DNA from: Oscillospiraceae bacterium
GTDB lineage: Bacteria; Bacillota; Clostridia; Oscillospirales; CAG-272
Direction: 5' to 3'
NCBI GenBank assembly: GCA_015064015.1
Contig: SVTB01000003.1
Location: 1 to 43,229, forward strand
DNA: 43,229 nucleotides
Position numbers and translations under genes: made by a program. The notes below the pieces were generated by a model, which worked only from the letters and a program-made list of their open reading frames with translations, was not told the DNA's origin and did no database searches. Shown here one piece after another: positions 1 to 43,229 of the stretch (position 1 is the first letter of the stretch; each line of letters opens with the position of its first letter).

Positions 1-15
1 TTAGTGAGGCTTGGC

Positions 16-87
16 TGGGGCACTAGGATTCGAACCTAGGAAATGACGGAGTCAGAGTCCGTTGCCTTACCGCTTGGCGATGCCCCA
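16..87 (-). tRNA. tRNA-Gln (anticodon CTG)
   Basis: Reverse complement TGGGGCATCGCCAAGCGGTAAGGCAACGGACTCTGACTCCGTCATTTCCTAGGTTCGAATCCTAGTGCCCCA folds as a cloverleaf; acceptor TGGGGCA/TGCCCCA, T-arm GGTTCGAATCC, anticodon loop CTCTGAC gives CTG. Confidence 0.95.
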
Positions 88-199
88 ATATTTTCAACAG
101 ACGCTATTATAGCAGATGTCTGTCTGTTTGTCAAGGGTTTTTTGGAAAAAAGTTGAAATATTTTTAGGATTATGTGGAATCGTAAGCCCTTACGCAGAT

Positions 200-1429
200 T
201 CAGGGCTTACGATTGTAGGATATCCGTTTTTGCGCTTCTTTAATCAGTTGCTCTTTGGTATTTTTTACAGGGTTCGAGAGAACGATTTCCAAAAGGGCTG
301 ACAGCATTTCACCCACGGCCCGTCCTTTGGGTACGCCCAAGGACATCAAGGTTTTGCCATCAATGGCCAGGTCGGAAAGGCACACGCAGTCTTCGGCGCT
401 TTCGGATGACGCGACCAGCTCTTGAAGAGCGCTTGTTTCCGCACCGTGGGCGGCGGCGACCAACAAAAGGGGAAGGGCGAGGGTACCGTATTCCTTACGC
501 AAGCGGCGGGCAGACAATGGGGAGATATCCGGGGGAATTTGCCCTTGGGAGAGGGCGCGGATGGCATGGGAGATTTCATTGGAAAGCTTGAGGCTTCGGA
601 TGTTTTCATTCAGTTGATCGAGGGGCATTTGCCACAAAAGGCAGGCGCAGCGAAGGGCGAAATCGGGCGGCAAGGAGCGTAGATTGCCTGTGCCGTGGGG
701 CGATATGCCTTCGGGCAGAACGTGTGGCATCAGGCCGAGCTCCGACAAGAGTTTTGCGCCTCGCGCAGGGGATGGGCTTTCGAGGATCTTTTGAAATTCC
801 ACGCTGATGCGCTCGCGGGATATGCGCGAAAGACCGTGTCCGCAATCCCTGAGGGCAGCGAGGGTGTCGGGGTGGATATTAAACCCCAATTTAACGGCAA
901 AGCGCACGCCGCGCAGAACCCTGAGGGCATCTTCGGTGAGGCGTGTATGAGGATCGCCCACACAGCGGATGAGCTTGTTTTTGAGATCGGCTTGTCCGCT
1001 GAACAGGTCGATGACGGTGAAGGTTTGACCGTCTTTATTCAACTCAGCGGCCATGGCGTTGACGGTGAAATCGCGGCGGGAGAGATCGTCGGTGAGGTTG
1101 CGCGTAAAGCTGACGCCATCAGGGTGTCGGCCATCGCTGTACCCCCCCTCGGTGCGGCAGGTGGTACACTCCACGGGGCCGTCATCGGTCAGTACCGTGA
1201 CTGTACCGTGGGCGATGCCCGTGGGGATGACGCGATAGCCCAAAGTCTTGCAGAGACTCATGGTTTCTTCGGGGATCGTGGTCACGGCCACGTCCCAATC
1301 ATGGGGCGTGATTCCCATGAGGGCGTCACGAACACAGCCCCCTACGGGATACGCGCCGATGCCGGCTTCTTTGAATCGAAATAAAAGGGCTTTGACCGCC
1401 GGTGGGCAGGGAAGGATGAAGTGTTTCAT
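200..1429 (-). CDS. cca: CCA tRNA nucleotidyltransferase / poly(A) polymerase family
   Basis: Internal start MKHFILPCPPAVKALL; motifs YPVGGCVRDALMG, HDWDVAVTT, RRDFTVNAMA, LRGVRFAVKLGF typical of class II CCA-adding enzymes. The upstream 91 codons of the ORF-track call are repeat-element leader. Confidence 0.93.
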   Translation of the reverse strand: MKHFILPCPPAVKALLFRFKEAGIGAYPVGGCVRDALMGITPHDWDVAVTTIPEETMSLCKTLGYRVIPTGIAHGTVTVLTDDGPVECTTCRTEGGYSDGRHPDGVSFTRNLTDDLSRRDFTVNAMAAELNKDGQTFTVIDLFSGQADLKNKLIRCVGDPHTRLTEDALRVLRGVRFAVKLGFNIHPDTLAALRDCGHGLSRISRERISVEFQKILESPSPARGAKLLSELGLMPHVLPEGISPHGTGNLRSLPPDFALRCACLLWQMPLDQLNENIRSLKLSNEISHAIRALSQGQIPPDISPLSARRLRKEYGTLALPLLLVAAAHGAETSALQELVASSESAEDCVCLSDLAIDGKTLMSLGVPKGRAVGEMLSALLEIVLSNPVKNTKEQLIKEAQKRISYNRKP

Positions 1430-1446
1430 GGTGGCTCCTATAGCGA

Positions 1447-1647
1447 TAAATTGTTGTTTATCAGGGGCTTTGCCCCTGAACCCCACCAAGAACCTTTTTG
1501 GAAAAAGGTTCTTGGAACTCCCAAAACTTTTCATAAAACATATATTTATCAATGATATTTTTCTTTTTTGAAAGTTCTTGGAGGTGGTTTGGAGGAACCT
1601 TCTTTCAAGAAGGTTCCTCCAAGCGTACCCCCATAAACAACAATTTA
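1447..1647. repeat. Paired-hairpin intergenic element, copy A, bounded by 15-bp perfect terminal inverted repeats
   Basis: TAAATTGTTGTTTAT (1447-1461) and its exact reverse complement ATAAACAACAATTTA (1633-1647); hairpins CAGGGGC-TTT-GCCCCTG (1462-1478), CCAAGAACCTTTTT-GG-AAAAAGGTTCTTGG (1486-1515), TTGGAGGAACCTTCTT-TC-AAGAAGGTTCCTCCAA (1589-1622). Confidence 0.85.
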
Positions 1648-1667
1648 CGGAAACTGCACTTTTTCTT

Positions 1668-1696
1668 ATCATACCACGATCTCTGTCCCTTGTCAA
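1668..1696 (-). promoter_or_regulatory. Predicted sigma-A promoter of cca
   Basis: Minus strand TTGACA (1696-1691), 17-nt spacer, TATGAT (1673-1668). Confidence 0.65.
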
Positions 1697-1736
1697 GCGC
1701 AAACGGCTACTTCATGGAATTTCCTATAAAAAACTA

Positions 1737-1765
1737 TTGACTTTCCAGCCGAACAGCAGTATAAT
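1737..1765 (+). promoter_or_regulatory. Predicted sigma-A promoter of iorAB
   Basis: TTGACT (1737-1742), 17-nt spacer, TATAAT (1760-1765). Confidence 0.75.
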
Positions 1766-1828
1766 ATTAAAATAACCCTTATAGTATGAAAGGAAAACAT
1801 TCTGCAAAAGGGATGTTTCGATCGCACC

Positions 1829-3592
1829 ATGAAAAAACAACTGATGCTGGGCAACGAAGCCGCGGCGCGGGGGCTTTTTGAGGCGGGCTGCCGTCTCGTG
1901 TCCTCCTATCCCGGCACGCCGTCCACCGAAATAACCGAATTCGCTGCCGAGTACGACGAAGTGTACTGCGAATGGGCACCCAATGAGAAGGTGGCTATGG
2001 AGGTAGCGTTTGGCGCCTCGCTCAAGGGCGCACGCTCGGCCTGCGCCATGAAGCACGTGGGCTTGAACGTCGCCGCAGATCCCCTTTATACCATGTCCTA
2101 TACGGGTGTCAACGCGGGTCTTGTAGTTTGTGTGGCCGATGACCCCGGGATGCACTCTTCTCAAAATGAGCAGGATTCTCGCCATCACGCCATTGCTGCC
2201 AAGGTTCCCATGCTGGAGCCCTCGGATTCTGCCGAGGCGCTGGCCATGATAAAGGCCGCTTTTGATCTGTCGGAGCAGTTTGATACCCCTGTGATCTTCC
2301 GCACTTGTACTCGCATCGCTCATTCCCAGAGCCTTGTGACCCTTTCTGACCGCGCGGAGATCCCCCTGCGCCCCTACGTCAAGGAGCCGCAAAAGTACAT
2401 CATGGCACCTGCCAACGCCATCCGCCGTCATCCCGTGGTAGAAGCAAGAACCCTGGCACTCACCGAGTATGCTGAGACTTGCGCCCTTAACCGAGTGGAG
2501 CTTGCTGCCGATGGCAACACCACCCTGGGCATCATCTGTTCGGGTACTTGCTACCAGTATGTCCGAGAGGTGTTCGGCGATACGGTCAATATCCTCAAGC
2601 TGGGTCTGGTCAATCCCCTTCCTGTGAATCTTATCACGGATTTTGCCGCTAAGGTAGACCGGCTGGTGGTCTTTGAAGAGCTTGATCCGGTTATCGAAAC
2701 TCATTGCCGCAACATTGGCGTGAGTGTAGAAGGAAAGAGCCTGTTCCCTATGGTGGGCGAGTTCTCTCAAAATCTGCTTCGCACCGCTTTGGGTCTGCCT
2801 GTGTCTGAGACGGTGACCGCCGACGAGGCCATTCCCGTTCGTCCTCCTGTCATGTGCGCCGGCTGTCCTCACAGAGGCTTGTTCTACACCCTGTCCAAGC
2901 ACAAGGTGACCGTTATCGGTGATATCGGATGTTATACCTTGGGCATGGCCGCGCCCCTCAACGCCGTTGACTCGGTGCTGTGTATGGGTGCATCTGTGTC
3001 GGGTGTGCACGGTTTCAACAAGATCGGCGGTGCCGAGACCGAGAGCAAGACCGTGGCTGTCATTGGTGACTCTACCTTCATGCACTCCGGTATGACGGGT
3101 CTTGTCAATGTCGCTTACAATGCTTCGAATTCTACTGTTATCATTTTGGACAACTCCATCACGGGTATGACGGGTCATCAGCAGAACCCCACCACGGGCT
3201 ACAGCATCAAAGGAGATCCTGCTACCAAGGTGGATCTGGAAGCCTTTTGCCGCGCCGTGGGCATCGACCGTGTGACGGTTGTTGATCCCTACGATTTGGC
3301 CGCTTGCGAGAAGGTTATCACCGAGGAACTGACCGCTGAGGGCCCGGGTGTCATTATTTCCCGCCGTCCTTGCGTTCTGCTCAAGACCGTCAAGGCCAAG
3401 CCCGCCCTGACCGTGGACAAAGACGCTTGCCGTTCTTGCAAAAAGTGCATGAAGCTGGGCTGTCCCGCCATCCACATGGAAGGCGAAGGCAAGACCGCCA
3501 AGGCTGTTATTGACACCACTCTTTGCGTGGGTTGCGGCGTGTGCGAGCAAATGTGCGCCTTCGGTGCCATTCAGAATCAGGAGGGCAAGTGA
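1829..3592 (+). CDS. iorA: Indolepyruvate ferredoxin oxidoreductase, alpha subunit
   Basis: N-terminal GNEAAARGLFEAGCRLVSSYPGTPSTEI; PPVMCAGCPHRGLFY; TPP region GDIGCYTLG...GDSTFMHSGM; C-terminal [4Fe-4S] motifs CRSCKKCMKLGCP and CVGCGVCEQMC. Confidence 0.95.
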   Translation: MKKQLMLGNEAAARGLFEAGCRLVSSYPGTPSTEITEFAAEYDEVYCEWAPNEKVAMEVAFGASLKGARSACAMKHVGLNVAADPLYTMSYTGVNAGLVVCVADDPGMHSSQNEQDSRHHAIAAKVPMLEPSDSAEALAMIKAAFDLSEQFDTPVIFRTCTRIAHSQSLVTLSDRAEIPLRPYVKEPQKYIMAPANAIRRHPVVEARTLALTEYAETCALNRVELAADGNTTLGIICSGTCYQYVREVFGDTVNILKLGLVNPLPVNLITDFAAKVDRLVVFEELDPVIETHCRNIGVSVEGKSLFPMVGEFSQNLLRTALGLPVSETVTADEAIPVRPPVMCAGCPHRGLFYTLSKHKVTVIGDIGCYTLGMAAPLNAVDSVLCMGASVSGVHGFNKIGGAETESKTVAVIGDSTFMHSGMTGLVNVAYNASNSTVIILDNSITGMTGHQQNPTTGYSIKGDPATKVDLEAFCRAVGIDRVTVVDPYDLAACEKVITEELTAEGPGVIISRRPCVLLKTVKAKPALTVDKDACRSCKKCMKLGCPAIHMEGEGKTAKAVIDTTLCVGCGVCEQMCAFGAIQNQEGK

Positions 3593-3593
3593 T

Positions 3594-4166
3594 ATGGAAA
3601 CCAAGAATATCATGATCGTGGGCGTGGGTGGACAAGGCTCACTCCTGGCCTCCAAGCTGCTGGGTCACCTGCTTTGCGAGGAAGGCTATGACGTAAAAGT
3701 TTCCGAGGTGCATGGCATGAGCCAGCGCGGCGGTAGTGTGGTGACATATGTTCGCTACGGCGATTGCGTGGCATCTCCTATCATTGACAAGGGCGAGGCG
3801 GATTTTATTGTCTCTTTTGAAAAGCTGGAGGCCGCTCGTTGGGTATCTTACCTGAAAAACGGAGGCCGTATGGTGGTCAACACCCGCGAGACTGATCCCA
3901 TGCCTGTTATCACGGGTGCAGCGAAATATCCCCACGAGGTGCTGGAAGGGCTTAAAGCCAAGGGCATTATCATGGATGACATGGATGCTTTGGCGCTGGC
4001 CGAGGAAGCCGGCTCCGCCAAGGCTGTGAATATTGTTTTGATGGGAAGATTATCCTGCTATTTCCCCGAGATTTCCGAAGAAAAGTGGCTCTCCGCCATT
4101 GAGGCCTGCGTTAAGCCCAAGTTCGTGGAATTGAACAAAAAGGCTTTCGCTTTGGGTCGTGGTTGA
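3594..4166 (+). CDS. iorB: Indolepyruvate ferredoxin oxidoreductase, beta subunit
   Basis: METKNIMIVGVGGQGSLLASKLLGHLL...VSEVHGMSQRGGSVVTYVRYG, pyruvate-ferredoxin oxidoreductase gamma-domain signature; starts 1 nt after the iorA stop. Confidence 0.94.
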   Translation: METKNIMIVGVGGQGSLLASKLLGHLLCEEGYDVKVSEVHGMSQRGGSVVTYVRYGDCVASPIIDKGEADFIVSFEKLEAARWVSYLKNGGRMVVNTRETDPMPVITGAAKYPHEVLEGLKAKGIIMDDMDALALAEEAGSAKAVNIVLMGRLSCYFPEISEEKWLSAIEACVKPKFVELNKKAFALGRG

Positions 4167-4230
4167 TAGGTAAGAATTTATTTGCTTGCATATACTATCC
4201 TTATCACGCATATACCAAGGAGTTTTCGAT

Positions 4231-5076
4231 ATGAAAAATCTCGCTTACTACAACGGCAAAATTGCCCCTGTTGAAGAAATGATGGTTCCTTTCAACGACC
4301 GTGTTCACTTCTTCGGCGATGGCATCTACGACGTAACCTACACCCGAAACTACAAGCCGTTCGCCCTGTCTGAGCACTTGGACCGTCTTTACGGCTGTGC
4401 CCATAAGCTGGACATTAAGATTCCTCACTCCAAGGAGGAGTTGACGCGCATCCTCACGGATCTCTTCCCTCGTCTGGACACGGGCGAGCAGTTTGTTTAT
4501 CTTCAAGTGACAAGAGGCACCCAGGACAGAAACCACACTTATCCCGAGGATCAGGTGGGCAATCTCTGGATCATGCTTCGTCCCGGCTCCCTCAAGGATG
4601 TCCGTATGGAGGTGAAGGCCATCACCACCGAGGACACCCGCTTCTTCCATTGTGATATCAAAACGCTCAATCTCCTTCCTGCCGTCATGTATTCTCAGAT
4701 GGCTGAGCGCGCAGGGGTGTACGAAACCATCCTTTATCGCAAGCCCGATCGCGTGACCGAGTGTGCTCACGCTAACGTGCATATCATCAATCAGCGCGGT
4801 GCGTTCCAAACGGCCCCCTTGGACAATCTGATTTTGCCCGGTATTGCTCGCGCGCATTTGATCAAGGCCTGCAAGGCTCTGGGCTATCCCGTGGAGGAAA
4901 CCCCCTTCACCTTGGATGAGCTGATGAATGCAAAAGAGGTCATCATCTCTTCTTCCAGCGCCATCGGCCTGCGCTGCGTGGAGATCGATGGTAAGCCTGT
5001 TGGCAGAGGTGCCGAGGAAATGCTTTATAACATTCAGGACTGGGTTCTGGATGAATTTATGAAGGAAACCAATTAA
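4231..5076 (+). CDS. Class IV PLP aminotransferase (D-amino-acid / branched-chain aminotransferase family)
   Basis: MKNLAYYNGKIAPVEEMMVPFNDRVHFFGDGIYDVTYT...DIKTLNLLPAVM...ITECAHANVHII-type motif; RBS AAGGAG upstream. Confidence 0.88.
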   Translation: MKNLAYYNGKIAPVEEMMVPFNDRVHFFGDGIYDVTYTRNYKPFALSEHLDRLYGCAHKLDIKIPHSKEELTRILTDLFPRLDTGEQFVYLQVTRGTQDRNHTYPEDQVGNLWIMLRPGSLKDVRMEVKAITTEDTRFFHCDIKTLNLLPAVMYSQMAERAGVYETILYRKPDRVTECAHANVHIINQRGAFQTAPLDNLILPGIARAHLIKACKALGYPVEETPFTLDELMNAKEVIISSSSAIGLRCVEIDGKPVGRGAEEMLYNIQDWVLDEFMKETN

Positions 5077-5119
5077 GCGCTCCTTAGATACCCAAAACAA
5101 AGAAAGGAAGTATTCCCCC

Positions 5120-7726
5120 ATGAAAAGAAACACCCGCATTTGGCTGACAGCTACCCTGCTGGCACTTTTCTTGATCGTAGGTCTTGTGGCTTGTACCCAA
5201 GGCCCTGAGGTGCCCGGTACTGATGCCGGCACCGACAAGGAGACTGTTGCCGAAACCGTACCCTCCCATGAAACGGGCGACGCAACCGAAGAGCCCGGTC
5301 AGGAGACAAACGCTCCCGTTGCCGGCACTGAAATGCCTACCGAGGAGCCCACCGAGATACCCACCGAAGCACCCGTTGAAGAAGAAACCGCTTTGGTCGT
5401 TGACTTCAATGCGCTTAACCTTAAATTCCTCAAAGGCTGTTTTAACGGTGCAAACCAGACAAACGTAGCTGTGGAAAGCGATGATGACGGTGAGCAGTAC
5501 GTAGCTCTTTCCACCAGCGTGGCCAACGCTACCGATCCTTTCGTTACCTTTAACCTCCGCAATTTCTTGTCCAGGGCCGACATGGAGGCTATCGAGGCTG
5601 ATGAATTTAATTACATCATTTTGAAGGTGCGTGCAAAGAATTGCTCCACCGGTACCTTTAACCTCTACTACTTTGCGGGCGGTGTCAGCGGTGCGACCCC
5701 CGGTATGGAAGCGTCTGCCGGCTTTGATGTCAGCGAGGAAGGCTGGCAGTATATCCTTTTCGATATGAGAGATAAGCCTTCTTGGACGGGCCAGGTTACC
5801 GGCTTCCGTATGGACTATATGATGACCGCCGTCAATGAGGGAGAGACTCTGCAGATTGCCGAGATCCAGTTCCTCGACTCTGCGGACGCTTACTACAAGC
5901 AGTTCGACGTGGATTGGGATGACAAGGGCTTTGATATTTCCGATGAGGATAAAGCCAAGGCCGAGGAGCTTTTGAACTCCACCCAGAAGCCCACCACGGG
6001 TTACGACAGCTACACCAAGGAGAATGGCGCCAACGAGGATGCCACACTCAAGCTGTGGTTTGACCATATGTATACCCGCGCTCCCCAGAGCGGATTTACC
6101 GTAAAGGAAAACAACATCTCCTACCTGATCCAGATGGCCAAGAACGAGACCGAGGGCTGCCAGTTTATCCTGGCTCCCGATGCCGACGTGACCGGTCTCA
6201 AGGTCTACATTACCGATTTCAAGAACGCCGATGGCGATACCCTCAAGACCGAGCTTCATTGGGGTTATTACTTCAATATTTTGGACCAGATGCTCATTGA
6301 TCCTCTGCCTCCCGTCAGCTATACCCCCGAAGAGGGTATGCTGGATTGGGTGAACGGCGGCAACGGTCGCGGTGAGGCCATCGACAACCTCCAGAAGTAC
6401 AACGGCTTTGACATTAAGGCAGGACAATCTCAGTCCTTTGTCATCAAGGCTACCACCACCGCGGATTCCAAGGCCGGTGAGTATGCGGCTACACTGACCG
6501 TGGTGGATGCCAACGGCAACGAGGTCAAGAAGGCGACCGTCTTTACTTACGTCTGGAACTTTGTGCTGGACGATGCTTCCTCTTGTAAGACCCTCATGGA
6601 TATGAGCGCTTATGAGGTTTACATGACCTATTTTGATTTTGCCGCCGATCTGTCCAACTGGAGAGGCGAGAATCTGGGCGAGGTTTACTATAACTTCCTC
6701 CTGGATTATCGCGTCAACTGCTACAGCCTGCCTTTCGAGAACGAAGACGGCTCCTTCTCCGATTCCCGACTCTTGGAATACCTGAACAATCCTCGCGTCC
6801 AGGCCTTCCAGCCGCTCGGTTGGGCTAAGGAGATCGTGCCTTGGAAGGTAGCCAATGCCTATGCGTTCCTGTCTCAAAAAGAGGAATGGCTGGAGAAGGC
6901 TTACTTCTATCCCGTTGACGAGCCCGGTAGTGTTAGCCGTCTGGACGATATCAACAACTACGGTAAGATGCTGGGAGAAAACTTCCCCGGTTACAAGCTC
7001 ATCGCCCCCATGCACGTCAACTATGCCACCTCTCAGGGCGACTTCTTCTCTTACGTCACAAGCTCCGTCAACGTATGGTGCCCCAAGACCTTCTTCTTCA
7101 ACACCTTTGCCGAGTGGTTGGACAATCAGGATCTCTACTATGGCACCACGCCTCAGCTGGAAGAAAAGCTGGATTCTCTGCGCGACCGTTTCTGGGCCGA
7201 GCAGGAGGGCGGTGACGAGGTTTGGTGGTATGTGACCAGATTCCCCAATGATCCTGAGATCACCCTGATCATCAATACCGAAGCAGTCAACATTCGTACC
7301 CTCTTCTGGCAGCAGAAGCTCTACAATGTGGATGGCTTCCTGTACTATCTCGTCAACCACTGGGGCAACGGTTCTGACCGTTATTGGATCCCCTCTGCCG
7401 ATAAGTGGTATCAAGGTATGGACGCTATGCACGAGATCAACGATGCCTACCCCTACGAAGTGTACGGTAATGGTATCCTCATCTACAGCGGTGTGTACTT
7501 TGCACAGACCGATCCCGTGGCTAGCCTCCGCTTGGAGTCCGTTCGTGACGGTATCGAGGACTTCGAGTACTTGACCATGCTGGAGGAGATCTACGGCAAG
7601 GACGTAGTAGATGCCATCATTACCAAGTGGACCACCGGCCTTGGTGAATACAACACCGATGCCGATGCCTTCCGTGAGCTCCGTGCTCAAGTAGGTGCTC
7701 TGCTGGAAAAGGCTTCCCAGAACTGA
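5120..7726 (+). CDS. Secreted lipoprotein with DUF4091 / GH123-like glycoside hydrolase domain
   Basis: Lipobox LVAC; T/E/P-rich linker; YFYPVDEPGS, WWYVTRFPNDPEITLIINTEAVNIRTLFWQQKLYNVDGFLYYLVNHWG, SLRLESVRDGIEDFEYLTMLEE resemble DUF4091/GH123. Confidence 0.75.
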   Translation: MKRNTRIWLTATLLALFLIVGLVACTQGPEVPGTDAGTDKETVAETVPSHETGDATEEPGQETNAPVAGTEMPTEEPTEIPTEAPVEEETALVVDFNALNLKFLKGCFNGANQTNVAVESDDDGEQYVALSTSVANATDPFVTFNLRNFLSRADMEAIEADEFNYIILKVRAKNCSTGTFNLYYFAGGVSGATPGMEASAGFDVSEEGWQYILFDMRDKPSWTGQVTGFRMDYMMTAVNEGETLQIAEIQFLDSADAYYKQFDVDWDDKGFDISDEDKAKAEELLNSTQKPTTGYDSYTKENGANEDATLKLWFDHMYTRAPQSGFTVKENNISYLIQMAKNETEGCQFILAPDADVTGLKVYITDFKNADGDTLKTELHWGYYFNILDQMLIDPLPPVSYTPEEGMLDWVNGGNGRGEAIDNLQKYNGFDIKAGQSQSFVIKATTTADSKAGEYAATLTVVDANGNEVKKATVFTYVWNFVLDDASSCKTLMDMSAYEVYMTYFDFAADLSNWRGENLGEVYYNFLLDYRVNCYSLPFENEDGSFSDSRLLEYLNNPRVQAFQPLGWAKEIVPWKVANAYAFLSQKEEWLEKAYFYPVDEPGSVSRLDDINNYGKMLGENFPGYKLIAPMHVNYATSQGDFFSYVTSSVNVWCPKTFFFNTFAEWLDNQDLYYGTTPQLEEKLDSLRDRFWAEQEGGDEVWWYVTRFPNDPEITLIINTEAVNIRTLFWQQKLYNVDGFLYYLVNHWGNGSDRYWIPSADKWYQGMDAMHEINDAYPYEVYGNGILIYSGVYFAQTDPVASLRLESVRDGIEDFEYLTMLEEIYGKDVVDAIITKWTTGLGEYNTDADAFRELRAQVGALLEKASQN

Positions 7727-7759
7727 TCAAAGCCCCCCACGAAGACGGGGGCAAAGCAA

Positions 7760-7796
7760 AAGCGCACAGCCCGATTGGGCTGTGCGCTTCTTTGTT
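7760..7796. terminator. Intrinsic terminator between convergent genes
   Basis: AAGCGCACAGCCC-GATT-GGGCTGTGCGCTT (13-bp perfect stem) followed by CTTTGTTT. Confidence 0.8.
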
Positions 7797-9685
7797 TATT
7801 GCCCTTTGGCCAGCCGTTCTTTTTCAAACTGCATGGAATAGAGAGCATAGTAGCGGCCTTTCATGGCCAAAAGCTCGGCATGGGTGCCTTCCTCCTTGAT
7901 CTCGCCGTGAGCCAGATAAATGATCTTGTCGGCGTGCTGAATGGTGGAAAGTCTGTGTGCTACCATGAGCATAGTGCCGATGTTCATCATTTTTTCAAGG
8001 GAATCCTGAATCAAAAGCTCGGTTTCGGTGTCGATGTTAGCGGTAGCCTCGTCCAAAATCATCACGGAAGGCTTGTGCACGATGGTACGTGCAAAGGAGA
8101 GCAGTTGACGTTGTCCCGCTGAGAAGTTGTTGCCGCGGTCACGGACTTCTTCATCCAGCCCGGCGGGGAGCTTGTTAATGAAATGGTCGGCGTTGACGTA
8201 ACGGCAAGCCTCCATAACGGTGTTGTCATCAATGCCCTCGGCACCCAACAGGATGTTGGAGCGGATGGTACCCGAGAAGAGGAATACATCCTGGAGCATC
8301 TGACCGAAATGGCGACGGAGGGAAGATATTTGAATGGTGCGGATGTCCCGTCCATCCACAAGGATCTGTCCCTTTTGGATATCCCAGTTGCGGCAGAGCA
8401 GAGAAAGGATGGTGGTTTTACCGGATCCTGTAGCACCCACAAAGGCAACGGTGTCTCCGGCGGCTACATGGAAGGATACACCCTTCAGTACCCACTCTCC
8501 CTCCTTATAAGCGAACCAGACGTCACGGAACTCGATTTCTCCCTTAACCTCTTCCAATTCTACAGCATCGGGCGCATCCTGTACCTCGGGAACCATGTCG
8601 AAGATGGTAAAGATTTTTTCTGCCGATGCGTATGCCGACTGAAGCCAGTTGAACTGCTCGGCTAAATTCTGAATGGGGTTAAAGAATTTGTTGATATAGG
8701 AGTAGAAGGTAACCACAAGACCGCCGGTGATGGTTTGTCCGAGGAACACCACGTCCTTGATCACGCCCCGTGCTGCCAAATACAAAAGACAGAGCACCGA
8801 GGAAATGTACAGCATATATACCAGCGGACGGAAGATACTGAATACCAGCATTTCACCCCGCTTGGCACGTCCTAGCTCGACATTCTTTTTGTCAAATTCA
8901 TTTTTCTTTCCTTCCTCTCGGTTGAAGATCTGAATGATCTTCATGCCCGACAGGTTTTCGGACAGGAATGTGTTGATATCGGTGGTGCCGTCCTTGACGC
9001 GGCGATAGGCCTTGCGGGAGAATTTGCGGAAGATCATGGTGAATAGCACGATGAAGGGCACGAAGCACAGCACCATGAAGGTCAGCATATAATTAAGGCA
9101 CAGCATGGCGGTGAGAACACCGATAATAACAAAGCAATTCTTGATCAGATTGACAATCAGGTTGGTGAACATCATGGAGATGGCGCCCGTATCGTTGGTT
9201 ACACGGGTAACCAGCTTGCCCACGGGAATGCTGCTGAGCTGATTGTGAGAGAGCCTTTCGATATGGACGAAGAGATCCTCGCGGATGCGGGAGACGATTT
9301 TCTGTCCTGTTTTTTGAAGGATAATGGCTTGGAAGTAGGTGCAGATCAGGGAAACGGCCAAAATTCCGGCGTACATGACAACCATGGAGAGCAGATAGGA
9401 CATTTCAAAGTCTGCCTTGATGACCTCGATGATGTGACCCATGAGAATGGGGGAGACAATATCGTAGGCGATGGAAAACAGCATGATGAAAAGCACCAAA
9501 GCAAAGCTGCCAATGTGGGGCTTAGCGTAAATGAGCAGACGGTGGGTGATCTCGCTATCCTTCATGTTACGGTCGAAGCCGATGGCTTCTTTTTGCTTGC
9601 GAATGGTCATGAAGGCCACAATGAAAATGAGGGAAACAATTCCCAAAATGCCGCCTACGGCGATCAAAGGAAAGAACTCATGCAT
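7796..9685 (-). CDS. ABC transporter ATP-binding/permease protein, half of a heterodimeric exporter
   Basis: N-terminal TM domain; Walker A GATGSGKTT; signature FSAGQRQLLSFAR; Walker B VMILDEATANID. Confidence 0.93.
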   Translation of the reverse strand: MHEFFPLIAVGGILGIVSLIFIVAFMTIRKQKEAIGFDRNMKDSEITHRLLIYAKPHIGSFALVLFIMLFSIAYDIVSPILMGHIIEVIKADFEMSYLLSMVVMYAGILAVSLICTYFQAIILQKTGQKIVSRIREDLFVHIERLSHNQLSSIPVGKLVTRVTNDTGAISMMFTNLIVNLIKNCFVIIGVLTAMLCLNYMLTFMVLCFVPFIVLFTMIFRKFSRKAYRRVKDGTTDINTFLSENLSGMKIIQIFNREEGKKNEFDKKNVELGRAKRGEMLVFSIFRPLVYMLYISSVLCLLYLAARGVIKDVVFLGQTITGGLVVTFYSYINKFFNPIQNLAEQFNWLQSAYASAEKIFTIFDMVPEVQDAPDAVELEEVKGEIEFRDVWFAYKEGEWVLKGVSFHVAAGDTVAFVGATGSGKTTILSLLCRNWDIQKGQILVDGRDIRTIQISSLRRHFGQMLQDVFLFSGTIRSNILLGAEGIDDNTVMEACRYVNADHFINKLPAGLDEEVRDRGNNFSAGQRQLLSFARTIVHKPSVMILDEATANIDTETELLIQDSLEKMMNIGTMLMVAHRLSTIQHADKIIYLAHGEIKEEGTHAELLAMKGRYYALYSMQFEKERLAKGQ

Positions 9686-11495
9686 GAGAGATCACCTCCT
9701 TTGTCATGGATACGGGGGAGGAATGGGTTGTGGTTTCGTCGTCCAAGCGCTGCAGCTCGACCATGCGGCGATATTCGGGGCAGGTATCGCACAGGGTCTT
9801 ATGACTTCCCACGGCGATGACACGGCCATCGTCGATAAAGATGATCTTATCCATGGATTCTACGGTGGAAATGCGGTGCGCGATCAGAATGGTAGTCTTG
9901 CCTGTCCGTTCGCGGCGCAGGTTTTCCAGAATGACTTTTTCGGTTTTGACATCCACAGCGGATACGGAATCATCCAGAATGAGAAGCCCTGCATCCTTGA
10001 GCAGAGCACGGGCGATAGAGATGCGTTGCTTCTGACCGCCCGAGACGGTGACACCTCGCTCTCCCAAAATGGTTTCATAGCCTAGAGTGAACTCAGAGAT
10101 GTTATCGTGGATATCCGCCAGCTTAGCAGCGTTTTGTACGGTTTCGCTGTCTGCCTCGCCCAAGGCAAAGGCAATATTATGAGCAATGGTGTCGCTGAAC
10201 AGGAAATTATCCTGAGGAACATAAGCGGCAAACTGACGGACGGTGCGGATGGGAATACGGTTGACGTCGTATCCGTCCACAAACAGGGTGCCGTCTGGAA
10301 CGTTATAGGTGCGGAGGATGAGATCCACCAGGGTGGTCTTTCCTGCGCCGGTCTTACCGATAATACCCACTTGCTCACCGGCCTTGATAGCAAAGGATAC
10401 GTCGGTGAGGGCATCGTATTCCGCACCGGGATGGCGGAAGGTCAGGTTTTTAAACTCGATATCGCCCTTAAGGGGGGCAGGCTCTTTGACATCGGGGCTG
10501 TCCACCACGTCAGGCTTGGCTTCCAGCAGCTCGCCGATTCTCTTGAGAGAGGCCTTACCGCGAGAACGCATTTCAATGAGCTGAGATACCGCCATGATGG
10601 GCCAAACGAGGGATGTAAAATATCCGATGAATTCCACCAACTGACCCGCATTAAAGGTTTTGTTCCACACAAGGTAACCGCCATAGCCCAACACCACACA
10701 AATGACGGATTCCACGAACAGGGTTACGAAAATATTGAGCAATACAGAGATCCTTGTGAAAGCGACGTTGGTTGCCTCATTGTTTTTATTGAGCTTTTTG
10801 AAGGACATGAGCTCAATCGTCTCCTTGACAAAGGCCTTGATGACGGCGATTCCCGAAAAGCTTTCCTGAGAAAAATCCGACAGGGAGGAGAAGGCGGCTT
10901 GGCGATCGTCCCACTTCTTTTCAAGACGGTGGTCCAAAATGGCGCCGATGACCAAGAGGAAGGTCATGGGGATGAGCGAAAAAAGGGTGAGCAGAGGATT
11001 CATGCGAAACATTTTGTAGAGCGCCATGATACCGAGACACACCGCGTCAAAGAACATGAGCACACCCCAGCCAAAACAATCCTGTACCGTTTCAAGATCA
11101 TTGGTGAAAAGGGTCATGAGGTTGCCGACTTTGTGTACTTGGTAGTATTGCTGGGATAGATCCTTGCAATGGTCAAACATTTGGCCGCGCAGGTGTGTCT
11201 CCATCTTGATGGCCGCGCCGCGGAAACAGATGCGCCAAAGAAACCGCCCGAGGATGATAAACACGATGACAATCATGAGGGGGAGGCAGATTTCGTCCAA
11301 AAGAAACTCCATGGTAAAGGCCTTTTCGGTGCCTTCATGGAAAACGACACCGTCATTGATGCCGTTGACCGTCATGCGGTACAGCTCGGGTACAATGAGC
11401 TGGAGATAGTTTACCATGAGAAGCGCCAAAAGACCCACCGCAAGGGCAGGGAGATAGCGCAGATAGTATCGGTTGATATGTTTACCGAACAGCAT
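9678..11495 (-). CDS. ABC transporter ATP-binding/permease protein, partner half-exporter
   Basis: MLFGKHINRYYLRYLP...; Walker A GKTGAGKTT; signature VSGGQKQRISIAR; Walker B LLILDDSVSAVD. Overlaps the downstream ABC gene by 8 bp. Confidence 0.92.
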   Translation of the reverse strand: MLFGKHINRYYLRYLPALAVGLLALLMVNYLQLIVPELYRMTVNGINDGVVFHEGTEKAFTMEFLLDEICLPLMIVIVFIILGRFLWRICFRGAAIKMETHLRGQMFDHCKDLSQQYYQVHKVGNLMTLFTNDLETVQDCFGWGVLMFFDAVCLGIMALYKMFRMNPLLTLFSLIPMTFLLVIGAILDHRLEKKWDDRQAAFSSLSDFSQESFSGIAVIKAFVKETIELMSFKKLNKNNEATNVAFTRISVLLNIFVTLFVESVICVVLGYGGYLVWNKTFNAGQLVEFIGYFTSLVWPIMAVSQLIEMRSRGKASLKRIGELLEAKPDVVDSPDVKEPAPLKGDIEFKNLTFRHPGAEYDALTDVSFAIKAGEQVGIIGKTGAGKTTLVDLILRTYNVPDGTLFVDGYDVNRIPIRTVRQFAAYVPQDNFLFSDTIAHNIAFALGEADSETVQNAAKLADIHDNISEFTLGYETILGERGVTVSGGQKQRISIARALLKDAGLLILDDSVSAVDVKTEKVILENLRRERTGKTTILIAHRISTVESMDKIIFIDDGRVIAVGSHKTLCDTCPEYRRMVELQRLDDETTTHSSPVSMTKEVISHA

Positions 11496-11692
11496 GGCTT
11501 CACCTCTTTTCAATGTTAAACAATCAGCTTATTTTAGCATATTTCTTCAAAAAATGCAATAGGTTTTCGGTTGAAAAAATAGTATCGAGGGTTGAAAATT
11601 CGACAGTAAAATTTTGGCTCCTACTTGCATTTGCCGAGATTTTGTGATATCATAATACCATAAGATGATGAAAGCGAAAGGAAGACCGACCC

Positions 11693-13201
11693 ATGAAAAA
11701 ACGCGTTATGAATCTTGTGAACTTTGTCCGTGGCTGTGAGCCCCGTCAGCCTTGGCAGGATCTTTATACACCCATTAAAGAAGAAATCGCGATCAACAAG
11801 AGCTACGGATTTGATCATACCGTTCTTTTGCAATATGATGCCCTCATCCGTCCCGACATGGTGGAGCTGATGAAGACAGAGGCGGACGAGCACATGGAGA
11901 TTGGCCTTTGGTTTGAGATGGGTAGACCTCTTGTGGAGGCTGTTGGTATCGAGTGGCGCGGTCGCCCCGGCTACGATTGGGACTGGTTCGTAAATCCCGG
12001 CTTCCTTCCCGCCTATACCCCCGAGCAGAGAGAGGCCATCATCGACGAGGCCTTCCGTCTCTTCAAGAAAACTTTTGGTTATTATCCCCGTGTGGCCGGT
12101 TCTTGGCTCATTGATATCCACTCCCTCGCCTACATGAGCGATAAGTATGATATGGACGCCTTTTGCGTGTGCCGCGAGCAGTTCGCCGTAGATGCCTATA
12201 CCCTATGGGGAGGCTACTACAGCGGCGGTTTCTATCCTTCCCGCAAAAATATGCTCTGCCCGGCCCAGACTCCCGAGGCGGGTATTTCTACCCCCTTGTT
12301 CCGTATGCTGGGCCTTGATCCCATGTACGGCTATGACGAGCAGAAGTATACCGACAAGATTTGGGGCTGTCCCACCATGGAGCCGGTATGGGGTCCCGGT
12401 GCCAATCCCGATGTGGTGGATTGGTATCTCGACACCTACTATAAAAATCCCTGTCTCACCCTTTCCCAAATGACCACGGGCCAAGAAAACAGCTTTGGCT
12501 GGGATATGATCCAAAACGGCTACCGGATGCAGACCGCTAAGATCGCCGCTCTCCGCGATCAGGGTTTGATCTCGGTGGAAAAGCTGGGTGACACGGGCGC
12601 GGCTTATCAAAAGGCCCACAAGGTTACTCCCGCGTCTGCTTTGTGCGCCACGACAGATTGGACGGGTGGTCATCACCAATCCGTTTGGTACAGTAGCGCC
12701 AATTACCGCACCAACCTGTTTCTTCACGAAGGAAAGCTGTTCTTCCGTGATATCACCAAATTCGACGATACTTACGCCGAGCGCTATCTTACCGAGGCCT
12801 GCACCGCTTGGGATGCTCGGTATGACAACCTTCCGGTGGTGGACGGCCGTCTATGGAGCAAGGACGGCCAAAAAAGCGAGTTGGGGATCTCTCGTCCCGT
12901 GAAGACCATGACCTGCATTGAGAAGGGCCAAGCCTTGGAGGTGGATCTTCTTTTTGCCGACGGATGCCACGGTATCATTATTTTGACCCCTGAACGCATC
13001 CTGACTCAAGCCTGCGGCAATCTCTTCTATAGCGTGGGTAACCCCGACGCAAGCATCTTCTATGCCGATGGTGCTTTCTCCTTTACCTACCGCAACTTCC
13101 CCTATACTGTGAAAGCTCAAGCTGTGGTGATCCCAGAGGCTGATGGCTATACCTTGGGCGAGCAAAACGGCAGGATTCTTTTGGAAATGGCTCACAAGTA
13201 A
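11693..13201 (+). CDS. DUF3863-like protein (uncharacterised; possible carbohydrate-related function)
   Basis: NFVRGCEPR...LLQYDALIRPDMVELMK...EIGLWFEMGRPLVEAVGIEWRGRPGYDWDW...YYPRVAGSWLIDIHSLAYMSDKYDMDAFCVCREQFAVDAYTLWGGYYSGGFYPSRKN recalled as DUF3863-like; not verified. Confidence 0.6.
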   Translation: MKKRVMNLVNFVRGCEPRQPWQDLYTPIKEEIAINKSYGFDHTVLLQYDALIRPDMVELMKTEADEHMEIGLWFEMGRPLVEAVGIEWRGRPGYDWDWFVNPGFLPAYTPEQREAIIDEAFRLFKKTFGYYPRVAGSWLIDIHSLAYMSDKYDMDAFCVCREQFAVDAYTLWGGYYSGGFYPSRKNMLCPAQTPEAGISTPLFRMLGLDPMYGYDEQKYTDKIWGCPTMEPVWGPGANPDVVDWYLDTYYKNPCLTLSQMTTGQENSFGWDMIQNGYRMQTAKIAALRDQGLISVEKLGDTGAAYQKAHKVTPASALCATTDWTGGHHQSVWYSSANYRTNLFLHEGKLFFRDITKFDDTYAERYLTEACTAWDARYDNLPVVDGRLWSKDGQKSELGISRPVKTMTCIEKGQALEVDLLFADGCHGIIILTPERILTQACGNLFYSVGNPDASIFYADGAFSFTYRNFPYTVKAQAVVIPEADGYTLGEQNGRILLEMAHK

Positions 13202-13230
13202 AAATTTTCATCGAATCGAGGCAATATTTC

Positions 13231-14019
13231 ATGATCATCAATTACCATACCCACACCGTTCGTTGCAGACACGCTGCCCCGGTACCCGATGCCGCTTACG
13301 TGGAGGCCGCCTTGGAAATGGGCTTTCGCGAGTTGGGCTTTTCGGATCATGTTCCCTATCCTTTTGAGGATCTTCATATTTCGGGATGCCGTATGCGCTG
13401 TGCGGATTTACCGGACTATATGGAGAGCTTGACGGCGCTCAAGACCCAATACGCGGGGCGTATAGATATCCATATCGGCTTTGAGGCTGAATATTATCCC
13501 GCTTACTTTGATAAGCTTTTGGAAATGCTTGCGCCGTATCCTTGCGAATATTTAATTTTAGGTCAGCATTTCATCAACAATGAGATCGGAGAGCCATACA
13601 ATGGCCGGGCTACGGATTCCTCTGAGCGTATGCGCATCTATGGTGAACAATGTAAGCGAGCCATGGACACAGGCCGTTTCACCTACTTTGCCCATCCCGA
13701 TGTGTTGCACTTTACGGGAGATGAGGCTGTTTTCCGTCAGGTGTCCAGAGATCTTTGCCGTGCCGCCAAGGATTGCGGTCTGCCTTTGGAATTTAATCTT
13801 TTGGGCTTTATTGAGAACCGCCACTATCCCCGCAGAGAATTTTGGGAAGAAGCCGCTTGTGTGGGCAACGAGGTAATTTTGGGTTGGGATTCCCACCAGC
13901 CCGAGTGGATCAAGCAGCCTCAAAAGGAAGCAGAAGCGAGAGCCTACCTTGCAGAGTTGGGGCTTTCGGTGTTGGATCATCTCACCTTGGTGGATCCCTT
14001 CCTCGGAAAGCGCGGATAG
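13231..14019 (+). CDS. PHP-domain histidinol-phosphatase family protein
   Basis: MIINYHTHTVRCRHA; GFSDHVPYPFED; FEAEYYP; YFAHPDVLHF; GWDSHQPEW metal-ligand motifs. Confidence 0.85.
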   Translation: MIINYHTHTVRCRHAAPVPDAAYVEAALEMGFRELGFSDHVPYPFEDLHISGCRMRCADLPDYMESLTALKTQYAGRIDIHIGFEAEYYPAYFDKLLEMLAPYPCEYLILGQHFINNEIGEPYNGRATDSSERMRIYGEQCKRAMDTGRFTYFAHPDVLHFTGDEAVFRQVSRDLCRAAKDCGLPLEFNLLGFIENRHYPRREFWEEAACVGNEVILGWDSHQPEWIKQPQKEAEARAYLAELGLSVLDHLTLVDPFLGKRG

Positions 14020-14040
14020 TGCCGTTCTGCGCAAAAACAA

Positions 14041-14086
14041 CTCCCGTACCGTTAGTCTTCTGCGTCCGACGGTACGGGAGTTTTTT
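14041..14086 (+). terminator. Intrinsic terminator after the PHP gene
   Basis: CTCCCGTACCGT ... ACGGTACGGGAG followed by TTTTTTC. Confidence 0.85.
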
Positions 14087-14115
14087 CTGTAGGGGGATAA
14101 GAAACTTCAAAAAGA

Positions 14116-14142
14116 AAACGCCCATCCCTAAGGTGGGCGTTT
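14116..14142 (-). terminator. Probable terminator after rsgI (minus strand)
   Basis: AAACGCCCA ... TGGGCGTTT hairpin just downstream of the rsgI stop; minus strand then reads TTCTTTTTG. Confidence 0.6.
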
Positions 14143-14151
14143 CGTTTTGGG

Positions 14152-15300
14152 TCAGTGCCATCCAAAAATCAGCTCCCAGAGCCACCACCACCAAGGCTTT
14201 TTCTCAGGCTCGGGCAGTATGGCGTTTCCGTTTTCGTCCGTTTCAGGCTCCGGCCATTCCTCCGGCCATTCGCTGGGCATTTGATTGGGAAAAGTCTCGG
14301 GCCAAGTGAGTTCTTCCTTGGTTTCGGGCTCTGTGGGGAGGGCTGTTTCGGTAGGCGCTTCGGTTGGAATTTCCGTCGCTGTCTCAGCCTCGGTTTCAGT
14401 CACGGATTCAACTGTTTCTGTGGGTGCGTTGGGTTCGTCGGTCTCGTCGGGTACGGATTCAGAGGTGGCGGTTTCTTCCTCCGTATCGACAGACGTGTCT
14501 GGCTCAACGGTGACCTCGGGAGGCGTTTCGACTTCTGCTTCGGTGTCAATGGGGGTGGTTGGAATCTCGGAGCTTTGCTCCTTGATGGCTTCATGAATAT
14601 CGACAACAGATTTGTCAATCCATTCCTCGATACTCACGTCGTCGCCGAGTTCCTTGATGAGCTGCAACTTGCCGGCGGTGGTTCCCAGCTTACTCGCTTC
14701 TTCAATGATCTCTCGGGTAACGACGGTGGTGATGACCTCCACGTTTTTGAGTACATCCTCGCTTTGCATATAGGAGATCAGCTTTTGATTCAGGGCTTCG
14801 GAAGCCTTTTTGGAGCCCGCAGAGGAGGAAATAAGTATTTCTGCCTGCTCGCTCGAGAGATATCCCTGCACGGATAGCTCTTGGACGGTGCGAGATAGCG
14901 CCAGTTCAATGTCTGCACCTTCCAGATTTTGGACTCCGATGCTTGAGATCAAAGCCTCGCCGTCTTGGTTGACGGCAGATACGCTGACCACGCGGTCAAA
15001 GCGATTGAGACGATACTCAATGGAGGGGTTGACGTCCACACTCACATAACCGTAGGATTGGGAGTTTAAAACCACAAAGCTCAACACGGCTCCGAGCAGG
15101 AGACAGAAGCAGGCGGCAAGAACAGCCAGCTTTTGCATGGTGCGGGGAGATTTTTGGGGATTGCTTCGGATGATCATTTCCGCCGGGATCTGTAGCTCTT
15201 GTCCCACGCGATAGCCAAGGTTATGAATTTTGACAAAACGGCCGTTTTGATTCAGTGCGATGGCCTCTTTACCTTTGGTCTCCATAATGATGACCTTCAT
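14152..15300 (-). CDS. rsgI: RsgI-type anti-sigma factor with P/T/E-rich extracytoplasmic tail
   Basis: RsgI N-terminal domain METKGKEAIALNQNGRFVKIHNLGYRVGQEL; one TM helix; YGYVSVDVNPSIEYRLNRFDRVVSVSAVNQDGE; tail ending PEKKPWWWWLWELIFGWH; downstream of sigI. Confidence 0.85.
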   Translation of the reverse strand: MKVIIMETKGKEAIALNQNGRFVKIHNLGYRVGQELQIPAEMIIRSNPQKSPRTMQKLAVLAACFCLLLGAVLSFVVLNSQSYGYVSVDVNPSIEYRLNRFDRVVSVSAVNQDGEALISSIGVQNLEGADIELALSRTVQELSVQGYLSSEQAEILISSSAGSKKASEALNQKLISYMQSEDVLKNVEVITTVVTREIIEEASKLGTTAGKLQLIKELGDDVSIEEWIDKSVVDIHEAIKEQSSEIPTTPIDTEAEVETPPEVTVEPDTSVDTEEETATSESVPDETDEPNAPTETVESVTETEAETATEIPTEAPTETALPTEPETKEELTWPETFPNQMPSEWPEEWPEPETDENGNAILPEPEKKPWWWWLWELIFGWH

Positions 15301-15357
15301 GGTGCTAACCTCCTTTCGTTAGATTGGTGATGCTCGTCGGTGCCTGTCGGAGGATGG

Positions 15358-16059
15358 CTATGTTTCTTCGGCAGAACGGACGATATGCTTGAGGTATTCC
15401 GAAATAACGGGATAATCACCCAAACAAACTTCTGTGGCCGTCACAATGTATTTACGATGGCGCTCCAGCGTTTTTCGGGGTATATCACATTTTTCTTGTA
15501 AAATTTTCAAGGGCAGGGAATGATTTCTGCGCATATCTGCCACGAGAGAGGGGTTTTTGAGGATATATGCCACGGCGATGGCGCAGGCTTCTCGGGTTTT
15601 TTGGTGCTTGGGTGAAGCTTCGGGCAGTTCGGCAAAGGAAATATCATAGGCGGAAATGACGGCGGATAAGCGGGCGATCTCCTCGGCGGCGGCGCTTTGC
15701 ACCTCGGCTTGCTCTCTGTCGGCATCGTCAGAAAAATCCCGCCCTCCTTCCATTTCTTCTTCAATGGAGAGATGACCCGCGTGCCGGCTTTCGGCGCGCA
15801 GATAATCAATGATGCGATTTTTGATGATCAGCTTGGCGAATGCCTCGAAAGAGACTTCCGCGGCGGGGTCGAACTTTTTAACGGCATCGCAAAAGGCTCG
15901 GAGCGCTATGGCATATTCGTCATCGTGCTTGGTGACGAATTTGCGGCAGGAGACAGAGGCCGTGCGTATGATGAACAGATTGTACCGATGTACGAGATCG
16001 GCCAAGGCGTCATCATTTTGGGCGGCCAAAGCGATGTCTTGGTTTGTGACGTGTGCCAT
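15358..16059 (-). CDS. sigI: RNA polymerase sigma factor SigI
   Basis: MAHVTNQDIALAAQNDDALADLVHRYNLFIIRTASVSCRKFVTKHDDEYAIALRAFCDAVKKFDPAAEVSFEAFAKLIIKNRIIDYLR; paired with rsgI. Confidence 0.88.
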   Translation of the reverse strand: MAHVTNQDIALAAQNDDALADLVHRYNLFIIRTASVSCRKFVTKHDDEYAIALRAFCDAVKKFDPAAEVSFEAFAKLIIKNRIIDYLRAESRHAGHLSIEEEMEGGRDFSDDADREQAEVQSAAAEEIARLSAVISAYDISFAELPEASPKHQKTREACAIAVAYILKNPSLVADMRRNHSLPLKILQEKCDIPRKTLERHRKYIVTATEVCLGDYPVISEYLKHIVRSAEET

Positions 16060-16177
16060 CCTGTAGAGCTCCTTTCTTTTGAAATTCGATTCATGATATA
16101 GTGTACCATATTTTCATGTTGAAGTCAAGTTTTTTTTCATGATAGCCGCAACAAAATTAAGGAAAGCGCAGCACACA

Positions 16178-16212
16178 AAAAAGCGCGGCGTTCCTAAAGG
16201 AAGGCCGCGCTT
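16178..16212 (-). terminator. Intrinsic terminator of the solute-binding lipoprotein gene
   Basis: Minus strand AAGCGCGGCCTTCCTTTAGGAACGCCGCGCTT followed by TTTTGTG. Confidence 0.8.
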
Positions 16213-16229
16213 GGCGACATATGGAAGGA

Positions 16230-17792
16230 TCAGCCTTGGTTGACAATCTTATCCAGCTTGTCTACCATTTTTTTCAAGGCTCGCTCAGCAGATTTGATCT
16301 TGGCCTTGTAGGAGGATGCCACGGTGTTGTTCTTGCTGACCATAATTTGGCGGAACTGATCGTGGAAGGAAGAGAGCGCGTTGGTATAAACGATACCCGC
16401 GTCGATGTAGATATTTTCAATGATAATATCCATCATTTCCCAAGACTCGGGATCTTTCATATATTTGTAACGCAGAGCGGATTCATAGTAGGCGGGACGC
16501 ACAAGCTTGTGACCCTCGCTGGCCATACACTCCAAAACAGCACTCATTTCATCAAGACGGTTGCCCGTGACGGTGGTAGGGACGGCCATGACCGTAAACT
16601 GATCGTGCAGCAGCGTTTTGTAATCCGCTTGTGCTTCATCGTATTTGGGCATGGGAAGGACGCCAAATTCATCTTCCATCTGGCGCATATCGGGGGACTC
16701 CAGCTCCATGATACGAACGGTCGCCATGGCGGCGTTCCCCAGTGAGAACATTTTGCGGATGTCGTTTTGCTCGTCGTCCAAGCCGTAATGCTCATAGACG
16801 TAAGTGGAGCCATCGGTGCCGTAGAACAACTTCATGGTTTTCTCTGTCACATTGTACAGCTTTTCGGAATCAAACACAAACTCATAGAAGCCGTTGCTAT
16901 CCTTACGGATGATGGGCACATCGCAGGAGCTCCAGTAAGGATCCACACTGATATAGTTGGTGGTTACCAAGCCGTAAAGGTCGTTTTCGTCATCCGGAGT
17001 GCCGTCGTTGTCGTAGTGGAACAGGGGGACAAGGGAGGTCTGGTAATCCAGCGTCCACTGCTTGTTTTTCACCATGTCGTAGGGGAATTCCACCTGTGTC
17101 TCGGTAAAGAGGCGCTTGTTGAAGGTGGTGATAAAGGCAAAGCGGTAGAGGGAAAGCACCATGGAGCCGGTAACGGTGTACTGTGCGCCCTGATACTCCA
17201 TAACCTCGTTGTAGCCCTGGGACCAGTAGGGCTTGTCGAAATCCAAATATTCGGTCTGACGGAGATTGGCAAAGGTTCCGCTGATTGCCTCATTGACCGT
17301 GACGTAGGCGGCGCAGGCAACGATGTCATAATCGCCCGAACCGCTCTTGATATTGGTGGAAATTTGGGTCATAAGGGTGGTGGGGTCCGGATTGTCTTCT
17401 TCAATACTTTTGATCTTGACATTGAGCTCCTCTTCTACGTTGACGTTGCGCTCGTAGACTGAGTCATTGACAGGCTCGTTGGTGATCTTTTCCACAGCGA
17501 TTTCACCCGAAGTCCACCCCTCGCGGTAACGGCTGACGATTACAACCTCGTCTTTACCATAATCCAACTCGGCGGGAAGATCGTGCTCCACCTTGATTTC
17601 GGCTTCCTCTTCGGTTTCGATGCTTTCTTGGTTGCCTGTCACAGTGCTTTGTGTGGCGGCAATGGTTTCGCTTGGCTTTTCTTCATTCTCTTCAGGTGTG
17701 CCGCAAGAGAGAAGGGCACCGCCCAGCATAGCGGCGGCCAGAAGTGCGGCAACAGTACGGAGACGGAATAAAGGATTCTTGCTTAATTTCAT
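16230..17792 (-). CDS. Extracellular solute-binding lipoprotein (family 1-like)
   Basis: Signal peptide/lipobox MKLSKNPLFRLRTVAALLAAAMLGGALLSCGTP; GDYDIVACAAYVTVNEAISGTFANL; FGVLPMPKYDEAQADYKTL typical of ABC sugar-binding proteins. Confidence 0.8.
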   Translation of the reverse strand: MKLSKNPLFRLRTVAALLAAAMLGGALLSCGTPEENEEKPSETIAATQSTVTGNQESIETEEEAEIKVEHDLPAELDYGKDEVVIVSRYREGWTSGEIAVEKITNEPVNDSVYERNVNVEEELNVKIKSIEEDNPDPTTLMTQISTNIKSGSGDYDIVACAAYVTVNEAISGTFANLRQTEYLDFDKPYWSQGYNEVMEYQGAQYTVTGSMVLSLYRFAFITTFNKRLFTETQVEFPYDMVKNKQWTLDYQTSLVPLFHYDNDGTPDDENDLYGLVTTNYISVDPYWSSCDVPIIRKDSNGFYEFVFDSEKLYNVTEKTMKLFYGTDGSTYVYEHYGLDDEQNDIRKMFSLGNAAMATVRIMELESPDMRQMEDEFGVLPMPKYDEAQADYKTLLHDQFTVMAVPTTVTGNRLDEMSAVLECMASEGHKLVRPAYYESALRYKYMKDPESWEMMDIIIENIYIDAGIVYTNALSSFHDQFRQIMVSKNNTVASSYKAKIKSAERALKKMVDKLDKIVNQG

Positions 17793-17862
17793 GGATACCT
17801 CCCGCTGAAATTTTGACGTTGATTTATTATAACATATGAAAGACTTCTTTGTCAAGAGAGGA

Positions 17863-18768
17863 TCATTTGATTTTGACGATCCCGCTCCATGCGCGCAGCC
17901 CCTCGCTGTCGGTGACCTCGGCGCGAACAAAGGTGTCATCCGGGTGGAGGGTGTAGGTAGCTTCTGTCAATCCGGCGCCTCTGTGGACACGGCCTCTGGC
18001 CCATACCACGTTGGACAGAAAAACGATTTTCTGCGCAGGGGTACAGGTGAGCCGCAGGGTGCGCTCATCCACACGCTCCAGGTGAATCTCGGGACCTTGG
18101 GAGGCATAGAATTTCCCTGCGCGAATGGCCTCTGGGATGCCCATGCTTTGGGCGGCCTCGGCCTCTAACATGATGAAGCCTCGCCCTTCGTCACCTGTGT
18201 AATAATGGGTGTCATCGGTGGCCAGCAGAGGAGGACAGCACCCCATGCCTGCCGCCATATCTACCAAAAGTCCCGAATCAGGGCGATCTGACATACCAAA
18301 ATCCGAAACCGAGTTGTAGATCTCCAAAGCATCAAAAGGGGCTACGTCCAAAATCTGTGTGGGGGTGTTAAGGCTCCAGGCGGGATGTGCCAAAACGGCG
18401 AAGCCTCCTGCCGCTCGAATGGCTTCTATGATCTTCCTTCCCCGCAAAGCTACGGAGATGGAAGAGTCATCCATTTCGTTGCGAGATATCTCCGGGTCAC
18501 GGGTCATGCAAAGTCCAACAATGTGGTATACCCCGGAGGTGCCGTCACTGCCTCCAATATTGTATTCACAGCCTGCCAGTTGCTTACAACCATCCCGCCC
18601 TTCGGATGCGGTGGAAAAGATCCAATGGTCTGTGATGGCAACGGCATCGTAACCCATAGAGGCATAGATCGACAGGGCTTCCTCGGGGGTTTTATGTCCG
18701 TCCGACAGAGTGGTATGGGTGTGAAGACCCAGCTTCAGGCGTTGATTGCCGTGAATATCCGTATACAT
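17863..18768 (-). CDS. PHP-domain metal-dependent phosphoesterase family protein
   Basis: LKLGLHTHTTLSDGHKTPEEALSIYASMGYDAVAITDHW; AHPAWSLNT; LATDDTHYY. Confidence 0.85.
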   Translation of the reverse strand: MYTDIHGNQRLKLGLHTHTTLSDGHKTPEEALSIYASMGYDAVAITDHWIFSTASEGRDGCKQLAGCEYNIGGSDGTSGVYHIVGLCMTRDPEISRNEMDDSSISVALRGRKIIEAIRAAGGFAVLAHPAWSLNTPTQILDVAPFDALEIYNSVSDFGMSDRPDSGLLVDMAAGMGCCPPLLATDDTHYYTGDEGRGFIMLEAEAAQSMGIPEAIRAGKFYASQGPEIHLERVDERTLRLTCTPAQKIVFLSNVVWARGRVHRGAGLTEATYTLHPDDTFVRAEVTDSEGLRAWSGIVKIK

Positions 18769-18794
18769 AATGATACCTCGCTCGGTAGAAAGGG

Positions 18795-20228
18795 TTATTT
18801 TCTCCAGGTTTTGGGGTTGAACAGCAGGAGCATAGGGAAAAGCTCCAGTCGTCCTGCCAGCATATCAAAGATCAGCACTAATTTGGAGGGATAGGAGAAG
18901 AAAGCGAAATTTTGGGTGGGCCCTACCAATTCAAGGCCGGGGCCTATGTTGTTGATGGTGGCGGTCACGGCGGTGAAATTGGTGACGAGATCGTGTCCCT
19001 CAATGCTGATGAGAGCGATAGAACTGACGAAAACCAAAAGGAAACAGACCATGTAGACGTTGACTGATCGCACGGTGTCGTCATCCAAAGGCCGCTTGTC
19101 TACCGTCACTTTTTTGACGCGGTGGGGATGGATCATACTGCCCAATTCGCGGCCCACGCCCTTGATGAAAATGATGATACGAGAGACCTTGATACCGCCG
19201 CCCGTAGAGCCCGCACAGGCACCCACAAACATGATCAAAACAAGGATGGTCTTAGAAAGGGCAGGCCATAGGTTGAAATCCTCGGTGGCAAAGCCCGTGG
19301 TGGAAATAATGGAGCTTACGGCAAAGGCGGAATGGCGGAGAGACTCTCCCAACGAGCTGTACATATGGCTGATATTGGCTGTGATGATGCCGATAGCAGC
19401 GGCTACGATAAGCAGGAAGGAACGAAGCTCTGCGTTGAAGGCGTCCTTGAGGCGACCCAGTAAAAAGAGGTAGTAGCAACTGAAATTTACCGAGAACAGG
19501 AGCATGAACACGGTGACTACGATCTGAACGTAGGGAGAGTAGGAGGCTATGCTGTCGTTCAGAACACCAAAGCCGCCCGTACCTGCTGTGCCGAACGCGG
19601 TGGTCAGGGACTCAAAAACACTCACGCCGCCCATAAGGAGCATAACAAACTCAATGAAGGTCAAGGAGAGGTAGATGGAATAGAGAATGAGGGCAGTGGT
19701 CTTCACGCGAGGTACCAGCTTGCTTACCGAAGGGCCGGGGCTTTCTGCTTTCATAATATGCAGATTGTGACCGCCTGACAGGGGTACGAATGCCATGATA
19801 AAGACCAGCACACCCATGCCGCCTACCCAATGGGTAAAGCTGCGCCACATGAGCATACACTTGGGTAGGGGCTCCACGGCGGTCAGGATACTGGCACCTG
19901 TGGTGGTAAAGCCGGACGCGGTTTCAAAAAGGGCATCGACATAGTTGGGGATGGAGCCTGAGATAAAGAAGGGAAGCGCACCCACCAAGCTGAGAATGAT
20001 CCAGCTGAGGGATACGATGATAAATCCTTCCTTGGCGTAGAGGGTGGTGGAGGCGGGCTTGCGGAGAACCATCAAGCCGCCCAAAAGGACACATCCTCCC
20101 ATGACCATGAGAAAATGCCAAAATTCGGGCTCATGGTAGACCGCTGCTGTGATCGCGGGTACCGCCATAAACAAAGCCTCAAAGATCAGAAGCCAGCCTG
20201 TGATGTATTTGATCATGCGATAATTCAT
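18795..20228 (-). CDS. trkH: TrkH-family potassium uptake protein
   Basis: Polytopic; selectivity-filter segments ASGFTTTGASIL, TTAFGTAGTGGFGVLNDS, SSIISTTGFATEDFN, TATINNIGPGLELVGP; GACAGSTGGGIKVSR. Confidence 0.94.
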   Translation of the reverse strand: MNYRMIKYITGWLLIFEALFMAVPAITAAVYHEPEFWHFLMVMGGCVLLGGLMVLRKPASTTLYAKEGFIIVSLSWIILSLVGALPFFISGSIPNYVDALFETASGFTTTGASILTAVEPLPKCMLMWRSFTHWVGGMGVLVFIMAFVPLSGGHNLHIMKAESPGPSVSKLVPRVKTTALILYSIYLSLTFIEFVMLLMGGVSVFESLTTAFGTAGTGGFGVLNDSIASYSPYVQIVVTVFMLLFSVNFSCYYLFLLGRLKDAFNAELRSFLLIVAAAIGIITANISHMYSSLGESLRHSAFAVSSIISTTGFATEDFNLWPALSKTILVLIMFVGACAGSTGGGIKVSRIIIFIKGVGRELGSMIHPHRVKKVTVDKRPLDDDTVRSVNVYMVCFLLVFVSSIALISIEGHDLVTNFTAVTATINNIGPGLELVGPTQNFAFFSYPSKLVLIFDMLAGRLELFPMLLLFNPKTWRK

Positions 20229-20238
20229 AGCTGTCCCC

Positions 20239-21594
20239 TTATTTCAGAATATCTGTGAGGTCGTGAAGGGCGAGCTGCTTGGATACGATGATAACGGTGT
20301 CTCCGGGCAGAATCCTGTCATTACCGCGAGGGATGATGACTTGACCGTTGTGGATGATGGCGCCGATGAGCACATCGGGATTGATTTTCAATTCGCAGAG
20401 AGGCGTGTTGGTCACGGGAGAAGCTTCCCGCACTACAAATTCCGCGGCCTCTACTTGATCCTTAATGACGTGATACAAGGTTTCCATATTACTGCCCATA
20501 GAGTTTTGCGTTGCGCGAACATATCGGGCGATGATCTCGGCGGTAATATGCTTGGGGTAGACGGTGGAGTCCAGATCCAGACGGGAAATAACCTCGTCAA
20601 ATTCGATGCGGTTGATTTTGGTAATGGTCTTACCTTGGCAGGCGCTCTTGGCAAACAGAGAGAGGAGAATATTTTCCTCGTCATGGGGAGTCAGCGCTGC
20701 AAAAGCACCCATGCGCGCGATGCCGGCTTCCATGAGAAGGCTCTTGTCGGTAGGATCTCCGTTGAGCACTTTAACCTCAGGATGACGGATGGACAATTCT
20801 TCTCCTCGGATGAGATCAGGCTCAATGACGGTTACGGAAATGCCGTCTTTTCTGAGCATAGCGCAAAGATAGTCGGTCATACTGCCGCAACCCGCGATCA
20901 TTATGTCTTTAACGGAGCGGATCTTATAGCCGATCTTTTTGAAGAATTCGGAAGCGTTTTTGGGGGAGGCAATGAGGGAGATTACGTCCTTACCCGCAAA
21001 GACAAAATTACCCTTGGCAATATAGACCTCGTCTCCCCGTTCCACCGTGCAGAACAGCATATCGCATTTTAGCTTGATGGCCGCGTCTTTGACCGACATA
21101 CCCGCGAGGATGCTGTCCTCGGGCAGACGGAATTTCAACAATTCTACCCGTCCGCGGGCAAAGGTGTCGATTTTAATGGCGGAGGGAAATCTCAAAATTC
21201 GGGTGATTTCTGTGGCGGCGGCCTGCTCGGGATTGATAAGCATGGTGATGTCAAACTCATTTTTGAGGTATACCGCCTCGGCGCTGTATTCGGGACTCCG
21301 AACGCGGGCGATGGTACGGCATCGGGGGTACTTGCCTGCCACGGCACAGCAAAGCAGATTCAATTCATCGGATTCCGTGACGGCAATCAAAAGGTCGGCG
21401 TGCTTCACGCCGGCTTCGTTTTGAACCGAGAGGGTCGCGCCGTTGCCAACGATACCCATGACATCCACCCGCGCGGTCAGTTCTTCAATGACCTCAGAGC
21501 GGGTATCCACCACGGTGATTCTGTTATCGGCGGTGTTGAGCTGTTCGGCCAAGGTTTTTCCTACCTCTCCGCAACCAATGATGATGATGTTCAT
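20239..21594 (-). CDS. trkA: Trk system potassium transport protein TrkA (two RCK domains)
   Basis: MNIIIIGCGEVGKTLAEQLN...VVDTRSEVIEEL; second NAD-binding motif IMIAGCGSMTDYLCAML; minus-strand TTGACA-17-TATAAT promoter upstream. Confidence 0.94.
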   Translation of the reverse strand: MNIIIIGCGEVGKTLAEQLNTADNRITVVDTRSEVIEELTARVDVMGIVGNGATLSVQNEAGVKHADLLIAVTESDELNLLCCAVAGKYPRCRTIARVRSPEYSAEAVYLKNEFDITMLINPEQAAATEITRILRFPSAIKIDTFARGRVELLKFRLPEDSILAGMSVKDAAIKLKCDMLFCTVERGDEVYIAKGNFVFAGKDVISLIASPKNASEFFKKIGYKIRSVKDIMIAGCGSMTDYLCAMLRKDGISVTVIEPDLIRGEELSIRHPEVKVLNGDPTDKSLLMEAGIARMGAFAALTPHDEENILLSLFAKSACQGKTITKINRIEFDEVISRLDLDSTVYPKHITAEIIARYVRATQNSMGSNMETLYHVIKDQVEAAEFVVREASPVTNTPLCELKINPDVLIGAIIHNGQVIIPRGNDRILPGDTVIIVSKQLALHDLTDILK

Positions 21595-21695
21595 AAACCA
21601 TACCTTCCCATTATTGAGGATATTCTTTATTATACACCCAAACGGAAAAATTGTCAAGCGTGTGGAGGGGGAAGCGCCATCCGAAGCAATAAAAT

Positions 21696-21721
21696 AAAGC
21701 CGATACCGAGGTATCGGCTTT
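21696..21721 (-). terminator. Terminator of the MATE gene
   Basis: AAAGCCGATACC-GA-GGTATCGGCTTT hairpin; minus strand continues ATTTTATT. Confidence 0.7.
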
Positions 21722-21736
21722 GGGAAAGCAAGAGAG

Positions 21737-23107
21737 TTACAGCCGCTCAGCCAAAACCTGCCGCTTTTTCCATATGCCCGAGAGGAAATAGATTAGGCTG
21801 GGGATGGCGTAGCCGTAGGGAGCAAGACCGTAGCCGAGGACGAAGCCGTAAAAGCCGTAGCCCAAGGCGATACCGAAAAGCCAGCTGAGACCGATGCGAA
21901 GGGCAACGCCGTCCAGGATGGCAAGCACCATGGTGAGCTTAGCATGGCCGAGGCCTTGGATAAAGGCACCGCTGCCTCGCATGATGGCAAAGGCGGGGAA
22001 CATCCACAGAATGGCGGCAATAAATTCTCCCGACATATCGTGAACCAAAGGGTCATCCGAGAAAATCATAAAGAGCTGTTTGCCGAATACAAGGTAGAGT
22101 ACCATGAACACGGCCGTCAAAGCGACGGAGAAGGTCCAAGCCCAATAAACCACTTGTTTGGCTCGCTTTTGCTCGCCCGCGCCAATGTTTTGACTGATCA
22201 TAGGCATGGCGGCATACTGAATGCCCTGGGAGATTTTGTTGATGATATCGTCAATACGCATACCTACGCCAAAAGTGGCAGAGGCTACCACGCTGATCTC
22301 GTTGACCATGGCGTTGACAAAAAGCATGGATAAATTGATAAAGCCTGATTGGATGGCCATGGGCGTACCCAAACCCGCAATCATGCCTACATAACGCCGA
22401 TTGGGCTTGAAGCTTTCCTTTTGAAAATCAAATCCAAAGGCTTCGCGCTTTTTGTAGAGATAATACAGCGAGAACAAAAAAGATACGGCCTGACCGATAA
22501 TGGTAGCAAGGGCCGCGCCCATGACACCCCAGCCTAAAAGGCCTGTGAAGAGAAGATCAAGGACAAGATTGACCGCGGAGGCTATCCCAATGAACAAGAA
22601 GGGACGCTTGGCATCGCCCATGCCGCGAAGTACCGCCGAAACCATATTATAGCCCGCGGTAAAGATGAGACCTGCCGAGCAAATGACAAGGTACTCCATG
22701 GTCATGGCATAGGATTCCGAAGGGATCTTCATGGCCCAAAGAATGGGGGTGCGGAACAAGAGCAAAATCGCCGTCAATGCCAAAGATAAGGCGATAACAA
22801 AGCTGAAAAGGGTACCGATGATGTCGTTTGTTTCCTTGCGCTTTTTAGCACCCAAGGCTTGGGAAATGAGAACCTGACCGCCGTTGGAAAATCCCAAACA
22901 TACCATGGTGGCGAAGTTGACAATCTGGCTGGCTTGCGATACGGCAGACAGGCCGAAGGTGCCCACGTAAGCACCCACGATGATCATATCAATGGTGCTG
23001 TAAAGCACCTGCATGGCGTTGGAAGCCATGAAAGGGAGAGAGAACCACAAAAGCCGTCGAGGAATGGAGCCTGTGGTAAAGTCTTTGGATAAGGTGGTGG
23101 TTTTCAA
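21737..23107 (-). CDS. MATE family efflux transporter
   Basis: GSIPRRLLWFSLPFMASNAMQVLYSTIDMIIVGAYVGTFGLSAVSQASQI; 12-TM MatE architecture. Confidence 0.92.
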   Translation of the reverse strand: MKTTTLSKDFTTGSIPRRLLWFSLPFMASNAMQVLYSTIDMIIVGAYVGTFGLSAVSQASQIVNFATMVCLGFSNGGQVLISQALGAKKRKETNDIIGTLFSFVIALSLALTAILLLFRTPILWAMKIPSESYAMTMEYLVICSAGLIFTAGYNMVSAVLRGMGDAKRPFLFIGIASAVNLVLDLLFTGLLGWGVMGAALATIIGQAVSFLFSLYYLYKKREAFGFDFQKESFKPNRRYVGMIAGLGTPMAIQSGFINLSMLFVNAMVNEISVVASATFGVGMRIDDIINKISQGIQYAAMPMISQNIGAGEQKRAKQVVYWAWTFSVALTAVFMVLYLVFGKQLFMIFSDDPLVHDMSGEFIAAILWMFPAFAIMRGSGAFIQGLGHAKLTMVLAILDGVALRIGLSWLFGIALGYGFYGFVLGYGLAPYGYAIPSLIYFLSGIWKKRQVLAERL

Positions 23108-23174
23108 AGCTGTGCCTCTTAAATCAATGTTTTCGTTAATATATACATATTACGTACTTTGTATTCATGACAAA

Positions 23175-23203
23175 ATTATAGCACAGATCGAGAGAGATGT
23201 CAA
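23175..23203 (-). promoter_or_regulatory. Consensus sigma-A promoter of the MATE gene
   Basis: Minus strand TTGACA (23203-23198), 17-nt spacer, TATAAT (23180-23175). Confidence 0.8.
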
Positions 23204-23282
23204 TGAGAGGAGCAATGGCGGATCTCTACTTTTTGCACAATAAAAAATATTTCCATTCGTGCAAAAAATATAAAAATACCTC

Positions 23283-23311
23283 TTGACAAAACCAAAGGGG
23301 TATGTTATAAT
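23283..23311 (+). promoter_or_regulatory. Consensus sigma-A promoter of the ylxM-ffh operon
   Basis: TTGACA (23283-23288), 17-nt spacer, TATAAT (23306-23311). Confidence 0.85.
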
Positions 23312-23360
23312 CTGTAAAGCAATTTGCTTTACACCGCATTTTCTCCGAGGAGGTAGCACC

Positions 23361-23711
23361 ATGTTTGAGAAAAATCTTCAGATCGGTTACCTTTTGGATT
23401 TTTACGGAGAGGTGCTCCCGGAGCGTCGCCGCGAGATCATGGATCTTTACTATAATGATGATCTGTCGCTGGCCGAAATTGCGGAAACCATCGGCATTAC
23501 CCGCCAGGCTGTGCGTGAGGCGGTTAAGAAAACCGAAACCGAGCTTTATTTCTATGAGGAAAAGCTGGGTCTGCTCCGCCGGTTCAAGGAAGCCGAGGGC
23601 CACGCGCAAAAAGCGCTTGCTTTGTGTGAAGGTACAGGAAGTGTTCCCGATGCTCTTCGCAGAGAAATTAAAGCCCTTTGTGCCGTTGTTGCTACTCCGG
23701 AAGGGATATAA
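23361..23711 (+). CDS. ylxM: YlxM family DNA-binding protein (UPF0122)
   Basis: MFEKNLQIGYLLDFYGEVLPERRREIMDLYYNDDLSLAEIAETIGITRQAVREAVKKTE; immediately upstream of ffh; RBS GAGGAGG. Confidence 0.92.
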   Translation: MFEKNLQIGYLLDFYGEVLPERRREIMDLYYNDDLSLAEIAETIGITRQAVREAVKKTETELYFYEEKLGLLRRFKEAEGHAQKALALCEGTGSVPDALRREIKALCAVVATPEGI

Positions 23712-23786
23712 TCAACATATATCATTTTTATATAGATCAGCCGATCCAAGGGATCGCAACCGTCCGAGAAAGGAGGAATTTCCCCC

Positions 23787-25139
23787 ATGTTTGAAAGTCT
23801 GGGCGAAAAACTGGAAAACGCGTTTAAGAAATTTAAAAATAAAGGTAAGCTTACCGAGGCCGACGTCAAGGCGGGGATGCGCGAAATCAAGCTGGCGCTT
23901 CTGGAAGCCGACGTTAACTTCAAGGTTGTCAAAGACTTTATCAAGATCGTCTCCGAGCGTGCCGTAGGATCCGAGGTCATGGAATCTCTGCTTCCCGGTC
24001 AGCAGGTGGTCAAAATCGTCAACGAGGAGCTGACGCGCCTCATGGGTGGTACCCAAGCCAAGCTGGAGATCGACTCTAAGCCTCCCACAGTTGTTATGAT
24101 GGTGGGTCTGCAGGGTGCGGGTAAAACTACCCACGCAGGTAAGCTGGCAGGTATGTACAAGAGACAGGGCAAGCGTCCTCTGCTGGTAGCCTGTGACGTG
24201 TACCGTCCCGCTGCTATCAAGCAGCTGGAGGTCTTGGGCGCACAGCTGGACATCCCCGTGTTTCAGATGGGCGACAAGGAAAGCCCCGTAAAGATCGCCG
24301 CCGAAGGCGTGAAATACGCCGAGCAAAAGGGCTACGACATGGTGTTCGTGGATACCGCAGGCCGCCTGCAGATCGACGAGCAACTCATGGACGAGCTCAT
24401 TCAAATCAAGGAAAAGGTCAAGCCCATTGAGATTCTTCTCACCGTCGACTCCATGATCGGTCAGGAATCCGTCAACGTGGCAGATACCTTCAACCAAAAG
24501 CTGGACATCACGGGAGTGATCCTCACTAAGCTGGACGGCGATACCCGTGGCGGTGCCGCTTTGTCCATCCGTTATGTGACGGGCAAGCCCATTAAGTTCA
24601 TCGGTGTGGGTGAAAAAATGGATGCCATCGAGCCCTTCCACCCCGACCGTATGGCCAGCCGTATCTTGGGCATGGGTGACGTACTAACCCTCATTGACAA
24701 GGCACAGCAGCAGTTCGATGAAAAGAAAGCCGCCGAGCTGGAGCAAAAGATCCGCGAATCCACCTTTACCTTGGACGATTACCTTGAGCAGTTCCAACAG
24801 ATCAAGAACATGGGTAATCTGGAGCAACTGGCAGGCATGATTCCCGGCATGAAGCCCGGTGCACTCAAGGACGCACAGATCGACGAGAAGGCGCTGGCTC
24901 ACCAGCAGGCCATCATCACGTCTATGACCCCCGAGGAGCGTCGCCGTCCCGAGGCTCTGCTTAATGCTTCCCGCAAGAAGCGTATCGCGGCAGGCAGCGG
25001 TACCACGGTGGAGGAGATCAACAAGCTATTGAAGCAGTTCGAGCAGATCAAAAAGCTTATGAAGCAGTTCTCTGATATGGGGAACGGCAAAAAGAGAACC
25101 GCGTTCGGTAAACGCGGTAAAATGAAGTTTCCGTTCTGA
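23787..25139 (+). CDS. ffh: Signal recognition particle protein Ffh
   Basis: MFESLGEKLENAFKKFKNKGKLTEADV; GLQGAGKTTHAGKLA; DTAGRLQIDEQLMDEL; TKLDGDTRGGAALS; M-domain. Confidence 0.97.
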   Translation: MFESLGEKLENAFKKFKNKGKLTEADVKAGMREIKLALLEADVNFKVVKDFIKIVSERAVGSEVMESLLPGQQVVKIVNEELTRLMGGTQAKLEIDSKPPTVVMMVGLQGAGKTTHAGKLAGMYKRQGKRPLLVACDVYRPAAIKQLEVLGAQLDIPVFQMGDKESPVKIAAEGVKYAEQKGYDMVFVDTAGRLQIDEQLMDELIQIKEKVKPIEILLTVDSMIGQESVNVADTFNQKLDITGVILTKLDGDTRGGAALSIRYVTGKPIKFIGVGEKMDAIEPFHPDRMASRILGMGDVLTLIDKAQQQFDEKKAAELEQKIRESTFTLDDYLEQFQQIKNMGNLEQLAGMIPGMKPGALKDAQIDEKALAHQQAIITSMTPEERRRPEALLNASRKKRIAAGSGTTVEEINKLLKQFEQIKKLMKQFSDMGNGKKRTAFGKRGKMKFPF

Positions 25140-25199
25140 TACAGAGCGAAGACAATATAACTATTAAAAATATTTTTAATTTTTTGGAGGAACAAAACC

Positions 25200-25442
25200 A
25201 TGGTTAAGATCAGACTGACCAGAATGGGCCAGAAGAAGGCTCCCAGCTACCGTGTTGTCGTTGCAGACAGCCGCTACCCCCGCGATGGCCGTTTCATTGA
25301 CGAGATCGGCTACTACAATCCTATGACCAACCCTGCCGAGGTTAAGATCGACGCTGAGAAGGCTAAGGCTTGGATGTTCAAGGGTGCTCAGCCCACTGAG
25401 ACTGTCAAGTCCCTGTTCAAGAAGAACGGCATCATTGACTGA
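25200..25442 (+). CDS. rpsP: 30S ribosomal protein S16
   Basis: [41 protein letters not shown]. Confidence 0.97.
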
Positions 25443-25462
25443 TCCCTTGTCGGAGATTTGTC

Positions 25463-25699
25463 ATGACGGAGCTTCAAAAGACCCTGCACGACATAGCCGC
25501 CGCCATTGTGGACAGTCCCGATGAGGTCAAGGTGCTTTACGAAGAGGACGACGATACCATTACCATGACCCTGAGCGTTGCTCCCGACGATATGGGTATG
25601 GTCATCGGCCGCCACGGTAAGATCGCCAAGGCTATCCGTACAGTCATCAAGGCCGCCGCCGCCCCCGGTGGCAAGAAAGTGAATGTGGAGATTCGCTGA
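25463..25699 (+). CDS. khpA: KH-domain RNA-binding protein (KhpA / YlqC family)
   Basis: VAPDDMGMVIGRHGKIAKAIRTVIKAAA KH motif, directly after rpsP. Confidence 0.9.
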   Translation: MTELQKTLHDIAAAIVDSPDEVKVLYEEDDDTITMTLSVAPDDMGMVIGRHGKIAKAIRTVIKAAAAPGGKKVNVEIR

Positions 25700-25719
25700 T
25701 TTTCAGTGACTCCGCAAAG

Positions 25720-25773
25720 AAAAGCCCGTACCCGAAGCGTGATAGGCGCTGTCGAAGGTGCGGGTTTTCTTTT
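25720..25773 (+). terminator. Intrinsic terminator of the ylxM-ffh-rpsP-khpA operon
   Basis: AAAAGCCCGTACC ... GGTGCGGGTTTT hairpin followed by CTTTTGG. Confidence 0.75.
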
Positions 25774-25818
25774 GGTGTATACCCTTTGCATAAAAATCAC
25801 ATTTTTTTGCTTTCCCAC

Positions 25819-25847
25819 TTGACAAATTGAAAAAATGGGTGTATAAT
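25819..25847 (+). promoter_or_regulatory. Sigma-A promoter of the T-box/symporter transcript
   Basis: TTGACA (25819-25824), 17-nt spacer, TATAAT (25842-25847). Confidence 0.85.
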
Positions 25848-25865
25848 GTCACCATTCCAAGTGAA

Positions 25866-26183
25866 ACTCGGAATCAAAAGCGTTGATCGGGAAGAAGTAT
25901 TCGGATACTGCACCTACAGAGAGCCGTCGGTTGGTGCGAGACGGTGGAGAGGTTCGAAGAAATACATCCCGGGAGCTACTTTGCTGAACGCCCCTGTCTG
26001 CAGCGGAGGCCAAGGTATCGTCGGGTGCGCCCGTTATCGCGCAGAGGCATAACCCTGCGGTCATTTCCGAAGGACGTGCTTCACGAGGTTTCGACTGTAA
26101 GGCCGAAATAAACAAGAGGTGGTACCGCGGTATATCCGCCCTCTTCCCTTATTTTTAGACAGGGGAGCGAGGGTGGTTTTTTT
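25866..26183 (+). promoter_or_regulatory. T-box leader (tRNA-sensing riboswitch), predicted Tyr UAC specifier
   Basis: Stem I with GGGAAGAAGTA and AGAGAGCCG..GGTTGGTGCGA; specifier region GAAGAAATACATCCCGGGAGC (UAC at 25963-25965); T-box AAGAGGTGGTACCGCGG (26114-26130); terminator CCGCCCTC...GAGGGTGG + TTTTTTT (26136-26183). Confidence 0.93.
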
Positions 26184-26238
26184 ATTGCCCGAGTCCCCGA
26201 CATTTCAGCCTGCGGGCAAGTTTTTTTGGAGGTATGCT

Positions 26239-27870
26239 ATGCTTGTCAAAATTTTCCTGATCGTTTTGTTTTTTGCCGTCACCCTTCTTGTCGGCGTGCT
26301 GTCCAACCGCTCGACCAAGGGCGTGGACGGATTTGTGCTGGGCGGCCGCTCGGTTGGCCCTTGGCTCACAGCCTTCTCTTTTGGCACGTCCTACTTCTCG
26401 GCGGTCATCTTCATCGGTTACGCGGGGAGATTCGGCTGGAACTTCGGCCTGGCCTCTACGTGGATCGGTCTCGGCAACGCTTTCATCGGATCTCTCATGG
26501 CTTGGGTGATCCTTGGCCGCCGCACCCGCGTCATGACCCAGCATTTGGGTAGCCGCACCATGCCCGATTTCTTCGGCCTCCGTTTCAATTCTAAGGCTTT
26601 GCGCTTGGTGGCCGCCGTTATCGTTTTCGTGTTCCTCATTCCGTACACAGCATCCCTGTTCAACGGCCTCTCTTGGCTTTTCTCTGCCTCTTTTGCGGGC
26701 GTGCCCTACTGGGGTTGGGTTATCATCATGGCGGTTCTCACGGGCATTTACGTTATCATTGGCGGCTACATGGGCTCCGCTATGAATAACTTCATCCAAG
26801 GTATTATCATGCTGGTGGGCATCGTGGCGGTGATCGGTGCCGTTCTGGGTGCCAACGGCGGTCTCAGCGAGGCCATTGCTAAACTGTCCGAGGGTTCCAC
26901 CGTTACGGCTGACGGCACCACCTTCAACGGTGCTTACACCTCCTTCTTAGGCCCTCAACCCCTCCAGCTTCTGGGCGTGGTCATTCTGACCTCCCTGGGT
27001 ACCTGGGGCCTGCCCCAGATGGTGGGTAAGTTCTACGCCATCAAGGATGAGGGTGCCATTCACAAGGGAACCGTTATCTCCACGGTATTCGCCCTCATCG
27101 TGGCGGGTGGTTGCTACTTCCTCGGCGGCTTTGGCCGTCTGTATGCCGACAGCGTGACCATGAACGCCGCAGGCAATGCTCCCGCATCCTTTGACACCAT
27201 CATTCCTGCCATGCTGGGTGCTATCGAGGACGGCTTGGGCAACGGCGGCGCATGGCTCATCGGTCTTGTGCTGATTTTGGTGTTGGCGGCCTCCATGTCT
27301 ACTCTGTCGTCTTTGGCCATGACCTCGGCCTCTACCATTACCCTTGATCTTATCGCGCCCCTCTCCAAAAAGCAAAAAAGCGAGAAGTCCAGTATGCTCA
27401 TCATGCGTGTCTTGCTGGCTATCTCTATTGTCATTGCCGCCGCTATCGCCATTCTGGTGGTAGGTAATGCTGAATTGGCTAAGAAGCTCTACATCTCTGA
27501 CCTCATGGGTATCTCCTGGGGCACTCTGGCGGGCTGCTTCCTGGCTCCCTTCCTGTACGGTCTGTTCTGGAAGAAGGTCACCAAGGCCGCTGTATGGGTG
27601 TCCTTCGCCACGGGTCTTGGCATTACCCTGACACAGTTCATCCTCAACGCCGTCCTTAAGATCACCTTTGAAAACCCCGTCATGGCTTACTTCTGCGGCT
27701 CGTCCATCAACGCGGGTATGCTGGCCATGCTGGTGGGCCTGGTCCTCGTTCCCGTGGTCAGCCTGCTGACGCAGAAGAGCGCTCCTTCGGGCGTGAACGA
27801 AATGTTTGCCTGCTATGACAAGGAAGTCACCGTGTCGGTGATGAGCTCTTTGGAGGAAGGCAAAAAGTAA
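26239..27870 (+). CDS. Sodium:solute symporter (SSS family)
   Basis: MLVKIFLIVLFFAVTLLVGVLSNRSTKGVDGFVLGGRSVGPWLTAFSFGTSYFSAVIFIGYAGRFGWNFG; polytopic; RBS TGGAGG. The ORF-track start at 26119 lies within the T-box. Confidence 0.9.
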   Translation: MLVKIFLIVLFFAVTLLVGVLSNRSTKGVDGFVLGGRSVGPWLTAFSFGTSYFSAVIFIGYAGRFGWNFGLASTWIGLGNAFIGSLMAWVILGRRTRVMTQHLGSRTMPDFFGLRFNSKALRLVAAVIVFVFLIPYTASLFNGLSWLFSASFAGVPYWGWVIIMAVLTGIYVIIGGYMGSAMNNFIQGIIMLVGIVAVIGAVLGANGGLSEAIAKLSEGSTVTADGTTFNGAYTSFLGPQPLQLLGVVILTSLGTWGLPQMVGKFYAIKDEGAIHKGTVISTVFALIVAGGCYFLGGFGRLYADSVTMNAAGNAPASFDTIIPAMLGAIEDGLGNGGAWLIGLVLILVLAASMSTLSSLAMTSASTITLDLIAPLSKKQKSEKSSMLIMRVLLAISIVIAAAIAILVVGNAELAKKLYISDLMGISWGTLAGCFLAPFLYGLFWKKVTKAAVWVSFATGLGITLTQFILNAVLKITFENPVMAYFCGSSINAGMLAMLVGLVLVPVVSLLTQKSAPSGVNEMFACYDKEVTVSVMSSLEEGKK

Positions 27871-27888
27871 TTTTGACCCATAAAAATC

Positions 27889-27922
27889 GCGCACACCTGC
27901 CCGAGGGCGGGTGTGCGCTTTT
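27889..27922. terminator. Intrinsic (bidirectional-looking) terminator
   Basis: GCGCACACCTGCCCGAGGGCGGGTGTGCGC followed by TTTTG; convergent genes either side. Confidence 0.8.
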
Positions 27923-27929
27923 GTGCTCG

Positions 27930-29693
27930 TCAGGGCATATCTTCGGAATCTTCCTGCGCGAAGTAGCAGTGCGCACCTGCGGGGAACCGCTGGTCGGAGC
28001 TTTCCTCAAAAATGATCCATAGACGCTCCTGCCCGAACTCAAGGTGTCCTTTGACCCCCGCTCCCTCAAAGACCCACACGCCGTCCCGGTTGCTTGCGGT
28101 GAGCTTCAACGAGGATTCGGTGGTATCGTCCAAGAGAGAATTATCTCCGTCGGGGTCGGGATAAAGGAAAGTGAAGGCGTATCTGACGTTCATGTCCATC
28201 CGGGTGTCCGTTGCGTTGTCGAATGTCACGTAGGTGTTGCTATACGCCCAGTCTTTGCCCGAAGTCTCTTCCAAATTGGCATATTTGTGCCACGTGATAT
28301 CGACGGCAGCCTTGCGGAGATCCTCCTTCGGCTCGACCAAAGGGGTGTAGGTCAGGCTTGATACGTTTCTGGTATACTCGTTGGGTGAGAACGGTTCGGA
28401 ATAGCAACAATATTCATTATGATAGAGCGTCAGGGAATCCTCAAAGGAGATGATCTCCGTCTTACCGTCCCTCGTCAGATAGCGGTTGCCGTTCTCGGCC
28501 GCGAGAATGGAGTAGACAAGACGGTAATCCCCGTCTTTCGTAAGCTCATACAGGCTGTATTCCAACTCGTAATAATCCGTGCGGTCCACGTGGATCAGCC
28601 CTTTCTCGTCCAGCCAGCAGCTTTTCATGTCGAAGAAGGCATCCAAAAGGACGGGCTTACCCTTTCTTTGGGTAAAGATGGCCTTGATGGTGTAGTCCTC
28701 GTTCATGATGACCAGCTCGTCCTGTCCGTCGCCGTTGAGGTCGATCTCGTCGTAGCCCTCGTGGGAGGCATCCCGATAGGCGGTGTAAAGAAGTTGGGTA
28801 TAATATTCAAATGAAACGTCGTTCGGGAAGGTAAAGAGATCGTCGTATTCTCCCTGAAGCCATTTGGCGTGATCAAATTTCTCCAGACAGGTGGAGATGG
28901 CCTTGTAGGTCTCACGGATGGCGGCGTAGCTTGAAAAATCAGCCACGGGAAGATTCTCATCTAAAGTCTTGTCAACCAATGGGAGGTGGATGTAGGGCGT
29001 CAGCAATTTGAAGGTTCGACCGTAATCCGTGGTAGAGATGATCCGACCGTATTCTCGATGCAGTTCGTCGTGGGTCTCCTTGTCAATGGTCGTCCGCTCT
29101 CCGTCTTTGATTTGGAAATATTCAAGAACTTCTTTTTTATCCATGTCATAGAGACCACCGTAAATGGAGCTGTAGGCCATTTTGTCTCCGTCCACGCGGC
29201 CGATGTAAACGATACTTTCCTCGATGTTGCCTTCGACGGTTGAACGCTCGATAAAGAAGCGGCGATCCGTGCCAAACAGGAAGGCCCCGCCTTTTCCGTA
29301 ATTGGCCTCCAGCAGGAGGGGCTTCTTGTCCGAAATGGTGAAGATGGCTTTAACGCCTGCATGTTTGGACAGTAGGATCAGCTCGGGGGTGCCGTTGCCG
29401 TCCATGTCCTTGTAGCCGTAGCCCAGGTTTTTTGCAACTTCGGCATCCTTGCAGGCATCTACGATGCCGTGGAGGGCGGTGGCAATGGCGGCCTCCCGCT
29501 CGTCCATGCCCTCGGTATCGGGCGCGGGCAATTCCTCGCCGTTTTGCTTGGCGGTCAGGAGGGCTGTGTACTCGGCGATGATGCCGTCGTACAGAGATTT
29601 TTGCTCCTCGTAGGATGTTTCGGTCTCTTGGGTGCAAGCCGCCGCTGTCAGGAGCAGACAAAGGCAGAGCAGGATGGTCAAGAATTGTTTCAT
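27930..29693 (-). CDS. Uncharacterised lipoprotein with duplicated DxDGxxE repeats
   Basis: Lipobox MKQFLTILLCLCLLLTAAAC; repeats KDMDGNGTPELILLSKHAGVKAIFT and IDLNGDGQDELVIMNEDYTIKAIFT. Confidence 0.75.
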   Translation of the reverse strand: MKQFLTILLCLCLLLTAAACTQETETSYEEQKSLYDGIIAEYTALLTAKQNGEELPAPDTEGMDEREAAIATALHGIVDACKDAEVAKNLGYGYKDMDGNGTPELILLSKHAGVKAIFTISDKKPLLLEANYGKGGAFLFGTDRRFFIERSTVEGNIEESIVYIGRVDGDKMAYSSIYGGLYDMDKKEVLEYFQIKDGERTTIDKETHDELHREYGRIISTTDYGRTFKLLTPYIHLPLVDKTLDENLPVADFSSYAAIRETYKAISTCLEKFDHAKWLQGEYDDLFTFPNDVSFEYYTQLLYTAYRDASHEGYDEIDLNGDGQDELVIMNEDYTIKAIFTQRKGKPVLLDAFFDMKSCWLDEKGLIHVDRTDYYELEYSLYELTKDGDYRLVYSILAAENGNRYLTRDGKTEIISFEDSLTLYHNEYCCYSEPFSPNEYTRNVSSLTYTPLVEPKEDLRKAAVDITWHKYANLEETSGKDWAYSNTYVTFDNATDTRMDMNVRYAFTFLYPDPDGDNSLLDDTTESSLKLTASNRDGVWVFEGAGVKGHLEFGQERLWIIFEESSDQRFPAGAHCYFAQEDSEDMP

Positions 29694-29827
29694 ATGGTTC
29701 TCCTTGTTGTGCGATTTTTTACGCGGTCAAACGACTGGATATATGATATCATAAGTTCGAATGACCGTCAATAGCTATGGGTAAAAATCGGCAGGATACA
29801 CAAATTCAACCTGCGATTTTGTACAGG

Positions 29828-30712
29828 TTACCGAGATTCGGAAGAAATGTCAGGGCTCTTTTGAAGCTGCTGCAAATACCATTCGGCCATAGTGACAAAG
29901 CTGGTACGGCCGCCCTTTTCTTTGACGGACATGAAACGGTACACGGCTTCATCGCGGTTGCCGCCGCCGGGGCGGGGAAAGGCGGCGATACCCCGAAGCA
30001 GATCCATCTGTAAGCTGACAATGGGGGCTGGAGACCAGGGCTTGATATAGGGGATGGCTTCCGCTACGGCTTGATGGTTTCCATCGTACAAGCCTTCCAT
30101 GACGGCGATCATGGCGGTGCGACTTTCAAAGATGGCACGGTGCTTGTCCTTCATTTTAGTGATGCTTGCCAAGTCGGCACGATAGTGCAGGGCGGCCTCC
30201 TTCAAAAGAGAAACATCCCCCATAAAATATCCCAACTGTGCGCAAAAATAGTGCCCCTCGGTGCGGAGGATGGGGTTTTTATGTTTTGCCAGCTTGGCGG
30301 CGAAGGTGAGCGCTTCGTGGTAGCGCCCCATGTGGAAAAGGCATATGTAATGAATCCCCATGCGGCGGGGATCGTTTTCCTGCTGAGAGCCCAGGGCTTT
30401 ATACAAAGCCAAGCATTTGTAGGGGTCGCATTCCTCATCCAAGGCCTTGTCAATGGGCAGGATGGTGGTGCCGTAGGCAATGAGCGCCACGAACAGAATT
30501 AAAAGCGCCAAGGGCACCGAAAGAATTCCGGGCCAGCCGGGATTTTGGTAGGTGGTTCCCATCAGGGTGATCTTCCAGTCGTTGGCAAGAATGAACAGGG
30601 GGATCAAACAGAGAATTGCCAGGGTGATGATAAGGGATCTGCGACGCTTGAGCTTCTTGATGATAGAGGAGTAATCATTTTCGGGATACTTGTTAGGGAT
30701 TTCGTTGGCCAT
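29828..30712 (-). CDS. Uncharacterised membrane protein with two TM helices and a TPR-like C-terminal region
   Basis: RRRSLIITLAILCLIPLFILAN and GILSVPLALLILFVALIAYGTTIL, then helical repeat-like sequence. Confidence 0.7.
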   Translation of the reverse strand: MANEIPNKYPENDYSSIIKKLKRRRSLIITLAILCLIPLFILANDWKITLMGTTYQNPGWPGILSVPLALLILFVALIAYGTTILPIDKALDEECDPYKCLALYKALGSQQENDPRRMGIHYICLFHMGRYHEALTFAAKLAKHKNPILRTEGHYFCAQLGYFMGDVSLLKEAALHYRADLASITKMKDKHRAIFESRTAMIAVMEGLYDGNHQAVAEAIPYIKPWSPAPIVSLQMDLLRGIAAFPRPGGGNRDEAVYRFMSVKEKGGRTSFVTMAEWYLQQLQKSPDISSESR

Positions 30713-31052
30713 GGCGTGCTCCTTGTGTTAAGATATGTATATTATAGCATAGGGGCAGAAAAAAAGCAAGAGAAAGTGGATTTGCTTATTATATAAGACG
30801 CTGTTTTGACGGAAATATTACGTGGACTCGAATGAATATTTTCGCGCAAAATAGTATAAATATTCATGCGGCGGCCTGCCGCATGAATGAAAACCGTGAT
30901 GAAACGAGTACAAGGCAGAATAACGCCCCATAAATATATGGGGATAACATGGGCTTGGCTGTCAAAAGAAACAAGACGCGGGGATGGCGAACAGGGACAT
31001 TTGTGTTTATGCACAAAAATTCAGTTTTCATGCAATAAAATGAATATTTGTA

Positions 31053-31080
31053 TTGACTTTTTGTGAAGTTGTGGTATAAT
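31053..31080 (+). promoter_or_regulatory. Predicted sigma-A promoter of the arginine cluster
   Basis: TTGACT (31053-31058), 16-nt spacer, TATAAT (31075-31080). Confidence 0.7.
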
Positions 31081-31136
31081 ATACCCTGTTGAATATAAAG
31101 TGGGGGCGTGTTTCTTGTCCCCCGTAGGAGAAACCC

Positions 31137-32060
31137 ATGAAATACGTATTTATTGACGGAAGCGCCGGCACCACGGGACTTCGCATTCACGAGCGGCTGG
31201 CGTGCCGCAAGGATCTGTCCCTTATTATCCTCCCTGACGAGCTGCGCAAGGATGAAAATGCCCGCAAAGAGGCATTGAACGCCGCCGATATCGCTTTTCT
31301 TTGTTTGCCCGATGCTGCTGCGAGAGAGGCTGTGGCGCTGACTGCGGATCCTCGCACCGTTATCATCGATACCTCCACTGCCCACCGTACCGCCGCCGGC
31401 TGGGTCTATGGTTTTCCTGAGATCGGCGGGCGACGTGATCAGATCGTGGGGGCTACCCGTATCGCCAATCCCGGCTGTCACGCCAGCGGCTTTGTGTCTT
31501 TGATCGCGCCTTTGGTGGAAAACGGACTGCTCAGTAAATCTGCCGCGCTCTCCTGCTTCTCCCTCACGGGCTACACGGGCGGCGGAAAGAAGATGATCGC
31601 TGAATATGAATCCGAGGGTCGCGATCCTCTGCTGGACGCCCCCCGCCAGTACGGCCTGACTCAATCCCATAAGCATCTGCCCGAGATGGCGGCTATCTGC
31701 GGTTTAGATAACGCACCTCTGTTCTGTCCCATCGTGGCGGATTTCCCCTGCGGCATGGAGGTCACGGTGCCGCTGTTTGCAAGTCAGCTTAAGGGAAATA
31801 TGGAGGATGTGAAAGCATTGTATAAATCTTATTACGCCACGGGCTTGGTGAGATACGCCGAAGATGCTTCCGAAGGTGGTTTCCTGTCTGCCTCTGCCAT
31901 GGCAGGCCGAGACGATCTGCAGGTGACCGTGACGGGCAATGCTGACCGTATCCTGTTGGTCGCGCGTTTCGATAACCTCGGCAAGGGCGCTTCGGGTGCC
32001 GCCATCCAGAACATGAACATCGTGCTGGGTGTGGACGAGACCACGGGGCTGTGTGTTTAA
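31137..32060 (+). CDS. argC: N-acetyl-gamma-glutamyl-phosphate reductase
   Basis: KYVFIDGSAGTTGLRIHERLACRKDL; FLCLPDAAAREAV; ANPGCHASGFVSLIAPLV; followed by argJ and argB. Confidence 0.93.
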   Translation: MKYVFIDGSAGTTGLRIHERLACRKDLSLIILPDELRKDENARKEALNAADIAFLCLPDAAAREAVALTADPRTVIIDTSTAHRTAAGWVYGFPEIGGRRDQIVGATRIANPGCHASGFVSLIAPLVENGLLSKSAALSCFSLTGYTGGGKKMIAEYESEGRDPLLDAPRQYGLTQSHKHLPEMAAICGLDNAPLFCPIVADFPCGMEVTVPLFASQLKGNMEDVKALYKSYYATGLVRYAEDASEGGFLSASAMAGRDDLQVTVTGNADRILLVARFDNLGKGASGAAIQNMNIVLGVDETTGLCV

Positions 32061-32067
32061 AATTACG

Positions 32068-32270
32068 CCAAGGAGGAACTTTTTGCAAAAAGTTCCCCCT
32101 TGGAACCCCTTCAAAAACCTTCAATCAAGAAGATTGTTCTAAAAAACGAGGGGATTTGAGCGATAACTAAAAAGGCATATAATCAATATTTTTAAAGTTT
32201 TGGGGAATCCAAAACCCTTTTGCAAAAGGGTTTTGGCGGGTTCCAAGGGCGGCGCCCTTGGCGTACCCCA
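32068..32270. repeat. Paired-hairpin intergenic element, copy B (argC-argJ)
   Basis: Hairpins CCAAGGAGGAACTTTTT-GC-AAAAAGTTCCCCCTTGG (32068-32103), CCAAAACCCTTTT-GC-AAAAGGGTTTTGG (32209-32236), CCAAGGGC-GGC-GCCCTTGG (32243-32261), then CGTACCCC. Confidence 0.85.
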
Positions 32271-32281
32271 AAGGAGGACAT

Positions 32282-33496
32282 ATGAAACTGATAGGCGGCG
32301 GCGTTTGTGCTGCGAAAGGATTTACGGCAAGCGGCGTGCATTGTGGCGTCCGCAAGAACCGCACCAAGAAGGATTTGGCGCTGATCTACAGCGAAGTGCC
32401 CGCATCCTGCGCGGCGGTCTATACCACCAATCTCGTCAAGGGCGCGCCTCTGGACGTGACCAAAAAGCATATTGAAAACGGCATAGCAAGGGCAGTTATC
32501 TGCAACAGCGGCAACGCTAATACCTGTAATGCAAACGGCATTGAGATCGCCGAGCAGATGTGCGATCTCTTAGGCGAGGCTCTGCATATGGATCCTACCG
32601 ACGTGGTGGTGGCCTCCACCGGTGTCATCGGGCAGCCTTTGTCTATCGAACCCATCAAGTCGGGTATCCCCGCTCTGGTGGCGGGGCTTTCGACGGACGG
32701 CTGTGACGCCGCCGCTGAGGGTATCATGACTACCGATACTGTCAAGAAGGAAGTGGCCGTGGAGTTCGAGTTGGGCGGTAAGACCTGCAGAATGGGCGGT
32801 ATCGCCAAGGGCTCGGGCATGATCCATCCCAATATGGCCACCATGCTGGTGTTTATCACCACCGACGCGGCCATCGCTCCCGAAATGCTGAAAAAGGCGC
32901 TGTCTACTGACATTGCCGCCACTTTTAACATGGTCAGCGTGGACGGAGACACCTCCACGAACGACATGGTCACCGTACTGGCCAACGGCATGGCAGGCAA
33001 CGAGACTGTTACCGCCGAGGGCGAGGATTTTGCCATCTTCATGAAGGCGCTCAACACCGTTACCGTCGCGCTCTGCCGCATGATCGCGGGGGACGGAGAA
33101 GGTGCTACCAAGCTACTGGAATGTACCGTCAGCGGTGCTGATGATATCAAGACCGCTCGCACCGTGGCCAAGAGCGTCATCTGCTCCAGCCTCCTGAAAG
33201 CCGCCATGTTCGGCGCGGATGCCAACTGGGGTCGCGTATTGTGCGCTATCGGCTACAGCGGTGCCGCCGTGGATGTTCACAAGGTGGACGTGTCCTTCCG
33301 TTCCCCCAAAGGAGAGATCCTTGTTTGTAAGGACGGTGCCGGCGTGGAATTCTCCGAGGAAATTGCCAAGGAGATCCTGCTTGAGCGCGAGATCGAGATT
33401 CTCGTGTCGGTGGGCGACGGAGACGTGTCTGCCACTGCCTGGGGCTGCGATCTGACTTATGATTACGTGAAGATCAACGGGGACTATAGAACGTAA
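32282..33496 (+). CDS. argJ: Glutamate N-acetyltransferase / amino-acid acetyltransferase
   Basis: GGGVCAAKGFTASGVHCGVRKNRTKKDLALIYSEVPASCAAVYTTNLVKGAP; MIHPNMATMLVFITTDA with the ATM cleavage motif; RBS AAGGAGG. Confidence 0.96.
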   Translation: MKLIGGGVCAAKGFTASGVHCGVRKNRTKKDLALIYSEVPASCAAVYTTNLVKGAPLDVTKKHIENGIARAVICNSGNANTCNANGIEIAEQMCDLLGEALHMDPTDVVVASTGVIGQPLSIEPIKSGIPALVAGLSTDGCDAAAEGIMTTDTVKKEVAVEFELGGKTCRMGGIAKGSGMIHPNMATMLVFITTDAAIAPEMLKKALSTDIAATFNMVSVDGDTSTNDMVTVLANGMAGNETVTAEGEDFAIFMKALNTVTVALCRMIAGDGEGATKLLECTVSGADDIKTARTVAKSVICSSLLKAAMFGADANWGRVLCAIGYSGAAVDVHKVDVSFRSPKGEILVCKDGAGVEFSEEIAKEILLEREIEILVSVGDGDVSATAWGCDLTYDYVKINGDYRT

Positions 33497-33503
33497 GAGT
33501 ACG

Positions 33504-33682
33504 TTTGGGGGAGCTTTTTACAAAAAGCTCCCCCAAACCCCCGCAAAAATCTTAAAGTATAATATAACGGTAGAGATACTGTGCTCTACCCATTTGTTGC
33601 CCAAAATAATTATTCTGTTTTAAAAGTTTTTGAAGGGTTCCAAGGGAAACTTTTTTCAAAAAGTTTCCCTTGGCGTCCCCCC
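33504..33682. repeat. Paired-hairpin intergenic element, copy C (argJ-argB)
   Basis: Perfect 16-bp hairpins TTTGGGGGAGCTTTTT-AC-AAAAAGCTCCCCCAAA (33504-33537) and CCAAGGGAAACTTTTT-TC-AAAAAGTTTCCCTTGG (33640-33673). Confidence 0.88.
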
Positions 33683-33694
33683 ACAGGAGACACT

Positions 33695-34564
33695 ATGAAC
33701 AACCAATTTTCCAACGCACAGCGCGCGCAGGTGCTGACCCAGGCGCTGCCTTACATCAAACGTTACAACGGCGAGATCGTTGTGGTAAAATACGGCGGCA
33801 ACGCCATGATCGACGAGACGCTGAAGCAGCAGGTCATGGAGGATATTGCCCTTTTGTGGCTGATCGGCGTCAAGGTGGTGCTTGTCCACGGCGGCGGCCC
33901 CGAGATCAGCGATATGATGAAAAAGCTGGGCAAGAAGCCCGAGTTTGTGGACGGCCTCAGAGTCACCGACAAGGAGACCGTGGACATCGTGCAGATGGTG
34001 CTGGCGGGCAAGGTCAACAAGTCTCTCGTCACCCTGCTCCAGATGAAGGGCGGTCATGCCGTGGGTCTTTCGGGCATGGACGGCGGTATCATCGAGGCGC
34101 GTATTAAGGACGAGCGGTTGGGCTATGTGGGTGAGATCACCAAGATCCGTACCCGCCCCATCACCGACCTTCTGGAGAAGAATTATATCCCTGTGGTGTC
34201 CACCGTAGCCAGCGACCATCAGGGCAACGTCTACAACATCAACGGTGATACCGCCGCGGCCTATATCGCAGGAGCTTTGGGTGCCGCCCGTCTCATCATG
34301 ATGACCGACGTGGCGGGCATTCTCCGCGACAAGGACGATCCCTCCACCCTCATCACGGGTATCACCGTTCCCGAAGCACGCAAGCTGTACGAGGAAGGCG
34401 TCATTTCAGGCGGCATGATCCCCAAGGTGGACTGCTGTATCGAGGCCATCAACGCCGGCGTGCAGACCGTTACCATTATGGACGGCCGCATCCCCCACGC
34501 CATCCTCATGGAGCTGCTCACCGACGAGGGCGCAGGCACCATGGTGGTGGGGGATAGGGAGTAA
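33695..34564 (+). CDS. argB: Acetylglutamate kinase
   Basis: ALPYIKRYNGEIVVVKYGGNAMID; VLVHGGGPEISDMMKKLG; GGMIPKVDCCIEAINAGV. Confidence 0.97.
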   Translation: MNNQFSNAQRAQVLTQALPYIKRYNGEIVVVKYGGNAMIDETLKQQVMEDIALLWLIGVKVVLVHGGGPEISDMMKKLGKKPEFVDGLRVTDKETVDIVQMVLAGKVNKSLVTLLQMKGGHAVGLSGMDGGIIEARIKDERLGYVGEITKIRTRPITDLLEKNYIPVVSTVASDHQGNVYNINGDTAAAYIAGALGAARLIMMTDVAGILRDKDDPSTLITGITVPEARKLYEEGVISGGMIPKVDCCIEAINAGVQTVTIMDGRIPHAILMELLTDEGAGTMVVGDRE

Positions 34565-34570
34565 GGCGTA

Positions 34571-34695
34571 CGGCTGGGGAAAACCGAACTGCAAGCAGTT
34601 CCTTGAAAGAAGTTTTCCCCCGGCCCCCCTTTCAAGAACTTTCAAAAAGAAGGATAGGATCGAGAGATCAGATCATTTTTTTGAAAGTTCAAATT
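34571..34695. repeat. Paired-hairpin intergenic element, copy D (degenerate, with nested hairpin)
   Basis: GGCGTACGGC flank; stem GGGGAAAAC (34576-34584)/GTTTTCCCC (34612-34620); inner hairpin GAACTGC-AA-GCAGTTC (34586-34601); CCCCCCTTTCAAGAACTTT arm; right arm TTTTTTTGAAAGTTC lacks its hairpin. Confidence 0.65.
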
Positions 34696-34788
34696 TGTTT
34701 AAAAATCTTGTAAGATTCTCCCTGAAAACATCGTCTGATGTGATAGGGGGCTATGCAAAATGTCTCTAATCCATAAAAGGAGAAACAA

Positions 34789-35997
34789 ATGATGAAAAAA
34801 AGCAGATTTTTTCTATTCCTTATGGCTGTTATGTGCGTGGTCACCCTGTTTTCAGGCTGTAATCATCAAAAGCATTCGGGTGGTGCCTCAGAGGAGGATA
34901 TCCTCTTCAACCAAGGTCTTTTGGCGGTGCAAGAGGACAGCGGTGACGGCGAATGGGGATTTGTGAATGCCAAGGGTGAATACGTCATTGAACCTGCCTT
35001 TGACAAAGCTTATAATTTTACCGAAAACGGGCTGGCTCGTGTGAAGAAGGAGGACAAGTGGGGTTATATTAACACCAAGGGAGATTTGGTGATTGATTAC
35101 AGATATGAGCTGGCGTATGATTTCCGTGGAGATTATGCCTATGTCAAAGCCAACGATTTGTACGGCGCAATCAATGAAAAGGGTGAATATTTATTTGTCC
35201 CCCAATACGAATCCTGCTATGCCTTTACGGACTGCGGTCTGGCATTGGTCAAGCATGATGACAAGGCGTTTTTTATCAACAAGCAGGGCAAGAAGGCTTT
35301 TGATCAAACCTTTCAGGACGCAGGTGCTTTTTCGGAGAACGGTTTGGCAAGGGTTAAACTGAATGACCTCTGGGGATTTATCAACACCTCGGGCGAGATG
35401 GTGATCGAACCTCAGTACGACGTGGCTCGTTCCTTTGAAGGGGGCTCTATCGTGGCAGTTCAGAAGGGCGAGTATTGGGGCTATATTGATGCTTCCGGCA
35501 AGGTGGTCTGTGACTTTATTTACGATGCGGCAGGCAGCATCAGTGGCGGCATGGGTCTGGTGAAGAAGGACGGCGCCTTTGGTTACATCAACCAGCAAGG
35601 CGAGGAAGTGATCCCGCCCCGGTATCAATGGAGCAGCGCCATGTCATCCCACGGCGTGACCTGGTTTAAGGTGGGAGAGCTGTACGGTATCATAGATGCC
35701 AAAGGAGAGACCCTGCTACAGCCCACCTATGCAAAAGCCATCAAGTTTTCTGATTTTGGTTTGGCATTGGTACAGGAAGATGGGGGTGACGGAGAATGGG
35801 GGTACGTTGACAGCACCGGTAAAGAAGTCATTGACCCCCAATTCAGCAAGGCAGGTCATTTTTTCGGGGACGGATATGCCATAGTGCAGGTAGGAGATAA
35901 ATACGGCGTGATCAACGCGTCGGGTGAGTATGTTCTCCGTCCCAAATATTACAATATTAATCAGCAAAAGATCAACAATTCTTTTCCTGATGATTAA
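34789..35997 (+). CDS. WG-repeat-containing lipoprotein (about ten repeats)
   Basis: Lipobox LFSGC; repeats GEWGFVN, DKWGYIN, DLYGAIN, DKAFFIN, DLWGFIN, EYWGYID, GAFGYIN, ELYGIID, GEWGYVD, DKYGVIN. Confidence 0.88.
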   Translation: MMKKSRFFLFLMAVMCVVTLFSGCNHQKHSGGASEEDILFNQGLLAVQEDSGDGEWGFVNAKGEYVIEPAFDKAYNFTENGLARVKKEDKWGYINTKGDLVIDYRYELAYDFRGDYAYVKANDLYGAINEKGEYLFVPQYESCYAFTDCGLALVKHDDKAFFINKQGKKAFDQTFQDAGAFSENGLARVKLNDLWGFINTSGEMVIEPQYDVARSFEGGSIVAVQKGEYWGYIDASGKVVCDFIYDAAGSISGGMGLVKKDGAFGYINQQGEEVIPPRYQWSSAMSSHGVTWFKVGELYGIIDAKGETLLQPTYAKAIKFSDFGLALVQEDGGDGEWGYVDSTGKEVIDPQFSKAGHFFGDGYAIVQVGDKYGVINASGEYVLRPKYYNINQQKINNSFPDD

Positions 35998-36023
35998 GGA
36001 ATCCACAGATAAGAGGTAATCTA

Positions 36024-37199
36024 ATGAGTCATATCCAATCCATCGACAAGCAATACGTTGCCAATACCTATAACCGCTTCCCCGTGACCATCGTCTCGGG
36101 CAAGGGCTCTGAGGTCTACGACGACAGCGGCAAGCGTTACATCGACATGGGCTCGGGTATCGGTGTCACCGCTATGGGCATCGCGGACGATGCTTGGGTC
36201 GCCGCCGTGACTGCCCAACTGGGCAAGGTGCAGCATATGTCCAACCTGTACTACACCGAGCCTTGCGCCAAGCTGGCCGAGATGCTCTGCACCCGCACGG
36301 GCATGAGCAAGGTGTTCTTTGCCAACTCGGGTGCCGAGGCCAACGAGTGCGCCATCAAGGTGGCGAGAAAGTACGCCGCCGAGCATAAGGGCGAGGATTG
36401 CTACACCATCGTGACCTTAGAAAAATCCTTCCACGGCCGGACGCTTACCACTTTGGCCGCTACGGGTCAGGATCATTTCCACAAGCTGTTCCGACCCCTG
36501 ACCCCCGGCTTTGTCCACACCCCTGCCAATGATTTCGAGGCATTCAAGACCACCGTGGAGACGGTGGGAGCCGATAAAGTGGCAGGCGTCATGCTGGAGT
36601 GCGTGCAGGGCGAGGGCGGTGTCATCGCGCTGGACAAGGATTTTGTAGTGTCGGTGGCCGCGTATGCCAAGGCAAATGACATCATCCTCATCATTGACGA
36701 GGTGCAGACGGGCAACGGCCGCACGGGCGCGCTGTACGCTTACATGAATTTCGGCATCACCCCCGATGTGGTGTCCACAGCAAAGGGCCTCGGCGGCGGT
36801 CTGCCGCTGGGCGCAACGCTTCTGTCCGAGAAGGTGCAGGACGTGCTGGGCTTTGGTGACCACGGCTCTACCTTCGGCGGCAACCCCATCGCCTGCGCGG
36901 GGGCTGTGTCGGTGATCGAGCGCTTGGATGACACGTTCCTTGCCGAGGTGCGTGAAAAGAGTACCTACGTTTTCTCGGCCTTTGACGGGGCAGAAGGCGT
37001 GGAATCCGTCAGCGGCATGGGGCTCATGATCGGCATCAAGACCGTCAAGCCCGCGGGTGAGGTGCTCAAGGCCTGCATGGAAAAGGGCGTTTTGTGCCTG
37101 ACCGCCAAGGACAAGCTGAGACTTTTGCCAGCCTTAAACATCCCCATGGAAATTTTGAAAGAAGCAGTAGAGGTCATCAAGACCGCTTGCGCGGAGTAA
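36024..37199 (+). CDS. argD: Acetylornithine aminotransferase (class III)
   Basis: TYNRFPVTIVSGKGSEVYDDSGKRYIDMGSGIGV; FHGRTLTTLAATGQ; IDEVQTGNGRTG; STAKGLGGGLPLGA; arg gene context. Confidence 0.93.
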   Translation: MSHIQSIDKQYVANTYNRFPVTIVSGKGSEVYDDSGKRYIDMGSGIGVTAMGIADDAWVAAVTAQLGKVQHMSNLYYTEPCAKLAEMLCTRTGMSKVFFANSGAEANECAIKVARKYAAEHKGEDCYTIVTLEKSFHGRTLTTLAATGQDHFHKLFRPLTPGFVHTPANDFEAFKTTVETVGADKVAGVMLECVQGEGGVIALDKDFVVSVAAYAKANDIILIIDEVQTGNGRTGALYAYMNFGITPDVVSTAKGLGGGLPLGATLLSEKVQDVLGFGDHGSTFGGNPIACAGAVSVIERLDDTFLAEVREKSTYVFSAFDGAEGVESVSGMGLMIGIKTVKPAGEVLKACMEKGVLCLTAKDKLRLLPALNIPMEILKEAVEVIKTACAE

Positions 37200-37207
37200 C
37201 TGAATAG

Positions 37208-37238
37208 AAAAATCCCACCTGACGAGGGTGGGATTTTT
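37208..37238. terminator. Bidirectional intrinsic terminator
   Basis: AAAAATCCCACC ... GGTGGGATTTTT between convergent argD and the epimerase-like gene. Confidence 0.85.
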
Positions 37239-37242
37239 CTAC

Positions 37243-38145
37243 CTATTCTATCCGTATCTGCAGAGTAAAGCTCCAGGCAGATTTTCGAGGAATCTCCGAG
37301 CAATATCCACTCCGTATGGCGCGGTCGGGGGCATCGTAGGGGGCGGTGGCGCACTCGATGGCGATGTTATAGTAATTTTTGAACTCGCCGTTGTTGATCC
37401 ATACGCCGAGGTAGGGCAGGGCAGAGCCGAAGGGGGTGCCGAAATCCATCTCAAAGCGGTGACCCGACGCGGTATAGACCGCACTCACGAAGCCGCCGTC
37501 GGAGGGCTCGTCAAAGTAGTATTTGTAGGCGCGGCCAAGACTCGGCTCATATCCCGACAGGCGGTCAAGGGGGAGACCGTCGGCGGGGGTCGCGCCGAAC
37601 ATATAGGTCACGGGGGTGTCTTTGGGATAGGGGGTGACAATGCGGAGATCGTCCTGTCCGCGGAGCATACAGTGCGCTGCCCAAATGAAGGGGAACGCCT
37701 CGCCGCCGTGGTTTTCGATGGTATAGGTCACGGTGAGACTTCCGTCAGCTTGGGGCGTGATGACCTTCTCATAGGTCAGAGGCAGGATGCGGGAGGCGGC
37801 AGACAGCTTGACACTTCCGCCGTTGATTTGCACTTCATAAGGCAGACGGCAGGTCTCGCCGTGGTCGGGATACGTGATGCCCGCATATTCGCCCTCGGTG
37901 GGGGTGTAAGGATCCACGGTGGGGAACATATCGTCGAAGGAGGCGCACTCGGAGTCTACGTAACTGCCGTCATAAGCAAGCGGCGCGTAGTCGGGCGCGG
38001 GATTCTGACAGAGAAACTCAAAGCCGTCGGCGGCCGTGACGGAGGCCAGCTTGCCGCCGTCCTCGGGGAGAAACAGCGCGGTCATGGCGGGGGTGGTGAC
38101 CGCCAGGGCGGGGCGGGACTTGTAGGTTGTACGGATGATGGACAT
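37243..38145 (-). CDS. Aldose 1-epimerase / galactose mutarotase-like protein
   Basis: MSIIRTTYKSRPALAVTTPAMTALFLPEDGGKLASVTAADGFEFL...HGETCRLPYEV...FIWAAHCMLRG fold pattern. Confidence 0.7.
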   Translation of the reverse strand: MSIIRTTYKSRPALAVTTPAMTALFLPEDGGKLASVTAADGFEFLCQNPAPDYAPLAYDGSYVDSECASFDDMFPTVDPYTPTEGEYAGITYPDHGETCRLPYEVQINGGSVKLSAASRILPLTYEKVITPQADGSLTVTYTIENHGGEAFPFIWAAHCMLRGQDDLRIVTPYPKDTPVTYMFGATPADGLPLDRLSGYEPSLGRAYKYYFDEPSDGGFVSAVYTASGHRFEMDFGTPFGSALPYLGVWINNGEFKNYYNIAIECATAPYDAPDRAIRSGYCSEIPRKSAWSFTLQIRIE

Positions 38146-38249
38146 GACGGCCTCCTTTCGGGTGATGTGGTTAGTATAGCATATTTTGGGGAAATTGTCA
38201 ATGCGCGACCTTGCTGATATAAAAAATACAAAAAGTTTCTCAAAACCTC

Positions 38250-38302
38250 TTGACAAGTAAACTTGGCAATGTTATCATATGGTTGACAAGAAAACTTGGC
38301 AA
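38250..38302 (+). promoter_or_regulatory. Promoter with two near-identical palindromic operators
   Basis: TTGACAAGTAAACTTGGCAA (38250-38269) and TTGACAAGAAAACTTGGCAA (38283-38302); -35 TTGACA 38250-38255, 17-nt spacer, -10 TATCAT 38273-38278. Confidence 0.8.
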
Positions 38303-38314
38303 GGAGGTTTCTGT

Positions 38315-38644
38315 ATGAAGAAAGAAGACATTCTCGAAAAAAGCCGACAGGAAAACCGAGGCGGGGACGAGCGGGAGCGAAAGGTTCGCTTGGATGCGTA
38401 CGGACTGGCACATTTGTTCGGTATTCTGATCTGTTTTGTTACAACCGTATTTGAAGGAATTCGGTATGACGTTTCCTTTTTTAAAACTCCTGGCATGATG
38501 ATCTTATTTGGAACGAACACCGTCCTTCATCTGTTTTGTGCCGTGAAGGTCGGGAAAAAGTATGAATGGTTCGTGGGGATCGCCAGCCTGCTGCTGTTTG
38601 TCGGAGCCGTTTTCCTTTATTTTAGGCATCATTTGGTGGGGTAA
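38315..38644 (+). CDS. Small membrane protein, DUF6442-like
   Basis: MKKEDILEKSRQENRGGDERERKVRLDAYGLAHLFGILICFVTTVFEGI...; about three TM helices; RBS AAGGAGG; followed by an XRE regulator. Confidence 0.7.
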   Translation: MKKEDILEKSRQENRGGDERERKVRLDAYGLAHLFGILICFVTTVFEGIRYDVSFFKTPGMMILFGTNTVLHLFCAVKVGKKYEWFVGIASLLLFVGAVFLYFRHHLVG

Positions 38645-38650
38645 CCGCTC

Positions 38651-38863
38651 ATGAATGATACCTTGATCCTGCGCAATCGTCTCAAGGAAGCGCGTGTCGC
38701 CGCCCGTTTGTCTCAAAACGAGCTGGCCGACATGGTGGGCGTGTCCCGCAACACCATCAGCTCCATCGAGACGGGGCAATTCAACCCCACCGCCAAGCTG
38801 GCCTTAGTGCTGTGTATCGCCCTCGATAAAAAATTTGAGGACTTGTTTTATTTTGATGAATAA
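38651..38863 (+). CDS. XRE-family helix-turn-helix regulator (small)
   Basis: MNDTLILRNRLKEARVAARLSQNELADMVGVSRNTISSIETGQFNPTAKLALVLCIALDKKFEDLFYFDE. Confidence 0.95.
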   Translation: MNDTLILRNRLKEARVAARLSQNELADMVGVSRNTISSIETGQFNPTAKLALVLCIALDKKFEDLFYFDE

Positions 38864-38867
38864 ACGC

Positions 38868-38905
38868 AACCCGCAACCGTGGATGTCACAGTTGCGGGTT
38901 TGTTT
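38868..38905 (+). terminator. Intrinsic terminator
   Basis: AACCCGCAAC ... GTTGCGGGTT followed by TGTTTT. Confidence 0.8.
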
Positions 38906-38955
38906 TACCCATACAAATTCTATCGCCGATCAAGACGCTTTTTTGTCCAAACCGC

Positions 38956-38984
38956 TTGACACTTCGACCGATCTATGGTATCAT
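38956..38984 (+). promoter_or_regulatory. Sigma-A promoter of the sugar isomerase gene
   Basis: TTGACA (38956-38961), 17-nt spacer, TATCAT (38979-38984). Confidence 0.75.
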
Positions 38985-39076
38985 TATTTTAGATACTCCT
39001 ATGGAGTTCTACATATTTTTATAGTATATTTTGCCGATAACGGCAGGGGATAGATTGACCCCGGGAAGGAGAACTT

Positions 39077-39886
39077 ATGTTACCAATTGCCATCCAACTG
39101 TATTCCGTCAGAGATGAGGCCGCTGCCGATTTCGAAGGTACCCTCAAAGCCATCAAGGCCATGGGCTACGAGGGCGTGGAATTTGCGGGGCTTCACGGCA
39201 AGACCGCCGCAGAGGTCAAGACGCTGTGCGCCGAGATCGGCCTGACCCCCATCTCCGCTCACGTTCCCTACTACGATATGGTCACCGACCCCAAGGGCGT
39301 GCTGTCCGACTATGCCGAAATTGGCTGTGAGTACGTGGCCATCCCTTATCTGACCCCCGAGTGCCGTCCCGGTACCGAGGGCTTTGCCAAAGTGGTGGAG
39401 AATGCCGAGATGCTGGGCAAGGTGGCCAAGGAGTTGGGTATGACTTTGCTCTATCACAACCATGATTTTGAGTTTGAGAAGATCGACGGCAAGTACGCCC
39501 TGGAGGTGCTGTACGATACCGTCCCCGCCGACCTGCTCCAGACCGAGCTGGACACCTGCTGGGTCCGTGTGGGCGGCGAGGAGCCTGCCGCATACGTCCG
39601 TAAGTTCGCAGGCCGCGCCCCCGTGGTGCATCTAAAGGACTATGCGGGCGGCAAGTCCGAGCATATGTATGAGCTGATTGGTATTGAGTCCGAGGACAAG
39701 GCCGTGGAGGAGAATCCCTTCGAGTTCCGTCCCGTGGGCTTTGGCGTGCAGGATATGCCCGCGATCATCAAGGCTGCAGAGGACGCAGGTGCCAAGTGGG
39801 TGGTCGTCGAGCAGGATCAGCCCTCCATGGGCCTTACCCCCATCGAGTGCGCCAAGAAGAGCATTGAATATTTGAAGAGTCTTTGA
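39077..39886 (+). CDS. Sugar phosphate isomerase/epimerase (xylose isomerase-like TIM barrel)
   Basis: MLPIAIQLYSVRDEAAADFEGTLKAIKAMGYEGVEFAGLHG; LLYHNHDFEFEKIDG; LDTCWVRVGGEEP; VHLKDYAGG. Confidence 0.9.
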   Translation: MLPIAIQLYSVRDEAAADFEGTLKAIKAMGYEGVEFAGLHGKTAAEVKTLCAEIGLTPISAHVPYYDMVTDPKGVLSDYAEIGCEYVAIPYLTPECRPGTEGFAKVVENAEMLGKVAKELGMTLLYHNHDFEFEKIDGKYALEVLYDTVPADLLQTELDTCWVRVGGEEPAAYVRKFAGRAPVVHLKDYAGGKSEHMYELIGIESEDKAVEENPFEFRPVGFGVQDMPAIIKAAEDAGAKWVVVEQDQPSMGLTPIECAKKSIEYLKSL

Positions 39887-39889
39887 GGG

Positions 39890-39953
39890 GGACGCAAGGG
39901 AGAACCTTCTTGGAAGAAGGTTCTCCCTTGACCCTCTCCAAGAACTCTTGGTA
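39890..39953. repeat. Paired-hairpin element, copy E (single-arm)
   Basis: CAAGGGAGAACCTTCTT-GG-AAGAAGGTTCTCCCTTG (39895-39930, perfect 17-bp stem) with GGGGGACG upstream and ACCCTCTCCAAGAACTCTTGG downstream. Confidence 0.8.
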
Positions 39954-40038
39954 AAAAGGGATTGACCAAGAGATCGAAAGCCCAAAGCTTCGTCGCGCAC
40001 CCTGCTTGTTCATTGTAAAATGTAGGGGGAACAAGATT

Positions 40039-40356
40039 ATGAACAAGCTTACCGTGATTTTGAGCATACTTCTTTTGCTTGCCGCTTTAGTTGTAAATTC
40101 ACTGTTTTTCCTTGAGCCTCTGGAAAGTATTCCGTTTTTATCATCCATTATCGCAACGATGCAATATTACACTTTCATCGCTGCGTTATACGCCGCTATA
40201 TACATGGTGCCGCAGATCATATTTGTGGTGGCGCTGGCGGTCATTTTGTGGATGACCTTCCGCTCCCACAAAAAAGGAACTTTGACTCGAAAAACAGCGA
40301 TCGCTATAGGGATATTGAACGGTATTTCATTGGTACTGATGATACCTATACGATAA
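40039..40356 (+). CDS. Small hypothetical membrane protein
   Basis: MNKLTVILSILLLLAALVVNSLFFLEPLESIPFLSSII...; three hydrophobic helices. Confidence 0.6.
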   Translation: MNKLTVILSILLLLAALVVNSLFFLEPLESIPFLSSIIATMQYYTFIAALYAAIYMVPQIIFVVALAVILWMTFRSHKKGTLTRKTAIAIGILNGISLVLMIPIR

Positions 40357-40407
40357 TTATTCCTCCCATTGCTTTTACTTGATTTTCAATGTTTAAAGGA
40401 GCCGCCT

Positions 40408-42468
40408 ATGAAACACATCCGCCTCCTATCCATCCTCGCCCTGTGCCTCTTTGCCTGCCTTTTGATTGCCTGCAACAGCGGCGGTACCGAGGATTCCACA
40501 ACTCCCTCCGAGACCGATCCTTCGGCGGTGACCGACGTGCCCACAGAACCGCCCGCCGAGACCGAAAGTGAAGCGGTGACCCATGCCGATGACTACCACA
40601 CACATTCCGGCCCCGGATATCAGTGCGGTTGCGGTGCGTGGGTAACCGAACGCGAGACCCTTCCCCCCGGCGAGGAGGAGATCACCATGGGACGACAAGC
40701 TACCATTCCCGTCATCGTAGACGGCAAGACGGATTATACCGTAATAGCTTCTGCGGTATTGCAGGAGCAGAACACCGAAGATCTTACCTACCTTTTCTCG
40801 GTCATGGACGCAAAATACGGTGCCCACCCCGAGGTTGGCACAGAGGGAACAAAGACCATCAGCCTTGTTCTGAATAATGCCATGGACGCTTTGGATTATC
40901 AGGTGAGAGTCATTGGGGACACCAAGATGATCGAGCTGTTTGCCGGCAGTCCCGAGGCCATGTCCCGCGCCATTCGCTATTTCGTGACCCAATACTGCGG
41001 CTACTCCGACGGCGATCTTTTGGTTCCCGTGGAGAATTACACCTACACCTACGCCGAGGCTCAGATCGACAACAGCCACTTCCTCTCCTATGAGGGCGGC
41101 GACAAGACGGTGCTGGCACCCTCGGATAAGGACGGCACTCTCATGACGCCCGCTTGGCTGGATACCGCTGTCATGGTAGAGCTTCGCATCGACATGGCCT
41201 CTATCGGCGGTGCTTTTAAGGATTCCTACGATCTCATTGATTTCTACGCCGCCACTGGTGTCAATGTCCTGTGGCTGTCTCCCATATACGAGCGAGGCGC
41301 GGGTGGTAACGGATACGGCAATATCGGTCTCCACCGCATCGAGCCTGCGCTTACGGGTACCACCGATCAAGCAGAGGGCTGGAACGAGCTGAAAAAGTTT
41401 GTGGATTATGCCCACTCCAAGGGTGTGTATATCCTGTTGGATATCATTTCTTGGGGTACGATGTACGCTTCTCCCTTGCTTGAAGAGCATCCCGAGTGGT
41501 ATGACGGCGAGGCTTGGGGCAACGCCGCCTTCAACTGGAAAAATGAGGAATTTCGCGAATGGTTCATATCCAATGCAGTGGAAAATCTCAAAAAGACGGG
41601 CGCTGACGGCTACCGCTGTGACTGTGAGCCCTTTACCGCGGGTTACGAGGTCTTTGAGGCTATCCGCACCCGTTGCAACGACCAAGGCCTTTATCCCGTG
41701 ATCATGGCCGAGGCCGAAGCCGACAGAAAGAATGTCTTTGATATGGAGCAGGACGGGGTGATCGACATGGATCGAGGCACTCTGTATCAGCACCCCGTCA
41801 ATTTCTTTGTGGATGGACACTTGAGCATAGTTTCAGATACCCTGCGCGGCAAAGGCGTATTCAAGCGTGGCGCTTTTCGCTATTATACCAACTGCATTAC
41901 CAACCATGACTACCAGGAGAGAAACGTCAACGGCAACCGTTTGAAGATTGGCTATGCTGCTATCTATGCCCCTTATATTCCCCTGTGGTACATGGGTGAC
42001 GAGTTCGGTGTGACCATGCCCTATCGCGCGGTGCTGTACGATATCGCCGTGGACTACGGTTCCGTGGGAAGCAACGCCGAGCAGACCTACTTCTACGAGG
42101 ATGTGAAGCAAATGATTGCCATACGTCGCACCTATCCTGAAATCTTTGAATACTACCCCTTGTCCCACAAGCAGACAAACATCTGCGAGGTGGCGGTAGA
42201 CGGTCTTACCTCTCTCGAAAACTACGCTCGCTACGCTGACAACAAAATGGTTATCGTGCTGGCCAACAACGAGGAGGGAAACAATGGTGTTTGTACCGTC
42301 AAGATCCCCTTCGAGGACGGCTTTGCCACGGCCTACAAGAATTATAAGGTTACCGATCTTTTGACGGGGCGCGTTATTGCGATGGGTCATGCTGACCGTG
42401 TGGACGATTTCTCTGCTGTTGTACCGTATCAGTACTGTGGTGTGTACCTTGTGGAAGGAATTGAATAA
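40408..42468 (+). CDS. Alpha-amylase (GH13)-like lipoprotein with extra N-terminal domain
   Basis: Lipobox LLIAC; catalytic-domain motifs YAATGVNVLWLSPIYE, GADGYRCDCEP, VIMAEAEA, NCITNHDYQ. Confidence 0.8.
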   Translation: MKHIRLLSILALCLFACLLIACNSGGTEDSTTPSETDPSAVTDVPTEPPAETESEAVTHADDYHTHSGPGYQCGCGAWVTERETLPPGEEEITMGRQATIPVIVDGKTDYTVIASAVLQEQNTEDLTYLFSVMDAKYGAHPEVGTEGTKTISLVLNNAMDALDYQVRVIGDTKMIELFAGSPEAMSRAIRYFVTQYCGYSDGDLLVPVENYTYTYAEAQIDNSHFLSYEGGDKTVLAPSDKDGTLMTPAWLDTAVMVELRIDMASIGGAFKDSYDLIDFYAATGVNVLWLSPIYERGAGGNGYGNIGLHRIEPALTGTTDQAEGWNELKKFVDYAHSKGVYILLDIISWGTMYASPLLEEHPEWYDGEAWGNAAFNWKNEEFREWFISNAVENLKKTGADGYRCDCEPFTAGYEVFEAIRTRCNDQGLYPVIMAEAEADRKNVFDMEQDGVIDMDRGTLYQHPVNFFVDGHLSIVSDTLRGKGVFKRGAFRYYTNCITNHDYQERNVNGNRLKIGYAAIYAPYIPLWYMGDEFGVTMPYRAVLYDIAVDYGSVGSNAEQTYFYEDVKQMIAIRRTYPEIFEYYPLSHKQTNICEVAVDGLTSLENYARYADNKMVIVLANNEEGNNGVCTVKIPFEDGFATAYKNYKVTDLLTGRVIAMGHADRVDDFSAVVPYQYCGVYLVEGIE

Positions 42469-42612
42469 AAAAGTCAGTTGTTAACCGTCTGTTCACACGC
42501 GGTTTTCAATGAACACAAAAATATAGGATATAATACCCATAACTGCATATATCCAATGCAGAATCTTAAACAAAGTCAACAAAAATCTCAAATACAAAGG
42601 AGACTTACAACC

Positions 42613-43229
42613 ATGGCTGAAAAAATGGATGCTTTGCTGGACTACTCCGGTTCCAAGGATACGAACGTAGTAGATGCCAACAGAAAAATGAGAGTCGGTA
42701 TCATCGGTTGCGGCTGGATTGCAGACGCACACATTGATTCCTACAAGCGTATGCCCGACGTAGAGATCGTGGCAGGCTCCGACCTGATCCCCGGTAAGGC
42801 CGCCGAGTTCTTCAAGAGACACGGCGTGGAAGGTGTCAAGACCGACTATGCCTCCCACAAGGAAATGCTGGATGACGAGTCTCTGCAGCTCGATGCCGTT
42901 TCCATTTGTACTTATAACCGTCAGCACGCCGCTCCCACCATCTACGCTCTGCAGAAGGGTGTTCACGTTCTCCTTGAGAAGCCCTTCACCGTTACTCTGG
43001 ACGAGGCCATCGAGGTCATGAAGGCCGAGAAGGAAAGCGGCAAGGTGCTGTCCATTGGCTTCCAGCCCAGACTGGATCCCAATATGCAGATGATCAAGAA
43101 GATCGTGGAGTCCGGCGAGCTGGGTAAGATCTACTACATCCAGACCGGCGGCGGCCGCCGTCGCGGTATCCCCACCCCCTTCAAGGAGGTCACCTTCATC
43201 CGTGACGAGACCGCAGGTCTCGGCGCGCT
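42613..43229 (+). CDS. Gfo/Idh/MocA family oxidoreductase (truncated at window end)
   Basis: MRVGIIGCGWIADAHIDSYKRMPDVEIVAGSDL; DAVSICTYNRQHAAPTIYALQKGVHVLLEKPFT. Confidence 0.92.
   Translation, partial: MAEKMDALLDYSGSKDTNVVDANRKMRVGIIGCGWIADAHIDSYKRMPDVEIVAGSDLIPGKAAEFFKRHGVEGVKTDYASHKEMLDDESLQLDAVSICTYNRQHAAPTIYALQKGVHVLLEKPFTVTLDEAIEVMKAEKESGKVLSIGFQPRLDPNMQMIKKIVESGELGKIYYIQTGGGRRRGIPTPFKEVTFIRDETAGLGA

Follow-up and report, generated by a model that had tools for sequence, protein, structure and literature searches.

The window analysed here, a stretch of 43,229 nucleotides from contig SVTB01000003.1 of Oscillospiraceae bacterium, contains an SSS-family sodium:solute symporter gene placed under a T-box leader of tRNA-Tyr specificity. 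This symporter most likely imports 4-hydroxyphenylacetate, which would be reductively carboxylated on the way to tyrosine; phenylacetate is probably converted to phenylalanine in parallel. The cargo, its coupling to sodium ions, the substrates of the associated ligases and the direction of flux are predictions, and those for the symporter and for the AMP-binding CoA ligase referred to below as LIG are drawn only from regulation and gene neighbourhood. The leader, its specifier codon, the genes that it and related leaders precede, the linkage of these genes, and the division of two CoA ligases between UAC and UUC leaders are observed directly.

All elements of the leader lie on the forward strand. 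A sigma-70 promoter (TTGACA-17-TATAAT, 25819-25847), agreeing with the consensus at 12 of 12 bases, is followed by a T-box leader RNA at 25874-26146, which matches the Rfam model RF00230 over its whole length (model positions 1-219 of 219, E = 6.8e-24) with 111.2 bits against a gathering score of 93. The lower helix of Stem I, below the specifier loop, is formed by CGGGA (25888-25892) and UCCCG (25967-25971), and the AGUA loop-E motif of Stem I occupies 25896-25899, as seen in both the sequence and the Rfam alignment. Folded alone, Stem I gave a z value of -1.2, which is not significant, so the evidence for Stem I comes from the covariance model. The antiterminator bulge UGGU (26120-26123) lies within GGUGGUACCGCGG (26118-26130) and is complementary to the ACCA end, including A73, of uncharged tRNA-Tyr. 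The alternative structure is an intrinsic terminator (26136-26183; -29.3 kcal/mol, z -2.46), comprising a hairpin at 26136-26176, which shares bases with the antiterminator's 3' half, and the run UUUUUUU at 26177-26183. The ribosome-binding site GGAGG (26228-26232) precedes the symporter gene. The earlier note, made from the sequence alone, had described a complete T-box leader in front of a symporter and named RF00230 as the model to check it against; the full-length match, above the gathering score and accompanied by promoter and terminator, bears this description out. The leader thus combines a score above the gathering threshold, a specifier with matching host tRNA and discriminator base, and a terminator/antiterminator pair before the gene, and it is predicted to act as a terminator/antiterminator switch, although antitermination in this organism is judged from sequence.

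The specifier codon could be assigned from the geometry of Stem I. The CGGGA/UCCCG helix sets the 3' end of the specifier bulge at A25966, and bulge positions 2-4 from this end are U25963, A25964 and C25965, which gives UAC (Tyr) as the specifier; in the rule used by TBDB this is the '+0' frame (PMC7778990). The same register yields the cognate codon in other T-boxes of this genome, namely GUC for valS, CUC for leuS, UUC for pheS, AUC for ilvA and UGG for trpB. A UGG (Trp) T-box was also observed at positions 215-463 of contig C180 (L005), with its target gene cut off at the contig end.

Neighbouring frames do exist at this site, and the helix register taken by itself is ambiguous in two homologous leaders (L012 and L036), so that a specifier of ACA (Thr) or AUA (Ile), with the leader answering a different tRNA, had to be considered; it appears very improbable. 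The in-genome calibration agrees with the UAC register, and leaders of paaK genes give UUC in the same register. The discriminator base separates the tyrosine and threonine readings. The tRNA-Tyr gene of this genome is cut by the end of contig C176, and the tRNA-Tyr genes of four congeners carry A73, while three tRNA-Thr genes of this genome (GGU, UGU and CGU) carry U73. Since the UGGU bulge fits A73 but not U73, the ACA frame is opposed, and together with the calibration this led to its rejection. The AUA frame was rejected on the calibration and on its rare usage, AUA accounting for about 1% of isoleucine specifiers in TBDB (PMC7778990). Rfam alignment and helix register, the calibration T-boxes, the UGGU/A73 match and the leaders of homologues therefore agree on UAC at 25963-25965, as the earlier note had read it while naming AUA and ACA as the triplets that would overturn its reading, and the UAC specifier together with the UGGU bulge identifies tRNA-Tyr as the predicted effector.

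The UAC leader recurs upstream of symporter homologues. Among 106 homologue loci with at least 250 bases upstream of the symporter, 23 have a T-box directly upstream (before removal of duplicates), and in all 23 the specifier aligns as UAC, with flanks and helices diverged. After duplicates were removed, UAC was machine-read in 20 of 21 leaders; in the remaining one (L036, GAAUUACAC), where the helix register is ambiguous, UAC is obtained by alignment. Thirteen sampled homologue leaders rescored with Rfam reached 79-116 bits. On the symporter tree, with leaders of ligase-symporter operons included, the T-box appears or disappears on at least 10 occasions, gains and losses being indistinguishable, which indicates that UAC is not merely a feature of one inherited leader. 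Many symporter homologues have neither an adjoining T-box nor adjoining pathway genes.

The gene controlled by the leader (26239-27870, forward strand, ATG start) encodes a protein matching PF00474 with 181.9 bits against a gathering score of 22.8 (E = 2.5e-53), confirming that the T-box target is an SSS symporter; from the neighbours of its homologues it is a predicted importer of 4-hydroxyphenylacetate or of arylacetates. It reached no NCBIfam equivalog cut-off, the nearest models being PutP (164.5 bits against 515.5) and PanF (131 against 328), which inform nothing about an aryl substrate. Identities as PutP, PanF, MctC and ActP were rejected, all being below the curated cut-offs. Solved structures compared with the symporter were distant relatives of the SGLT/vSGLT/SiaT type, which do not inform the substrate. 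A terminator-like hairpin follows the gene at 27889-27918 (forward strand). Beyond it, a reverse-strand open reading frame of 587 amino acids (27930-29693) has no Pfam match above cut-off and a weak match to FG-GAP.

What the symporter carries is best approached through the genes that accompany its homologues. The most frequent neighbours are LIG (26 loci), iorA (24), paaK (24), iorB (18) and a gene for an ACT-domain protein (9). LIG usually lies directly upstream of the symporter homologue. The products of iorA and iorB at these loci exceed their NCBIfam equivalog cut-offs, and the PaaK-like neighbours have TIGR02155 as best model, below its cut-off. In two loci (L049 and L060) a UAC T-box heads an operon of LIG, symporter, iorA, iorB and paaK; the order symporter-LIG-iorAB is found in L087, and symporter-iorA in L014 and L015. 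Most of the genomes compared are metagenome-assembled. The same company of ligase, iorAB and paaK persists in lineages without the T-box. In L099 (Lachnoclostridium phytofermentans) and L105 (Lactonifactor longoviformis), named and apparently cultured strains of Lachnospiraceae type, the symporter stands with iorA and paaK and no T-box is present. Across 196 related genomes, iorA is present in 97 of 101 with the symporter and in 28 of 95 without it (p = 1.5e-24), and LIG in 74 of 101 and 18 of 95, respectively (p = 9e-15), these p-values being inflated by shared ancestry, as the genomes are not independent draws. The adjacency in operons is independent of these p-values.

These associations bear on the possibility that the cargo consists of L-tyrosine or of aromatic amino acids, with uptake raised at tyrosine shortage and a separate aryl-acid route operating beside it. 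The UAC specifier is compatible with such a function, PutP is the highest-scoring NCBIfam equivalog model, and transporters under T-box control usually carry the sensed amino acid, tyrosine T-boxes being found on NhaC and NSS transporters (PMC2494555). However, a ligase that activates acids would be needless for an amino-acid importer, and homologue operons join the symporter to CoA ligases and iorAB, also where the T-box is lacking and where paaK is the neighbour, in addition to the presence of iorA in nearly all genomes with the symporter. Import of tyrosine is accordingly regarded as unlikely, though it is the most serious of the alternatives. The earlier note had taken the T-box as showing that the cargo is tyrosine or an aromatic relative: the aromatic relative is retained, and tyrosine itself is disfavoured by the homologue operons, which contain iorAB and CoA ligases of the arylacetate type, and by the placement of LIG under UAC and of paaK under UUC leaders, these pathway neighbours pointing to 4-hydroxyphenylacetate.

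The genes for the proposed route from 4-hydroxyphenylacetate are scattered in the present genome. IorAB and an AMP-forming CoA ligase of predicted arylacetate type occur together in it, and they are linked to the symporter in operons of relatives. The window contains, on the forward strand about 22 kb upstream of the symporter, iorA (1829-3592; above the TIGR03336 equivalog cut-off), encoding the alpha subunit of indolepyruvate:ferredoxin oxidoreductase, the proposed carboxylating enzyme, and iorB for the beta subunit (3594-4166; above the NF005325 cut-off). Directly 3' of iorB is a gene for a class-IV-type aminotransferase of the D-amino-acid transaminase/BCAT type (4186-5076, forward; TIGR01121, E = 3.2e-66, below cut-off), an order shared by the congener G160, and this enzyme could aminate the arylpyruvate. 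No T-box was found before iorAB in this part of the window (1829-5076), and the symporter adjoins neither LIG nor iorAB here. LIG (C45:767-2407) is located on contig C45 under the second UAC T-box of the genome, at C45:767-2718 (L003/L159/L173), where the T-box is followed by the AMP-binding CoA ligase gene and then by a glyS-like gene. The end of contig C138 (3-644) carries an additional ligase fragment that is 89% identical, and paaK is split into two pieces that both lie at the ends of contigs, in an assembly that is 75% complete. Elsewhere in the window, an open reading frame of 868 amino acids (5120-7723, forward) has no NCBIfam match above cut-off, and a tRNA-Gln (CUG) gene lies at the window edge (15-87, reverse), with a near-identical tRNA-Gln (CUG) on contig C23.

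A need created by tyrosine auxotrophy was considered as the reason for having the symporter and was rejected, as the absence of tyrA showed no association with the symporter (p = 0.8; 196 related genomes). Most genomes, this one among them, do have tyrA, and given both observations the aryl-acid route would be at most a salvage route beside normal synthesis.

The division of leaders between the two ligases provides a further line of evidence. Among non-redundant leaders, all 23 on LIG carry UAC, while UUC (Phe) is found in all 11 of the other group, which consists of ten paaK leaders and one leader of an iorA-iorB-paaK operon. The machine tally of UAC against other codons was 43 to 1 for LIG and symporter leaders and 0 to 11 for paaK or iorAB-paaK leaders (Fisher p = 1e-10, likewise inflated by relatedness of the genomes). 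This pattern-based tally gave AUC for L036 and L238, for which the raw sequences have UAC (by alignment) and UUC, respectively. All leaders scanned with Rfam matched RF00230, among them nine on paaK and fourteen on LIG. The split can also be seen within single genomes: in G059 the symporter and LIG have UAC leaders and paaK-iorAB a UUC leader, and in the congener G002 the symporter leader reads UAC and that of iorA-iorB-paaK reads UUC. Two other arrangements were observed near these genes. In L225 (3919-4158), L240 (728-970) and L244 (3395-3644) a second T-box with the core AGUGGUACCGCG lies near paaK, and its specifier looks like AUC (Ile). In L207 (G156:C8) a UUC (Phe) T-box at about 390-580 lies some 2.5 kb upstream of a symporter-LIG-iorA-iorB-paaK cluster.

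T-boxes activate expression in response to uncharged cognate tRNA, that is, at shortage of the amino acid, and such control is expected for genes of amino-acid synthesis or import and not for genes of breakdown. Under the proposed mechanism, tyrosine shortage would leave tRNA-Tyr uncharged; its anticodon would then be bound by the UAC specifier and its ACCA end by the UGGU bulge, which would keep the terminator from forming and let the symporter be made. The symporter would then bring in 4-hydroxyphenylacetate, or arylacetates more broadly, together with sodium ions. LIG, encoded elsewhere in the genome behind its own UAC T-box, would activate 4-hydroxyphenylacetate to its CoA form, IorAB working reductively would carboxylate this to 4-hydroxyphenylpyruvate, and an aminotransferase would yield tyrosine. 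In relatives, PaaK and IorAB under UUC T-boxes would convert phenylacetate to phenylalanine.

The opposite direction, in which the cluster is oxidative and ferments tyrosine to 4-hydroxyphenylacetate while the symporter imports tyrosine or exports the acid, draws on the role of IOR-type enzymes in amino-acid fermentation of other anaerobes and on the reversibility of the steps (PMC13285125). A leader that is on at amino-acid shortage has the wrong sign for catabolism, however, and separate tyrosine and phenylalanine leaders on two ligases fit the synthesis of each amino acid. The ligases are AMP-forming and lack the kinase/phosphotransferase or ADP-forming ligase through which ATP would be gained, and AMP-forming ligases favour acyl-CoA synthesis according to a 2026 study of tyrosine fermentation and p-cresol (PMC13285125). 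The oxidative direction is therefore considered improbable. The expected response to tyrosine shortage and the AMP-forming type of the ligases, taken together, make import of 4-hydroxyphenylacetate for tyrosine synthesis the likeliest function.

Each component of this system has known counterparts. The leader shares with the tyrS-type T-boxes (RF00230) of Bacillota a Stem I with a UAC specifier, a UGGN bulge, a terminator/antiterminator pair and the predicted transcriptional control by uncharged tRNA-Tyr. It precedes an SSS symporter instead of tyrS, however, and the targets in relatives include a CoA ligase with iorAB. PaaL, the phenylacetate permease of Pseudomonas putida, is itself an SSS-family protein. 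It takes up its substrate upstream of phenylacetate-CoA ligase (PMC3224230), and uptake of an arylacetate ahead of a CoA ligase is common to both systems, although PaaL serves aerobic catabolism under sigma-54 control. The transporters with tyrosine T-boxes described by Wels et al. in 2008, of the NhaC and NSS families, are likewise membrane transporters whose cargo was predicted from the specifier; SSS is absent from the table of that paper, and the cargo predicted here is a precursor acid instead of the amino acid (PMC2494555).

The aryl-acid route through IOR is known from methanogens, and passages of PMC4162585 and PMC3462420 that cite work on Methanococcus maripaludis describe aryl acids as feeding aromatic amino-acid synthesis through IOR. 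For Bacteroides, a ligase encoded beside IOR was assayed as an arylacetate-CoA ligase and a biosynthetic role was suggested (PMC13285125). A predicted arylacetate-CoA ligase, IorAB and the proposed direction towards the arylpyruvate are shared with these systems; in the gut Clostridia, T-boxes additionally separate tyrosine (LIG and symporter) from phenylalanine (paaK and iorAB), and a candidate importer is present. A search of the open-licence literature found no SSS protein under a tyrosine T-box, no T-boxes on iorA or paaK and no report of a tyrosine/phenylalanine division between two ligases, which is weak evidence, with subscription papers outside its scope. Each of the three elements, T-box, SSS symporter and aryl-acid route, is known, and the joining of T-boxes with the aryl-acid route was not found reported in that literature.

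Overall, there is reasonable ground to think that T-boxes of gut Clostridia partition aryl-acid salvage by amino acid, with tRNA-Tyr acting on LIG, a ligase hitherto without an assigned role, and the SSS importer (4-hydroxyphenylacetate to tyrosine), and with tRNA-Phe governing the conversion of phenylacetate to phenylalanine through paaK and iorAB, and that arylacetates released by amino-acid-fermenting neighbours are recaptured in this way. If so, T-boxes would be a separate line of evidence on which way the IorAB-ligase clusters of gut anaerobes run, a question left open for Bacteroides (PMC13285125), and would distinguish the substrates of two CoA ligases and an importer that lie beyond the resolution of homology. 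Cross-feeding would also be predicted, in which 4-hydroxyphenylacetate, the precursor of p-cresol, is returned to tyrosine by other gut bacteria, and the cargo of a transporter under T-box control need not be the sensed amino acid itself.
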